From Argopecten irradians (lineage: Eukaryota > Mollusca > Bivalvia > Pectinida > Pectinidae), in the NCBI RefSeq assembly GCF_041381155.1, contig NC_091144.1, forward strand, positions 1,550,001 to 1,614,000: a stretch of DNA of 64,000 nucleotides, read 5' to 3'. Below the pieces are notes generated by a model. It made no database searches and was not told where the DNA came from. It saw only the letters and a program-made list of their open reading frames with translations. The translations under genes and the position numbers were made by a program. Below, piece by piece: positions 1-64,000 of the stretch. Numbering within the stretch: position 1 is the stretch's first letter; every line of letters starts with the position of its first letter.

Positions 1-429
1 GTGATTGACAATACATTAAGGTCCTATAGACATCCAGGCTGATTTTAGTGATTGACAATACATTAAGGTCCTATAGACATCCAGGCTGATTTTAGTGATT
101 GACAATACATTAAGGTCCTATAGACATCCAGGCTGATTTTAGTGATTGACAATACATTAAGGTCCTATAGACATCCAGGCTGATTTTAGTGATTGACAAT
201 ACATTAAGGTCCTATAGATATCCAGGCTGATTTTAGTGATTGACAATACATTAAGGTCCTATAGATATCCAGTCTGATTTTAGTGATTGCCAATACATTA
301 AGGTCCTATATACATCCAGACTGATTTTAGTGATTGCCAATACATTAAGGTCCTATAAACATCCAGGCTGATTTTAGTGATTGACAATAAGGTCCTATAG
401 ACATCCAGGCTGATTTTAGTGATTGACAA
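1..429. repeat. 47-bp tandem satellite, about nine copies, open at the left window edge
   Basis: A 47-base unit beginning gtgattgacaatacattaag repeats head to tail from base 1 to about 429. The first five copies are almost identical; copies toward the right pick up point changes and the last full copy has a small deletion, the usual decay at an array edge. The array clearly continues to the left of the window. There are no distinct spacers, so this is a satellite and not a CRISPR-like array. Confidence 0.95.
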
Positions 430-462
430 GATGCTATAAAAAGACACTATGATCGCGGCTTG

Positions 463-652
463 CGTGTTTGATGAATTAACGTCCTAGCTAGGGTTATGTA
501 AGGACGGCCTCCCATGTATCTGTCTGTACTTTGTGGGATTATGGGAGACTGGTATATCCATGTTATATCTTGTATATTGGAACTGTTGCGCATTTTATAG
601 TGTTATACCACTAAAGCATGCCACCGAAGACACCAAGCAACACGTTAAAAAC
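463..652 (+). repeat. Dispersed repeat family A, truncated copy
   Basis: Starts with the family's tgaattaacgtcctag-like end followed by the diagnostic gtaaggacggcctcccatg block, and runs through the ccgaagacaccaagcaaca block before losing similarity. Family A is defined here by cross-comparison of the copies in this window: full copies are about 550 bp, one end is gtttgtttgattaattaacg, the other is the complement of a block reading cccctattgcatgatcgt. I see no coding potential and no clear terminal inverted repeat. Confidence 0.85.
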
Positions 653-2929
653 GATTGTTTAACTGACTATATAATCAATATAAGCACTGGTATGGAGATG
701 TCAATTTTATTTTCTGCTCATCTATATGTGGATATCTATTCATTCATTGTGCATGCCTGATAGATATATAAATGCATGCGTTGCGGACGATTTATGAGTG
801 TTCAAATTCATATGATTCTATAACAAATTTTATTTTTCAAACGTAGACATGATTTTGGGTGTTTTTAATAGCATCAGAATTATATATTATTCCCCAGGCA
901 AACTAATATTTGAACTTTCAAATTCTTTAACATTATTTTCTAACGACTCATCCCTTGATCTTTAGTTGAAACATTTTCGGAGCATTTCGCACCGAATGCA
1001 GACTACATCCAAAAACTGCAGCCAAAATAATACAAACAATTTCCGCCTGTACAAATCTGTTTGGAAGTTGTTCTTTTGGAACTTCCAGGAACGAATGATC
1101 ATATCAACCAAGCCAACCTAAGTGAATTTCCCAGAAATCATCTCAGAAGGATTACAATTTAAAATCCGTTTATCTCCACGGATAAAAAAGTCTTTGGAAT
1201 GACATAATCAATAGACTATTGTTAGCGTGAAGAGATCGCTGGAATCTCGTACATGCAGTGTCTGGCAACAGGTTTAGGGCCGCGATTTAGATAGTTAGAA
1301 CGTTCAGTTACGGCAACGTTCAGCATACGAAATGGACATTTGACACTTAATGTGTCTGTGTAAAACATCCACGATTCCAGATTTTTAGTTACCATAGAAA
1401 AATGACAAAATAACCATTGCAGGAAATTTGACTGTTTGAGACGCCTATTCTGATATTTCAGAAAAGAACTCAAGCAACTACTAAATTGGTTGAATATTTA
1501 ATTCTAAATTGCATTTCTCAAACTGCCAAGGATTTTTGTTATGCATTGGCCGTTAACGATTTGCGCTGTAATAATGGAAGTTAAACGTGTTTTAAGCTGA
1601 AATTTCAGTATAACGGATGGCCTGATATTTTAGAAATTCCGTGCTTTCAGGGGATAATCCACTAGCGGTATTTTGAAATTGCGAAGGTTGATGGTTCTCA
1701 ATTCCGTGATGTATGATTTATATCGTGCATATTTTACCAAACCTCATGTTGGTTAACCGATGTTTTATAGTATGACTGACACTATCACAAAGGGAACGCT
1801 ATATTTGAGAATCACCAAAAATATCGATGTTGGGCCGTAAAATACAATTGCATGCTACTTACAAATTTTATCTTGATCCACATACAATGTCTGTTTATAT
1901 TTATAAATGAAATTGTAGAGTTCCCGAATGTTTAATATTAGACTTATATCCAGCAAGTTACATTTATCAATTTGAATAAAGAAAAAATGAAGATATCATT
2001 TAACACAATCATTAACTTTTAGTTGTTACGAGGAAATGTTATGTATTCTCAGATGTACTGAGGCCGAGAGGAATATCACCTTTCAAACTAATTTGTTGTA
2101 TAAAATACTTATATTAAGACTATCATTGCAAGCAATTTTGAAGCTAAACACATTTTATTTCTAGTACCTTGGTTCCATACCAGGTCTACGACATCCAACG
2201 ATTCAAACTCACCGACATGTTTCTCACAGTGTCAATGTATTCATAGCTTTTTTATAATTCATAAATGATTAATTCTACTGCAAGTTACTTGATCTATTTG
2301 ATATAAACATCAAGCTCACTAGTTTAGGAAAAATCACAATAGTGACAAATGATAACGGAAAACGACAATAGAGCGCAAACTTCCATCTTTAACGTAATGC
2401 GATTGTCATACGCACCTTTGGCCATGGTTTTAAATGACACTATTGAGTATTCGTTTAGAGCATTGATTTGGATGACATTATATATTATTAATTGCTCCTG
2501 TCTATCAAATGTACAATCGATATCGGAAATCTATTTTCTCAATTTATGTAGCGTTTAAGCTGACGTGAAGTGTATCCAATTGTGCGACGGATTTAACTAC
2601 TAAGAGGCTTACACAATATGCTTTTGCTGGGGATTATATAGGGTCCAAAGGAAATCGTCTGGCAAGGAGGTAGGATAGTTCACCTCGAGGTCGCAAATCA
2701 CGTGATTAACCGAGTTTTAGAAATCGGATTCCATCTCGTGTACATCCTCGTTTTACTGTACTACCAAGAATTGTATCTTGTTTTGGTCGATTTCATGGTA
2801 TGATGAATTGAGTTCCTCTTGAAACAAATTGAATGAAATGCCTGTTAAGCAGTTCATGTTGAATTTATTTCGTGAGGAAGCGACAAGCTTCAGTGATATA
2901 TCGCTATAAAATGGACAATACTTGCACTT
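653..2929. other. No recognisable gene or repeat
   Basis: AT-rich sequence with only short chance open frames on both strands. I see no tandem structure, no conserved protein motif and no match to the repeat families found elsewhere in the window. Confidence 0.6.
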
Positions 2930-3065
2930 CAGGTAGAGCGTCAGAATTGAACCTGCTGCCCCTATTGCATGATTGTAGAAAATGACTAAATTTAGTATTT
3001 TATCTTTCCTCTTTTTCCTAATGTCTCCCTTGACGCCGCCTTACTCTTGGCCTTCTGTTGTAGCG
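2930..3065 (-). repeat. Dispersed repeat family A, terminal fragment
   Basis: Contains the family's cccctattgcatgat block followed by gactaaatttag and tgtctcccttgacgccgcc, in the same order as in the longer copies at 9,350 and 19,355. Only this end of the family is present. Confidence 0.8.
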
Positions 3066-3243
3066 AAGTCAAATTAGTGCGGAACACATAAAACCTCAAA
3101 AAAAGATGTCCCGCTATTTTTTGACACTTTAAAAATTGACCACTCAAAAATGCCGGTCAATTTTTCAGTTTTACATTAGATTTCTGCTATTTGGAGCGTT
3201 TTCCTAGATCACATTACGTTTATAAAACCACTAGACTATAGTT

Positions 3244-3435
3244 AATACGAGGGTTTCGAGATCACAAAAAAGACGTGGGTAATGTACAATTTGCCGCCGG
3301 TTAGTCCCACCTTCCGACGATTATGACATCACGAAACACGTCAAATGATGACGTCATAATCACCGGATGGTGGGACTAATCAACGGTAAATTGTACTTTA
3401 TTCACGTCATTTTGGGATCTCGAAACCCCCGTATT
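3244..3435. mobile_element. Foldback MITE, about 86-bp inverted arms
   Basis: The left arm begins AATACGAGGGTTTCGAGATC and the right arm ends with its near complement GATCTCGAAACCCCCGTATT. The arms pair over about 86 bases with roughly 15 mismatches, around a loop of about 14 bases near 3,335. Such a near-perfect hairpin without coding capacity is typical of a non-autonomous DNA transposon. A target duplication could not be settled, so the exact ends are provisional. Superfamily unknown. Confidence 0.8.
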
Positions 3436-3959
3436 CATACTCTCCTTTAATACAGTTTATCGTAAAATGTGGTTAATAGAAATTGTATACAGTGATAATG
3501 ATTAGAATTTTCCCCATTTTATAGATGACCTTTATGGAAAATAGCGGGGAAATTTTCAAATACAATTTTAAGATATCTATATACTATTGTTTTTTTATTT
3601 GATACCCCCTCCATACATCTTCAATATTTAGCATATTCAGCATTTTAATGACCACATTAGGTCTTCATGGGCAAAGCACATAAACAACATTCATACCATT
3701 ACTAGTGCGGCGACACCTGAATGAGTGTCGCAGATTAAATGAAGAGACTTGCGAAAGGGAGATAACTCTTGGAGCTATTTCATTATGTTAGGAAATCATA
3801 ACACAGTAAATTAAAATAGATCTGATTAAAGACAAGAGGCTAATGAGCCTAAACGGTCATGAGTTCGGATAAAGAATGAAAGAGACATAAAACCACTATA
3901 CAAATTATCATCAGGCTCTTGAAATCAGTCAATGATTATACCAATTTGACCTTTTAATC

Positions 3960-4670
3960 TTTAAAGAGTTTTTGATTCCATTTTATCTGTGACATTTCTT
4001 ATGAAAACTGAGCAAATGATACTCATAAATCTGTTTTCCCTATATAAACTAAAGTAAATTTGACCCCCTCCCTAGGGTAAAAATCTGAGACCTAAGGGCC
4101 ACTAATATATAAAGATTATTTGGTCCCATCATATCTTTGAATTCAGAAGATTTTTATGTTTTTATTTTAGCCATTTTGGTCCCTTTTGGCACCACCCTCT
4201 GGCCCCTGGAATTCAACCAGGGAAATACTATCTCAGGCTATTAACTCTTACCAAGTTTGACTCATTTCTGAAAATTGAGCAAATAAATGTATTATCCCTA
4301 TATAAACTATAGTTAATTTGACCCCCTCCCCTGGGGGGGGGGAGATCTAAAACCACAGGACCTTATAATTCACATTTTCTGTACAAGACCTTGGGACCTT
4401 TCATTCTATGAAGAGTGTTTGATTCTACCACATCTGCGATTGAAGAAGATTTTGAAATTTTAGCCATTTTGACTCTTTTTTGTTAAACTGCTATCTCAGG
4501 CAAATACAATAGTTCTAACCAGGTTTGACTCATTTTCTATGAAAATTGAGCAAACAATGCTCATAAATGTGTTTTTCCTATTTAAATTATAGTAAATTTG
4601 ACCCCCTCCCTAGGGGAAAATCTGAGACCCCTGGGCCATGAATTTCACAATTATTGTAGATATAATTTAT
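3960..4670. repeat. Degenerate tandem repeat, about 270-bp unit, three copies
   Basis: The string cctatataaactaaagtaaa (or close variants) followed by tttgaccccctccc recurs near 4,033, 4,298 and 4,579, each preceded by a block like gaaaattgagcaaa. The period is about 265-280 bp and copies are diverged by perhaps 20%. The following 130 bp (to about 4,800), ending near aacatatgacggacaaaag, resembles the tail of a dispersed repeat but I cannot define its limits. Confidence 0.8.
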
Positions 4671-4800
4671 AATTTTGATTGGCCTTATGCCTTAAAAGGT
4701 TTGTGCAAAATTTCATTGAATTGCTTCAGCAGTTTTGGAGAAGAAGTCAAAAATGTAAATTTTTTATGAACATATGACGGACAAAAGGCGATTAGACTTG

Positions 4801-5396
4801 CTATACCTTACATAGTGTATACTTATAAGGCCCGAAAAAAATGTGTGTTTGGGGTTTCATTTGGCCTCATACATACAAGAAAATCATTATGAATTTCTAT
4901 GTACCCAGGTAATATCAGGTGTCTAGGCCTCTACTAGGTTCTTGATAAAAAGTTGCTTTAAAGATCATCGTGTATATAGATGTATAATTAACACAAAAAA
5001 TAATATAGAATAATTTATTTTGCCTTTGGTGCATGCGCAATCAGTACTTCATTCCATATAGGAATATTTCGGGATGCAATTAATTATTTTTCATATTTCT
5101 AACTTGAAGTAAAATTGGAAGCTCAAACTTTTCAATGTTGGTAATAGTGTAAAGAAAGTAACTTTTGTAACTGAAGAAAAATACTAAACCGTCTGATCTT
5201 ATTTTTGATAGTGAGAAAATTCCATTTGTCAGCGGAGGAGAATCTTTAAGATTTTAGCCTATTTGAATCATGTGGCCTTGAATAAAGGTCAAAGTCATTC
5301 ATTTGAACAAACATAGTAGCCCTTCATCCTTGATCCTAGCATATCATATACATATAGTTATCAGATGACATCATCAGTATGTATGGACAGTAAACA
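4801..5396. other. No recognisable gene or repeat
   Basis: AT-rich intergenic sequence without supported open frames, tandem structure or conserved motifs. Confidence 0.5.
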
Positions 5397-5463
5397 GAGG
5401 GTCAGTAAGATTTATAGGGGGCGAGGGCGTAGCCCGTGCCTCCTATACATCTTACTGACCCTC
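5397..5463. repeat. 26-bp-arm hairpin sharing the tip of the neighbouring TIR element
   Basis: GAGGGTCAGTAAGATTTATA at 5,397 is matched by its near complement ending at 5,463 with a short loop containing gagggcgtagcccgtg. The arm contains the same tataggggg and gtcagtaa words as the terminal repeat of the element that starts at 5,469, though in different order, so this is probably a nested or rearranged end of the same family. Confidence 0.7.
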
Positions 5464-5468
5464 TATGC

Positions 5469-6169
5469 CTTTATAGGGGGTCAGTAACTGACTATATAAC
5501 GAATTTATCGCATCGAGGACCATTTATTTGTTTCATTAATTCTTTGTGTCCTATTTGTTTCGTCAAGAATCTGAAATCAAACATCATACTGGTGAATGAT
5601 AACAAACAATCGCCACTTTTGAAATAAATGGCCTAGGCTACATATATTTATATTTATGCATTTCTTTCAAAAATTTTCAAATATACTGTATAAGGAACCT
5701 GCAGAATAAAACTGAAATCAACAATAATTTCGACATTCCTATGTGCACAGTACCGAGTAGGCCTACCTCAATACGACACCAGACCGTCTGTATATTGAAA
5801 GCAACACAAACAAGAGTGACACAAACATCCATCTAACATTTTAAGCACAGATTGATCTGTAGGTACGAACACCTCCATTTGTTTATAATCACAGTCTAGA
5901 AAACGCTTGAATTGTTACGTTTGACTTTCGCCGCGTCATCAACTTTCAAACTGGCGTAGGGGAAGCAACTCGTATTTAAAAAAATGCATTTCATGTAATT
6001 TGAAGTATTAAAACGATTAAAGTTATTTTTACACAAAAATTAACAAGTAATATATAGTTTTACGGTAATGAAGTGGTATATTTAGTTGAAGAGAATGTGT
6101 TTAAATTTTGAAGCGAGGGCGAGAGCCGCCATATTGCACCATAATAAAATTTACTGACCCCCTATAAAG
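5469..6169. mobile_element. Non-autonomous TIR element, about 700 bp
   Basis: A 19-bp sequence CTTTATAGGGGGTCAGTAA at 5,469-5,487 has its exact complement at 6,151-6,169. The interior has no supported coding sequence; the only longer frame (from 5,436) begins outside the element. No clear target duplication is visible, and both flanks carry more pieces of the same tip (5,397-5,463 and a tagggggtcac at about 6,173), so the ends may be rearranged. Superfamily unknown. Confidence 0.65.
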
Positions 6170-6189
6170 TGATAGGGGGTCACCACGTG

Positions 6190-9100
6190 ACGGCTCTCCG
6201 CCAATCATTTGGGGACATTTCTGTCCGAGGTGCGATAAGATGTAATAAATACTCGATGACATCACTAATATCAGTACTAATCCTTATTACACTGCTGTTT
6301 TGCCAAATATATACTGATTCTGATATATTAATATGACATGATAACAAAGAATTGGAAATATCATGCATATGACATCACAAGGTTTTAATTTTTACCCTGG
6401 AAATAAACATTTTCATAAAAAATCATTTAAAAGTCTCCGCTACCAACATTTCATCAAAAAGAATCTGTTGTATAAATAAGAAATTGATAATGATAGATAA
6501 TTTGGCCTGACCGAACACTCAATCTCTTTAGTCTTACAAACACATAAGTTGTTTAGAGAACAAAACGTCAAAGAGTGTTTTTTATAGAAAAAAAATCACA
6601 AAACAACTTAATTGCTATCAGTTTCCATGTATATTGGGCAATTGATTAAAATAACCAGAATTCGTGCTTTATAGATTGTATGACAGCAGAAATCCAATAA
6701 GTTATTATCGCATGAGTAAGTTTTTCGAATAAAACAAAAATTGAAGTTCAGCTGAAATAGTTAACATTAACCTTGTACACTTACCCAGAAATTAAGCCAA
6801 TTACCTCACCTTACCAATCCAACATCATTCCAAAATTTGTTTTCCACCCCTTGTTAGAATTGCGTTTACAGTACTAATCTTTGAAAAATATTTGTGTTGT
6901 GTAAAGTTACAGAATTGTAAATCTATTTTTTAAATTCAGTAAAACTGCAGTAAAACATTAAAATGTTGTTACGATAAAATCATGTCATCAATATTAAAAC
7001 TTACAGATTTCAAAGAGTTCCTTATGTATTATCTTATATGTGTAACAAATTACATAAAATTCAAGCATTTTCAATCAGTGAATACATGGACATGTATTTG
7101 TATTTTTGTCAGGAGGGGAGATAACTCCAAAATTGCAGGAGATTTTGAGCACCGGACAGCACTTGCAAAAAGTGATATTTGTTTTCAGAATATAGCTAAA
7201 TGAAATATTCTTAGTAAAATTTTATGTGCATCTACAATTTTTGTTTGTATAGTGATGATCTATTTGTGGCTTTATATATAGAGAGAGATATATATATTAA
7301 TTTAAATAATTTATGTTTCAACATTTGGTCTTAGGCTATAATACATGACTTGCTATGTGAGTTTCTACAATTATTTTATGAAAGGCTAGTTCAGGTTCAA
7401 GAATCAGAAAAATATTACATTTTTGATATCTTATATTGATGATTTTTTTTTTCAAAATTCCTAGTGATATTTTTTTTCTAAATGAAAAAATATATTTTTT
7501 TTAAATAATGTTTATTGAAGAAATTCTCTTAAAAAGAAAATCAAATTTCTTCAGTAGCTGTGTTTATTCTTCATAGACATTTCTTATAATGGAAGAGGTG
7601 TTGTTTTTTTTCTTTTTTCTTTTTACATACATACACATGTACCGGTATATGGTCTGATATGTATAAATGTGATTCACTTTTAGTTTTAAAACTTTTTTTA
7701 TATTATTTAACTTCCGTAACTGTATACATGTAGGCCTGTATATCTCTACATGTAACAGTACATGTAGAACTTACATCTCTTGTCTTTGTTGGGGTTTGTA
7801 ACTTGTATCCGTCCAGTTACTGTACATCTTCCATTTGGACGTTTTGATGCTCACGGAAAGCCAGAGTACCCAGAGAAAAAAACATGGACCAGGAGTATCT
7901 AACAACTTACGGTCACACATTGGATTAAAATTGTGTGAATAACTCGAAGCCAAACCTGGTCTGTTTACATATTTAAAATTCTGAAAACCATGCCTGTTCT
8001 GTTTAATATCAATGCTTATGACCCTACTATATCATGTCATCAGTACATGGTATGGTCAAGGAAATCAAAATGTCCTGACTAAGTCAATGAAATTAATTCA
8101 TAATCTTCACCTTCTGCACATAGTATAATGTATTACGCCTTGTACTGGACTCGTCAAAAGGATATCTCGGACTACATACAAGTGCAAAAAGTTGACACAA
8201 GTGAAGCTCCGTGCTATTTTAAGACGGCAGTCGTACACGTAAACAGTTGATGATCAGGACCTGTCAAAAACAAATGTTGCTGCGTCAAGCCATTAACTAT
8301 GGCTTATGTAATCGTACAATCAAGCAATACACAATACAAGTTGTTTTTCAATTCAATCCATGCACTGTTGCCTAGCCTAACGCTTGATTCAGCCACTGTC
8401 ATGATCAGATTCGGTACTGCAGTAGGCATACGAAAAACAATCATAATAAGCAACAGCAACCTCAAATATCAGATAGCGTATAATACTAACATCCGACGAT
8501 AGTGATAGCTTTAACAAGTAAAATACATAACTAGGCCTACTTACTGATACCTATTGCCGATTGTAACTTGAAAAGCGAGGCGGCTTTCAACATCAATCCG
8601 AATCGGTTCAAAGCGGATATACAAGTGACAAAACGTTACCATGTACATTCTTTCTACCAGGTGGCGCTGATCGTCTAGCATTCCTTTGTGCGGTTGAACG
8701 CCCCAAATAGCACAATTTCATCAATACACGCAACCCCCAACAAATATTTGGATAGGATTGCATAACTTATAAAACGTTTTATAAATTTAAGTAAGTATAT
8801 AATAAAATGAACAGAATTTTCATAAATACGATCAATTTGTGAATGGTCCACAATCGTTCAGAATAGCTTTGAAGGAAGGTGGCCCACAAGTCAAGAAATC
8901 TCGTCTGCCGTGGAGATTTACTGGGAACCTGCGAAATGCTACCAATTTCCAAGACCGTCTTGTGGTCGTTCTGCATAATATTTTCAAAAACCAAAGACGC
9001 CGTTTTATTCAGAATAACTTAAATTTGTAATGCGTAGAATCTCAGTTTGTCACCTTTTAGCGTTTGTTCGCTAGGTCGAATTAAACAGACACTATCGATG

Positions 9101-9349
9101 AAAATGTAGATTTTTGCATGTTTGACCCAAAATTTCTCCCTCGAATGAGTTTTCGTAGTTATGAAAATAAAAGATCACGCCAAAATTTATCAGGATGCAA
9201 AATTTCAGCAAATTCGTACCTATGATTCCTTATTACCCAAATCGCGGTTATATGAGTGTTGGTAGGTTAAATTAGCCGTGTAAACATTTCGGTCAAGAAC
9301 GATAACTCCGTTATCGCTCTTTCTCTTCATTCAATATTTAGAACAATTC
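6190..9349. other. No recognisable gene; AT-rich with low-complexity T/A runs
   Basis: Short open frames occur on both strands, including an overlapping sense/antisense pair at 8,779-9,030, but none shows a conserved domain, a signal peptide or codon structure I would defend. The stretch 7,240-7,620 is rich in T and TA runs. Nothing here matches the repeat families of the window. Confidence 0.5.
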
Positions 9350-9905
9350 CGACCTTGGCCCTGCAGATACCTGATGCTCCTATTGCATGATCGTAAAAGG
9401 CGACTAAATTTAGGATCTTATCTTTTCTCTTCTTCCTAAGTAGCGTTGATCTTCCTTATTTCTCCCTTGACACCGCCTAATTGTTTGGCCTTTTGTTGAG
9501 CGGTTGCCTATGTGAGATTGGCTCTGGGTTCTGTCGCCTAGCCTAGACACAAAAAGGGGTAGTTTCTACTCCTGCTTAGATTAGCATACAGGGAGTAGGA
9601 CGACTGGTTCTACATCTACATTTTTTATGGTATTTGATGATATTGACAATATGGAAAAGACCTCGTTAAAATTTGATATGTACAAACTGTGTGAATAGAA
9701 ATTGACTTTTGGATGTATTGTATATTTACAGTGACTGCTTAAAAAAGAGCAGAGTTCCACTATACACGAAGACACAACACGAATATACCGCAGTCTCCCA
9801 AAACACGCACTTCAAACACGCTACACACAGCATACATGGGAGGCCGTCCTTACATGACCCTGGCTGTTAATAGGACGTTAAAACGATCAAACAAACAAGC
9901 AAACA
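9350..9905 (-). repeat. Dispersed repeat family A, near full-length copy
   Basis: Runs from the tcctattgcatgatcgtaaa block, through ttctgtcgcctagcctagac and the agtttctactcctgctta block, to gggaggccgtccttacatga, ctgttaataggacgtta and a caaacaaacaa tail. The middle, about 9,605-9,730, is unrelated to other copies and may be a small insertion or a diverged section. Confidence 0.85.
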
Positions 9906-12187
9906 AACATGCCTCTTCATTGACCTTCTTCTTGTAAATCATCATAGTCCGTAATGTCTCCTGTGTTTGTGAAATTTACGCTAGACATTCTCCACAAGCA
10001 GCAGAACAAGCTAGTGCTTGTTTCGACAAGTACATCGCATGCTATCACAGTGCTGTTTGTAATTGCAATGGATGATTTTCAAAAGTTACTTTGGCGCAGG
10101 CGCAGCTTTTATGTAGACTGGGAACATTTCGTTGTCCTTGATTTCCCAGCCATAGTTTAGGATATCCAAAATGTTTCCTTTCTTTAGGCACTGATGATAT
10201 ACGCGAAGACTTGGCACATACTTGTTCATGTTTTGCACGACTTAAATATAAGATAATATGCACTACCTGTATTATGATAAAGAAGTAGATATGTGTTCTC
10301 TCCAGGACCACAGTATATTCAACCTTGTTGCATGCATTTGCGGTCAGTGCAATAGTTAAATCGGCATTTTCACCATCTTGGGTACAATCAATTGAATTTT
10401 ACTGACAATGATGACGGAGTTGGTCAATGAATCTCCATTTATTAATAACTTTCCCAAGAAAATGTTCACCCCTACACCCGAATGTCATGTATAGGTGAAA
10501 ATTAATATGGGGTAATTTGATGCCTTTTGTACGGCTCATGTGTGCTGGTCCGTGTTCGGTAAGAACATTAATGAATACATCTATCAATATTCAATGGTTA
10601 TTATTATCTTTTGTAATTATATTTGCACAAAATGGTAAAGGAATACAAACCTTAAAGGTGTTAATAACAATACCGTGTAATCAGATATAGATGTACTACC
10701 AGCACTTTACAAGAAACAGAATGTTTTCCCCTATAGTACATGTACATACTATAGAGAATATCAATTTACCAATTTAGTGTTTAATACCACTGTGTAAATG
10801 CAATTAACGCATATAATGTTAATCATATCTAAAGGAGAAGGTACGTTAAGACTCGAATATGGCCTCAAAATTAATTCTCCCGTTAAGAACAACATATTTT
10901 GCCATATAACAGTTGAATACATTTGCTAACACATCACATCCCGAAAACATCCCACATGTGCTAATTATGTTCACTATGACGTCATCAACATGCAGTTTCC
11001 CGCCATTTTTCACAAAAATCCTTGAAAAATCATACTTTTTGAGTGGCTTTCTCTAAAAATGAATGTGACCGCCTTCGTGGAGCAGAAAGAGATTTTCACA
11101 CGTTGTGTATCGTGTATTTACGCATATCCATGCAAAATATGAAATTGCTCTAAGGTAGCGGCCAAATCCATTTCAAGCCTTTTCTAACCTAAAGATGATG
11201 AATTTCTAGCAAAATTTGGCGAAAAGAGGAAAATCATCAATTTGATGACGTCATAGGTGGAGCACATCGTGTACATGGTTAAAAAAGGTTATGTTTTGAT
11301 GAATGGCAAGTATGAGAGTATTTATTGATGTGAAATTGATGTGGATCAGAGTTAATATTTTTCGGCCTGAAAAATTAAGGCCAAATACTGGTCCTATCAT
11401 ATCTACTCCTTTAGGTTCAAACACCTTCTTTGAATAACCTTTCTCCTGCAAATTGGGCATCGTCTTCTGGCGCAATCCATACATGCACTCAAACAGTCTG
11501 GTGTTCCATCTAAACAGATAATACATTCTACAAAGAGAAAAACAAAAAATGAAATAACTTTAATTTCACTCTAGAAATGGAGCCGAATGAACTTAAATGA
11601 CAATATTTGATTGGCCAATACGTTTCTCAGAAGTATTCATCAACTGCGATGTCAACCCCGAAATCGGCGGCAAAAAGCACGCTAGGTTACTGGACTCAGT
11701 CCAGATACCTCTCGCGGGTCCAGTAACCTTTGTCAAAAATAGATCGAGGAAAACTCCCTTGAAATGTGACGTCATAATGACTTTTGACGTCAAGTCGTAC
11801 CCAAATATAGCGTAACAGGAGTTTCCCTCATTCAATGACGTCGGGATAATCTATTGTGACGTCAATATCATAGTCGGCAACATATATAGCGGAAGGCAGC
11901 AAGTTTACTGCGATCAACGGTGACAACTGCAAACTTCAATTTATGGAAAACGTTCAAGAATGCCAGACGGGCTGCGGTTGATACAATATTCCAGTTCTAC
12001 CAGTCTAAACCGTTAGCAAGAAGCATTTGGATATTTACTATATACTACATGTAATTGCTTTTGTAAACAGAAAGTTTGCAAATATCATCTTGTTTTTTGT
12101 AGTTTTAAAAGTATTTTTGAAGAGCCGGGTTAATATCATGTAAGTGTCATATAATAAAACAGTTATCGACCTATTTTCAGGTGGATA
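9906..12187. other. No recognisable gene; one GGTTACTGGAC hairpin
   Basis: No supported coding sequence. Open frames on both strands at 10,045-10,311, 11,251-11,526 and 11,593-11,835 have no recognised domain. An 11-bp inverted repeat, GGTTACTGGAC at 11,685-11,695 and its complement at 11,718-11,728, forms a hairpin with a 22-base loop. Several tgacgtca-type words occur between 10,975 and 11,865. Confidence 0.5.
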
Positions 12188-12540
12188 CTTTGTTTGTTTG
12201 TTTGATTAATTAACGTCCTATTAACAGCTATGGTCATGTAAGGACGGCCTCCGATGTATGCGGTGTGTTGCGTATATATTGTGCGAGGTGCGTGTTTTGG
12301 GAGACTGCGGTAAATTCATGTTATGTCTTCTTGTATAGAGGACCTATTGCTCTTTTTATAGTGTTATATGCACACCAAGCAACACACCCACCCGGTCACA
12401 TTATACTGACAACGGGCGTACCAATCGTCCCACTCCTTGTTTGCTGAGCGCTAAGCAGGAGCAGAAACTACCACTTTTATAGACGTTGGTGTGTCTCGGC
12501 CAGGGGACAGTACAAAGAGCCTTCCTCAATCTAATGGTGA
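12188..12540 (+). repeat. Dispersed repeat family A, 5' two thirds
   Basis: Opens with ctttgtttgtttgtttgatt and the aacgtcctattaacagc block, continues through gtaaggacggcctcc, gggagactgcgg and ctgacaacgggcg, and ends near gagccttcctcaatc, short of the far end of the family. The open frame at 12,265-12,447 lies inside the repeat and is not a gene. Confidence 0.9.
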
Positions 12541-13006
12541 CAAAACACCATATGTGTATTCCGAAATGTTAATTGTTTGTCTTCTAATACAAGTACTTCA
12601 GTCAATGATTGAATACCAATACCAGTATTTTTTTCATGAAAATATCTAGTCTCCTATTGAATAAACATTTGTAACATCCCCATGCGATCGTTTCAGTGAT
12701 GCAGTGTAGCACTTATGAATCTTGATTGTATCTTACCGAGTGTCTAGAACACAACTCTCCGCAGAAAATATCAAGAGGAAGGAGAAAGGGGGCACCCCAG
12801 AACCTAATAACATCGGATCCATAGCCGGGCATGTTCCCAATCTAACACACAGCAGACTCCATAAAATGTCTGCTTTTGCGTCTTACCTATTTTATTCGTG
12901 ATGAAATGTTGATATGTGGCGCAGGCGTTACGGAGATGTATTGCCTTACTCAAAATAATGGTGCTCTATGCTGTACATTGTCTGTATATAGGAAAGTGTT
13001 ACCATA
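12541..13006. other. No recognisable feature
   Basis: Spacer between a family A repeat and the miniature LTR element. I see no repeat, no coding motif and no RNA gene. Confidence 0.5.
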
Positions 13007-13010
13007 CCTA

Positions 13011-13140
13011 TGTAGCGGGATTGGACTGGGTTGATCATCGGTGATTAGGTAGCTCAGTCGGTAGAGCACTCGGCTAGTATTCTGAGGGTTCCGGGTTCGA
13101 ATCCCGGTCTGGCCGCTACATTTTCTCCTCTCCTGTTACA
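13011..13140 (+). repeat. Left LTR of the TRIM
   Basis: 130 bp, TG at the start and CA at the end, with a complete tRNA-like domain from 13,043 to 13,115. After that domain comes a pyrimidine-rich stretch ttttctcctctcctgttaca. Confidence 0.85.
13043..13115 (+). tRNA. tRNA-like cloverleaf within the left LTR, probably not a working tRNA
   Basis: A box TAGCTCAGTCGG (13,050-13,061) and B box GGTTCGAATCC (13,094-13,104) match the Pol III consensus exactly. D stem GCTC/GAGC, anticodon stem CTCGG/CTGAG and T stem CCGGG/CCCGG all pair. The anticodon loop CTAGTATT has eight bases instead of seven, and the acceptor stem GATTAGG/TCTGGCC is weak in this copy. It is therefore a Pol III promoter-bearing tRNA relic and not a decoding tRNA. 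Confidence 0.7.
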
Positions 13141-13144
13141 GAAT

Positions 13145-13155
13145 TGGCGCCCAAC
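13145..13155 (+). other. Primer-binding site of the TRIM
   Basis: TGGCGCCCAAC lies four bases after the left LTR. The TGG start complements a CCA tRNA tail, and the TGGCGCCCAAC core is the form used by elements primed with lysine-type tRNAs; that assignment rests on memory of other families. Confidence 0.7.
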
Positions 13156-13216
13156 TACATAACCCACGATGGTGGTGTTTGGAAGGGTCTCGTGTGTCTT
13201 CGAGGGCGAAGACTTC

Positions 13217-13233
13217 GAGAAAGGAAGGAGGAG
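13217..13233 (+). other. Polypurine tract of the TRIM
   Basis: GAGAAAGGAAGGAGGAG ends directly at the start of the right LTR, where plus-strand priming is expected in LTR elements. Confidence 0.75.
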
Positions 13234-13363
13234 TGTAGCGGGATTGGACTGGGTCGATCATCGGTGACCAGGTAGCTCAGTCGGTAGAGCACTCGGCTAG
13301 TATTCTGAGGGTCCCGGGTTCGAATCCCGGTCTGGCCGCTACATTTTCTCCTCTCCTGTTACA
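13234..13363 (+). repeat. Right LTR of the TRIM
   Basis: 130 bp, aligned to the left LTR without gaps and about 97% identical. It ends TGTTACA and is followed by the CCTA target duplication. Confidence 0.85.
13266..13338 (+). tRNA. tRNA-like cloverleaf within the right LTR, probably not a working tRNA
   Basis: Same structure as in the left LTR, but the acceptor stem GACCAGG/TCTGGCC pairs at all but one position if G-T is allowed, so this copy is closer to a true tRNA fold. The eight-base anticodon loop is shared by both copies, so it predates this insertion. Confidence 0.7.
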
Positions 13364-14194
13364 CCTATATACAACATGTGCATGTGACAGGAACCTCCAA
13401 ACACAGCCATATCATAAATATATAGGATTACATGGCATCATATGTAGGTTCCGCAGTCTTGATCAAGCCTACTGGCTATCTGCATGGCGTCCTAGTAACA
13501 TAGTTGCGTAATAACAATAATGACGTAAGGGGGTAACAAACGTTTGTTCTCATTGTGACATTTTAAAGAGACAATTCAGTGAGGCTAATTCTGTTACATA
13601 ACCACGAAGAAAATATGACATAGGTGCATTGTTCTACATTCCTTGTGAAACATATAATAAGAAATATTGACACATATCACGACGTTAAGTATTTTGATTG
13701 ATACCGTTGAAATTCCAAATCGTTGATCAATACTATTATGCAGGTACAATATGTACGCTGTACCTATACCCAAGATAAAGCCGCGCACGTTAAACATATG
13801 CAATACATACCCATATTCTACTGCAAGAGCGATATGAGTAGTTCTAGACAAAAAATCGTTACTACACAGGCAAGGGGCAGGGTTCGGCATACAAGCCATC
13901 AAACCACTATGGCGGACAGTAAGAGAGTTTGAAGATATCACATACATTTAACTACATTGAGGTTTTCTGGCATATTACAATAAAACGAAATAATCTAGTT
14001 ACCATTAGAACTGGTTTGTTTCCGAAATATGCGCAAATTTTAATGTACTCCTACATTTAATTGTCCCTTTAAATCTATTTTGATTTAGTTTTGGTACAAA
14101 TACTTTGATGAAAGTGTCTTCCTTTCTTTTTCGTTTGCTATTGCACAAGCTTATCATCTTGTGAAAAGGAACAATTTTAATGTTTCGTTTTGTA
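13364..14194. other. No recognisable gene or repeat
   Basis: The longest open frames (117 codons on the minus strand at 13,594-13,947 and an antisense partner) show no conserved domain and no sensible composition. I treat them as chance. Confidence 0.5.
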
Positions 14195-14394
14195 TATTAA
14201 ATTGATTAATTAATGTCCTATTAACACCGAGGAACATACAATTACGGCCTCCCGTGCATGCGTCGTGTAGCGCGTGTGAAGTGCGAGGTGCGTGTTTAAT
14301 GAGACTGCGATACGTTCGTGTTGTGTCTTCTTGTGTAGTGGGACTGTTGCCATTTTTGTGCTGCTTGCAACGCAAGAGCGACACTTAGGTATCA
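14195..14394 (+). repeat. Dispersed repeat family A, left part, interrupted
   Basis: Starts attaattaatgtcctattaa and proceeds through ggcctcccgtgcatgcg and gtgtcttcttgtgtagtggg, then breaks off. The continuation of the family is found at 15,070-15,200, so the sequence between is an insertion or the two are fragments of one copy. Confidence 0.8.
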
Positions 14395-14409
14395 CTATGT
14401 CGGCGTCCG

Positions 14410-15010
14410 GGAAACGGTTTCCGTGCGATAACTTAATTAGTTATTGTCCGATTGCTACCAAATTTGTTTTATTGCTTTATATCAATTTCGAATGAGATCG
14501 ATAATGATCAAATTCCGTCAATATTTGCAAAAGTTACAGGACTTTAAAATTGTCAAAACAGATAAATCCATGGTTTCCGCTCGATAACTTCAATATCCTT
14601 TTTCCAACTTCAACCAAAATCTGTTAATTCTTTATATCAATGAGATCTCAAATGGGTTCCATAATAATCAAAATCCGTCTATATTTGCGAGAGTTACGGG
14701 ACTTTAAAATTGTCAAAACAGATAAATCCATGGTTTCCGCTCGATAACTTTAGTATTTATTGTCCGCTTTCAACCAAATTTGGTAAATTGCTTTATATCA
14801 ATGCGATCTTAGATGGGATCGGTACTGATCAAAATCCGTCAATATTTGCATGAGTTTAGGGACTTTGAAACTGTCAAAACTTGATTTCCGCTCAATAAAT
14901 TTATTATTTATTGTCCGATTTCAACCAAATTTTGTGTATTGCTTTATATAAATGTGATCTTAGATGGGTTTGATACTGGCCAAAATACATCAATATTGCA
15001 AGAGTGACAG
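14410..15010 (+). repeat. Tandem repeat, about 155-bp unit, four copies
   Basis: The phrase tttccgctcgataac (variants) followed by attgtccg, caaccaaattt, ttgctttatatcaat and aatccgtcaatatttgc recurs at about 14,418, 14,573, 14,735 and 14,883. Copies differ by roughly 15-25%. The block sits exactly inside the interrupted family A copy. Confidence 0.85.
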
Positions 15011-15069
15011 TACTTGATAACGTCACCTAATTATTAACAAGATGATGCTGGTTAGGCCACACATTCACT

Positions 15070-15200
15070 TCCGTGAAATTCTTGTCATAGTGCTATATTA
15101 CTGAAGCATGCCGCCGAAGACTACAAGCAACATACCACACCCGGTCACATTATACTGACAACGGGTGAACCAGTCTTCCCACCCCCGTTATGCTGAGCGC
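15070..15200 (+). repeat. Dispersed repeat family A, continuation after the tandem insertion
   Basis: Begins tcatagtgctatattactga, carries gcatgccgccgaagac and acattatactgacaacggg, and stops near gctgagcgctta, in the order expected after the fragment ending at about 14,394. Confidence 0.8.
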
Positions 15201-15411
15201 TTAGGTCATTATCTCGTGCGTCATCAATCTGTGAAATAAAAACAAAATGTCATTATTTTATATGCATGTAAAACAATGTCAATGCATACATTTGTCTTGT
15301 CTTGTTTTCACAAATATATGTCCGGTTATTTGTCTCTAACAAAACTAGAAAACTACATATAACGTACGAGGACCTAAGTCGTCATTTCCAGTCATACATG
15401 TACTTTAGCTA

Positions 15412-15790
15412 CATTTGTTTGTTTTATTAATTTACAACTAGGTTCATGTAAGGACGCGATGTGTAGTTGAGTAGAAGTGTATTCATTGGTGTGTGTTTTG
15501 AGAGACTGCGGTTTTTTCGTGTTGTGTCTTCTTGTATAGTGAAATCTTGCCCTGAAGTAACACCGCCCCCCTCCCCCCCCCCCAACAAAAAAAAATAAAA
15601 AAAAAACAAATCGGTCACATTTTACCGACAACAAACAAACCAGTCGTCCCACTCCCTTATGAGCTGAGTGCTAAGTAGGAACAGAAACTACCACTAATAG
15701 ACTTTGGTGTGTCTCGGCCAGGGTACAAGAGGCCAGAGCATACGTCACTAGGGCGAGCGCAGCGGTCAACCAGAGACCAAAAGTGATTCG
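15412..15790 (+). repeat. Dispersed repeat family A, degenerate copy with C and A runs
   Basis: Shows the gtttgtttt start, gagagactgcgg, gtgtcttcttgtatagtg, cagtcgtcccactccc and gtgtctcggccaggg blocks. A C run (about 15,566-15,582) followed by an A run replaces part of the middle. The minus-strand open frames here follow from those runs and are not genes. Confidence 0.8.
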
Positions 15791-15799
15791 GTGTCAAGG

Positions 15800-16235
15800 G
15801 TTCGTTTGTTTGCTTAATTGACGTCCTATGAACAGCCAGGGTAATTATACGATGTATAGATGTGTGAAGTGCATGTTTTGAAAGAATGTGGTATGTTCGT
15901 GTAGCGTTTTCTTGTTAAGTGGACCGGTTGCCCTTTCAAAGTGATCACATAATACTGACAATGGGCAAACCAGTCATCCTACTCCCTATATACCGAGTGC
16001 TAAGGAGAAACATAAACTACCACTTTTAGAGACTATGGTTCGTTTCGGCCAGGGCACAGAACCCAAAGCCTTTTTTACAGGAACGAGCGAACAACAGAAG
16101 GCAAACATAAGGCGGTGTCAAGCGTTAGCAGGCAAGAAGAAAGTCGGTTAGGAAGACGAGAAAAAGAAAAGCATCCTAAATTTAGTAGCCTTTGACGATT
16201 ATGCAATAGGGGCAACAGGTACAATTTCAACGCGG
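15800..16235 (+). repeat. Dispersed repeat family A, diverged full-length copy
   Basis: Runs from ttcgtttgtttgcttaattg and acgtcctatgaacagcc through ctgacaatgggcaaacc and tcggccagggcacagaaccc to cctaaatttagtagcct and tatgcaataggggcaac. This is the copy that best shows both ends of the family on the plus strand. Confidence 0.8.
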
Positions 16236-16744
16236 CAGATATCCAATAATTAAACAATTCAATATATCATAAAGTCAAATGCAATTAAATATGTAATAGT
16301 AAAGGTTTTAATCAATTCTGCGAGTTTTATTTCCAGTTTCGCATTTCATTATTTTTTGTAGAATTGGCGTGGTTTACTATTAAGCCGACGAAATGTGTTC
16401 TCCTTATAGATGGCGGTCATACTTGTGTGGAGAGCCCTGTACTAGGTCTCAGCCGACAACACATGATAGCCAACACAAAGATTCACCCACACCGAAATAT
16501 TCCCATGGAGACTTAATCAATACAAAGCTTTTGTGTGGTCAAGCAAATTTTACCCAGTTTATATTAATAAAGAATTGATTTATTGAAATACGTAAAACGA
16601 CACCGAGACACTTAGGGAACACCATTGACGGGTCATTCATAGACAGACGGCATACAGACCGTATTGCTGCCAAAGCCACTGGTCTTAAAGGCATCCATCC
16701 TGGTCGAATGTACAACAGCTTGGATGTCATATATCATGAACTAT

Positions 16745-16985
16745 TGTTGTTTTTTAAACTAACGTCCAATTAAACAGACAGGGCCATTCAAGGATGGCAT
16801 CCCATATATGCCGTGTGTTGCGTGCTTTGGGAGACCGCGGTATAAGTGTAACAGTTCCACTGTACAAGAAGACGCAACACAAATATACCACAGTCTCGCA
16901 CAACGCGAACCCGCACTGTATACATTGGAGGTCATCCTTACACGACGCTAACTGTTAATAGGACGTTAATTAATCAAACAAAAAC
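16745..16985. repeat. Head-to-head pair of family A ends (inverted repeat)
   Basis: The left half reads in the plus sense (aactaacgtccaattaaaca, then gggagaccgcgg). The right half reads in the minus sense (cagttccactgtacaagaag, then ctgttaataggacgttaatt and the caaac tail). Together they form a 240-bp imperfect palindrome. Confidence 0.8.
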
Positions 16986-17279
16986 AAATTGTGCCGTGTT
17001 TCACCCTCCCATCGAAGCTTGCTGTCGAAAAACATCAAACAACACACCCAACGCGGTCACATTACCGTGAATTTGGATTTCTTTTGGCGTTTGGCACGAA
17101 GGCGCCAAAACTTGGAACATCAACATTTGACTACATATTTATTTGTGTGTTAGGATCAATACAACCTAGTGATCACTTATGTGAACATGACAACCTTATG
17201 ATAAATTATGTGAACAATTTAATCACCCCTTTTTATACCGAAACTGCAAAATTTTCCAATTTACGGTATACTGTCGAAA

Positions 17280-17345
17280 TTAAAATCGGTTGCCTGTACC
17301 TGCTGCCTCTATTACATGATCGTAAAGGCGACTAAAATTAGGATT
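17280..17345 (-). repeat. Dispersed repeat family A, short terminal fragment
   Basis: Contains tgcctctattacatgatcgt and the gcgactaaaattagg block only. Confidence 0.65.
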
Positions 17346-18239
17346 TGGTCTGATAATGTGTTTTATCATTTGCCGAACGTCATTACGGACGATTGGTGGT
17401 GTATGAGCCAGGACAGTTCTTACCAAAACATAGTTAAAATACAATTTATATACATACGTTCTGTTTCATTAAATCGCTAATAGTGGTCAACTAAAATTTG
17501 AAACTTTTCCTCTTGGCATTGTCCATGAAATTACTTTTTGAAAAAAATTGCCAATATGTAAGAAAGTAATTGAATGATTGTTTGGATGTTGGGTATCCAA
17601 ACCAATATGTAAACCCAATAATAAGAAATGCATCATTTATGTCATAAATTTGTGTGCTTTGGCTGTTGCTGTTAATCGAACCAGAGGTTGATAGTCTGTG
17701 GTAATACAAACTATGTCATTTTTACTACTCGGCCACTGCGTCCCGAACTGTTCGACAGAACACGAACTACTCTTTACTTTGTTTAGTCCTACCACATCAC
17801 TGTGTCACTGCCCTGGGTTTGTTAGCAGATAAACTACTCCATACAAGCCGTTGTGTCCGCCAGAAATGTCACTTTTGTGTTTCTCATTGATAAGATTATT
17901 AAAGATTGTAGTTTGATGATCTGATACCATCTAGCGGCAATGCTAAGTTTTCAAAAGGTTTAAGTATCACGCATCATAATGGCGACGCTGATAGCCAAGG
18001 TCGCCGTGCTATTACTGTTATTTGAAGCCGTTAAGAGTATCATGCTAGTAACTTTGAGTGTGCAACCCTTTTTGCAGTATTGGTGATTGTTTCGCGAGAC
18101 AACAGTATATTCGTGCTGTCTTAACTGAGCGTTAAGCAAGAATAAACATTAATATCAACATGAATCGATGTCGTGTCGACAAGTGGACAAATCCGAACGT
18201 TTTCATCACTGGAGAAGACACACATTGATATGTGATAAT
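17346..18239. other. No recognisable gene or repeat
   Basis: Open frames are short and featureless. No tandem or inverted structure stands out. Confidence 0.5.
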
Positions 18240-18320
18240 TGGTTGGTTAGGGTATTATACTTTACGTCCTATCAACTGCTTTCATGTTCGGACAGCCTCC
18301 CTTGTCTATCATATGTTGTT
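18240..18320 (+). repeat. Dispersed repeat family A, short decayed fragment
   Basis: Only the terminal acgtcctatcaactgc and cggacagcctccc blocks are recognisable, with several changes from the consensus. Confidence 0.55.
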
Positions 18321-18649
18321 AACGACATTAATAGTCTGACTTTATTAAGGTAAAAAATCCTCGAACCTGATGTCTTTTCAAGGCGTTAGGTTTTGGTTTC
18401 AGCTTCTTTAGCAACGGCTACTTCAAAAGATTCATCAGCAACTTCATAAAGGTGTATGCTTGTCCTCTAAATTCATCATGTCAACGATACAGTTGATAAC
18501 CTCCATTATTAACATATCCGTCCACTGACCTATTCCATCAGCAGCACCCTTATCTTGGTCGGCTTCCAAAACGTTTCAGGAAGCTTCAATAAATGTATAT
18601 TTGAAAAGGAGCTAAGATATTGTGTTTGTATCGGGGTCTATCACTACAG

Positions 18650-18805
18650 GTAGGACCTAAGAATTGTACCTGCTTCTCCTATTGGCGACTCAAAAGGATA
18701 TGATCTTTCTTTCTTTCTCATACATGCAACGCGCCGCATGCATGGAAGACCATACATGACCATGGCTGTTAATAGGAAGTTAATTAATCAAACAAACAAA
18801 TCTAA
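18650..18805 (-). repeat. Dispersed repeat family A, internally deleted copy
   Basis: Both ends are present (aattgtacctgcttctccta at the left, ctgttaataggaagttaatt and caaacaaacaaa at the right) but about 400 bp of the middle is missing. Confidence 0.75.
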
Positions 18806-18884
18806 AGTGAGATTTACTCATTTGAAATGTTGTTAATGGAATGATTTGAAACTGAAAATATTGATAGCATCAAGCTAGAATAGA

Positions 18885-19262
18885 CATTTACTTCCTAACG
18901 TCTCCCTTGACATCACCTCACGATTTACCTTCTGTTGAGCGCTTAACCTTGGGAGGTTGGCTTTGCCTCTGGCCGAGACACACCATGTGGTATATAAAAG
19001 TGTTAGTGTCTGCTCCGGCTTTGAGCTCAGCATTAGGGGATTGGGACGACTGGTTCGCCCGCTGTCATTATAATGTGACCGTGTGCGTTGCTTGATGTCT
19101 TCGGCGGCATGTGTCAGTGTTATAGCACTATAAAAAGGGCATGAGTTCCACTGTACAAAATGATTAAACACGCATATAACCCATACTCCCAAACCACGCA
19201 CCCACACTTCATACATGCAACACACTGCATACGTGGGAGGCCGTCCTTACATGGCTTTGTCC
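18885..19262 (-). repeat. Dispersed repeat family A, long copy
   Basis: Reads tgacatcacctcacgatt, gagacacaccatgtgg, gggacgactggttcgcc, gatgtcttcggcggcatg and gggaggccgtccttacatgg in the family order. The open frames on both strands fall inside the repeat. Confidence 0.85.
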
Positions 19263-19354
19263 TTTATCAATTGTTTGTGCTGCCATTATCACATGATCGT
19301 AAACGACGACAAAATCTAGGGCCTTATAGTTTCTCTTCTTCCTGCCTAAATATA

Positions 19355-19995
19355 CAGGTAGGGCGTTAGAATTGTATCTGCTGCCCCTATTGCATGATCG
19401 TGAAAGGCGACTAAATTTAGGATATTATCTTTTCTCTTTTAACTGACTATCTTTCCTAATGTCTTCCTTGGCACCGCCTCACTTTTGGCCTTGAGTTGAG
19501 CGCTCGGCCCTGTGAGGAAGGCTCTGGGTTCTGTCCCCTGGCTGAAATAAACCAAAATCTATAAAAGGGGTAGTTTCAGCTCCTGCTTGGCGCTCAGCAT
19601 ACAGGGAGTTGGACGACTGGTTCGCCCATTGTCCATGGAATGTGGTTTTTAGTTTAAATAAATTTTATTTTAACAAAAGACAAATGGATTGGACAAAAGT
19701 TATTACAACTTACTGACGTCCTTTCCGAACACATAAATATATATATTACAATGATATTTTGTCACGTAATAGCTTAAGATGGAATGTGTTGTTTGGTGTC
19801 TTCGGCGGCGTGCTTCAGTGATATACATGCAGCACTATTAAAAGGGCAACAGTTCCACTATACAAGATGAAACAACACGAACAAACCGCAGTCTCCCAGG
19901 ACACGCACCTCATACATGCTACTTACTACATGCATGGGAGGCCGTCCTTACCTGACGTTGGCTGTTAATAAGACGTTAAAATAAACAAACAAACA
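19355..19995 (-). repeat. Dispersed repeat family A, full-length copy carrying an insertion
   Basis: Spans both ends, from ctaaatatacaggtagggcg to ctgttaataagacgttaaaa with a caaacaaacaaa tail. It is split by the 134-bp insertion at 19,645-19,778; without it the copy would be about 500 bp. Confidence 0.9.
19645..19778 (-). mobile_element. Short retroposed insertion with 10-bp target duplication
   Basis: A 134-bp piece is flanked by a perfect direct repeat atggaatgtg at 19,635-19,644 and 19,779-19,788, and family A sequence resumes exactly on the other side. The left edge is T-rich (gtttttagtttaaataaatt), so on the minus strand it ends in an A-rich tail. This fits a SINE or a 5'-truncated LINE end inserted by target-primed reverse transcription. 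No A or B box is visible, so the parent family is unknown. Confidence 0.7.
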
Positions 19996-20049
19996 AAGCC
20001 TAAATATACACCTGAGAAGTCAAAATGTTCTTGTATTAAATCGATAGGA

Positions 20050-20110
20050 CGTTAATTGAATCAAACAGGCTGTTAATAGGACGTTAATAAATCAAACAAA
20101 CAAACAAATG
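20050..20110 (-). repeat. Dispersed repeat family A, terminal tail only
   Basis: Contains ctgttaataggacgttaata followed by caaacaaacaaacaa, the family's extreme end, about 50 bp after a similar tail of the preceding copy. Confidence 0.65.
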
Positions 20111-21224
20111 TAGCCGCGGGGCAATTTGCTATTTGGCGGACTACATCGGGTATTGTCTTACTGTCAAGCAGGTAAGGACATCCGTTAAATGGCTTGTGAT
20201 TGTGGGAACCCTATACACATGTGTTCTGGGTTTTTATTGACATCTCCATATAAAATGATTTAAAAGCAAAAGGAAATAAAATATCCATAGTCAGACTTGA
20301 GAATAAAACAAATGTATATTTTACATTATATAAGGTATTACATATACATATATATTATATCGAACATATGTAAACATTAATACAGGATGACTTAATTAGT
20401 AACAAAAAAAAAATATTCGAGAGAAGTACTGTAATTACGAAAGCATGGCATGTAGCAATCTTTCATATTTTTAAGGTGTTTCACCGATTCGAATCTATAG
20501 GTTTACAGCATGACCACACTAGATATACTTATATATATATCACTGAGTATATCTTTTAAAGGGTACAAAATATACATCATTTGTAATGCAAATAGGTTCA
20601 TTCTAAAGCCGCCTCGGCTTGAGTGTAGGAACGAAGTAACACTTTATGTGGTTACTTTTTTCAATGATATGACAAATGTTCATATATTATGCTATTTATA
20701 TCTCGGTATGATATACAAAAGGATTATGCACCAATGACGCTAATATTTTTTAGGATTTAGTATAATTTTGAAATAGTGAATTTAATGTTGCACAGTACTG
20801 TATTTTAGAAACAAAAACAGAAATATCATTGATATTTTTCTGCTTAATCCAGTTAAAGTTATGATGAAGTTTCCAAGACAACAACATGGATTTTTTTCAA
20901 TTTAAGTTCGTTACCGTTACTACAATATAAAAGAACTGACCATCATCCACATTTTATTTTTACTCAAAATAACCCGTGTCTTCCCGTGTTTACATCATTA
21001 CCCCAGAACCTTAAAGAACACGCTACCTCTGTATGTATTCATGCTGAATTTTGAGATTTTCATCGTAACAAGATTGTGTTACATTGTACTGTTAAATTCC
21101 CAGAACTTTAGATAGTATGCTATCCAAATCTCTGAAATAACCAAGGATTCATAAGTCATTCACGTCCTTATTCAGCCTGCTCAGAACATCATTTTGATAC
21201 CGTCATCCAAATGAACTAATTATC
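20111..21224. other. No recognisable gene or repeat
   Basis: AT-rich. The 75-codon plus-strand frame at 20,510-20,737 has no recognised domain and an AT-driven composition, so I do not call it. Confidence 0.5.
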
Positions 21225-21425
21225 TAATCTAAAGTTTTTGGCGGCATGCTCCAATGATAGCACTGTAAAAAGGACAACAGTTCCACTATACAAATTATGA
21301 ATATACCGCAGTCTCCCAAACCACGCACCTCGCACAACATACACGCAACACGCCACATATATGGAAGGCCGTCCTTAAATGGCCATAGCTGTTTATAGGG
21401 CATTAAATAATCAAACAAAAAAATA
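21225..21425 (-). repeat. Dispersed repeat family A, right half
   Basis: Starts at aaagtttttggcggcatg, includes cagttccactatacaa, cgcagtctcccaaacc and ggaaggccgtccttaaatgg, and ends in a shortened caaac tail. Confidence 0.85.
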
Positions 21426-21589
21426 TAACCTTATCTAAAGAGCGATTTACGCGTTTGAAATGTTGTTAATGGGATGTTTTGAAACCGAAACTGTTTAGAT
21501 ACAAAATGTACCAACGCTAGAAAAAGCATTTACTAAAAGCAACTCAAATTGTAGACCCAGGGATTTGTATGTGATCACTTATAAATCCT

Positions 21590-22065
21590 TGGCAGACCTA
21601 GGATATTATCTTTTCTATTCTTCCTGACTGACTTTATCCTTCCTAATGCCTCCCTTGGCACCGCCTCACTTTTGGCCTTGAGTTGAGCGTTCGCCCCTGT
21701 GAGGAAGGCTCTGGGTTCTGTCCCCTGGCCGAGACACACCAAAGTCTGTAAAAATGGTAGTTTCTGCTCCTGCTTAGCGCTCAGCAAAAAGGGAGTGGGA
21801 CGACTGGTTCACCCGTTGTCAGTATAATGTGACCGGGTGGGGTGTGTTGCTTGGTGTCTTCAGCGGCATGCTTCAGTGATATAGCACTATAAAAAGGGCA
21901 ACAGTTCCACTATACAAGAAGACACAACATGAATATACCGCAGTCTCCCGAAACACGCACCTCGCACAACATACACGCAACACACCGCATACATGGGAGG
22001 CCGTCCTTACATGACCATAGCTGTTAATAGGACGTTAATTAATCAAACAAACAAACATACAAACA
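21590..22065 (-). repeat. Dispersed repeat family A, nearly consensus copy
   Basis: The least degraded copy in the window apart from loss of the left end. It runs from gcagacctaggatattatct through ttctgtcccctggccgag, ctcctgcttagcgctcag, gtcttcagcggcatgctt and gggaggccgtccttacatga to a caaacaaacatacaaac tail. It is a useful reference for the family. Confidence 0.9.
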
Positions 22066-22387
22066 AAGTATTATACAATTTATAACATGACAAAGGTGAT
22101 GTTTCATCTGCTACCAAGGTATAATAGCAAAGACAATGTCTGTCCCAAAACACAAACATTCCTTTACAGTAGAGTCTGCCCTAAAGGATGTGAGGCTCGT
22201 TTCAACCTAGATTGAAGAAAAGAAGATTTTTGTTTTAGCAAACAATACCAATATTTTGCTCATTGATTTATACGGCTATATACTTTGATGTCGTATAGTA
22301 CTTGGTGGTTATGTAACAGAATTAGAACTCACTAAATCGTACAGTGTACCTTAAATGGGGTTTAGGTCACACAACGCTGATTTAATC

Positions 22388-22404
22388 TAGGGATGGGTAT
22401 CCCG
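22388..22404 (+). other. Candidate 3' terminus of the hAT element
   Basis: TAGGGATGGGTATCCCG resembles the CAGNGNTGGG-type ends of hAT transposons and lies about 500 bp beyond the transposase stop codon. A partly similar sequence, AGTGGTGCGCGGTATTATCG on the minus strand, lies near 34,355, 43,965 and 53,436-60,120 upstream of the BED exon. The 8-bp duplication expected for hAT cannot be checked because the array boundary separates the two ends. Confidence 0.35.
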
Positions 22405-22889
22405 AAAAAATTTGTATCGCCATATCTCACGATACATCATAAGTGTATTATGATAGGTATCATGACATTATGGAATTAATTTTGTACAACAAAAATTGGA
22501 TAGGTTTTTTTTCTGTCAATCACCTAAAAAGAGTATGAATTAAATGTCTTGTCAATTTATCGCTTTTATTCTTGTTTTTTATCTGTAAAACAATCAAAAA
22601 AGAATAAAAATTGAATAAGGAGCAATTAACACTATATAATGTCAAATCTTCACCAGATGAAATTACCTTTGACTATGAGTCATGACTAGAAGTCAATAGA
22701 AATTATTCTTATGCTGATGTTCATGGAATGTAAAAGATATCAAATGACTAGAATTTAGAAACATAACGGGACCTTAGCAACAAAAATGAATTTCTTCCTG
22801 AAAAGTGAAAAGAAACCTAAAACAATGAAAACTCAAATATTTTCAAACATTTGGCACCGTGGTTTCCCACTTCAATTACTTCATGAAAT

Positions 22890-23728
22890 CTATTGCATGT
22901 TTTTTTTCAGTAAGATTAGTTTGTCCACATGCATAGACTTGAGGTTTGCTCTCTGAGGATTGAGAATGTCCCCAACAGTGGAGAAAATCCGCTCCGATGC
23001 ATAGTAGGGTCTTGGCCAGTCGTGCCACCATGTGAACCTCTTGAACTCATTTTCCGTCCGCCATTGTGATGGGTTACTATAAAGTGGTACATGTATTGAT
23101 GGGCATTCCCTGTATAGGTTAACTTCAGATTCCGCAATACTGAGTGGGGTTTTGGGTGGCTATCATCCACAAATGTAGACATCACCAAAGATGTCTCCAA
23201 ATACAGTTTCAACTGGAACATTCTCTGGTTTCTCTAACTTTATTTTCTTCGGAATGCTTGTATTCATTGGTAAAAAGCATTCTATATTGGCATCTTGGAA
23301 ATCGGTAGGGAGATTAGGAAGTCCCCAAGAACTATCAGATGATTCTTCTTTCACCTTCATGGACTTCGGCTGCCTCTGTGACAATTTTATTGAAAATTAT
23401 TATCCTGTTTTCTTCGGTCATGTAAGGCAGCTGCATGAACCGAGGGTCAAGTGCAGTACACACGTGGAAATTATCAGCATGCCCTTTGTAACTTCTTATG
23501 AAAGAAGGCTACCATCCGTTACATTCTAGCACGAATGTGTGATACACGCTATACTTAAGGCATTTCTGTGCTGCCATATTTAATGTGTAAGCATAGCATC
23601 TCACATGGATTTTGGTGTTGAATGCTTCAGCTGCCTTAACCATGGTGCTTGCATTATCCGAGACCAAAGGAGGATTGGAATGTTCCATTCATCTACTGCA
23701 TCCTGCAGTAAAGCTGCAACATTTTCAC
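22890..23728 (-). pseudogene. ZBED/hAT transposase, 3' exon (C-terminal half), single copy outside the array
   Basis: hAT transposases cut and paste DNA through an RNase H-fold core; ZBED-type hATs have an N-terminal BED zinc finger and a C-terminal dimerisation region. Read on the minus strand from an AG acceptor at 23,730/23,729, translation shows GENVAALLQDAVDEWN, then (in another frame) PLVSDNASTMVKAA with the second catalytic Asp, HVRCYAYTLNMAAQKCLK, a TALDPRF block, and near the end SERIFSTVGDILNPQRANLK, the hallmark hAT C-terminal motif, closing with a stop at 22,890. The frame changes several times and internal pieces are missing, so the gene is dead. Its 5' exons are not adjacent; matching exons lie inside each tandem unit (33,156-34,111 and copies). 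The splice phase fits: the donor exon ends ENHTG and this exon continues GENVAA. Confidence 0.85.
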
Positions 23729-23995
23729 CTGTTTTATTATTGCTCATTGTCATTTGTAGATAATGCTAGATAATGTTGTATCACAGTATTTGCTTTTCAG
23801 GATTATTTTATTATTATTTTTTTTACAAATTTAACATAAATTTTGAACTGTATATAAAAAGTATCCCTAAATTAATTATTAAAATTATGCATCATTGATG
23901 TATATCATGTTAAATTTACTGATACTACATGTATATTAAATTGACATTGTTTCTTATTAAAAAAAATCATATTTCAATAGTAGTCTGTGTTAATT

Positions 23996-24035
23996 CAGTT
24001 GCACGGGAGCTCCATCCATCTGTAGTGAGAGCTAC
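23996..24035 (-). pseudogene. hAT transposase exon 3 remnant in unit 1
   Basis: Minus-strand translation gives KVALTTDGWSSRATEL, the first catalytic-Asp region of hAT transposases. The AG acceptor just upstream (at 24,036-24,037) is retained. The rest of the exon, present in units 2-4, is deleted. This copy keeps TTDGW whereas units 2-4 read TTNGW. Confidence 0.8.
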
Positions 24036-25770
24036 CTTGAAATTAAAAAATGATATACAATTTACTGACATTAACTTAGTACACATTTATTCATTAATGC
24101 TCCACGAGTTATAATAATGAATTATGATATATTATGAATAATCAGTCATTACCAAACTTTATCATAATAAACACAAATAAATATATCTTGTGAAGCTACA
24201 TGTATATTAGTACACTGGCTAATTATATAAAGGACATGATATCAGGAGGAGAAACACGCGCGTACGTCAGCCAATTCTTACGTGCCTCTGGGTGCTGGTG
24301 ACGTCATCTCCTAAGAACTACTCAGGTTACAACTTCGACACTGTTTTATTATATGTTTTAAAATCGGCAAAAGAGAAACAACTCTTACATTGAAGGAGAC
24401 TTCCAAAATCATGAAGAATAAATAGCAATGGGTATCAATGATCAGCTAATCAATATCAACACACTAATGAAGATACTGCAAGTAGCTAGATATATCAGTT
24501 TAAAAAATCGCTGTTTATAAAATTTTATAAATGTTTAGATATTTAGTCGGACATCAAAATAAAAGATGGAAATTGAAAAAAAATGAAAACACTCAATCGA
24601 TTTTTCTCATTAATGCATACGCAATCTGAATAATATTGATTAATATTCATTCAATCACATTTTTCTCTCATTTTTCGGCATGAGCGCATCGGTGGATTAC
24701 TTTTTTGGGAATATGATTAAAGTTGTATTTTACTACACTGACGAAAATGAGCCATACTTGGTCCTCTGATGCGGTCGATGTAAAAAAGTGGACTTTAGTA
24801 CAGGAAATGTTGCAACTTTTTGATCATTTAAAGATTTATCCACTGCAATTAACAAACTATCTTTTCCCGAATAAGACAACTGATACATCAGATGTGAATT
24901 AGTACACAGAAACTTGATATTTTGATATTTATTTACGCTTATTAAGTATGTTTTAGGAGACATGTACAGTAAGAAACAATTGGAGTATTATTAAGCTCTG
25001 TTCAACGATTGCAAGAAAAAATCAGTAAATGAAAAAAGAAATTGTTGGAAACTTTGAATGTAAGTAAATTTCATTTTAATTCTGTATCTGTGCTTTCAAT
25101 TGATAAAATGTATATATATTAATACTGAGGCATCATTTGTTGATAGAACGGTTCATGAGGAGTGAAAACTTTTCCTTACAATACTAAGTTCCTATCATAT
25201 AATAATTAATTGGAATAATAATTAATGAAGCTTTTTGATGTGCATTTAAATAAATGTGATTTTCTTATTGCGTTGTATTTAAAAAAATATCAGCATTGGT
25301 AAGTTGGTCTATTGATTGATCTATCATTAGAACAAAGTGAGATATGATTATCTCCCCTCTTCCAGCATTTGTTACCATGGTTGACTGCACACATGTCCAG
25401 CCCCTTCCATGGTCATGTAATAATACTAATTTGCCATGAATCGGGGATTTAGCCCCTTTCATGGTCAAGTAATCCTGATTGGCCATGAAAGGGGGTTATT
25501 GTGGACTCAACTGTGGTAACTAGACATTTATTGGCCACACTTTTCCTTTGTGAGAGGTTGGAAGTATGCAGTAAAACCTGTTATTGTTGAACGATATGTA
25601 CATACGCTATACAACAACTGCCACAAAGCGTTGGGAATTCCCACTCCAAATTTAGAATCACTTACAGGTGATCACATGATGCGTCATACAGAAGGTCGCT
25701 ATAAGAACATGTACTCATGTTATAAACACACGTTTACACTTGCGACTATACAAATCGAAAGTAGGAATTC

Positions 25771-26065
25771 CAAAGTGCACACAAATAACGTTATCGTAAT
25801 CGATGGATATTAACCTGGTATAGGGATGTGGACATATCGAAGAGTGTTACATGGCTGGACAATAACACACCTGGGACATTCAGGAACTTATATCACATGT
25901 TGCTAATAGAGGGCCTTGGAAATAATTTATCCATATTGTTACCGTGTATATAGGTTCTTGTATTCAGAAATATGGCATGCTTTGAAACCTCACAACTGCT
26001 GAGTACTGACCAGTCGAGACAAACACCGGTAAGTGGATTTTGTAGGTCTTAACCGGGGTTTGTTC
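25771..26065. repeat. Partial duplication, diverged copy (ends the old part of unit 1)
   Basis: Runs from caaagtgcacacaaataacg to aaccggggtttgttcc and is followed directly by a second copy of the same interval (26,066-26,392). This first copy differs from its neighbour at many positions and by small gaps. The second matches units 2-4 almost perfectly. Confidence 0.9.
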
Positions 26066-26392
26066 CAAAGTGCACACAAATAACGTTATCGTAATCGATG
26101 GATATTAACCTGGTATATGGATGTGGACATGTAAAACAGTGTTACATGGCTGGGCAATAACACACCTGGGACATCCAGTAACTTATATCACATGTTGCTA
26201 ATAGAGGGCCTTTGAAATAATTTATCCATATGTTGTCAGGAATATTGTGTTGCCTATATATAGGTTCTAGTATGCAGAAATATGGCATGCAGTGAAACCT
26301 CACAACCGCTGAGTACGTACTGACTAGTACTGACCAGTCGAGACACAAACACTGGTGAGTAGATGTTATAGATCTTAACCGGGGTTTGTTCC
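26066..26392. repeat. Partial duplication, modern copy (start of the homogenised part of unit 1)
   Basis: 327 bp that match 35,659-35,985 and 45,269-45,595 nearly base for base. The switch in divergence at base 26,066 is abrupt. Minus-strand open frames within it recur in all units but show no domain. Confidence 0.9.
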
Positions 26393-27260
26393 AACGACAA
26401 TATCATGTTTACCTTAGTGTGTCCTATGTACTCAAATCTGTTCACGTCGATATAATAATCACCGAAGCATAACGCGGGTAACATTCTTGCTCACACCATG
26501 ACTGACCTGATCCCGGTCTTTTTGGGAAAAAAAACTATCTTTACGTTGAGTGTTCGATAAAGTAAGCCTTTTATATCTACAACATAATATGTACTGTATT
26601 AAAAGGCTTTAAATAATTGGAGCTTTTTGATAGACATTAACTGGGAACAAGAAAAAATACTATCCGACGAAAAAACATGTTATAATATGTTAATGACCAC
26701 GTGATTTTAACTCAGCAAATTTAAGAAGTTTTCCTTTATATTTGATTGTAGCAATCACTACTACTGTCTGGAAATCTTAGTAGATAGATTTATAACATGC
26801 ATACCCATGGGTAACCATGCAGTACAACCTGGGGACGTCACTGCATCAATGATGTTACTGTTTTTCTTAAATAGTAGTATTATTTCTAGGACGCAGGCTG
26901 GTTGCACTGTAAAGGAGGCAGACAGACAAAATATCAATATATGGAAAATGTACTGACAGAAGAGGCTTTTTTAAAACTCTACGTTGAGGATATCAATTTG
27001 TTTAATATTTCAATTGTGAAATTATAGTAAAAACTTGGAGGTTTTGCAGGAAAAGTACTGTTTTATATTTGGTTATGAAGGATTAAAAGGATCTTTCCCT
27101 ACCGTAAGGAAATGACAGTCGAGGGTTAGACTGTCGTGAATCTCCTGTCCTATTGTTTAGTTTAAGAATGAATGATGATCTTCTTCACCTGTAACTTAAA
27201 TCAGTTTAATACTATAATAGTCTACCCGATTGAAAAAGCGAAGACAAATATTTGTTATTA

Positions 27261-27853
27261 AGGTTGTATTCTTCTCAGGTTTCAGTCCCGTTGAAGTCTC
27301 GTTTCGACAAAGATCAAAGAAGTTATGAGATTTTCAAATAAAATCTATCAATATCTGTCGGAAGTTACCAGTTGCAAATTTTGTCAAAAAATTACATTTC
27401 TGCTTTAGTAGATTTTTTTATATGGGATTTTAAGAAATGGCCCATTTGGCGGCCATTTTGAAATTGTGTCTTTTTTCGCTTTGAGTAGAGCCACAGTTTT
27501 ACCATTTTTTACTGAAATTGTTTTTACTTAAATCATCACTGCGTCAGTATTTTTAGCTGTATTGAGGTAATTTTTGCTGTAAATCTTTACTGGGTTCGTG
27601 GTAATTAAAATATTGAGCATTAATGTGTGATATGATACACTTTTGTCTCTTTATTTTTACATTTAATGGTAATTTGAGCAAAATTATTTTTATCAATTAG
27701 GTATCTTTGAGTGACAATAGCTCAAAAAAGAGCACACGCAGATATGTTTTTTCTTCTATTTTCTTTTATGGCATGAACTCCTATTTCCAAAAATCTATAT
27801 GAGAAAAAAAGTTTAATACAAGAAAATTTGACTTCTCAGAGGAGTACATCCTT
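27261..27853. mobile_element. MITE-like insertion unique to unit 1
   Basis: A stretch of about 600 bp absent from units 2-4. Its ends form an imperfect inverted repeat: AAGGTTGTATTCTTCTCAG at 27,261 against the complement of ctgagaggagtacatcctt-like sequence ending at 27,853, with about four mismatches. No coding capacity. The unit-1-specific segment begins some 35 bp earlier, at about 27,226, so the left edge is uncertain and no target duplication was found. Confidence 0.5.
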
Positions 27854-27865
27854 AAACTCTATCAA

Positions 27866-28395
27866 ATTGACGATTTTTAGGTCATCTGACACGAAGACAC
27901 ATTTTGAACTTATTAGCGAGTTCTACCGATGGAATTTGGCTGAAACTTGCATGAAACGACTCTGACGTGGTCATGACTAAGTGTTGTGATTTTTCGGGTC
28001 GATCTAAAATCCAAGATGGCCGCCACAGCTGCAATCTTGAAAGCACATTTTTAACTTCTCATTGACAAGTTCTACAGATTTGGCTGAATTTTGCCTGAAA
28101 TTATTCTGACATGGTCCCGACAACGTGTTGTTACATCTCTGATTACTCAATATCGACAATGGCTACCATGGCACCATATCTAATTAATTACCTATATGAT
28201 TATTGCCAAGGTAGTGAGATGACCGTTAAGGCCCTTGGGCCTCTTGCTATTTTTAATTTGTCACAAACTTCGTTTAACTCGTTTCACTGTGAAAACAAGA
28301 AAATTCGTAGAATTTCCATCCCCCGCTTTCAGGACATAATGTAGATAAACATTATTGAAGTTAATAAGTAGAATGTGTAAAGTAATGTCCGCTGA
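27866..28395. repeat. Dispersed repeat, about 165-200-bp tandem pair containing gatggccgccac
   Basis: Two related segments, one with gaatttggctgaaacttgc and gtggtcatgactaagtgttg, the next with tttggctgaattttgcctga and catggtcccgacaacgtgtt. In units 2-4 the second segment is reduced to a few dozen bases (about 37,065-37,105), so about 300 bp was lost there or gained here. Confidence 0.7.
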
Positions 28396-28424
28396 AAGTG
28401 ACTATTAAACTTGGCATTTAAGTT

Positions 28425-28740
28425 CCATACTAACTTTTAAGAAAATGGCAGAAAATGCATTTTTAGTACATCAAAGGGACATAACTTTACTACATAATGT
28501 CGACCAAAAAAGTTCAATTGTCGGTCAATCGAACTTGACCAAGCCCTTAAGGCATTTGACCTTGTTAACAAGTTTGAAGAAAATCGGTTAATTTTTTTTA
28601 AATTATTGCAGGGAAATGGCAGAAAATGACTTTTTTTTATTAAATCAAAGGGCCATAACTCTGCCGAGTTGCGATCGAACTTGACCAAGCCCTTAAGATA
28701 TTTAACTTTGTTACCAACTTTGAAGAAAATCGGTTAAGGT
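28425..28740. repeat. Dispersed repeat B (aaagggccataactctg family), block 1 of unit 1
   Basis: About 135-bp degenerate units with the order ggcagaaaatg, aaatcaaagggccataactc, cgatcgaacttgaccaagcc, cttaaggcatttgaccttgt, aagtttgaagaaaatcggtt. The equivalent blocks lie at about 37,125-37,460, 46,730-47,066 and 62,930-63,255. I recognise the phrase as common in bivalve DNA but cannot name the family. Confidence 0.8.
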
Positions 28741-29130
28741 TCATGTAAAGGCTTTAAACAGTGATATTTTGCAACCCTAAAACTCATTACTGCGCTGCAA
28801 TTGAACAGAACTAATTTCATCAATTGTTGGTATATACCCAGGCTAACTGTCAGTCTTACTGTTGATATGTAATTTGTGAAGCTGCTTGTAAAACTCAGTA
28901 ATATATGAGAAAAATGTATATTTCTGGAGAAGACATAGAACTCGTGTGAATTGCATTGATGGAACCAAATATTCATGCCATCGTGTTCAGCTGTGAATAT
29001 GCCAGGTACTCCAACAGTTTGTTTGGCAAAATCGGACCAGCAAATAGCGCAGGAGCCTATTGTAGTAAATACAAATGGCTGCTATAAATGGCGGATCACA
29101 AATATCGCATATAAGAAGCCATCTCAATTG

Positions 29131-29336
29131 ATACAAATGTTCTTATAGACACCATAAGGTACTCTGAACATGACAAGAAGACTCTTCACGAAAAAATAGT
29201 TCAACCGATCTGTTTGGGGCGGAAAATGCAAATTTCCGGATGGAACCTCAAAGTCCATATTATAACTATTTTTTTTCGTAAATAGTCTTCTTGTCATGTT
29301 CAGAGTACCTTATAGTGTATATAAGAGCACTTGTAT
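29131..29336. mobile_element. Foldback MITE with 53-bp arms, unit 1 copy
   Basis: The left arm from atacaaatgttcttatagac through ggtactctgaacatgacaag pairs with the complementary right arm over 53 bases with about five mismatches. Identical elements sit at 37,848-38,053, 47,456-47,662 and 63,645-63,855. The transcribed form would be a strong hairpin. Confidence 0.8.
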
Positions 29337-29339
29337 TTA

Positions 29340-29735
29340 TTAGTTATTCTACGGAAGTGGCAGAAAATGACTTTTTTTATTAAATCAAAGGGCCATAACT
29401 CTGCTAATTAAGATCTGCCAAAAGTGGCAATCGAAATTGGCTAAGCCCTTAAGGCATTTAACTTTGTTACCAAGTTTTAACAATATTAGTTTTAACATTT
29501 GTTAGTTATTACACAGAAACTGCAGAAAAATGGCATTTGTTGTAAATTAAAGGGCCATAACTCTGATAAATAACATCCGCTGAAAGAGTTGTTCGAACCT
29601 GGTCAGGCATTTAAGGCATTCAACCTTGTTACCAAGTTTGAAGAAAATCGGTTAATATTTTTCACAGTTATTGTACAGAGGTGGCAGAAACTGACTTTTT
29701 TATTTAAGCAAAGGGTCCTAACTCCGCTAAATAAG
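29340..29735. repeat. Dispersed repeat B, block 2 of unit 1
   Basis: Three degenerate copies of the 135-bp unit. In units 2-4 this block is longer (38,055-38,660 in unit 2) because unit 1 lacks the 910-bp segment that starts inside it. Confidence 0.8.
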
Positions 29736-29877
29736 CAATTTACCTCGTGCTCCATTGGTTAATCATCTCATAAAATACACAAAGTAAGAGGTTAATCCTT
29801 AAATGACGTTTTACAGCTTCCGGTTAAGCACGCATATAAGTTCTGAAGTGCAGGTATCTCTGTCCGATGGGGTAAAA

Positions 29878-29934
29878 GGGATATTCTACTATCAGGATCA
29901 CACAATGTTGTACAGCCCTCTGGTAGAATATCCC
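29878..29934 (+). promoter_or_regulatory. 12-bp inverted repeat upstream of the receptor gene, unit 1
   Basis: GGGATATTCTAC and its exact complement GTAGAATATCCC, separated by 33 bases, about 200 bp before the splice acceptor of the receptor gene. It is conserved in units 2 (39,501-39,556) and 3 (49,110-49,166). A regulatory role is only inferred from position. Confidence 0.35.
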
Positions 29935-30128
29935 TATCTTTCATAACAACATATGCAAGAGTTTTATATCATCGTATAATAGTCACATGTGAATACTACA
30001 GTCTCCCAAAACGGCACCCACCAGTAATACACTCGTCGCTTAATAAAGGAAGCACATGTGAATGATATTTACACCTGATTTCATTGAACCTTACATACAC
30101 TGCTACATTTATTCTGTTTTACATTTAC

Positions 30129-30130
30129 AG
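30129..30130 (+). other. Splice acceptor before the receptor coding exon, unit 1
   Basis: tttattctgttttacatttacag is a textbook polypyrimidine-AG acceptor. It implies a 5' non-coding exon upstream whose donor I cannot place. The same acceptor ends at 39,752 and 49,362 in units 2 and 3. Confidence 0.6.
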
Positions 30131-30145
30131 GATCTCCCATCCACT

Positions 30146-32214
30146 ATGTCGGACCAGTTGTGCGAGGATTCCTGGATATTGTACCATGTTCTTGACAGGT
30201 TGATAGGAGGTCGACCAATGGTAACCATCAGTAGGAGACTGACTCTTATAAACGATCTATTATATAATGCTTCAGCAGTATCACAGGTACAGCTGTCTAC
30301 GGGAAGTTCAGCTGAAGGAATATTGATGAAAGGTTCGGACAAAGACTCGATGCTGATTGACAAAATGGTGATTATTTTAGACTTTGATCAGGAATCGTTG
30401 AGCATAACCTCTGATCTTCGTAATGAATCTGTGTTTATCATGAGAGACTCTAACGACCGACCTGGATATGTGAATTTGGAATTAATCAATATGAGACAGC
30501 AACCTCCCGCAATGTTGTTAGAATCTATTGTTCCTTTTGGAAATTCACATTTTCTATCGAGTGCATTGTATACACGATGCGCTGCGTTTATACTCAGTAC
30601 TGTTTTCCAGGTCCCCATAGAAACACATGGACCATCAACGCCTCTGCTGAACGAAAAGAGTAAAGTAGGCTCTGATATGGATATCGTTTGCGCTTTCTCC
30701 TGTAGTAGTTGGCCAGTAGTGGCTCATGAATGGGTGACAAGATCCCGGATGTATAATTGGCCAGTTGCGAGTTTGAGAGATCAGATCATTAATGGTGGAT
30801 GCTATGTGGTGCCTGTTGGGGATAAGACATCAGAATATGCGTTCATGCAATGGAGAATTTCATTCGCGTCTGCGGAACGCAAGCTCATTCATTCGTTTAG
30901 TCATGTCCAGTTCCTTGTTTACTGTCTACTCAAGTACCTCTTCAAACAGGTGTCCGACAGATTAAAAGACATCTACGGAGATGAAGATATCATTTCATCA
31001 TATATCCTCAAAACAGTTGTCTTTCATGCGTTGGAAACTACACCAACATCTCTGTGGCAAGAGAAAAATACATTTCTTTGTTTCATGCTATGTTTGAAAA
31101 TGTTATCCGCGTACGTGAAAGCTGGACACTGCCCAAATTATTTTATTTACAAACACAATATGTTTCTTGGAAAGGTTTGTGGGAACCGTCAACAAAAACT
31201 GTATCGTTTTCTTGGTGATATCCATGATATGGCTTGGGGTTCTTTGTCTATTGGCACGTTTATCAAACCAACAGTCGGCGACCATATCGATCAGGTGAAA
31301 CGCGGGGAATGGGAAGCAATTCTCATTCCATCAACTCGATCAGAAAAAGAATGTGATTTGAAAATCATCAGAGAAACGTTGCAACCCGTTCACAATTATT
31401 CAGCTCCTGGATCGCTAAAACTTCTGTGTAACCTTTTATATAAATCCGAGTCAGACATGGACGACTTCATCGCTTACTATGGCTTGGTAAACGGGATGTC
31501 CGTAGAAGGGATGGAAACATTTGCGAACGACGTCTGTGATAGGGGAAATAAAGGAATGTACAAATCACTCAGGAGATCAAAAAGGCTCTTAACACCGCTG
31601 GTCTCAGCATGTTCAAGTCAAGGAATTTTACCATTAGCAACATATCACTTCCAGACCGGGAATTACCAGAAGTCACTGGAGATGTGTGGACAGGTGATAA
31701 CATACTGGAAATTATATGTTAATGACCACCTAAGTATGAAGGATGAGATAAGATATGAACATCTCTGCTGTGGGCGCGGATATACCCTCCTTCAAAAATG
31801 TCAAATAGCATGTTCATCAGATATAAAGATTACCAAGAATTCCTCGCGCGTATGTTTCCATACCAACTACAGCCAGAATTAGAGCGCTGCACGTTAGGAC
31901 GACTTACGATTTCTCCAGTTCCGTATGCTATATTTCTGTCATTCCTGTGCTACCATGAGCTTGGTGACACGAGAAGACGGGATAAAACACTAACAAATCT
32001 ACAAATTATAAAGTATGATGAGGTACAGGGAGTAAGAAAGTTCTGGATTGTCCACAATCTAATCGGGATTTGTTATGAAATGGTTGGGGATATATCCGGG
32101 GCTCTGAGGGAATACAGGGCCTCTATCAATGACCAAACACCCTTACAATGCCTAAATCCTGCAAAAGAGAGAATAGCAAGACTAGCAAAATACCAATCCA
32201 GTGGTGCCATTTGA
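30146..32214 (+). pseudogene. cGAS-like receptor (Mab-21 family), unit 1 copy, frameshifted
   Basis: The same gene as the intact unit 2 copy, with about one amino-acid change in the shared part (Ile for Val near residue 215). Mab-21/cGLR proteins are nucleotidyltransferases that, when active, make a cyclic dinucleotide after binding nucleic acid and signal through STING. The start is the ATG of MSDQLCEDSW, 15 bases after a polypyrimidine-AG acceptor at 30,129-30,130. A CG dinucleotide is present three times instead of twice at about 31,845 (tcgcgcg), which shifts the frame; the protein would end at 31,882, about 578 residues, losing two of three TPR-like segments. The remainder to 32,214 is open in the other frame and unchanged, so the slip is recent or an assembly error. 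The nucleotidyltransferase core is complete. Confidence 0.85.
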
Positions 32215-32484
32215 ACACATTATGCAGTTGTTTGCAGTCATTGTATCGCGTCTTTTGTAGGCTATGAACATTTAAAAAGTGGTAAAGTAATGCTGAACAT
32301 TAGATAGTTTTGAGTCAGATATGACATATTTATCAATCTGCAGCATATTGTCTATTTGTCGTTAAAACAAATACTTTCTTATTTTGACACCACTCGGCGA
32401 TATTGATCTGCCGTCTTTCAAATCATATTTAACTCGTAACCTGTCATTTTGCAGGTAAACAGTGAAATGAAAGGTACTGTGTCA

Positions 32485-32490
32485 AATAAA
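32485..32490 (+). terminator. Polyadenylation signal AATAAA, unit 1 receptor gene
   Basis: AATAAA 270 bp after the full-length stop codon, conserved at 42,105-42,110 and 51,717-51,722. Candidate only; no cDNA evidence. Confidence 0.4.
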
Positions 32491-33155
32491 TATCTATATT
32501 ATATATATTTTAACACAAGGCAATTCAAGTATATATATATATAGTGGAATATCTTGCTGTTATATTGTAATCCCAAACCAAGTAGATACCAATGTCACCA
32601 ACCGGATGTGGGTAACTGTAGTTACGCTCTACAAAAATAGTGACGATGATTTAGGTCAGATTTCGCATGCGTCAGTTTACGTAATTTTTAAGGGTTTATT
32701 CGTGTCATCTAGTGAATCAGTTACCCACTGACGAGATCATAACATGCATTCAGTTACCGTCAACATGGTCATATTTACATGGCTATTTTCTTCTTTTATA
32801 GAGATTTAAAGTTGAGCGCCACGCTTCAAAATTTAGTTATTTTATCTTATAAATACATGTTATTGACTATTATTGCTCATTGTCATTTGTAGATAATGCT
32901 AGATATTGTTGTATCACAGTATTTGCTTTGCAGGATTTTTTATTATTATTTTTTTTTACAATTTAACATAAATTTAGAACTGTTTATAAAAAAGTATCCC
33001 TAAATTAATTATTAAAATTATGCATCATTGATGTATATCATGTTAAATTTATTGATACTACATGTATATTAAATTGACAATGTTTCTTATTTAAAAAAAA
33101 TCATATTTCAATAGTAGTCTATGCTATTTAATTAAAACACTTAATTAATGTTTAC

Positions 33156-34111
33156 CTGTATGATTTTCTGGTATTGCACGAGTCTGAAGAACATCATTCC
33201 GCATTGTCCAATTTTCATCAATGTTGCAGGATGTAACAGTGATGTAAGATTCCGTTGCACGGGAGCTCCATCCATTTGTAGTGAGAGCTACCTAGGATTA
33301 GAAAATGATATACAATTTACTGACTTTAACTTAGTACACATTTATTCATTAATGCTCCACGAGTTATAATAATAAATTATGATATATTATGAATATAAAT
33401 CATAACCAAACTTTATTATAATAAACGCAAATAAATATAAGTTGTGACGCTACATGTATATGTGTACACTGGCTAATGTACACAACAAACCTATATAAGC
33501 ACCTAACTTTTCCTAAACAGATATCGTACAGTTATTTATGTTCACTTAACAGTCACTTTGTCTTACCAATTCAGCATGTTGTAAACTCTTCTTCACTTCC
33601 TCATAAACCTGTGAATACATTTTAGGGATGATAATTTCCGAGAAAGTTTTTCTTGACGGTACTATATACCGAGGGTCGCATTCACTAATCATTTCTTTGA
33701 AATCCGTCGATCTTTTACAATAAATCTCGGTACTTTAGTTGTTATTCTCTGTGTCTTTTCTGATGAAGATGGGTATGGCTTGTGTGTGGAAAATGCTTGA
33801 TTGATTGACTGTTGTTGTGCTTGTTTGTTATGCGAGATAATGTCTGTGTTACTTCCGCTCGATGTTTGCAAACACTTACTACTGGACGGGACGCTAGCTG
33901 CAGTAGCTGGGTGATGGCAATGCAAGTGAGTCGTCAGGTTCGTTGTCCCGCCAATACATTTAACGATTGTCCTACACAATCGACATCCAGTGATCTTTTC
34001 CTCGCTATTTCTTTCTCCTTTACGTACGATAAGGCCAAAATGCTGCCATACAGCCGCTTTGGCTTTTGGATTTTTTACGAGGTTATCATCCATGCCTATG
34101 AAGGCCGCCAT
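33156..34111 (-). pseudogene. ZBED/hAT transposase 5' exons (BED finger and first catalytic region), unit 2
   Basis: Minus strand. The first exon begins MAAFIGMDDNLVKNPK at 34,111 and encodes a BED zinc finger of about residues 20-66: VWQHFG, then C-x2-C (CRLC), GGTTNL and paired His residues (HLHCHH). A Ser/Gln-rich linker follows, then PRFIVKD. A small deletion with frame change precedes FKEMISECDPRYIVPSRKTF and a donor gtaaga at 33,566. Exon 3 (33,291-33,156) opens after a ttttctaatcctag acceptor with VALTTNGWSSRATESYITVT and ends ENHTG at a gtaaac donor. The catalytic Asp of TTDGW is Asn here. The 3' exon is missing from this unit; it occurs once, at 22,890-23,728. Confidence 0.85.
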
Positions 34112-37100
34112 TTTGAAACGTTATTAAGCACAAGATCGATCGTAATCTACCTATAATAACATCCAAAAAATCCATCTTAACCTATACATTTGGCTGAAAT
34201 GTTGTTAAAACATATATTTTAGTTTTAATTTTAAATGGTCATTCCCGAATGATTCCGAGTGAACCGATACGACTTAATCGTACCGCGATACGTATCGTTT
34301 TCAAACTGAACCTGGATATATCGGTATACCGATAATACCGCGCACCACTTATTTACTCGATACTTTTGTACGGTTTAAACCCCTCAAAACATTAGATGAT
34401 ACATTTACTACACATAAATGCAACAGAGCAGTATGTTATGCAACACAATTATTTCTTGCAATATGAATCACATGGCAGGTAAAGGACAGGATATCAGGAG
34501 GAGATACACGTCAGCCAATTCTTACGTGCCTCTGGGTGCTGGTGACGTCATCTCCTGAGAAACTACTCAGGTTACAACTTCGACACTGTTTTAATATGTT
34601 TTAAAATCGGCAGAAGGGAAACAACTCTTACATTGAAGGAGCCGTCCACAATCATAAAGAATAAACAGCAATGGATATGCTATACAAATCAATATCAACA
34701 AACTAATGCAGATAATGCAAGTAGCTAGATACGTCAGTTTAAAACAATCGCTGTTTATAAAATCTAATAAATGTTGAGATATTTAATCGGAAAACAAAAT
34801 GAAACATGGAAATTGAAAAAAAAAGAAACTAATCAATCGATTTGTTCTCATTAATTCATACGCAATCTGAATAGTATTGATTAATATTCATTCAATCACA
34901 ATTTTCTCTCATTTTTCGGCATGAGCGCATCGGAGGACAACTTTTTTGGGAATATGATTAAAGTTGTATTTTACTACACTCACAAAAATAAGCCATAGTT
35001 GGTCCTCTGATGCGGTCGATGTAAAAAAAAGTACTGGAAACCCCACCCAAAAACATAAATTAGACGATGTTGCAACTTTTTGATCATTTAAAAATTTATA
35101 TATTGCAATTAACAAACTATCTTTTCCCGAATAAAATAACTGATATATCCGATGTGAATTATAAGTACACATAAACTTGATATTTTGATATTTATTTACG
35201 CTTATTAAGTATATAGAACGGGTGTGACAATATTTTTGAAACACCATATAATAAATAGTAATTAATACGATATAAGAGTGCTAAAATACATTTTGATATC
35301 TAATGACCTTTAAACGATACAACACCCCATTTCCACAATAACAACAAACACGTTCCAACGTACTGGCTGTGCTTTTGATACGATAGAGAGATACTTTTGT
35401 AATTCAGCTGGTTACTATAAGGGTTTTAAACAGGATGTCCATTCTCCATCTGTGTAATACACAACCAGTTATTGTTGAACGATATATACATACGCTATAC
35501 CACAACTGCCACAAAGCGTTGGGAATTCCCACTCCAAATTTAGAATAACTTACAGGTGATCACATGATGCGTCATACAGAAACTCGCTATAAGACCATTT
35601 ACTCTTGTTATAAACTTACGTTTACACTTGCGACTATACAAATCGAAAGTAGGAATTCCAAAGTGCACACAAATAACGTTATCGTAATCGATGGATATTA
35701 ACCTGGTATATGGATGTGGACATGTAAAACAGTGTTACATGGCTGGGCAATAACACACCTGGGACATCCAGTAACTTATATCACATGTTGCTAATAGAGG
35801 GCCTTTGAAATAATTTATCCATATGTTGTCAGGAATATTGTGTTGCCTATATATAGGTTCTAGTATGCAGAAATATGGCATGCAGTGAAACCTCACAACC
35901 GCTGAGTACGTACTGACTAGTACTGACCAGTCGAGACACAAACACTGGTGAGTAGATGTTATAGATCTTAACCGGGGTTTGTTCCAACGACAATATCATG
36001 TTTACCTTAGTGTGTCCTATGTACTCAAATCTGTTCACGTCGATATAATAATCACCGAAGCATAACGCGGGTAACATTCTTGCTCACACCATGACTGACC
36101 TGATCCCGGTCTTTTTGGAAAAAAAAACTATCTTGACGTTGAGTGTTCGATAAAGTAAGCCTTTTATATCTACAACATAATATGTACTGTATTAAAAGGC
36201 TTTAAATAATTGGAGCTTTTTGATAGACATTAACTGGGAACAAGAAAAAATACTATCCGACGAAAAAACATGTTATAATATGTTAATGACCACGTGATTT
36301 TAACTCAGCAAATTTAATAAGTTTTCCTTTATATTTGATTGTAGCAATCACTACTCCTGTCTGGAAATCTTAGTAGATAGATTTATAACATGCATACCCT
36401 TGGGTAACCATGCAGTACAACCTGGGGACGTCACTGCATCAATGATGTTACTGTTTTTCTTAAATAGTAGTATTATTTCTAGGACGCAGGCTGGTTGCAC
36501 TGTAAAGGAGGCAGAAAGACATCTGTCCGCTACAAATATCAATATATGGAAAATGTACTGACAGAAGAGGCTTTTTTAAAACTCTGCGTTGAGGATATCA
36601 ATATGTTGAATATTTCAATTGTGAAATTATAGTAAAAACGTGGAGGTTTTGCAGGAAAAGTACTGTTTTATATTTGGTTATGAAGGATTAAAAGGATCTT
36701 TCCTACCGTAAGGAAATGACAGTCGAGGGTTAGACTGTCGTGAATTTCCTGTCCTATTGTTTAGTTTAAGAATGAATGATACATCTTCTGCACCTTTAAC
36801 TTAAATCAGTTTAAAACTATAATAGTCTACTTTGTATACAAACTCTATCAAATTGACGATTTTTAGGTCATCTGACACGAAGACACATTTTGAACTTATT
36901 AGCGAGTTCTACCAATGGAATTTGGCTGAAACTTGCCTGAAACGACTCTGACGTGGTCATGACTAAGTGTTGTGATTTTTCGGGTCGATCTAAAATCCAA
37001 GATGGCCGCCACAGCCGCAATCTTGAAAACACATTTTTAACTTCTCATTGACAAGTTCTACAGGTAAGATTTGGCTGAATCATGCCTGAAATTGTGGCTA

Positions 37101-37124
37101 TTAAAAAGTGACTATTAAACTTGG

Positions 37125-37460
37125 CATTTAAGTTCCGTACTAACTTTTAAGAAAATGGCAGAAAATGCATTTTTAGTACATCAAAGGGACATAACTTTAC
37201 TACATAATGTCGACCAAAAAAGTTCGATTGTCGGTCAATCGAACTTGACCAAGCCCTTAAGGCATTTGACCTTGTTAACAAGTTTGAAGAAAATCGGTTA
37301 ATTTTTTTTTTAAATTATTGCAGGGAAATGGCAGAAAATGACTTTTTTATTAAATCAAAGGGCCATAACTCTGCCAAATTGCGAGTTGCGATCGAACTTG
37401 ACCAAGCCCTTAAGATATTTAACTTTGTTACCAACTTTGAAGAAAATCGGTTAAGGTTCA
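37125..37460. repeat. Dispersed repeat B, block 1 of unit 2
   Basis: Equivalent to the 28,425-28,740 block, with the same phrases in the same order and small length differences in T runs. Confidence 0.8.
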
Positions 37461-37847
37461 TGTAAAGGCTTTAAACAGTGATATTTTGCAACCCTAAAAC
37501 TCATTACTGTGCTGTAATTGAACAGAACTAATTTCATCAATTGTTGGTATATACCCTGGCTAACTGTCAGTCTTACTGTTGATATGTAATTTGTGAAGCT
37601 GCTTGTAAAACTCAGTAAAATATGAGAAAAATGTATATTTCTGGAGAAGACATAGAACTCGTGTGAATTGCATTGATGGAACCAAATATTCATGCCATCG
37701 TGTTCAGTTGTGAATATGCCAGGTACTCCAACAGTTTGTTTGGCAACATCGGACCAGCAAATAGCGTAGGAGCCTATTGTAGTAAATGCAAATGGCTGCT
37801 ATAAATGGCGGATCACAAATATCGCATATAAGAAGCCATCTCAATTG

Positions 37848-38053
37848 ATACAAATGTTCTTATAGACACCATAAGGTACTCTGAACATGACAAGAAGACT
37901 CTTCACGAAAAAATAGTTCAACCGATCTGTTTGGGGCGGAAAATGCAAATTTCCGGATGGAACCTCAAAGTCCATATTATAACTATTTTTTTTCGTAAAT
38001 AGTCTTCTTGTCATGTTCAGAGTACCTTATAGTGTATATAAGAGCACTTGTAT
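37848..38053. mobile_element. Foldback MITE with 53-bp arms, unit 2 copy
   Basis: Same 206-bp hairpin as in unit 1, at the equivalent place. It was carried along by the duplication and is not an independent insertion. Confidence 0.8.
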
Positions 38054-38054
38054 T

Positions 38055-38660
38055 TATTAGTTATTCTACGGAAGTGGCAGAAAATGACCTTTTTTATTAA
38101 ATCAAAGGGCCATAACTCTGCTAATTAAGATCTGCCAAAAGTGGCCATCGAAATTGGCTAAGCCGTTAAGGCATTTAACTTTGTTACCAAGTTTTAACAA
38201 TATTAGTTTTAACATTTGTTAGTTATTACACAGAAACTGCAGAAAAATGACATTTGTTGTAAATTAAAGGGTCATAACTCTGATAAATAACATCCGCTGA
38301 AAGAGTTGTTCGAACCTGGTCAGGCATTTAAGGCATTCAAGCTTGTTACCAAGTTTGAAGAAAATCGGTTAATATTTTTCACAGTTATTGTACGGAGGTG
38401 GCATAAACTGACTTTTTTATTTAAGCAAAGGGTCCTAACTCCGCTAAATAAGGTTCGTTGAAAGTCGCGATCGAACTTGTCCGAGTCCTTAAGGCATTTA
38501 ACCTTGTTACTAAGTTTGAAGAAAATCTGTTTACATTTGTTACACTTATTGCACGGAAATGGCAGAAAATGACGTTTTTAGTAATACAAAGACCATAACT
38601 CCGCTAAATAACCTTGTCACTAAGTTTGAAGAAATTCGGATTACATTTGTTTCGGAGAAA
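38055..38660. repeat. Dispersed repeat B, block 2 of unit 2
   Basis: Five degenerate 135-bp units; the last two lie in the 910-bp segment absent from unit 1. Confidence 0.8.
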
Positions 38661-39500
38661 GCAGGGGATAAAAACCAATAATCCAAATCATTCAACATAT
38701 TCGAAGTCAATGAAATATTGATATATTATTGTATTGTATCAATTATTACTCAGATAAGTCTTTTCATCGGATGAACATCAAAGATATATGTGAAGGAAGG
38801 TGGACATCCGATTTCGATGATGAAAGTTGATCGGGTGTTCTAATTAAAGGGTGATACAGATTGTCCAATTGGACTGGACATATGAATGTTTATTTGCATA
38901 TATTAACTATTGCCACTGTTTCTGTATCGATAAAATAATTTGGAGCAGATCTGTTTATTTCCCTATAACTTAAGTGCAAAACGTGATCATGTCCGGTACG
39001 TATGGATACATGTAAACATTGGTGGACTTCCTTTGACATTCCGCAAAATCACGTGTCAATGTTTACAAATAACACATGTACGAAACAATCGGATACACAC
39101 AAGAAAACAGATTTATTGTTTTATTATTTTATTGCTATTTGACATAAAAAAGAACTATATTTTGTGATGTCATAGAAAAATAGAGCGGATGAAGCTAGTC
39201 AACGGCGCGCTATTTCTGAATGACTGTTGTGTACGGTTAAACTAAACATGACGACATAATTTTGACGGCGAATAGCACACGGTAAATGATTGTAACTGAT
39301 GTTCTGGTGGATTCTATTGTTTAAAGAAAATATTGTAAATATAATTATTAACCTTACGCAATTTACCTCGTGCTCCATTGGTTAATCATCTCATAAAATA
39401 CACAAAGTAAGAGGTTAATCCTTAAATGACGTTTTACAGCTTCCGGTTAAGCACGCATCTAAGTTCTGAAGTGCAGGTATCTCTGTCCGATGGGGTAAAA
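38661..39500. other. Spacer upstream of the receptor gene, unit 2
   Basis: No supported gene. The 75-codon frame at 38,940-39,167 recurs in unit 3 because the unit is duplicated, and has no recognised domain. This is where a promoter should lie, but I see no convincing TATA box. Confidence 0.45.
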
Positions 39501-39556
39501 GGGATATTCTACTATCAGGATCACACAATGTTGTACAACCCTCTGTAGAATATCCC
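39501..39556 (+). promoter_or_regulatory. 12-bp inverted repeat upstream of the receptor gene, unit 2
   Basis: GGGATATTCTAC ... GTAGAATATCCC with a 32-base spacer, the same pair as in units 1 and 3. Its function is unknown. Confidence 0.35.
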
Positions 39557-39767
39557 TATCTTTCACAACAACGTATGCAAGAGTTTTATATCATCGTATA
39601 ATAGTCACATGTGAATACTACAGTCTCCCAAAACGGCACCCACCAGTAATACACTCGTCGCTTAATAAAGGAAGCACATGTGAATGATATTTACACCTGA
39701 TTTCATTGAACCTTACATACACTGCTACATTTATTCTGTTTTACATTTACAGGATCTCCCATCCACT

Positions 39768-41834
39768 ATGTCGGACCAGTTGTGCGAGGATTCCTGGATA
39801 TTGTACCATGTTCTTGACAGGTTGATAGGAGGTCGACCAATGGTAACCATCAGTAGGAGACTGACTCTTATAAACGATCTATTATATAATGCTTCAGCAG
39901 TATCACAGGTACAGCTGTCTACGGGAAGTTCAGCTGAAGGAATATTGATGAAAGGTTCGGACAAAGACTCGATGCTGATTGACAAAATGGTGATTATTTT
40001 AGACTTTGATCAGGAATCGTTGAGCATAACCTCTGATCTTCGTAATGAATCTGTGTTTATCATGAGAGACTCTAACGACCGACCTGGATATGTGAATTTG
40101 GAATTAATCAATATGAGACAGCAACCTCCCGCAATGTTGTTAGAATCTATTGTTCCTTTTGGAAATTCACATTTTCTATCGAGTGCATTGTATACACGAT
40201 GCGCTGCGTTTATACTCAGTACTGTTTTCCAGGTCCCCATAGAAACACATGGACCATCAACGCCTCTGCTGAACGAAAAGAGTAAAGTAGGCTCTGATAT
40301 GGATATCGTTTGCGCTTTCTCCTGTAGTAGTTGGCCAGTAGTGGCTCATGAATGGGTGACAAGATCCCGGATGTATAATTGGCCAGTTGCGAGTTTGAGA
40401 GATCAGATCGTTAATGGTGGATGCTATGTGGTGCCTGTTGGGGATAAGACATCAGAATATGCGTTCATGCAATGGAGAATTTCATTCGCGTCTGCGGAAC
40501 GCAAGCTCATTCATTCGTTTAGTCATGTCCAGTTCCTTGTTTACTGTCTACTCAAGTACCTTTTCAAACAGGTGTCCGACAGATTAAAAGACATCTACGG
40601 AGATGAAGATATCATTTCATCATATATCCTCAAAACAGTTGTCTTTCATGCGTTGGAAACTACACCAACATCTCTGTGGCAAGAGAAAAATACATTTCTT
40701 TGTTTCATGCTATGTTTGAAAATGTTATCCGCGTACGTGAAAGCTGGACACTGCCCAAATTATTTTATTTACAAACACAATATGTTTCTTGGAAAGGTTT
40801 GTGGGAACCGTCAACAAAAACTGTATCGTTTTCTTGGTGATATCCATGATATGGCTTGGGGTTCTTTGTCTATTGGCACGTTTATCAAACCAACAGTCGG
40901 CGACCATATCGATCAGGTGAAACGCGGGGAATGGGAAGCAATTCTCATTCCATCAACTCGATCAGAAAAAGAATGTGATTTGAAAATCATCAGAGAAACG
41001 TTGCAACCCGTTCACAATTATTCAGCTCCTGGATCGCTAAAACTTCTGTGTAACCTTTTATATAAATCCGAGTCAGACATGGACGACTTCATCGCTTACT
41101 ATGGCTTGGTAAACGGGATGTCCGTAGAAGGGATGGAAACATTTGCGAACGACGTCTGTGATAGGGGAAATAAAGGAATGTACAAATCACTCAGGAGATC
41201 AAAAAGGCTCTTAACACCGCTGGTCTCAGCATGTTCAAGTCAAGGAATTTTACCATTAGCAACATATCACTTCCAGACCGGGAATTACCAGAAGTCACTG
41301 GAGATGTGTGGACAGGTGATAACATACTGGAAATTATATGTTAATGACCACCTAAGTATGAAGGATGAGATAAGATATGAACATCTCTGCTGTGGGCGCG
41401 GATATACCCTCCTTCAAAAATGTCAAATAGCATGTTCATCAGATATAAAGATTACCAAGAATTCCTCGCGTATGTTTCCATACCAACTACAGCCAGAATT
41501 AGAGCGCTGCACGTTAGGACGACTTACGATTTCTCCAGTTCCGTATGCTATATTTCTGTCATTCCTGTGCTACCATGAGCTTGGTGACACGAGAAGACGG
41601 GATAAAACACTAACAAATCTACAAATTATAAAGTATGATGAGGTACAGGGAGTAAGAAAATTCTGGATTGTCCACAATCTAATCGGGATTTGTTATGAAA
41701 TGGTTGGGGATATATCCGGGGCTCTGAGGGAATACAGGGCCTCTATCAATGACCAAACACCCTTACAATGCCTAAATCCTGCAAAAGAGAGAATAGCAAG
41801 ACTAGCAAAATACCAATCCAGTGGTGCCATTTGA
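39768..41834 (+). CDS. cGAS-like receptor (Mab-21 domain nucleotidyltransferase), unit 2, intact
   Basis: 688 residues in one exon. The start is the ATG of MSDQLCEDSW; an in-frame ATG 84 bases upstream lies before a polypyrimidine-AG acceptor (39,751-39,752) and is probably intronic. The catalytic core shows GS at residues 53-54 (TGSSAEG), the D-x-D pair Asp65/Asp67 (GSDKDSML) and a third Asp179 in DIVCAF followed by SSWP, aligned with DITLAL...SSWP of human cGAS as I recall it. WRISF at 236-240, ISSYILKTVVFHALE near 285 and CPNYFIYKHNMF near 330 are further Mab-21/cGAS landmarks. The zinc thumb of vertebrate cGAS is absent, as in many invertebrate relatives. TPR-like helices lie near 492-520, 590-620 and 633-662. 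No signal peptide or membrane segment. Known for the family: cytosolic nucleic-acid sensing and cyclic-dinucleotide synthesis upstream of STING. Activity of this copy is inference; all catalytic acids are present. Confidence 0.88.
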   Translation: MSDQLCEDSWILYHVLDRLIGGRPMVTISRRLTLINDLLYNASAVSQVQLSTGSSAEGILMKGSDKDSMLIDKMVIILDFDQESLSITSDLRNESVFIMRDSNDRPGYVNLELINMRQQPPAMLLESIVPFGNSHFLSSALYTRCAAFILSTVFQVPIETHGPSTPLLNEKSKVGSDMDIVCAFSCSSWPVVAHEWVTRSRMYNWPVASLRDQIVNGGCYVVPVGDKTSEYAFMQWRISFASAERKLIHSFSHVQFLVYCLLKYLFKQVSDRLKDIYGDEDIISSYILKTVVFHALETTPTSLWQEKNTFLCFMLCLKMLSAYVKAGHCPNYFIYKHNMFLGKVCGNRQQKLYRFLGDIHDMAWGSLSIGTFIKPTVGDHIDQVKRGEWEAILIPSTRSEKECDLKIIRETLQPVHNYSAPGSLKLLCNLLYKSESDMDDFIAYYGLVNGMSVEGMETFANDVCDRGNKGMYKSLRRSKRLLTPLVSACSSQGILPLATYHFQTGNYQKSLEMCGQVITYWKLYVNDHLSMKDEIRYEHLCCGRGYTLLQKCQIACSSDIKITKNSSRMFPYQLQPELERCTLGRLTISPVPYAIFLSFLCYHELGDTRRRDKTLTNLQIIKYDEVQGVRKFWIVHNLIGICYEMVGDISGALREYRASINDQTPLQCLNPAKERIARLAKYQSSGAI

Positions 41835-42104
41835 ACACATTATGCAGTTGTTTGCAGTCATTGTATCGCGTCTTTTGTAGGCTATGAACATTTAAAAAGT
41901 GGTAAAGTAATGCTGAACATTAGATAGTTTTGAGTCAGATATGACATATTTATCAATCTGCAGCATATTGTCTATTTGTCGTTAAAACAAATACTTTCTT
42001 ATTTTGACACCACTCGGCGATATTGATCTGCCGTCTTTCAAATCATATTTAACTCGTAACCTGTGATTTTGCAGGTAAACAGTGAAATGAAAGGTACTGT
42101 GTCA

Positions 42105-42110
42105 AATAAA
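42105..42110 (+). terminator. Polyadenylation signal AATAAA, unit 2 receptor gene
   Basis: Lies 270 bp downstream of the stop codon, in gtcaaataaatatc, conserved among units. Confidence 0.4.
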
Positions 42111-42777
42111 TATCTATATTATATATATTTTAACACAAGGCAATTCAAGTATATATATATATAGTGGAATATCTTGCTGTTATATTGTAATCCCAAACCA
42201 AGTAGATACCAATGTCACCAACCGGATGTGGGTAACTGTAGTTACGCTCTACAAAAATAGTGACGATGATTTAGGTCAGATTTCGCATGCGTCAGTTTAC
42301 GTAATTTTTAAGGGTTTATTCGTGTCATCTAGTGAATCAGTTACCCACTGACGAGATCATAACATGCATTCAGTTACCGTCAACATGGTCATATTTACAT
42401 GGCTATTTTCTTCTTTTATAGAGATTTAAAGTTGAGCGCCACGCTTCAAAATTTAGTTATTTTTTATCTTATAAATACATGTTATTGACTATTATTGCTC
42501 ATTGTCATTTGTAGATAATGCTAGATATTGTTGTATCACAGTATTTGCTTTGCAGGATTTTTTATTATTATTTTTTTTTACAATTTAACATAAATTTAGA
42601 ACTGTTTATAAAAAAGTATCCCTAAATTAATTATTAAAATTATGCATCATTGATGTATATCATGTTAAATTTATTGATACTACATGTATATTAAATTGAC
42701 AATGTTTCTTATTTTAAAAAAATCATATTTCAATAGTAGTCTATGCTATTTAATTAAAACACTTAATTAATGTTTAC

Positions 42778-43721
42778 CTGTATGATTTTCTGGTATTGCA
42801 CGAGTCTGAAGAACATCATTCCGCATTGTCCAATTTTCATCAATGTTGCAGGATGTAACAGTGATGTAAGATTCCGTTGCACGGGAGCTCCATCCATTTG
42901 TAGTGAGAGCTACCTAGGATTAGAAAATGATATACAATTTACTGACTTTAACTTAGTACACATTTATTCATTAATGCTCCACGAGTTATAATAATAAATT
43001 ATGATATATTATGAATATAAATCATAACCAAACTTTATTATAATAAACGCAAATAAATATAAGTTGTGACGCTACATGTATATGTGTACACTGGCTAATG
43101 TACACAACAAACCTATATAAGCACCTAACCTTTCCTAAACAGATATCATGAGTTATTTAGGCTCACTTTGTCTTACCAATTCAGCATGTTGTAAACTCTT
43201 CTTCACTTCCTCATAAACATGTGAATACATTTTAGGGATGATAATTTCCGAGAAAGTTTTTCTTGACGGTACTATATACCGAGGGTCGCATTCACTAATC
43301 ATTTCTTTGAAATCCGTCGATCTTTTACAATAAATCTCGGTACTTTAGTTGTTATTCTCTGTGTCTTTTCTGATGAAGATGGGTATGGCTTGTGTGTGGA
43401 AAATGCTTGATTGATTGACTGTTGTTGTGCTTGTTTGTTATGCGAGATAATGTCTGTGTTACTTCCGCTCGATGTTTGCAAACACTTACTACTGGACGGG
43501 ACGCTAGCTGCAGTAGCTGGGTGATGGCAATGCAAGTGAGTCGTCAGGTTCGTTGTCCCGCCAATACATTTAACGATTGTCCTACACAATCGACATCCAG
43601 TGATCTTTTCCTCGCTATTTCTTTCTCCTTTACGTACGATAAGGCCAAAATGCTGCCATACAGCCGCTTTGGCTTTTGGATTTTTTACGAGGTTATCATC
43701 CATGCCTATGAAGGCCGCCAT
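42778..43721 (-). pseudogene. ZBED/hAT transposase 5' exons, unit 3
   Basis: Same exons as in unit 2 (exon 3 at 42,778-42,913, BED-containing exon at 43,177-43,721), the same internal deletion and the same TTNGW. The BED exon is identical at the protein level to the unit 2 copy. Confidence 0.85.
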
Positions 43722-46700
43722 TTTGAAACGTTATTAAGCACAAGATCGATCGTAATCTACCTATAATAACATCCAAAAAATCCATCTTAACCTATACATT
43801 TGGCTGAAATGTTGTTAAAACATATATTTTAGTTTTAATTTTAAATGGTCATTCCCGAATGATTCCGAGTGAACCGATACGACTTAATCGTACCGCGATA
43901 CGTATCGTTTTCAAACTGAACCTGGATATATCGGTATACCGATAATACCGCGCACCACTTATTTACTCGATACTTTTGTACGGTTTAAACCCCTCAAAAC
44001 ATTAGATGATACATTTACTACACATAAATGCAACAGAGCAGTATGTTATGCAACACAATTATTTCTTGCAATATGAATCACATGGCAGGTAAAGGACAGG
44101 ATATCAGGAGGAGATACACGTCAGCCAATTCTTACGTGCCTCTGGGTGCTGGTGACGTCATCTCCTGAGAAACTACTCAGGTTACAACTTCGACACTGTT
44201 TTAATATGTTTTAAAATCGGCAGAAGGGAAACAACTCTTACATTGAAGGAGCCGTCCACAATCATAAAGAATAAACAGCAATGGATATGCTATACAAATC
44301 AATATCAACAAACTAATGCAGATAATGCAAGTAGCTAGATACGTCAGTTTAAAACAATCGCTGTTTATAAAATCTAATAAATGTTGAGATATTTAATCGG
44401 AAAACAAAATGAAACATGGAAATTGAAAAAAAAGAAACTAATCAATCGATTTGTTCTCATTAATTCATACGCAATCTGAATAGTATTGATTAATATTCAT
44501 TCAATCACAATTTTCTCTCATTTTTCGGCATGAGCGCATCGGAGGACAACTTTTTTGGGAATATGATTAAAGTTGTATTTTACTACACTCACAAAAATAA
44601 GCCATAGTTGGTCCTCTGATGCGGTCGATGTAAAAAAAAAGTACTGGAAACCCCACCCAAAAACATAAATTAGACGATGTTGCAACTTTTTGATCATTTA
44701 AAAATTTATATATTGCAATTAACAAACTATCTTTTCCCGAATAAAATAACTGATATATCCCATGTGAATTATAAGTACACATAAACTTGATATTTTGATA
44801 TTTATTTACGCTTATTAAGTATATAGAACGGGTGTGACAATATTTTTGAAACACCATATAATAAATAGTAATTAATACGATATAAGAGTGCTAAAATACA
44901 TTTTGATATCTAATGACCTTTAAACGATACAACACCCCATTTCCACAATAACAACAAACACGTTCCAACGTACTGGCTGTGCTTTTGATACGATAGAGAG
45001 ATACTTTTGTAATTCAGCTGGTTACTATAAGGGTTTTAAACAGGATGTCCATTCTCCATCTGTGTAATACACAACCAGTTATTGTTGAACGATATATACA
45101 TACGCTATACCACAACTGCCACAAAGCGTTGGGAATTCCCACTCCAAATTTAGAATAACTTACAGGTGATCACATGATGCGTCATACAGAAACTCGCTAT
45201 AAGACCATTTACTCTTGTTATAAACTTACGTTTACACTTGCGACTATACAAATCGAAAGTAGGAATTCCAAAGTGCACACAAATAACGTTATCGTAATCG
45301 ATGGATATTAACCTGGTATATGGATGTGGACATGTAAAACAGTGTTACATGGCTGGGCAATAACACACCTGGGACATCCAGTAACTTATATCACATGTTG
45401 CTAATAGAGAGCCTTTGAAATAATTTATCCATATGTTGTCAGGAATATTGTGTTGCCTATATATAGGTTCTAGTATGCAGAAATATGGCATGCAGTGAAA
45501 CCTCACAACCGCTGAGTACGTACTGACTAGTACTGACCAGTCGAGACACAAACACTGGTGAGTAGATGTTATAGATCTTAACCGGGGTTTGTTCCAACGA
45601 CAATATCATGTTTACCTTAGTGTGTCCTATGTACTCAAATCTGTTCACGTCGATATAATAATCACCGAAGCATAACGCGGGTAACATTCTTGCTCACACC
45701 ATGACTGACCTGATCCCGGTCTTTTTGGAAAAAAAAACTATCTTGACGTTGAGTGTTTGATAATGTAAGCCTTTTATATCTACAACATAATATGTACTGT
45801 ATTAAAAGGCTTTAAATAATTGGAGCTTTTTGATAGACATTAACTGGGAACAAGAAAAAATACTATCCGACGAAAAAACATGTTATAATATGTTAATGAC
45901 CACGTGATTTTAACTCAGCAAATTTAATAAGTTTTCCTTTATATTTGATTGTAGCAATCACTACTCCTGTCTGGAAATCTTAGTAGATAGATTTATAACA
46001 TGCATACCCTTGGGTAACCATGCAGTACAACCTGGGGACGTCACTGCATCAATGATGTTACTGTTTTTCTTAAATAGTAGTATTATTTCTAGGACGCAGG
46101 CTGGTTGCACTGTAAAGGAGGCAGAAAGACATCTGTCCGCTACAAATATCAATATATGGAAAATGTACTGACAGAAGAGGCTTTTTTAAAACTCTGCGTT
46201 GAGGATATCAATATGTTGAATATTTCAATTGTGAAATTATAGTAAAAACGTGGAGGTTTTGCAGGAAAAGTACTGTTTTATATTTGGTTATGAAGGATTA
46301 AAAGGATCTTTCCTACCGTAAGGAAATGACAGTCGAGGGTTAGACTGTCGTGAATTTCCTGTCCTATTGTTTAGTTTAAGAATGAATGATACATCTTCTG
46401 CACCTTTAACTTAAATCAGTTTAAAACTATAATAGTCTACTTTGTATACAAACTCTATCAAATTGACGATTTTTAGGTCATCTGACACGAAGACACATTT
46501 TGAACTTATTAGCGAGTTCTACCAATGGAATTTGGCTGAAACTTGCCTGAAACGACTCTGACGTGGTCATGACTAAGTGTTGTGATTTTTCGGGTCGATC
46601 TAAAATCCAAGATGGCCGCCACAGCCGCAATCTTGAAAACACATTTTTAACTTCTCATTGACAAGTTCTACAGGTAAGATTTGGCTGAATCATGCCTGAA

Positions 46701-46729
46701 ATTGTGGCTATTAAAAAGTGACTATTAAA

Positions 46730-47066
46730 CTTGGCATTTAAGTTCCGTACTAACTTTTAAGAAAATGGCAGAAAATGCATTTTTAGTACATCAAAGGGAC
46801 ATAACTTTACTACATAATGTCGACCAAAAAAGTTCGATTGTCGGTCAATCGAACTTGACCAAGCCCTTAAGGCATTTGACCTTGTTAACAAGTTTGAAGA
46901 AAATCGGTTAATTTTTTTTAAATTATTGCAGGGAAATGGCAGAAAATGACTTTTTTATTAAATCAAAGGGCCATAACTCTGCCAAATTGCGAGTTGCGAT
47001 CGAACTTGACCAAGCCCTTAAGATATTTAACTTTGTTACCAACTTTGAAGAAAATCGGTTAAGGTT
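46730..47066. repeat. Dispersed repeat B, block 1 of unit 3
   Basis: Equivalent to 37,125-37,460, differing mainly in T-run length. Confidence 0.8.
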
Positions 47067-47455
47067 CATGTAAAGGCTTTAAACAGTGATATTTTGCAAC
47101 CCTAAAACTCATTACTGTGCTGCAATTGAACAGAACTAATTTCATCAATTGTTGGTATATACCCTGGCTAACTGTCAGTCTTACTGTTGATATGTAATTT
47201 GTGAAGCTGCTTGTAAAACTCAGTAAAATATGAGAAAAATGTATATTTCTGGAGAAGACATAGAACTCGTGTGAATTGCATTGATGGAACCAAATATTCA
47301 TGCCATCGTGTTCAGTTGTGAATATGCCAGGTACTCCAACAGTTTGTTTGGCAACATCGGACCAGCAAATAGCGTAGGAGCCTATTGTAGTAAATGCAAA
47401 TGGCTGCTATAAATGGCGGATCACAAATATCGCATATAAGAAGCCATCTCAATTG

Positions 47456-47662
47456 ATACAAATGTTCTTATAGACACCATAAGGTACTCTGAACATGACA
47501 AGAAGACTCTTCACGAAAAAATAGTTCAACCGATCTGTTTGGGGCGGAAAATGCAAATTTCCGGATGGAACCTCAAAGTCCATATTATAACTATTTTTTT
47601 TTCGTAAATAGTCTTCTTGTCATGTTCAGAGTACCTTATAGTGTATATAAGAGCACTTGTAT
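47456..47662. mobile_element. Foldback MITE with 53-bp arms, unit 3 copy
   Basis: Same hairpin as in units 1 and 2, one base longer in the T run of the right arm. Confidence 0.8.
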
Positions 47663-48270
47663 TTATTAGTTATTCTACGGAAGTGGCAGAAAATGACCTT
47701 TTTTATTAAATCAAAGGGCCATAACTCTGCTAATTAAGATCTGCCAAAAGTGGCCATCGAAATTGGCTAAGCCGTTAAGGCATTTAACTTTGTTACCAAG
47801 TTTTAACAATATTAGTTTTAACATTTGTTAGTTATTACACAGAAACTGCAGAAAAATGACATTTGTTGTAAATTAAAGGGTCATAACTCTGATAAATAAC
47901 ATCCGCTGAAAGAGTTGTTCGAACCTGGTCAGGCATTTAAGGCATTCAAGCTTGTTACCAAGTTTGAAGAAAATCGGTTAATATTTTTCACAGTTATTGT
48001 ACGGAGGTGGCATAAACTGACTTTTTTATTTAAGCAAAGGGTCCTAACTCCGCTAAATAAGGTTCGTTGAAAGTCGCGATCGAACTTGTCCGAGTCCTTA
48101 AGGCATTTAACCTTGTTACTAAGTTTGAAGAAAATCTGTTTACATTTGTTACACTTATTGCACGGAAATGGCAGAAAATGACGTTTTTAGTAATACAAAG
48201 ACCATAACTCCGCTAAATAACCTTGTCACTAAGTTTGAAGAAATTCGGATTACATTTGTTTCGGAGAAAG
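47663..48270. repeat. Dispersed repeat B, block 2 of unit 3
   Basis: Equivalent to 38,055-38,660. The following 840 bp, up to the inverted repeat, match the unit 2 spacer and hold no recognised gene. Confidence 0.8.
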
Positions 48271-49109
48271 CAGGGGATAAAAACCAATAATCCAAATCAT
48301 TCAACATATTCGAAGTCAATGAAATATTGATATATTATTGTATTGTATCATTATTACTCAGATAAGTCTTTTCATCGGATGAGCATCAAAGATATATGTG
48401 AAGGAAGGTGGACATCCGATTTCGATGATGAAAGTTGATCGGGTGTTCTAATTAAAGGGTGATACAGATTGTCCAATTGGACTGGACATATGAATGTTTA
48501 TTTGCATATATTAACTATTGCCACTGTTTCTGTATCGATAAAATAATTTGGAGCAGATCTGTTTATTTCCCTATAACTTAAGTGCAAAACGTGATCATGT
48601 CCGGTACGTATGGATACATGTAAACATTGGTGGACTTCCTTTGACATTCCGCAAAATCACGTGTCAATGTTTACAAATAACACATGTACGAAACAATCGG
48701 ATACACACAAGAAAACAGATTTATTGTTTTATTGTTTTATTGCTATTTGACATAAAAAAAGAACTATATTTTGTGATGTCATAGAAAAATAGAGTGGATG
48801 AAGCTAGTCAACGGCGCGCTATTTCTGAATGACTGTTGTGTACGGTTAAACTAAACATGACGACATAATTTTGACGGCGAATAGCACACGGTAAATGATT
48901 GTAACTGATGTTCTGGTGGATTCTATTGTTTAAAGAAAATATTGTAAATATAATTATTAACCTTACGCAATTTACCTCGTGCTCCATTGGTTAATCATCT
49001 CATAAAATACACAAAGTAAGAGGTTAATCCTTAAATGACGTTTTACAGCTTCCGGTTAAGCACGCATCTAAGTTCTGAAGTGCAGGTATCTCTGTCCGAT
49101 GGGGTAAAA

Positions 49110-49166
49110 GGGATATTCTACTATCAGGATCACACAATGTTGTACAACCCTCTGGTAGAATATCCC
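49110..49166 (+). promoter_or_regulatory. 12-bp inverted repeat upstream of the receptor gene, unit 3
   Basis: GGGATATTCTAC ... GTAGAATATCCC with a 33-base spacer, like unit 1. Confidence 0.35.
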
Positions 49167-49377
49167 TATCTTTCACAACAACGTATGCAAGAGTTTTATA
49201 TCATCGTATAATAGTCACATGTGAATACTACAGTCTCCCAAAACGGCACCCACCAGTAATACACTCGTCGCTTAATAAAGGAAGCACATGTGAATGATAT
49301 TTACACCTGATTTCATTGAACCTTACATACACTGCTACATTTATTCTGTTTTACATTTACAGGATCTCCCATCCACT

Positions 49378-51446
49378 ATGTCGGACCAGTTGTGCGAGGA
49401 TTCCTGGATATTGTACCATGTTCTTGACAGGTTGATAGGAGGTCGACCAATGGTAACCATCAGTAGGAGACTGACTCTTATAAACGATCTATTATATAAT
49501 GCTTCAGCAGTATCACAGGTACAGCTGTCTACGGGAAGTTCAGCTGAAGGAATATTGATGAAAGGTTCGGACAAAGACTCGATGCTGATTGACAAAATGG
49601 TGATTATTTTAGACTTTGATCAGGAATCGTTGAGCATAACCTCTGATCTTCGTAATGAATCTGTGTTTATCATGAGAGACTCTAACGACCGACCTGGATA
49701 TGTGAATTTGGAATTAATCAATATGAGACAGCAACCTCCCGCAATGTTGTTAGAATCTATTGTTCCTTTTGGAAATTCACATTTTCTATCGAGTGCATTG
49801 TATACACGATGCGCTGCGTTTATACTCAGTACTGTTTTCCAGGTCCCCATAGAAACACATGGACCATCAACGCCTCTGCTGAACGAAAAGAGTAAAGTAG
49901 GCTCTGATATGGATATCGTTTGCGCTTTCTCCTGTAGTAGTTGGCCAGTAGTGGCTCATGAATGGGTGACAAGATCCCGGATGTATAATTGGCCAGTTGC
50001 GAGTTTGAGAGATCAGATCGTTAATGGTGGATGCTATGTGGTGCCTGTTGGGGATAAGACATCAGAATATGCGTTCATGCAATGGAGAATTTCATTCGCG
50101 TCTGCGGAACGCAAGCTCATTCATTCGTTTAGTCATGTCCAGTTCCTTGTTTACTGTCTACTCAAGTACCTCTTCAAACAGGTGTCCGACAGATTAAAAG
50201 ACATCTACGGAGATGAAGATATCATTTCATCATATATCCTCAAAACAGTTGTCTTTCATGCGTTGGAAACTACACCAACATCTCTGTGGCAAGAGAAAAA
50301 TACATTTCTTTGTTTCATGCTATGTTTGAAAATGTTATCCGCGTACGTGAAAGCTGGACACTGCCCAAATTATTTTATTTACAAACACAATATGTTTCTT
50401 GGAAAGGTTTGTGGGAACCGTCAACAAAAACTGTATCGTTTTCTTGGTGATATCCATGATATGGCTTGGGGTTCTTTGTCTATTGGCACGTTTTATCAAA
50501 CCAACAGTCGGCGACCATATCGATCAGGTGAAACGCGGGGAATGGGAAGCAATTCTCATTCCATCAACTCGATCAGAAAAAGAATGTGATTTGAAAATCA
50601 TCAGAGAAACGTTGCAACCCGTTCACAATTATTCAGCTCCTGGATCGCTAAAACTTCTGTGTAACCTTTTTATATAAATCCGAGTCAGACATGGACGACT
50701 TCATCGCTTACTATGGCTTGGTAAACGGGATGTCCGTAGAAGGGATGGAAACATTTGCGAACGACGTCTGTGATAGGGGAAATAAAGGAATGTACAAATC
50801 ACTCAGGAGATCAAAAAGGCTCTTAACACCGCTGGTCTCAGCATGTTCAAGTCAAGGAATTTTACCATTAGCAACATATCACTTCCAGACCGGGAATTAC
50901 CAGAAGTCACTGGAGATGTGTGGACAGGTGATAACATACTGGAAATTATATGTTAATGACCACCTAAGTATGAAGGATGAGATAAGATATGAACATCTCT
51001 GCTGTGGGCGCGGATATACCCTCCTTCAAAAATGTCAAATAGCATGTTCATCAGATATAAAGATTACCAAGAATTCCTCGCGTATGTTTCCATACCAACT
51101 ACAGCCAGAATTAGAGCGCTGCACGTTAGGACGACTTACGATTTCTCCAGTTCCGTATGCTATATTTCTGTCATTCCTGTGCTACCATGAGCTTGGTGAC
51201 ACGAGAAGACGGGATAAAACACTAACAAATCTACAAATTATAAAGTATGATGAGGTACAGGGAGTAAGAAAATTCTGGATTGTCCACAATCTAATCGGGA
51301 TTTGTTATGAAATGGTTGGGGATATATCCGGGGCTCTGAGGGAATACAGGGCCTCTATCAATGACCAAACACCCTTACAATGCCTAAATCCTGCAAAAGA
51401 GAGAATAGCAAGACTAGCAAAATACCAATCCAGTGGTGCCATTTGA
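49378..51446 (+). pseudogene. cGAS-like receptor (Mab-21 family), unit 3 copy, two T-run frameshifts
   Basis: Identical in layout to the unit 2 gene: MSDQ start 16 bases after the AG acceptor at 49,361-49,362, the same catalytic residues, the same stop and AATAAA. Two extra T residues, one in the cgttttatc run near 50,493 and one in the ccttttta run near 50,670, break the frame after residue about 370 (just past the Mab-21 core). The rest, from about 50,691 to 51,446, is open and unchanged. Both changes are single-base gains in homopolymers, the commonest long-read consensus error, so this copy may in truth be intact. If real, the product would be a core-only protein of about 403 residues with a short novel tail. 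Confidence 0.85.
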
Positions 51447-51716
51447 ACACATTATGCAGTTGTTTGCAGTCATTGTATCGCGTCTTTTGTAGGCTATGAA
51501 CATTTAAAAAGTGGTAAAGTAATGCTGAACATTAGATAGTTTTGAGTCAGATATGACATATTTATCAATCTGCAGCATATTGTCTATTTGTCGTTAAAAC
51601 AAATACTTTCTTATTTTGACACCACTCGGCGATATTGATCTGCCGTCTTTCAAATCATATTTAACTCGTAACCTGTGATTTTGCAGGTAAACAGTGAAAT
51701 GAAAGGTACTGTGTCA

Positions 51717-51722
51717 AATAAA
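51717..51722 (+). terminator. Polyadenylation signal AATAAA, unit 3 receptor gene
   Basis: Same position relative to the stop codon as in units 1 and 2. Confidence 0.4.
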
Positions 51723-52387
51723 TATCTATATTATATATATTTTAACACAAGGCAATTCAAGTATATATATATATAGTGGAATATCTTGCTGTTATATTGT
51801 AATCCCAAACCAAGTAGATACCAATGTCACCAACCGGATGTGGGTAACTGTAGTTACGCTCTACAAAAATAGTGACGATGATTTAGGTCAGATTTCGCAT
51901 GCGTCAGTTTACGTAATTTTTAAGGGTTTATTCGTGTCATCTAGTGAATCAGTTACCCACTGACGAGATCATAACATGCATTCAGTTACCGTCAACATGG
52001 TCATATTTACATGGCTATTTTCTTCTTTTATAGAGATTTAAAGTTGAGCGCCACGCTTCAAAATTTAGTTATTTTATCTTATAAATACATGTTATTGACT
52101 ATTATTGCTCATTGTCATTTGTAGATAATGCTAGATATTGTTGTATCACAGTATTTGCTTTGCAGGATTTTTTATTATTATTTTTTTTTACAATTTAACA
52201 TAAATTTAGAACTGTTTATAAAAAAGTATCCCTAAATTAATTATTAAAATTATGCATCATTGATGTATATCATGTTAAATTTATTGATACTACATGTATA
52301 TTAAATTGACAATGTTTCTTATTTAAAAAAAATCATATTTCAATAGTAGTCTATGCTATTTAATTAAAACACTTAATTAATGTTTAC

Positions 52388-53331
52388 CTGTATGATTTTC
52401 TGGTATTGCACGAGTCTGAAGAACATCATTCCGCATTGTCCAATTTTCATCAATGTTGCAGGATGTAACAGTGATGTAAGATTCCGTTGCACGGGAGCTC
52501 CATCCATTTGTAGTGAGAGCTACCTAGGATTAGAAAATGATATACAATTTACTGACTTTAACTTAGTACACATTTATTCATTAATGCTCCACGAGTTATA
52601 ATAATAAATTATGATATATTATGAATATAAATCATAACCAAACTTTATTATAATAAACGCAAATAAATATAAGTTGTGACGCTACATGTATATGTGTACA
52701 CTGGCTAATGTACACAACAAACCTATATAATCACCTAACCTTTCCTAAACAGATATCATGAGTTATTTAGGCTCACTTTGTCTTACCAATTCAGCATGTT
52801 GTAAACTCTTCTTCACTTCCTCATAAACATGTGAATACATTTTAGGGATGATAATTTCCGAGAAAGTTTTTCTTGACGGTACTATATACCGAGGGTCGCA
52901 TTCACTAATCATTTCTTTGAAATCCGTCGATCTTTTACAATAAATCTCGGTACTTTAGTTGTTATTCTCTGTGTCTTTTCTGATGAAGATGGGTATGGCT
53001 TGTGTGTGGAAAATGCTTGATTGATTGACTGTTGTTGTGCTTGTTTGTTATGCGAGATAATGTCTGTGTTACTTCCGCTCGATGTTTGCAAACACTTACT
53101 ACTGGACGGGACGCTAGCTGCAGTAGCTGGGTGATGGCAATGCAAGTGAGTCGTCAGGTTCGTTGTCCCGCCACTACATTTAACGATTGTCCTACACAAT
53201 CGACATCCAGTGATCTTTTCCTCGCTATTTCTTTCTCCTTTACGTACGATAAGGCCAAAATGCTGCCATACAGCCGCTTTGGCTTTTGGATTTTTTACGA
53301 GGTTATCATCCATGCCTATGAAGGCCGCCAT
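52388..53331 (-). pseudogene. ZBED/hAT transposase 5' exons, unit 4
   Basis: Exon 3 at 52,388-52,523 and BED-containing exon at 52,787-53,331, as in units 2 and 3, with one Ile-to-Ser change next to the GGTTNL motif of the finger. The LTR element is inserted about 100 bp upstream of this ATG. Confidence 0.85.
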
Positions 53332-53435
53332 TTTGAAACGTTATTAAGCACAAGATCGATCGTAATCTACCTATAATAACATCCAAAAAATCCATCTTAA
53401 CCTATGCATTTGGCTGAAATGTTGTTAAAACATAT

Positions 53436-54142
53436 TGTTATGTATGACACTAAATACATGTAGTTATGAGATAAGGGAGATAACTCCTATAGCTTTTTTT
53501 ATCAATACATCCTATGAAGGTCATATCATTGATTTAGGTTATAGAACTTTCTAGAATTTAATCATGTATAAACAAATATGTTTGTAAACATGTTGATTTT
53601 AAGTAGAGATCTAGAATGATCTATTTCCAGAAAGTTATGTGTGTTTACTTGTTTACTGTTTTTAGTTAGATATTTCTAGAAGTAGAAGGTTCTCCAATAT
53701 TCTTGAATTACGGTTTAGCTATATATACTCCAGCTGTCCAAGGCTAATCAGAACTGTAATGAGACCTGTAATAAGACATACCAAGAATTGTACAGCGCCA
53801 TATAAGATTCTATTGGGAGAGCTATTGTGACTTTATCTGTGGATTATTACAACACTTTGTTTGGATTTATTCATATTGCCTGGAACTTTACAAATCATCG
53901 GTGGACATTCAATTTCCTTGTGGATTTGTGATTATTGTTAATTTGAAACCTGGAAGGATCAAGGATTATACCAGGACATTCACATACAGATAAGTAACAC
54001 TTTAAATCATCGTATTACTCTTGTACCACCACGAATTACTCTAGATATTGTAAACCATCTATGTATAATATTGTATATATAATTAAATTGTGTTTTGAAT
54101 TTAGCTGCTGGTTTCTCCTTTCTGTTATTCGTTAATGTAACA
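53436..54142 (+). repeat. Left LTR of the Gmr1-like element
   Basis: 707 bp, TG...CA ends. Differences from the right LTR are mostly single-base length changes and cluster near the distal end of the right copy, so divergence-based dating is unsafe, but the insertion looks young. Confidence 0.9.
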
Positions 54143-54146
54143 GAAT

Positions 54147-54164
54147 TGGGGGCTCGTCCGGGAT
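54147..54164 (+). other. Primer-binding site of the Gmr1-like element (proline tRNA type)
   Basis: TGGGGGCTCGTCCGGGAT, 18 bases, four bases after the LTR. This is the sequence I know as the proline-tRNA primer site of murine leukaemia virus. tRNA-Pro 3' ends are strongly conserved, so a shared primer does not mean shared ancestry. Confidence 0.85.
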
Positions 54165-54268
54165 CGATATTTAATTTGTGAAATCTAACTTTGAAAAATT
54201 AATTTAGAAATTTTCAAAATTTGTGTACAAACTTTGAGTTTACATTTGAAACCAACAGCTAGATAAAT

Positions 54269-55760
54269 ATGACTACTATGCAGGTAGAACAGTTTGTTAA
54301 AGCGCCATCCCTGGAAGTTCTTTTGCAAGTTAGTAAGAAGGATTTACTGTTATTGGGTAAACATTTAGGCCTTACTATCAAAACTAATTTGAGGAAAGCT
54401 GAAATTAGGAATGTAATTATAAGATATTTTGTTGACAATGGCAAATTTGACTCTAGTGCATTAGATAGTATAGAGGAAACAGTCACTTCAGAAATCCAAA
54501 TTAGACAAATGGAACTTGAACATGAAATGAAAATGAAACAAATAGAGAAAGAAATGAGAGAAAGAGAAATAGAAAAGGAGTTAAGAGAAAAAGAAATAGA
54601 CAAAGAAAGAGAGTTAAGAGAAAAAGAAATAGACAAAGAAAGAGAGTTAAGAGAAAAAGAAATAGACAAAGAAAGAGAGTTAAGAGAAAAAGAAATTGAG
54701 AAAGAATTAAAAGAAAAAGAGAGAGATCAGATGTTAGAGCTAGAGAAGCAAAAAATTCAAGCTGAAACAGAACTTAGAATTAAAGAATTAGAACTAGCTT
54801 CTCAAGACAGTTCAAGTAATCCAACTTTTATGGGTTTACGAGGAAACAGAGTTTTTGATGTCAGTAGAAACATAAGGTTAGTTCCTCCTTTTCAAGAGAA
54901 AGAAGTTGACAAGTATTTTCTGCATTTTGAGAAAATAGCTGACAGTATGAAATGGCCTGAAGATAAGCTTACAATGCTTCTTCAGAGTGTCTTGATTGGT
55001 AAAGCTAGAGACATTTATTCTTCTTTATCTGTAGATGAGATTTCAAATTACCAAGTAGTCAAGAAAGCTATTTTGAAAGCTTATGAGTTAGTTCCTGAGG
55101 CTTACCGCCAGAAATTTCGAAACTCGAGAAAGAGAGATGAACAAACTCATGTAGAATTTGCCAGAGAAAAGGAACAATTATTTAATAGGTGGTGTGATTC
55201 TAAAGAAATTGATGAGGATTTCGGTAAATTGAGGCAATTATTGTTGATAGAGGAGTTTAAACGTTGTGTCCACACAAACATAAAAACTCATTTAGATGAG
55301 AGAAAAGTTGAAACACTTAGTGAAGCAGCTACAATGGCTGATGATTACGCTCTCACCCACAAAGGCTCATTTGTTAAAAACAGTTCTCAAGACAAAAACA
55401 GTACCACAGGTACTAGTAAATTTGGTCAGCCTAGGAACTCAACCTTTAGTGGCCCTTCCAACGACAAACCTAAATTAGGTGATAAAACTGAGTCTGCTTC
55501 TAAAACAGATGATAGGGTAGGTGTGGGGTCTCCTTCTGGTCCTGTTTGTAATTACTGCAAGAAAGTAGGGCATACTATGTCTGAATGTTATTCTCTCCAG
55601 CGTAAGGAGCAAAGGCGTAAACAGTCAGTTCCTTCTGTGTTAGCTATGTCAAAGCCTAGTCAGAAACTTAGTGATATTGTGGAAGATTCTAAAGTGTCTG
55701 TTGAAATTAAGAGCTCAGAGTCTGATAGCGTCTTGGAGAAGTACTCTCCCTTCATTTCTG
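54269..55760 (+). mobile_element. gag region: SAP-like N terminus, coiled coil, SCAN-like capsid, zinc knuckle
   Basis: Starts at MTTMQVEQFVK. Residues about 13-58 look like a short SAP-type helix pair. About 70-180 is a highly charged coiled coil with three tandem ELREKEIDKER-type repeats (33-bp DNA repeats around 54,580-54,700). The capsid-like part, about 54,880-55,370, contains YFLHFEKIADSMKWP and YRQKFRNSRK and resembles the SCAN domain. The zinc knuckle CNYCKKVGHTMSEC lies at about 55,546-55,590. In the family, gag forms the intracellular particle. Confidence 0.8.
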
Positions 55761-56120
55761 AAGGTTTTGTTTCACTTACTAGTGATATCACCAACTTGAA
55801 ACCTGTGAAGATTTTGAGAGATACTGGGGCTTCTCATTCTTTAATATTAGATGGTGTAGTGCCTTTGTCTGAGGAGACCTCATCTGGTAGTAGTGTTTTG
55901 CTTCAAGGTGTAGAGTTAGGTTTTGTTAATGTGCCTCTCCATTGTGTTTATTTAAAGTCAGATTTGGTTACTGGGCCTGTCACCATTGGTGTTAGACCGG
56001 AACTTCCCATAGAGGGCGTGTCGCTCATTTTAGGCAATGACTTGGCTGGAGAGAAAGTTAGGGTAGATCCCTTAGTGTCCAGTATCCCTGATAAAACAGA
56101 TGATGCTGAGACTATTCAAC
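55761..56120 (+). mobile_element. Protease region of the Gmr1-like element
   Basis: The aspartic protease signature LRDTGASHSL lies at about 55,813-55,842, followed by the LILGNDLAG motif typical of retropepsins at about 56,020. It releases the mature proteins from the polyprotein in related elements. Confidence 0.8.
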
Positions 56121-56379
56121 AGGAATTTCCTGGTATTTTCCCTTCTTGTGCTGTAACTCGTTCAATGAGTAAGAAGGTTTCTGATGGTGCAGTAGTTGAG
56201 GATCATTATAGTCCAGGGTTAGGTGACACTTTCTTGGCTCATGATATAGAGGATGTCGGGAGCAAGTGTGATCTTTTGAGCAATCCTGTAGACTTTGATA
56301 GTAATAGAGTTGTTCCTAACAAGGGTACTTCTTTGTCTGACATGATGAGTAAATCATCTTTGTCTAGAGAGGAGCTTAT

Positions 56380-57640
56380 AGTAGAACAGGAAAAAGATCC
56401 TGAAATCTCCTTACTGTGTAATCGGGCTTTGAGTGAGGAAGAGGCGGAGAAAGTCCCGGTTTGTTACTTCCGTAGGTCAGGTGTGTTGATGCGCAAGTGG
56501 CGCCCCCCTGATGTGTCTCCCGAGGAAGACTGGAAGGTTGTCAATCAAATAGTTGTCCCACCGAGGTATAGGCAAGATATTCTAAGTTTGTCTCATGACG
56601 TACCTATGGCAGGGCATTTAGGTGTGACCAAGACTTATAACAGGATCTTAGATCACTCCTTTTGGCCCAAGTTGAAACGGGATGTGGCTGATTTTTGTAG
56701 GTCTTGTCATACTTGTCAGGTGGTAGGGAAACCTAATCAGAAAATCCCTGTTGCACCTTTGCACCCCATTCCAGCATTTGAGGAACCATTTAGTAGAGTC
56801 ATTATAGACTGTGTAGGTCCTCTACCCAAAACTAAGTCTGGGAATGAGTATCTTTTAACTATTATGTGTGCTTCCACACGCTTTCCTGAAGCCATTCCAC
56901 TCAGGAATATTAAAGCCCCTAACATAGTCAAGGCTTTGGTTAAATTCTTTACATTGGTTGGTCTTCCAAAAGCTGTCCAATCGGACCAAGGTTCAAATTC
57001 CATGTCTGGTATTTTTCAACAAGTCATGTACCAGCTCCAGATCAAGCAGTATAAGTCTAGTGCTTATCATCCAGAGTCTCAGGGTGCTTTAGAACGTTTT
57101 CATCAGACATTGAAGAATATGATGAGATCTTATTGTTTTGAAAACAAAAGAGATTGGGACGAAGGTATACACATGTTGTTGTTTGGCGTTAGAGAATCTG
57201 TACAAGAATCTCTTGGCTTCAGTCCCTTTGAACTTGTGTTTGGACATACTGTACGTGGTCCTTTGAAAATTTTGAAAGACAAAATTTTGGACGAAGATTC
57301 TAAAGTTAATCTCTTAGAGTATGTGTCTAACTTTAAGCAAAGGTTGACAAGGGCATGTGAACTGGCAAAAGAAAATTTGGCCGTTACTCAAACCAAAATG
57401 AAAACATGGTATGATAAAGATGCCCGTGCAAGAAGTTTTGATCCAGGTGACAAAATTTTGGCTCTATTACCAATACCGGGTCAGCCTTTGCAAGCTAGAT
57501 ATTTTGGACCTTATGTTGTTGAGAAAAAGGTCGATGATGTTAACTACATTGTACAAACTCCAGGGAGGCGCAAGAAAACTCAATTATGTCATGTTAATAT
57601 GCTTAAGAAATATGTAGATAGAGAAGAGAGCAAGACCTCT
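56380..57640 (+). mobile_element. Integrase region, placed before reverse transcriptase
   Basis: The HHCC finger spans about 56,590-56,720 (AGHLGVTKTY ... CRSCHTCQ). The DDE core includes IIDCVGP (about 56,802), QSDQGSNS (about 56,980) and GALERFHQT (about 57,086). A C-terminal module with YFGPYVVEKK at about 57,500 is the gypsy-type GPY/F module. Confidence 0.88.
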
Positions 57641-57799
57641 CAACCTATTGCTACTTTGGCCTCTGTACCATCACAAAGTGAAAGTACAGCTGATATTTGT
57701 AAATTAGACTTAGATGGTGGTGTACAAGATGTAGGTTTAGACTGTGGTGTTAAGTTACGGAATTCAGATGTGCTCGCGAACTTGGACAAAAAACTGTGT

Positions 57800-58640
57800 C
57801 ATCTATCAGAAAAGGAACGCAATGAACTGAAAGATTTGATACTTGAGTTTAAACATTTGTTTCCGGATACACCAGGCAAAACAGATGCTATCTATCATGA
57901 CGTGGATGTAGGCGATGCGCCACCTGTCAAGCAACATCCTTACCGTGTCAATCCTTTGAAAGAAGAACACTTAAAGAAAGAAATTCAATACATGTTGGAC
58001 AATGATATTATTGAACCAAGCAAAAGTGAATGGAGCTCTCCATGTGTTCTGGTGCCAAAGCCAGACAAGACATACCGGTTCTGTACTGACTTCAGAAAAG
58101 TAAACTCTGTCAGTAAAACAGACTCTTATCCAATTCCAAGGATTGACTCGTGTATTGACAAAGTTGGCAAAGCCAAGTACGTAAGCAAGTTTGACCTGTT
58201 GAAAGGATATTGGCAGGTGCCATTAAAAGAAAGAGCTAAAGAAGTGTCCGCATTTGTAACCTCGCAAGGTTTGTACCAGTACAAAGTTATGCCATTTGGT
58301 ATGAAGAATGCCCCGGCAACATTTCAACGACTTCTTAACAGCGTGATATCAGACCTGGAAGGCTGTGGTGGATACATCGATGACGTCATCAACTACCACG
58401 ACACGTGGGAAGACCATCTACGCAGGATTCGTGAATTCTTCGAAAGACTCACTACCATGAAATTGACTGTAAACTTATTGAAATGTGAATTTTGTCATGC
58501 AACTGTTGATTTTTTAGGCCATGTTGTAGGACAGGGGCAGGTTAAACCTGTTCAGGCCAAAGTAGAATCAATTATAGATTTTCCAGCTCCTGGAGGCAAG
58601 AGAGAGCTGATGAGGTTTCTTGGTATGGCTGGATAATACA
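57800..58640 (+). mobile_element. Reverse transcriptase region of the Gmr1-like element
   Basis: YRFCTDFRKVNSVS, KFDLLKGYWQVPL, PFGMKNAPATFQRL and the catalytic YIDDV box (about 58,372-58,386) follow in the standard gypsy order. It copies element RNA into DNA inside the particle. Confidence 0.88.
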
Positions 58641-58799
58641 GAAAATTTTGTCAAAATTTCTCTGTTATAGCAGCTCCACTTACTGCTTTGTTAAAGAAAA
58701 ATGTCAAATTTGTCTGGTCAGACGAATGTAAGTCTGCCTTTGAGAAATTGAAAGCCATACTATCAAACTCACCAGTTCTGACTGCTCCAGATTTTAATA

Positions 58800-59177
58800 A
58801 ACAGTTTTAAACTGTTTGTTGACGCCAGCGATGTAGGTGTTGGTGCTGTTTTGATGCAAGAAGGTACTGAACAAATTGACCATCCAATTTGTTATTTCTC
58901 GAAAAAGTTTGACAAACACCAGAGAAATTATTCCACCATTGAGAAAGAATGTTTAGCATTGATTTTGGCCTTAAACCAATTTGATGTGTATCTATGCACT
59001 ACAGTTGTGCCTGTGTTGGTCTTCACCGACCACAACCCTTTGACATTCATTGGGAAAATGAAAAACAAAAATCAAAGAATTCTCAGGTGGAGTTTGACTT
59101 TGCAAGAGTACAATCTTGACATCAAACATATCAAAGGGAAAGACAATATTCTAGCTGATGCTTTATCAAGGATTTAA
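58800..59177 (+). mobile_element. RNase H region of the Gmr1-like element
   Basis: Blocks like FVDASDVGVGAVL, YSTIEKECLALILAL, VFTDHNPLTFI and KGKDNILADALSR identify the RNase H domain that ends gypsy-type pol genes. No coding region for integrase follows, confirming the changed order. Confidence 0.85.
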
Positions 59178-59231
59178 ATATTACTTGATATGTCAAGAAA
59201 GTTTCCTTTTCAAGAAAACTTTCTTTTCTTT

Positions 59232-59242
59232 AAGGAGGGGTG
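59232..59242 (+). other. Polypurine tract of the Gmr1-like element
   Basis: aaggaggggtg immediately before the TG of the right LTR. It is short but correctly placed. Confidence 0.7.
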
Positions 59243-59964
59243 TGTTATGTATGACACTAAATACATGTAGTTATGAGATAAGGGAGATAACTCCTATAGC
59301 TTTTTTTTATCAATACATCCTATGAAGGTCATATCATTGATTTAGGTTATAGAACTTTCTAGAATTTAATCATGTATAAACAAATATGTTTGTAAACATG
59401 TTGATATTTTAAGTAGAGATCTAGAATGATCTATTTCAGAAAGTTATGTGTGTTTACTTGTTTACTGTTTTTAGTTAGATATTTCTAGAAGTAGAAGGTT
59501 CTCCAATATTCTTGAATTACGGTTTAGCTATATATACTCCAGCTGTCCAAGGCTAATCAGAACTGTAATGAGACCTGTAATAAGACATACCAAGAATTGT
59601 ACAGCGCCATATAAGATTCTATTGGGAGAGCTATTGTGACTTTAATCTGTGGATTATTACAACACTTTGTTTGGATTTATTCATATTGCCTGGAACTTTA
59701 CAAATCATCGGTGGACATTCAATTTCCTTTAGGATTTGTGATTATTGTTAATTTGAAACCTGGAAGGATCAAAGGATTATACCAGGACATTCACATACAG
59801 ATAAGTAAACACTTTAAATCATCGTATTACTCTTGTACCACCACGAATTACTCTAGATATTGTAAACCATCCTATGTATAAATATTGTATCATATTAATT
59901 AATTTGTGTCTGTTTTGGAATTTAGCTGCTGGTTTCTCCTTTCTTGTTATTCGTTCATGTAACA
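59243..59964 (+). repeat. Right LTR of the Gmr1-like element
   Basis: 722 bp. Nearly identical to the left LTR over its first 500 bp. The distal 200 bp carries many extra single bases, like the host sequence that follows. Confidence 0.88.
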
Positions 59965-60260
59965 CATATATTTTAGTTTTATTTTAAAAATGGTCAATTC
60001 CCCGACATGATTTCCGAAGTAGATGAACCGATTACGACTTAATCGTTACCGCGAATACGTATCGTTTTCACAACTGAAAACCGGGGATATATCGGTATAC
60101 CGATAATACCGGGCGCACTGCACTTTATTTACTCGATACTTTTGGTATACGGTTTAAACCCCTCAAAACATTAGATTGATATCAATTTAGATACACATAA
60201 ATGCAACAGAAGCAAGTATTGTTTATGACAACACAATTATTTCTTTGCAATAATGAATAA
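59640..60260. other. Region of probable consensus error
   Basis: Compared with units 2 and 3, bases 59,965-60,260 contain some thirty small gains or changes scattered through 300 bp, while the sequence before and after is almost identical to the other units. Divergence this local, made mainly of inserted bases, looks like unpolished long-read consensus and not evolution. Confidence 0.7.
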
Positions 60261-62929
60261 TCACATGGCAGGTAAAGGACAGGATATCAGGAGGAGATAC
60301 ACGTCAGCCAATTCTTACGTGCCTCTGGGTGCTGGTGACGTCATCTCCTGAGAAACTACTCAGGTTACAACTTCGACACTGTTTTAATATGTTTTAAAAT
60401 CGGCAGAAGGGAAACAACTCTTACATTGAAGGAGCCGTCCACAATCATAAAGAATAAACAGCAATGGATATGCTATACAAATCAATATCAACAAACTAAT
60501 GCAGATAATGCAAGTAGCTAGATACGTCAGTTTAAAACAATCGCTGTTTATAAAATCTAATAAATGTTGAGATATTTAATCGGAAAACAAAATGAAACAT
60601 GGAAATTGAAAAAAAAGAAACTAATCAATCGATTTGTTCTCATTAATTCATACGCAATCTGAATAGTATTGATTAATATTCATTCAATCACAATTTTCTC
60701 TCATTTTTCGGCATGAGCGCATCGGAGGACAACTTTTTTGGGAATATGATTAAAGTTGTATTTTACTACACTCACAAAAATAAGCCATAGTTGGTCCTCT
60801 GATGCGGTCGATGTAAAAAAAAAGTACTGGAAACCCCACCCAAAAACATAAATTAGACGATGTTGCAACTTTTTGATCATTTAAAAATTTATATATTGCA
60901 ATTAACAAACTATCTTTTCCCGAATAAAATAACTGATATATCCCATGTGAATTATAAGTACACATAAACTTGATATTTTGATATTTATTTACGCTTATTA
61001 AGTATATAGAACGGGTGTGACAATATTTTTGAAACACCATATAATAAATAGTAATTAATACGATATAAGAGTGCTAAAATACATTTTGATATCTAATGAC
61101 CTTTAAACGATACAACACCCCATTTCCACAATAACAACAAACACGTTCCAACGTACTGGCTGTGCTTTTGATACGATAGAGAGATACTTTTGTAATTCAG
61201 CTGGTTACTATAAGGGTTTTAAACAGGATGTCCATTCTCCATCTGTGTAATACACAACCAGTTATTGTTGAACGATATATACATACGCTATACCACAACT
61301 GCCACAAAGCGTTGGGAATTCCCACTCCAAATTTAGAATAACTTACAGGTGATCACATGATGCGTCATACAGAAACTCGCTATAAGACCATTTACTCTTG
61401 TTATAAACTTACGTTTACACTTGCGACTATACAAATCGAAAGTAGGAATTCCAAAGTGCACACAAATAACGTTATCGTAATCGATGGATATTAACCTGGT
61501 ATATGGATGTGGACATGTAAAACAGTGTTACATGGCTGGGCAATAACACACCTGGGACATCCAGTAACTTATATCACATGTTGCTAATAGAGGGCCTTTG
61601 AAATAATTTATCCATATGTTGTCAGGAATATTGTGTTGCCTATATATAGGTTCTAGTATGCAGAAATATGGCATGCAGTGAAACCTCACAACCGCTGAGT
61701 ACGTACTGACTAGTACTGACCAGTCGAGACACAAACACTGGTGAGTAGATGTTATAGATCTTAACCGGGGTTTGTTCCAACGACAATATCATGTTTACCT
61801 TAGTGTGTCCTATGTACTCAAATCTGTTCACGTCGATATAATAATCACCGAAGCATAACGCGGGTAACATTCTTGCTCACACCATGACTGACCTGATCCC
61901 GGTCTTTTTGGAAAAAAAAAAACTATCTTGACGTTGAGTGTTCGATAAAGTAAGCCTTTTATATCTACAACATTATATGTACTGTATTAAAAGGCTTTAA
62001 ATAATTGGAGCTTTTTGATAGACATTAACTTGGAACAAGAAAAAATACTATCCGACGAAAAAACATGTTATAATATGTTAATGACCACGTGATTTTAACT
62101 CAGTAAATTTAAGAAGTTTTCCTTTATATTTGATTGTAGCAATCACTACTACTGTCTGGAAATCTTAGTAGATAGATTTATAACATACATACCCTTGGGT
62201 AACCATGCAGTACAACCTGGGGACGTCACTGCATCAATGATGTTACTGTTTTTCTTAAATAGTAGTATTATTTCTAGGACGCAGGCTGGTTGCACTGTAA
62301 AGGAGGCAGAAAGACATCTGTCCGCTACAAATATCAATATATGGAAAATGTACTGACAGAAGAGGCTTTTTTAAAACTCTGCGTTGAGGATATCAATATG
62401 TTGAATATTTCAATTGTGAAATTATAGTAAAAACGTGGAGGTTTTGCAGGAAAAGTACTGTTTTATATTTGGTTATGAAGGATTAAAAGGATCTTTCCTA
62501 CCGTAAGGAAATGACAGTCGAGGGTTAGACTGTCGTGAATTTCCTGTCCTATTGTTTAGTTTAAGAATGAATGATACATCTTCTGCACCTTTAACTTAAA
62601 TCAGTTTAAAACTATAATAGTCTACTTTGTATACAAACTCTATCAAATTGACGATTTTTAGGTCATCTGACACGAAGACACATTTTGAACTTATTAGCGA
62701 GTTCTACCAATGGAATTTGGCTGAAACTTGCCTGAAACGACTCTGACGTGGTCATGACTAAGTGTTGTGATTTTTCGGGTCGATCTAAAATCCAAGATGG
62801 CCGCCACAGCCGCAATCTTGAAAACACATTTTTAACTTCTCATTGACAAGTTCTACAGGTAAGATTTGGCTGAATCATGCCTGAAATTGTGGCTATTAAA
62901 AAGTGACTATTAAACTTGGCATTTAAGTT

Positions 62930-63255
62930 CCGTACTAACTTTTAAGAAAATGGCAGAAAATGCATTTTTAGTACATCAAAGGGACATAACTTTACTACAT
63001 AATGTCGACCAAAAAAGTTCGATTGTCGGTCAATCGAACTTGACCAAGCCCTTAAGGCATTTGACCTTGTTAACAAGTTTGAAGAAAATCGGTTAATTTT
63101 TTTTTAAATTATTGCAGGGAAATGGCAGAAAATGACTTTTTTTATTAAATCAAAGGGCCATAACTCTGCCAAATTGCGAGTTGCGATCGAACTTGACCAA
63201 GCCCTTAAGATATTTAACTTTGTTACCAACTTTGAAGAAAATCGGTTAAGGTTCA
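62930..63255. repeat. Dispersed repeat B, block 1 of unit 4
   Basis: Equivalent to blocks in units 1-3. Confidence 0.8.
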
Positions 63256-63644
63256 TGTAAAGGCTTTAAACAGTGATATTTTGCAAGCCTAAAACTCATT
63301 ACTGTGCTGCAATTGAACAGAACTAATTTCATCAATTGTTGGTATATACCCTGGCTAACTGTCAGTCTTACTGTTGATATGTAATTTGTGAAGCTGCTTG
63401 TAAAACTCAGTAAAATATGAGAGAAAAATGTATATTTCTGGAGAAGACATAGAACTCGTGTGAATTGCATTGATGGAACCAAATATTCATGCCATCGTGT
63501 TCAGTTGTGAATATGCCAGGTACTCCAACAGTTTGTTTGGCAACATCGGACCAGCAAATAGCATAGGAGCCTATTGTAGTAAATGCAAATGGCTGCTATA
63601 AATGGCGGATCACAAATATCGCATATAAGAAGCCATCTCAATTG

Positions 63645-63855
63645 ATACAAATGTTCTTATAGACACCATAAGGTACTCTGAACATGACAAGACGACTCTT
63701 CACGAAAAAATAGTTCAACCGATCTGTTTGGGGCGGAAAATGCAAATTTCCGGATGGAACCTCAAAGTCCATATTATAACTATTTTTTTTTTTTTCGTAA
63801 ATAGTCTTCTTGTCATGTTCAGAGTACCTTATAGTGTATATAAGAGCACTTGTAT
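63645..63855. mobile_element. Foldback MITE with 53-bp arms, unit 4 copy
   Basis: Same hairpin as in the other units, 211 bp because the T run in the right arm is longer. Confidence 0.8.
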
Positions 63856-63856
63856 T

Positions 63857-64000
63857 TATTAGTTATTCTACGGAAGTGGCAGAAAATGACCTTTTTTATT
63901 AAATCAAAGGGCCATAACTCTGCTAATTAAGATCTGCCAAAAGTGGCCATCGAAATTGGCTAAGCCGTTAAGGCATTTAACTTTGTTACCAAGTTTTAAC
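63857..64000. repeat. Dispersed repeat B, block 2 of unit 4, cut by the window edge
   Basis: First 135-bp unit of the block. It continues beyond the window. Confidence 0.75.

Follow-up and report, generated by a model that had tools for sequence, protein, structure and literature searches.

The 353-bp element at positions 13011–13363 of the window (the whole 64,000-nt stretch of Argopecten irradians DNA analysed here) is, with high confidence, a Helenus-type element, i.e., a non-autonomous LTR retrotransposon (TRIM) with tRNA-derived sequence in its LTRs. The design has been known as Helenus since 2024, and we liken the element to Helenus by description, not by sequence to a published consensus. 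The family is large, with many young copies, and is abundant and recently active in the host genome. TRIMs with a Pol III-type promoter have been called TRIMp3 by Kojima (PMC10886601), and the element is a clear example of these, in which the promoter logic of a SINE meets the copying logic of an LTR element. The copies, duplications, solo LTRs and target sites counted below further support an integrase-type mode of insertion in this animal family.

Structure of the element

Two direct repeats of 130 bp each, 97% identical in a repeat search (LTR1, 13011–13140, and LTR2, 13234–13363), enclose an internal part of 93 bp (13141–13233), giving a total of 353 bp. The LTRs start with TGTAGCGG and finish with TGTTACA, while the internal part opens with GAAT-TGGCGCCCAAC, a spacer followed by the primer-binding site (PBS), and closes with 17 purines. 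The preliminary description had proposed this anatomy (two 130-bp LTRs, a PBS, a purine tract, a CCTA duplication and 93 bp inside), and all of it is seen in the sequence and in the repeat search. The element is short, lies within the Helenus size span of 311–1263 bp and is without coding capacity. Its features are as follows.

13007–13010, no strand: left target site duplication (TSD), CCTA; letters checked
13011–13140, + strand: 5' LTR; 130-nt direct repeat, 97%
13043–13115, + strand: tRNA-like body of the 5' LTR; Rfam RF00005, 43.1 bits; 13043–13116 in ARAGORN
13050–13061, + strand: box A of the 5' LTR, TAGCTCAGTCGG; from the sequence, fits the box A consensus
13094–13104, + strand: box B of the 5' LTR, GGTTCGAATCC; from the sequence, fits the box B consensus
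13121–13124, + strand: TTTT of the 5' LTR, which may terminate Pol III and would have to be read through to give a full-length transcript; from the sequence, role putative
13145–13155, + strand: PBS, TGGCGCCCAAC; from the sequence, primer identity presumed and on the bivalve Helenus list
13217–13233, + strand: polypurine tract, GAGAAAGGAAGGAGGAG; 17 purines, from the sequence
13234–13363, + strand: 3' LTR; direct repeat, identical to the majority letters of LTRs from young copies
13266–13338, + strand: tRNA-like body of the 3' LTR; Rfam RF00005, 48.4 bits
13273–13284, + strand: box A of the 3' LTR; from the sequence
13317–13327, + strand: box B of the 3' LTR; from the sequence
13344–13347, + strand: TTTT of the 3' LTR, likely end of a full-length transcript; from the sequence, role putative
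13364–13367, no strand: right TSD, CCTA; letters checked

We take the 11 nt of the PBS to be complementary to the 3' end of tRNA-Lys. With at most one mismatch this 11-mer occurs 4 times in the window against 0.19 expected, and exactly only at 13145–13155. No second copy of the element was found within the 64-kb window, and the flank of the window copy has no A-rich tail. The two LTRs differ by four mismatches (LTR positions 22, 35, 36 and 80), each a T in the 5' LTR and a C in the 3' LTR, and the letters of the 3' LTR are the majority letters of 73 LTRs from young copies. Such a one-directional pattern is unusual for a young pair and might stem from deamination or from recombination between copies.

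The tRNA-like body and its promoter boxes

The match to RF00005 spans the whole model in both LTRs, with 43.1 bits (E 7.9e-06) in the 5' copy and 48.4 bits (E 2.7e-07) in the 3' copy, and the Rfam scan of the window at gathering scores returned tRNA matches only. Boxes A and B are present in both LTRs, with letters that fit the Pol III promoter consensus, and a TTTT lies a few bases downstream of the tRNA-like body. The anticodon loop comprises 8 nt and the acceptor stem contains an A-C mismatch, so that the body is tRNA-like and not a plausible working tRNA; the loop may be read as a Thr AGT loop plus one extra base. The 73-base cloverleaf claimed earlier thus stands as regards the whole-model match and the boxes in both LTRs, and is qualified by the enlarged loop and the mismatch. 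ARAGORN reports two tRNA-like genes in the element and assigns an anticodon to neither. This is a hazard for annotation, as LTR copies can be miscalled as tRNA genes, which is what ARAGORN does at the window copy.

In the young layer of copies the letters of both boxes are intact, and older copies differ from young ones in the letters of the anticodon arm. Among 89 diverged LTRs, box A has 0.077 and box B 0.097 changes per site, compared with 0.071 for U3 and 0.112 for the tRNA-like part as a whole. Since the rates for the boxes are not below that of U3, decayed copies do not show any special protection of the boxes, and these 89 LTRs by themselves do not show selection on the promoter. Conservation of U5 and of the TTTT is not judgeable here because part of the sample was picked by an exact LTR end.

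Copies across the genome and their insertion sites

The junction of LTR and PBS has 740 matches with at most 3 mismatches in the 845.8-Mb host genome, and the 3' end of the LTR has 2,720 at the same threshold, with the reversed pattern giving 0 in either case. Two LTR ends per junction account for 1,480 of these, and the approximately 1,240 further ends represent solo LTRs together with odd or decayed copies. We fetched 114 loci, namely the 40 best BLAST matches (window copy included), 40 junctions with at most 1 mismatch and 34 exact LTR 3' ends, a sample that is biased toward young copies and kept LTR ends. The 116 units classed from it comprise 67 complete copies, 18 LTRs for which no internal part was detected, 3 arrays (the largest, L014, with six LTRs) and 28 partial cases.

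All 67 complete copies have the same 130-bp repeat around the PBS and purine tract. An exact 4-bp TSD borders 48 of the 67, with distinct flanks in 47 of these 48. Controls on the same 67 copies are far lower: shifting one side by one base gives 2 and 2, and an exact duplication of 3 bp is seen in 0 copies, one of 5 bp in 2 and one of 6 bp in 3. The duplications of the other 19 copies are inexact, 9 to 10 differing by one base and the others by 2–4. Exact 4-bp TSDs occur in none of the 28 partial cases and in 1 of the 3 arrays. A purine tract, GAGGAG or GATGAG, precedes eleven of the 18 LTRs without an internal part, and an interrupted internal part precedes one more (L069); these 12 units are therefore taken as 3' LTRs of odd copies. 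The remaining 6 are true solo LTRs, each with an exact 4-bp TSD (6/6); one of them (L056) sits in a run of A.

The target sites with a TSD (n=55) have a weakly palindromic consensus, TA[CATG]TA, in which the letters are found T 37, A 33, [C 26, A 36, T 34, G 21], T 32 and A 41 times out of 55. Such a palindrome would be expected from an integrase that acts with a 4-bp stagger. Of the LTR pairs of the 67 complete copies, 13 are identical, 14 have one difference, 9 have two and 14 have more, with 17 pairs of unequal length. The preliminary description had named many genomic copies with short duplications as support for a TRIM, and the 740 junctions and 48 exact TSDs among 67 copies provide this; the solo LTRs and the shared internal part that it also listed are both present.

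Six loci of the sample (L053, L058, L077, L080, L082 and L089) have a near-identical 3' LTR and a shared right flank (TATGGT or close). L053 and L058 additionally show an internal deletion in the 5' LTR and a shorter internal part. All six give the impression of a single defective copy that a larger repeat has multiplied.

Relation to described elements

Helenus is defined as the TRIMs with tRNA-derived sequence in their LTRs, and its reported hosts are fungi, plants and animals of six phyla (Kojima 2024, PMC10886601). The animal members have 4-bp TSDs and are Gypsy-like at the PBS; those of bivalves have a PBS for tRNA-Lys among others, and seven of these bivalve families can encode a tRNA-Thr (PMC10886601). 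The element agrees with this description in its tRNA-derived LTRs, in its PBS and polypurine tract, in its length within 311–1263 bp, in the 4-bp TSD of animal members and, presumably, in the tRNA-Lys PBS of bivalve members, as well as in its solo LTRs, tandem arrays and copy numbers of hundreds to thousands (PMC10886601). Tandem arrays are known in Helenus for LTR-11_DR, and the Helenus motifs TRGCY and YGG of box A and GGTTC of box B are present in the element (PMC10886601). Among the features compared here, and as far as the consulted parts of the Helenus description extend, no difference was found. Those same parts make no mention of a palindromic target consensus or of pairing between U3 and tRNA-like part (PMC10886601). 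Argopecten irradians is itself on the list of Helenus hosts (Table 1 of PMC10886601), and thus the exact family may already be named.

The preliminary description knew of no comparable design other than the plant TRIM Cassandra and of no account of such a family. Helenus, published in 2024, is the same design, and its animal members make 4-bp duplications and occur in bivalves among other hosts (PMC10886601), so that Cassandra is not the only parallel and the kind of element is not new. Cassandra is also a TRIM whose LTRs contain a Pol III promoter from a small RNA gene, and it too forms tandem arrays, but its LTRs carry 5S rRNA (PMC10886601), whereas Rfam finds only tRNA here. The nemertean Ajax is likewise an animal TRIM with a small-RNA promoter in its LTRs and differs in being 5S-derived with a 5-bp TSD (PMC10886601). 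Another bivalve TRIM, biv-TRIM, also forms solo repeats and tandem arrays; in its description, on which the contrast is based, no unambiguous PBS is reported and the term 'polymerase III' does not occur (PMC6934838).

A possible life cycle and the alternatives

The observations can be arranged into a life cycle in which Pol III would start in the 5' LTR, a short way upstream of its tRNA-like body, pass the first TTTT and end at the TTTT of the 3' LTR, so that the RNA would have a tRNA-like part at both ends (R). A tRNA-Lys would then prime reverse transcription at the PBS, and a Ty3/Gypsy element would supply reverse transcriptase and integrase in trans, with insertion at a 4-bp stagger. The LTR route is supported by the anatomy, the TSDs and the target sites, and we infer the use of Pol III as polymerase and of a Gypsy helper in trans. 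Pol III transcription of Helenus in general is described as expected, not proven (PMC10886601). Such a cycle would require Pol III to pass the 5' LTR terminator, the RNA to escape tRNA processing and another element to supply the proteins.

A tandem pair of tRNA-derived SINEs might mimic a TRIM, and it would share the tRNA-like promoter; solo LTRs, of which there are six here with one (L056) in a run of A, are likewise single units of 130 bp. This reading is extremely improbable and we reject it, as every one of the 67 complete copies places the same repeat around the PBS and purine tract, the TSD has a fixed length of 4 bp (48/67), the target consensus is palindromic and the window copy lacks an A-rich tail. 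The 4-bp TSDs, solo LTRs, arrays and palindromic target sites together argue for an integrase-type TRIM and not for a SINE pair, and the inspected copies do not present the picture that would speak against a TRIM, in which the 130-bp units would stand singly, with flanks that vary and tails rich in A. We consider it very improbable as well that the bodies are two functional tRNA genes, or a cluster of such genes, surrounded by repeats only by coincidence. Rfam scores of 43–48 bits across the whole model and the predicted cloverleaf of a transcript from LTR base 25 to the TTTT would agree with working genes, but the 8-nt anticodon loop, the unassigned anticodon and the acceptor A-C mismatch would not, the bare 73-nt body is predicted to fold otherwise, and hundreds of dispersed copies carry TSDs. 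Most Helenus elements are, moreover, judged unlikely to encode a functional tRNA (PMC10886601).

The element could also be a TRIM transcribed by Pol II, in which the tRNA-like part is a passenger or has another role, e.g., in packaging or as a primer mimic. Such transcription would avoid the TTTT of the 5' LTR, which should stop much of Pol III, and it would agree with promoter boxes that are no better conserved than U3 in diverged copies. We regard it as unlikely, given that young copies have kept both promoter boxes intact and that a tRNA-like part occurs in the LTRs of many independent Helenus lineages, for which the consulted text gives no complementarity between tRNA-like part and PBS (PMC10886601).

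Predicted folding of the LTR RNA

In RNA folding, the transcript from LTR base 25 to the TTTT is predicted as a cloverleaf, with mean pair probabilities of 0.71 (acceptor), 0.82 (D), 0.82 (anticodon) and 0.99 (T). The cloverleaf is weaker when the RNA begins at LTR base 20 (0.30, 0.49, 0.60 and 0.76 for the same arms), and the bare 73-nt body mostly adopts another fold (acceptor 0.09, T 0.99). In the whole LTR the acceptor falls to 0.00 and the T arm to 0.01. A model of the full-length RNA likewise gives 0.00 for both the acceptor and T arm of the 5' body, and 0.00 for the acceptor of the 3' body, of which the T arm is kept (0.82).

The competing structure pairs U3 bases 1–20 with the 3' half of the tRNA-like part at −26.8 kcal/mol, a value matched by 4 of 2000 dinucleotide shuffles of U3 in a test that was chosen post hoc, after the fold had been seen. 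The 8-bp inverted repeat of the LTR alone is reached by 65 of 1000 shuffles, and pairing between the purine tract and U5 is no better than in shuffles (674/1000). Covariation was assessed in the 89 of 194 LTRs with 5 or more differences, and neither stem received support: stem 1–8/103–110 has 73 one-sided changes (23 paired) and 4 two-sided changes (2 paired), and stem 13–20/93–100 has 92 one-sided changes (42 paired) and 7 two-sided changes (3 paired). At L143 (1160–1430) a strongly diverged relative lies beside a copy of the element. A TGCAGCC close to the 5' side of this relative and a GGCTGCA that follows its tRNA-like part can still pair, one isolated hint that paired changes may have preserved the inverted repeat of the LTR.

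These predicted folds suggest the tentative and rather doubtful idea that the LTR might act as a two-state RNA device, in which a stop at the first TTTT would give the tRNA-like fold and read-through would let U3 pairing disrupt the cloverleaf. If this were true, the disrupted cloverleaf would shield the genomic RNA from tRNA processing, and the leakiness of the 5' LTR terminator would set the split between tRNA-like RNA and template for retrotransposition.

Search for an autonomous helper

Three pattern searches of the genome, with 30 of 49, 20 of 27 and 4 of 64 matches inspected, identified no autonomous helper. The pattern of the first was ACA, 4 nt and the PBS with one base set against the usual copy, which misses a helper with the excluded base; it gave 49 matches, with 1 and 1 for the reversed control. 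At 28 of the 30 loci inspected BLAST recognises sequence of the element at the site; four of the 28 (L151, L152, L159 and L160) are part of a tandem unit described below. Where BLAST matches the 3' part of the LTR only (L150, L156) the loci look like decayed copies by eye, as does L131. L138 is unrelated to the element. In the other 19 matches (18 on contig C57 and 1 on C179) the matched letters resemble a tandem unit of approximately 1.8 kb. The second search combined the purine tract with the LTR start, again with one base set against the usual copy and with the same blind spot for a helper that has the excluded base, and gave 27 matches (control 0); all 20 that were cut out are copies of the element by eye. 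The third, TACA followed by 0–10 nt and the PBS plus G (one more tRNA-Lys base), gave 64 matches (control 0), and of the four inspected L182 is a copy of the element and L181, L183 and L184 share 12–14 nt around the PBS only.

The tandem unit of ~1.8 kb is located at G000:C57 14929–76382 (L159, L160) and also in L151 and L152, with 20 PBS sites on C57. It carries internal part 1–85 and LTR 8–36 of the element without the tRNA-like body, and is a captured fragment of the element that has been amplified; Rfam found nothing else on L151, L152, L159 and L160. A separate cluster at G000:C9 182081–210235 has five PBS sites of the form TACA-ATT-TGGCGCCCAACG, at spacings of 5.6, 5.8, 5.5 and 11.4 kb, which suggests that another element, with a PBS of the tRNA-Lys type, is arrayed in tandem there. 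A 600-bp sample of this cluster (L185) has no frame of at least 80 aa.

Other features of the window

The window also contains an LTR retrotransposon at 53436–59959 with an open frame at 54269–58636, and its PBS differs from that of the 353-bp element. The frame has integrase domains (residues 763–1114) before the reverse transcriptase (1262–1419), together with a SCAN-like match. Integrase before reverse transcriptase is the order of Gmr1-like Gypsy elements. From about 29000 to 64000 the window has tandem units of ~9.6 kb that are 98–99.5% alike, each with a Mab-21-like frame (at 30062, 39684 and 49294; the Pfam match comes from the second frame, the one tested). The third of these units is broken at 53435/59960 by the LTR retrotransposon at 53436–59959.
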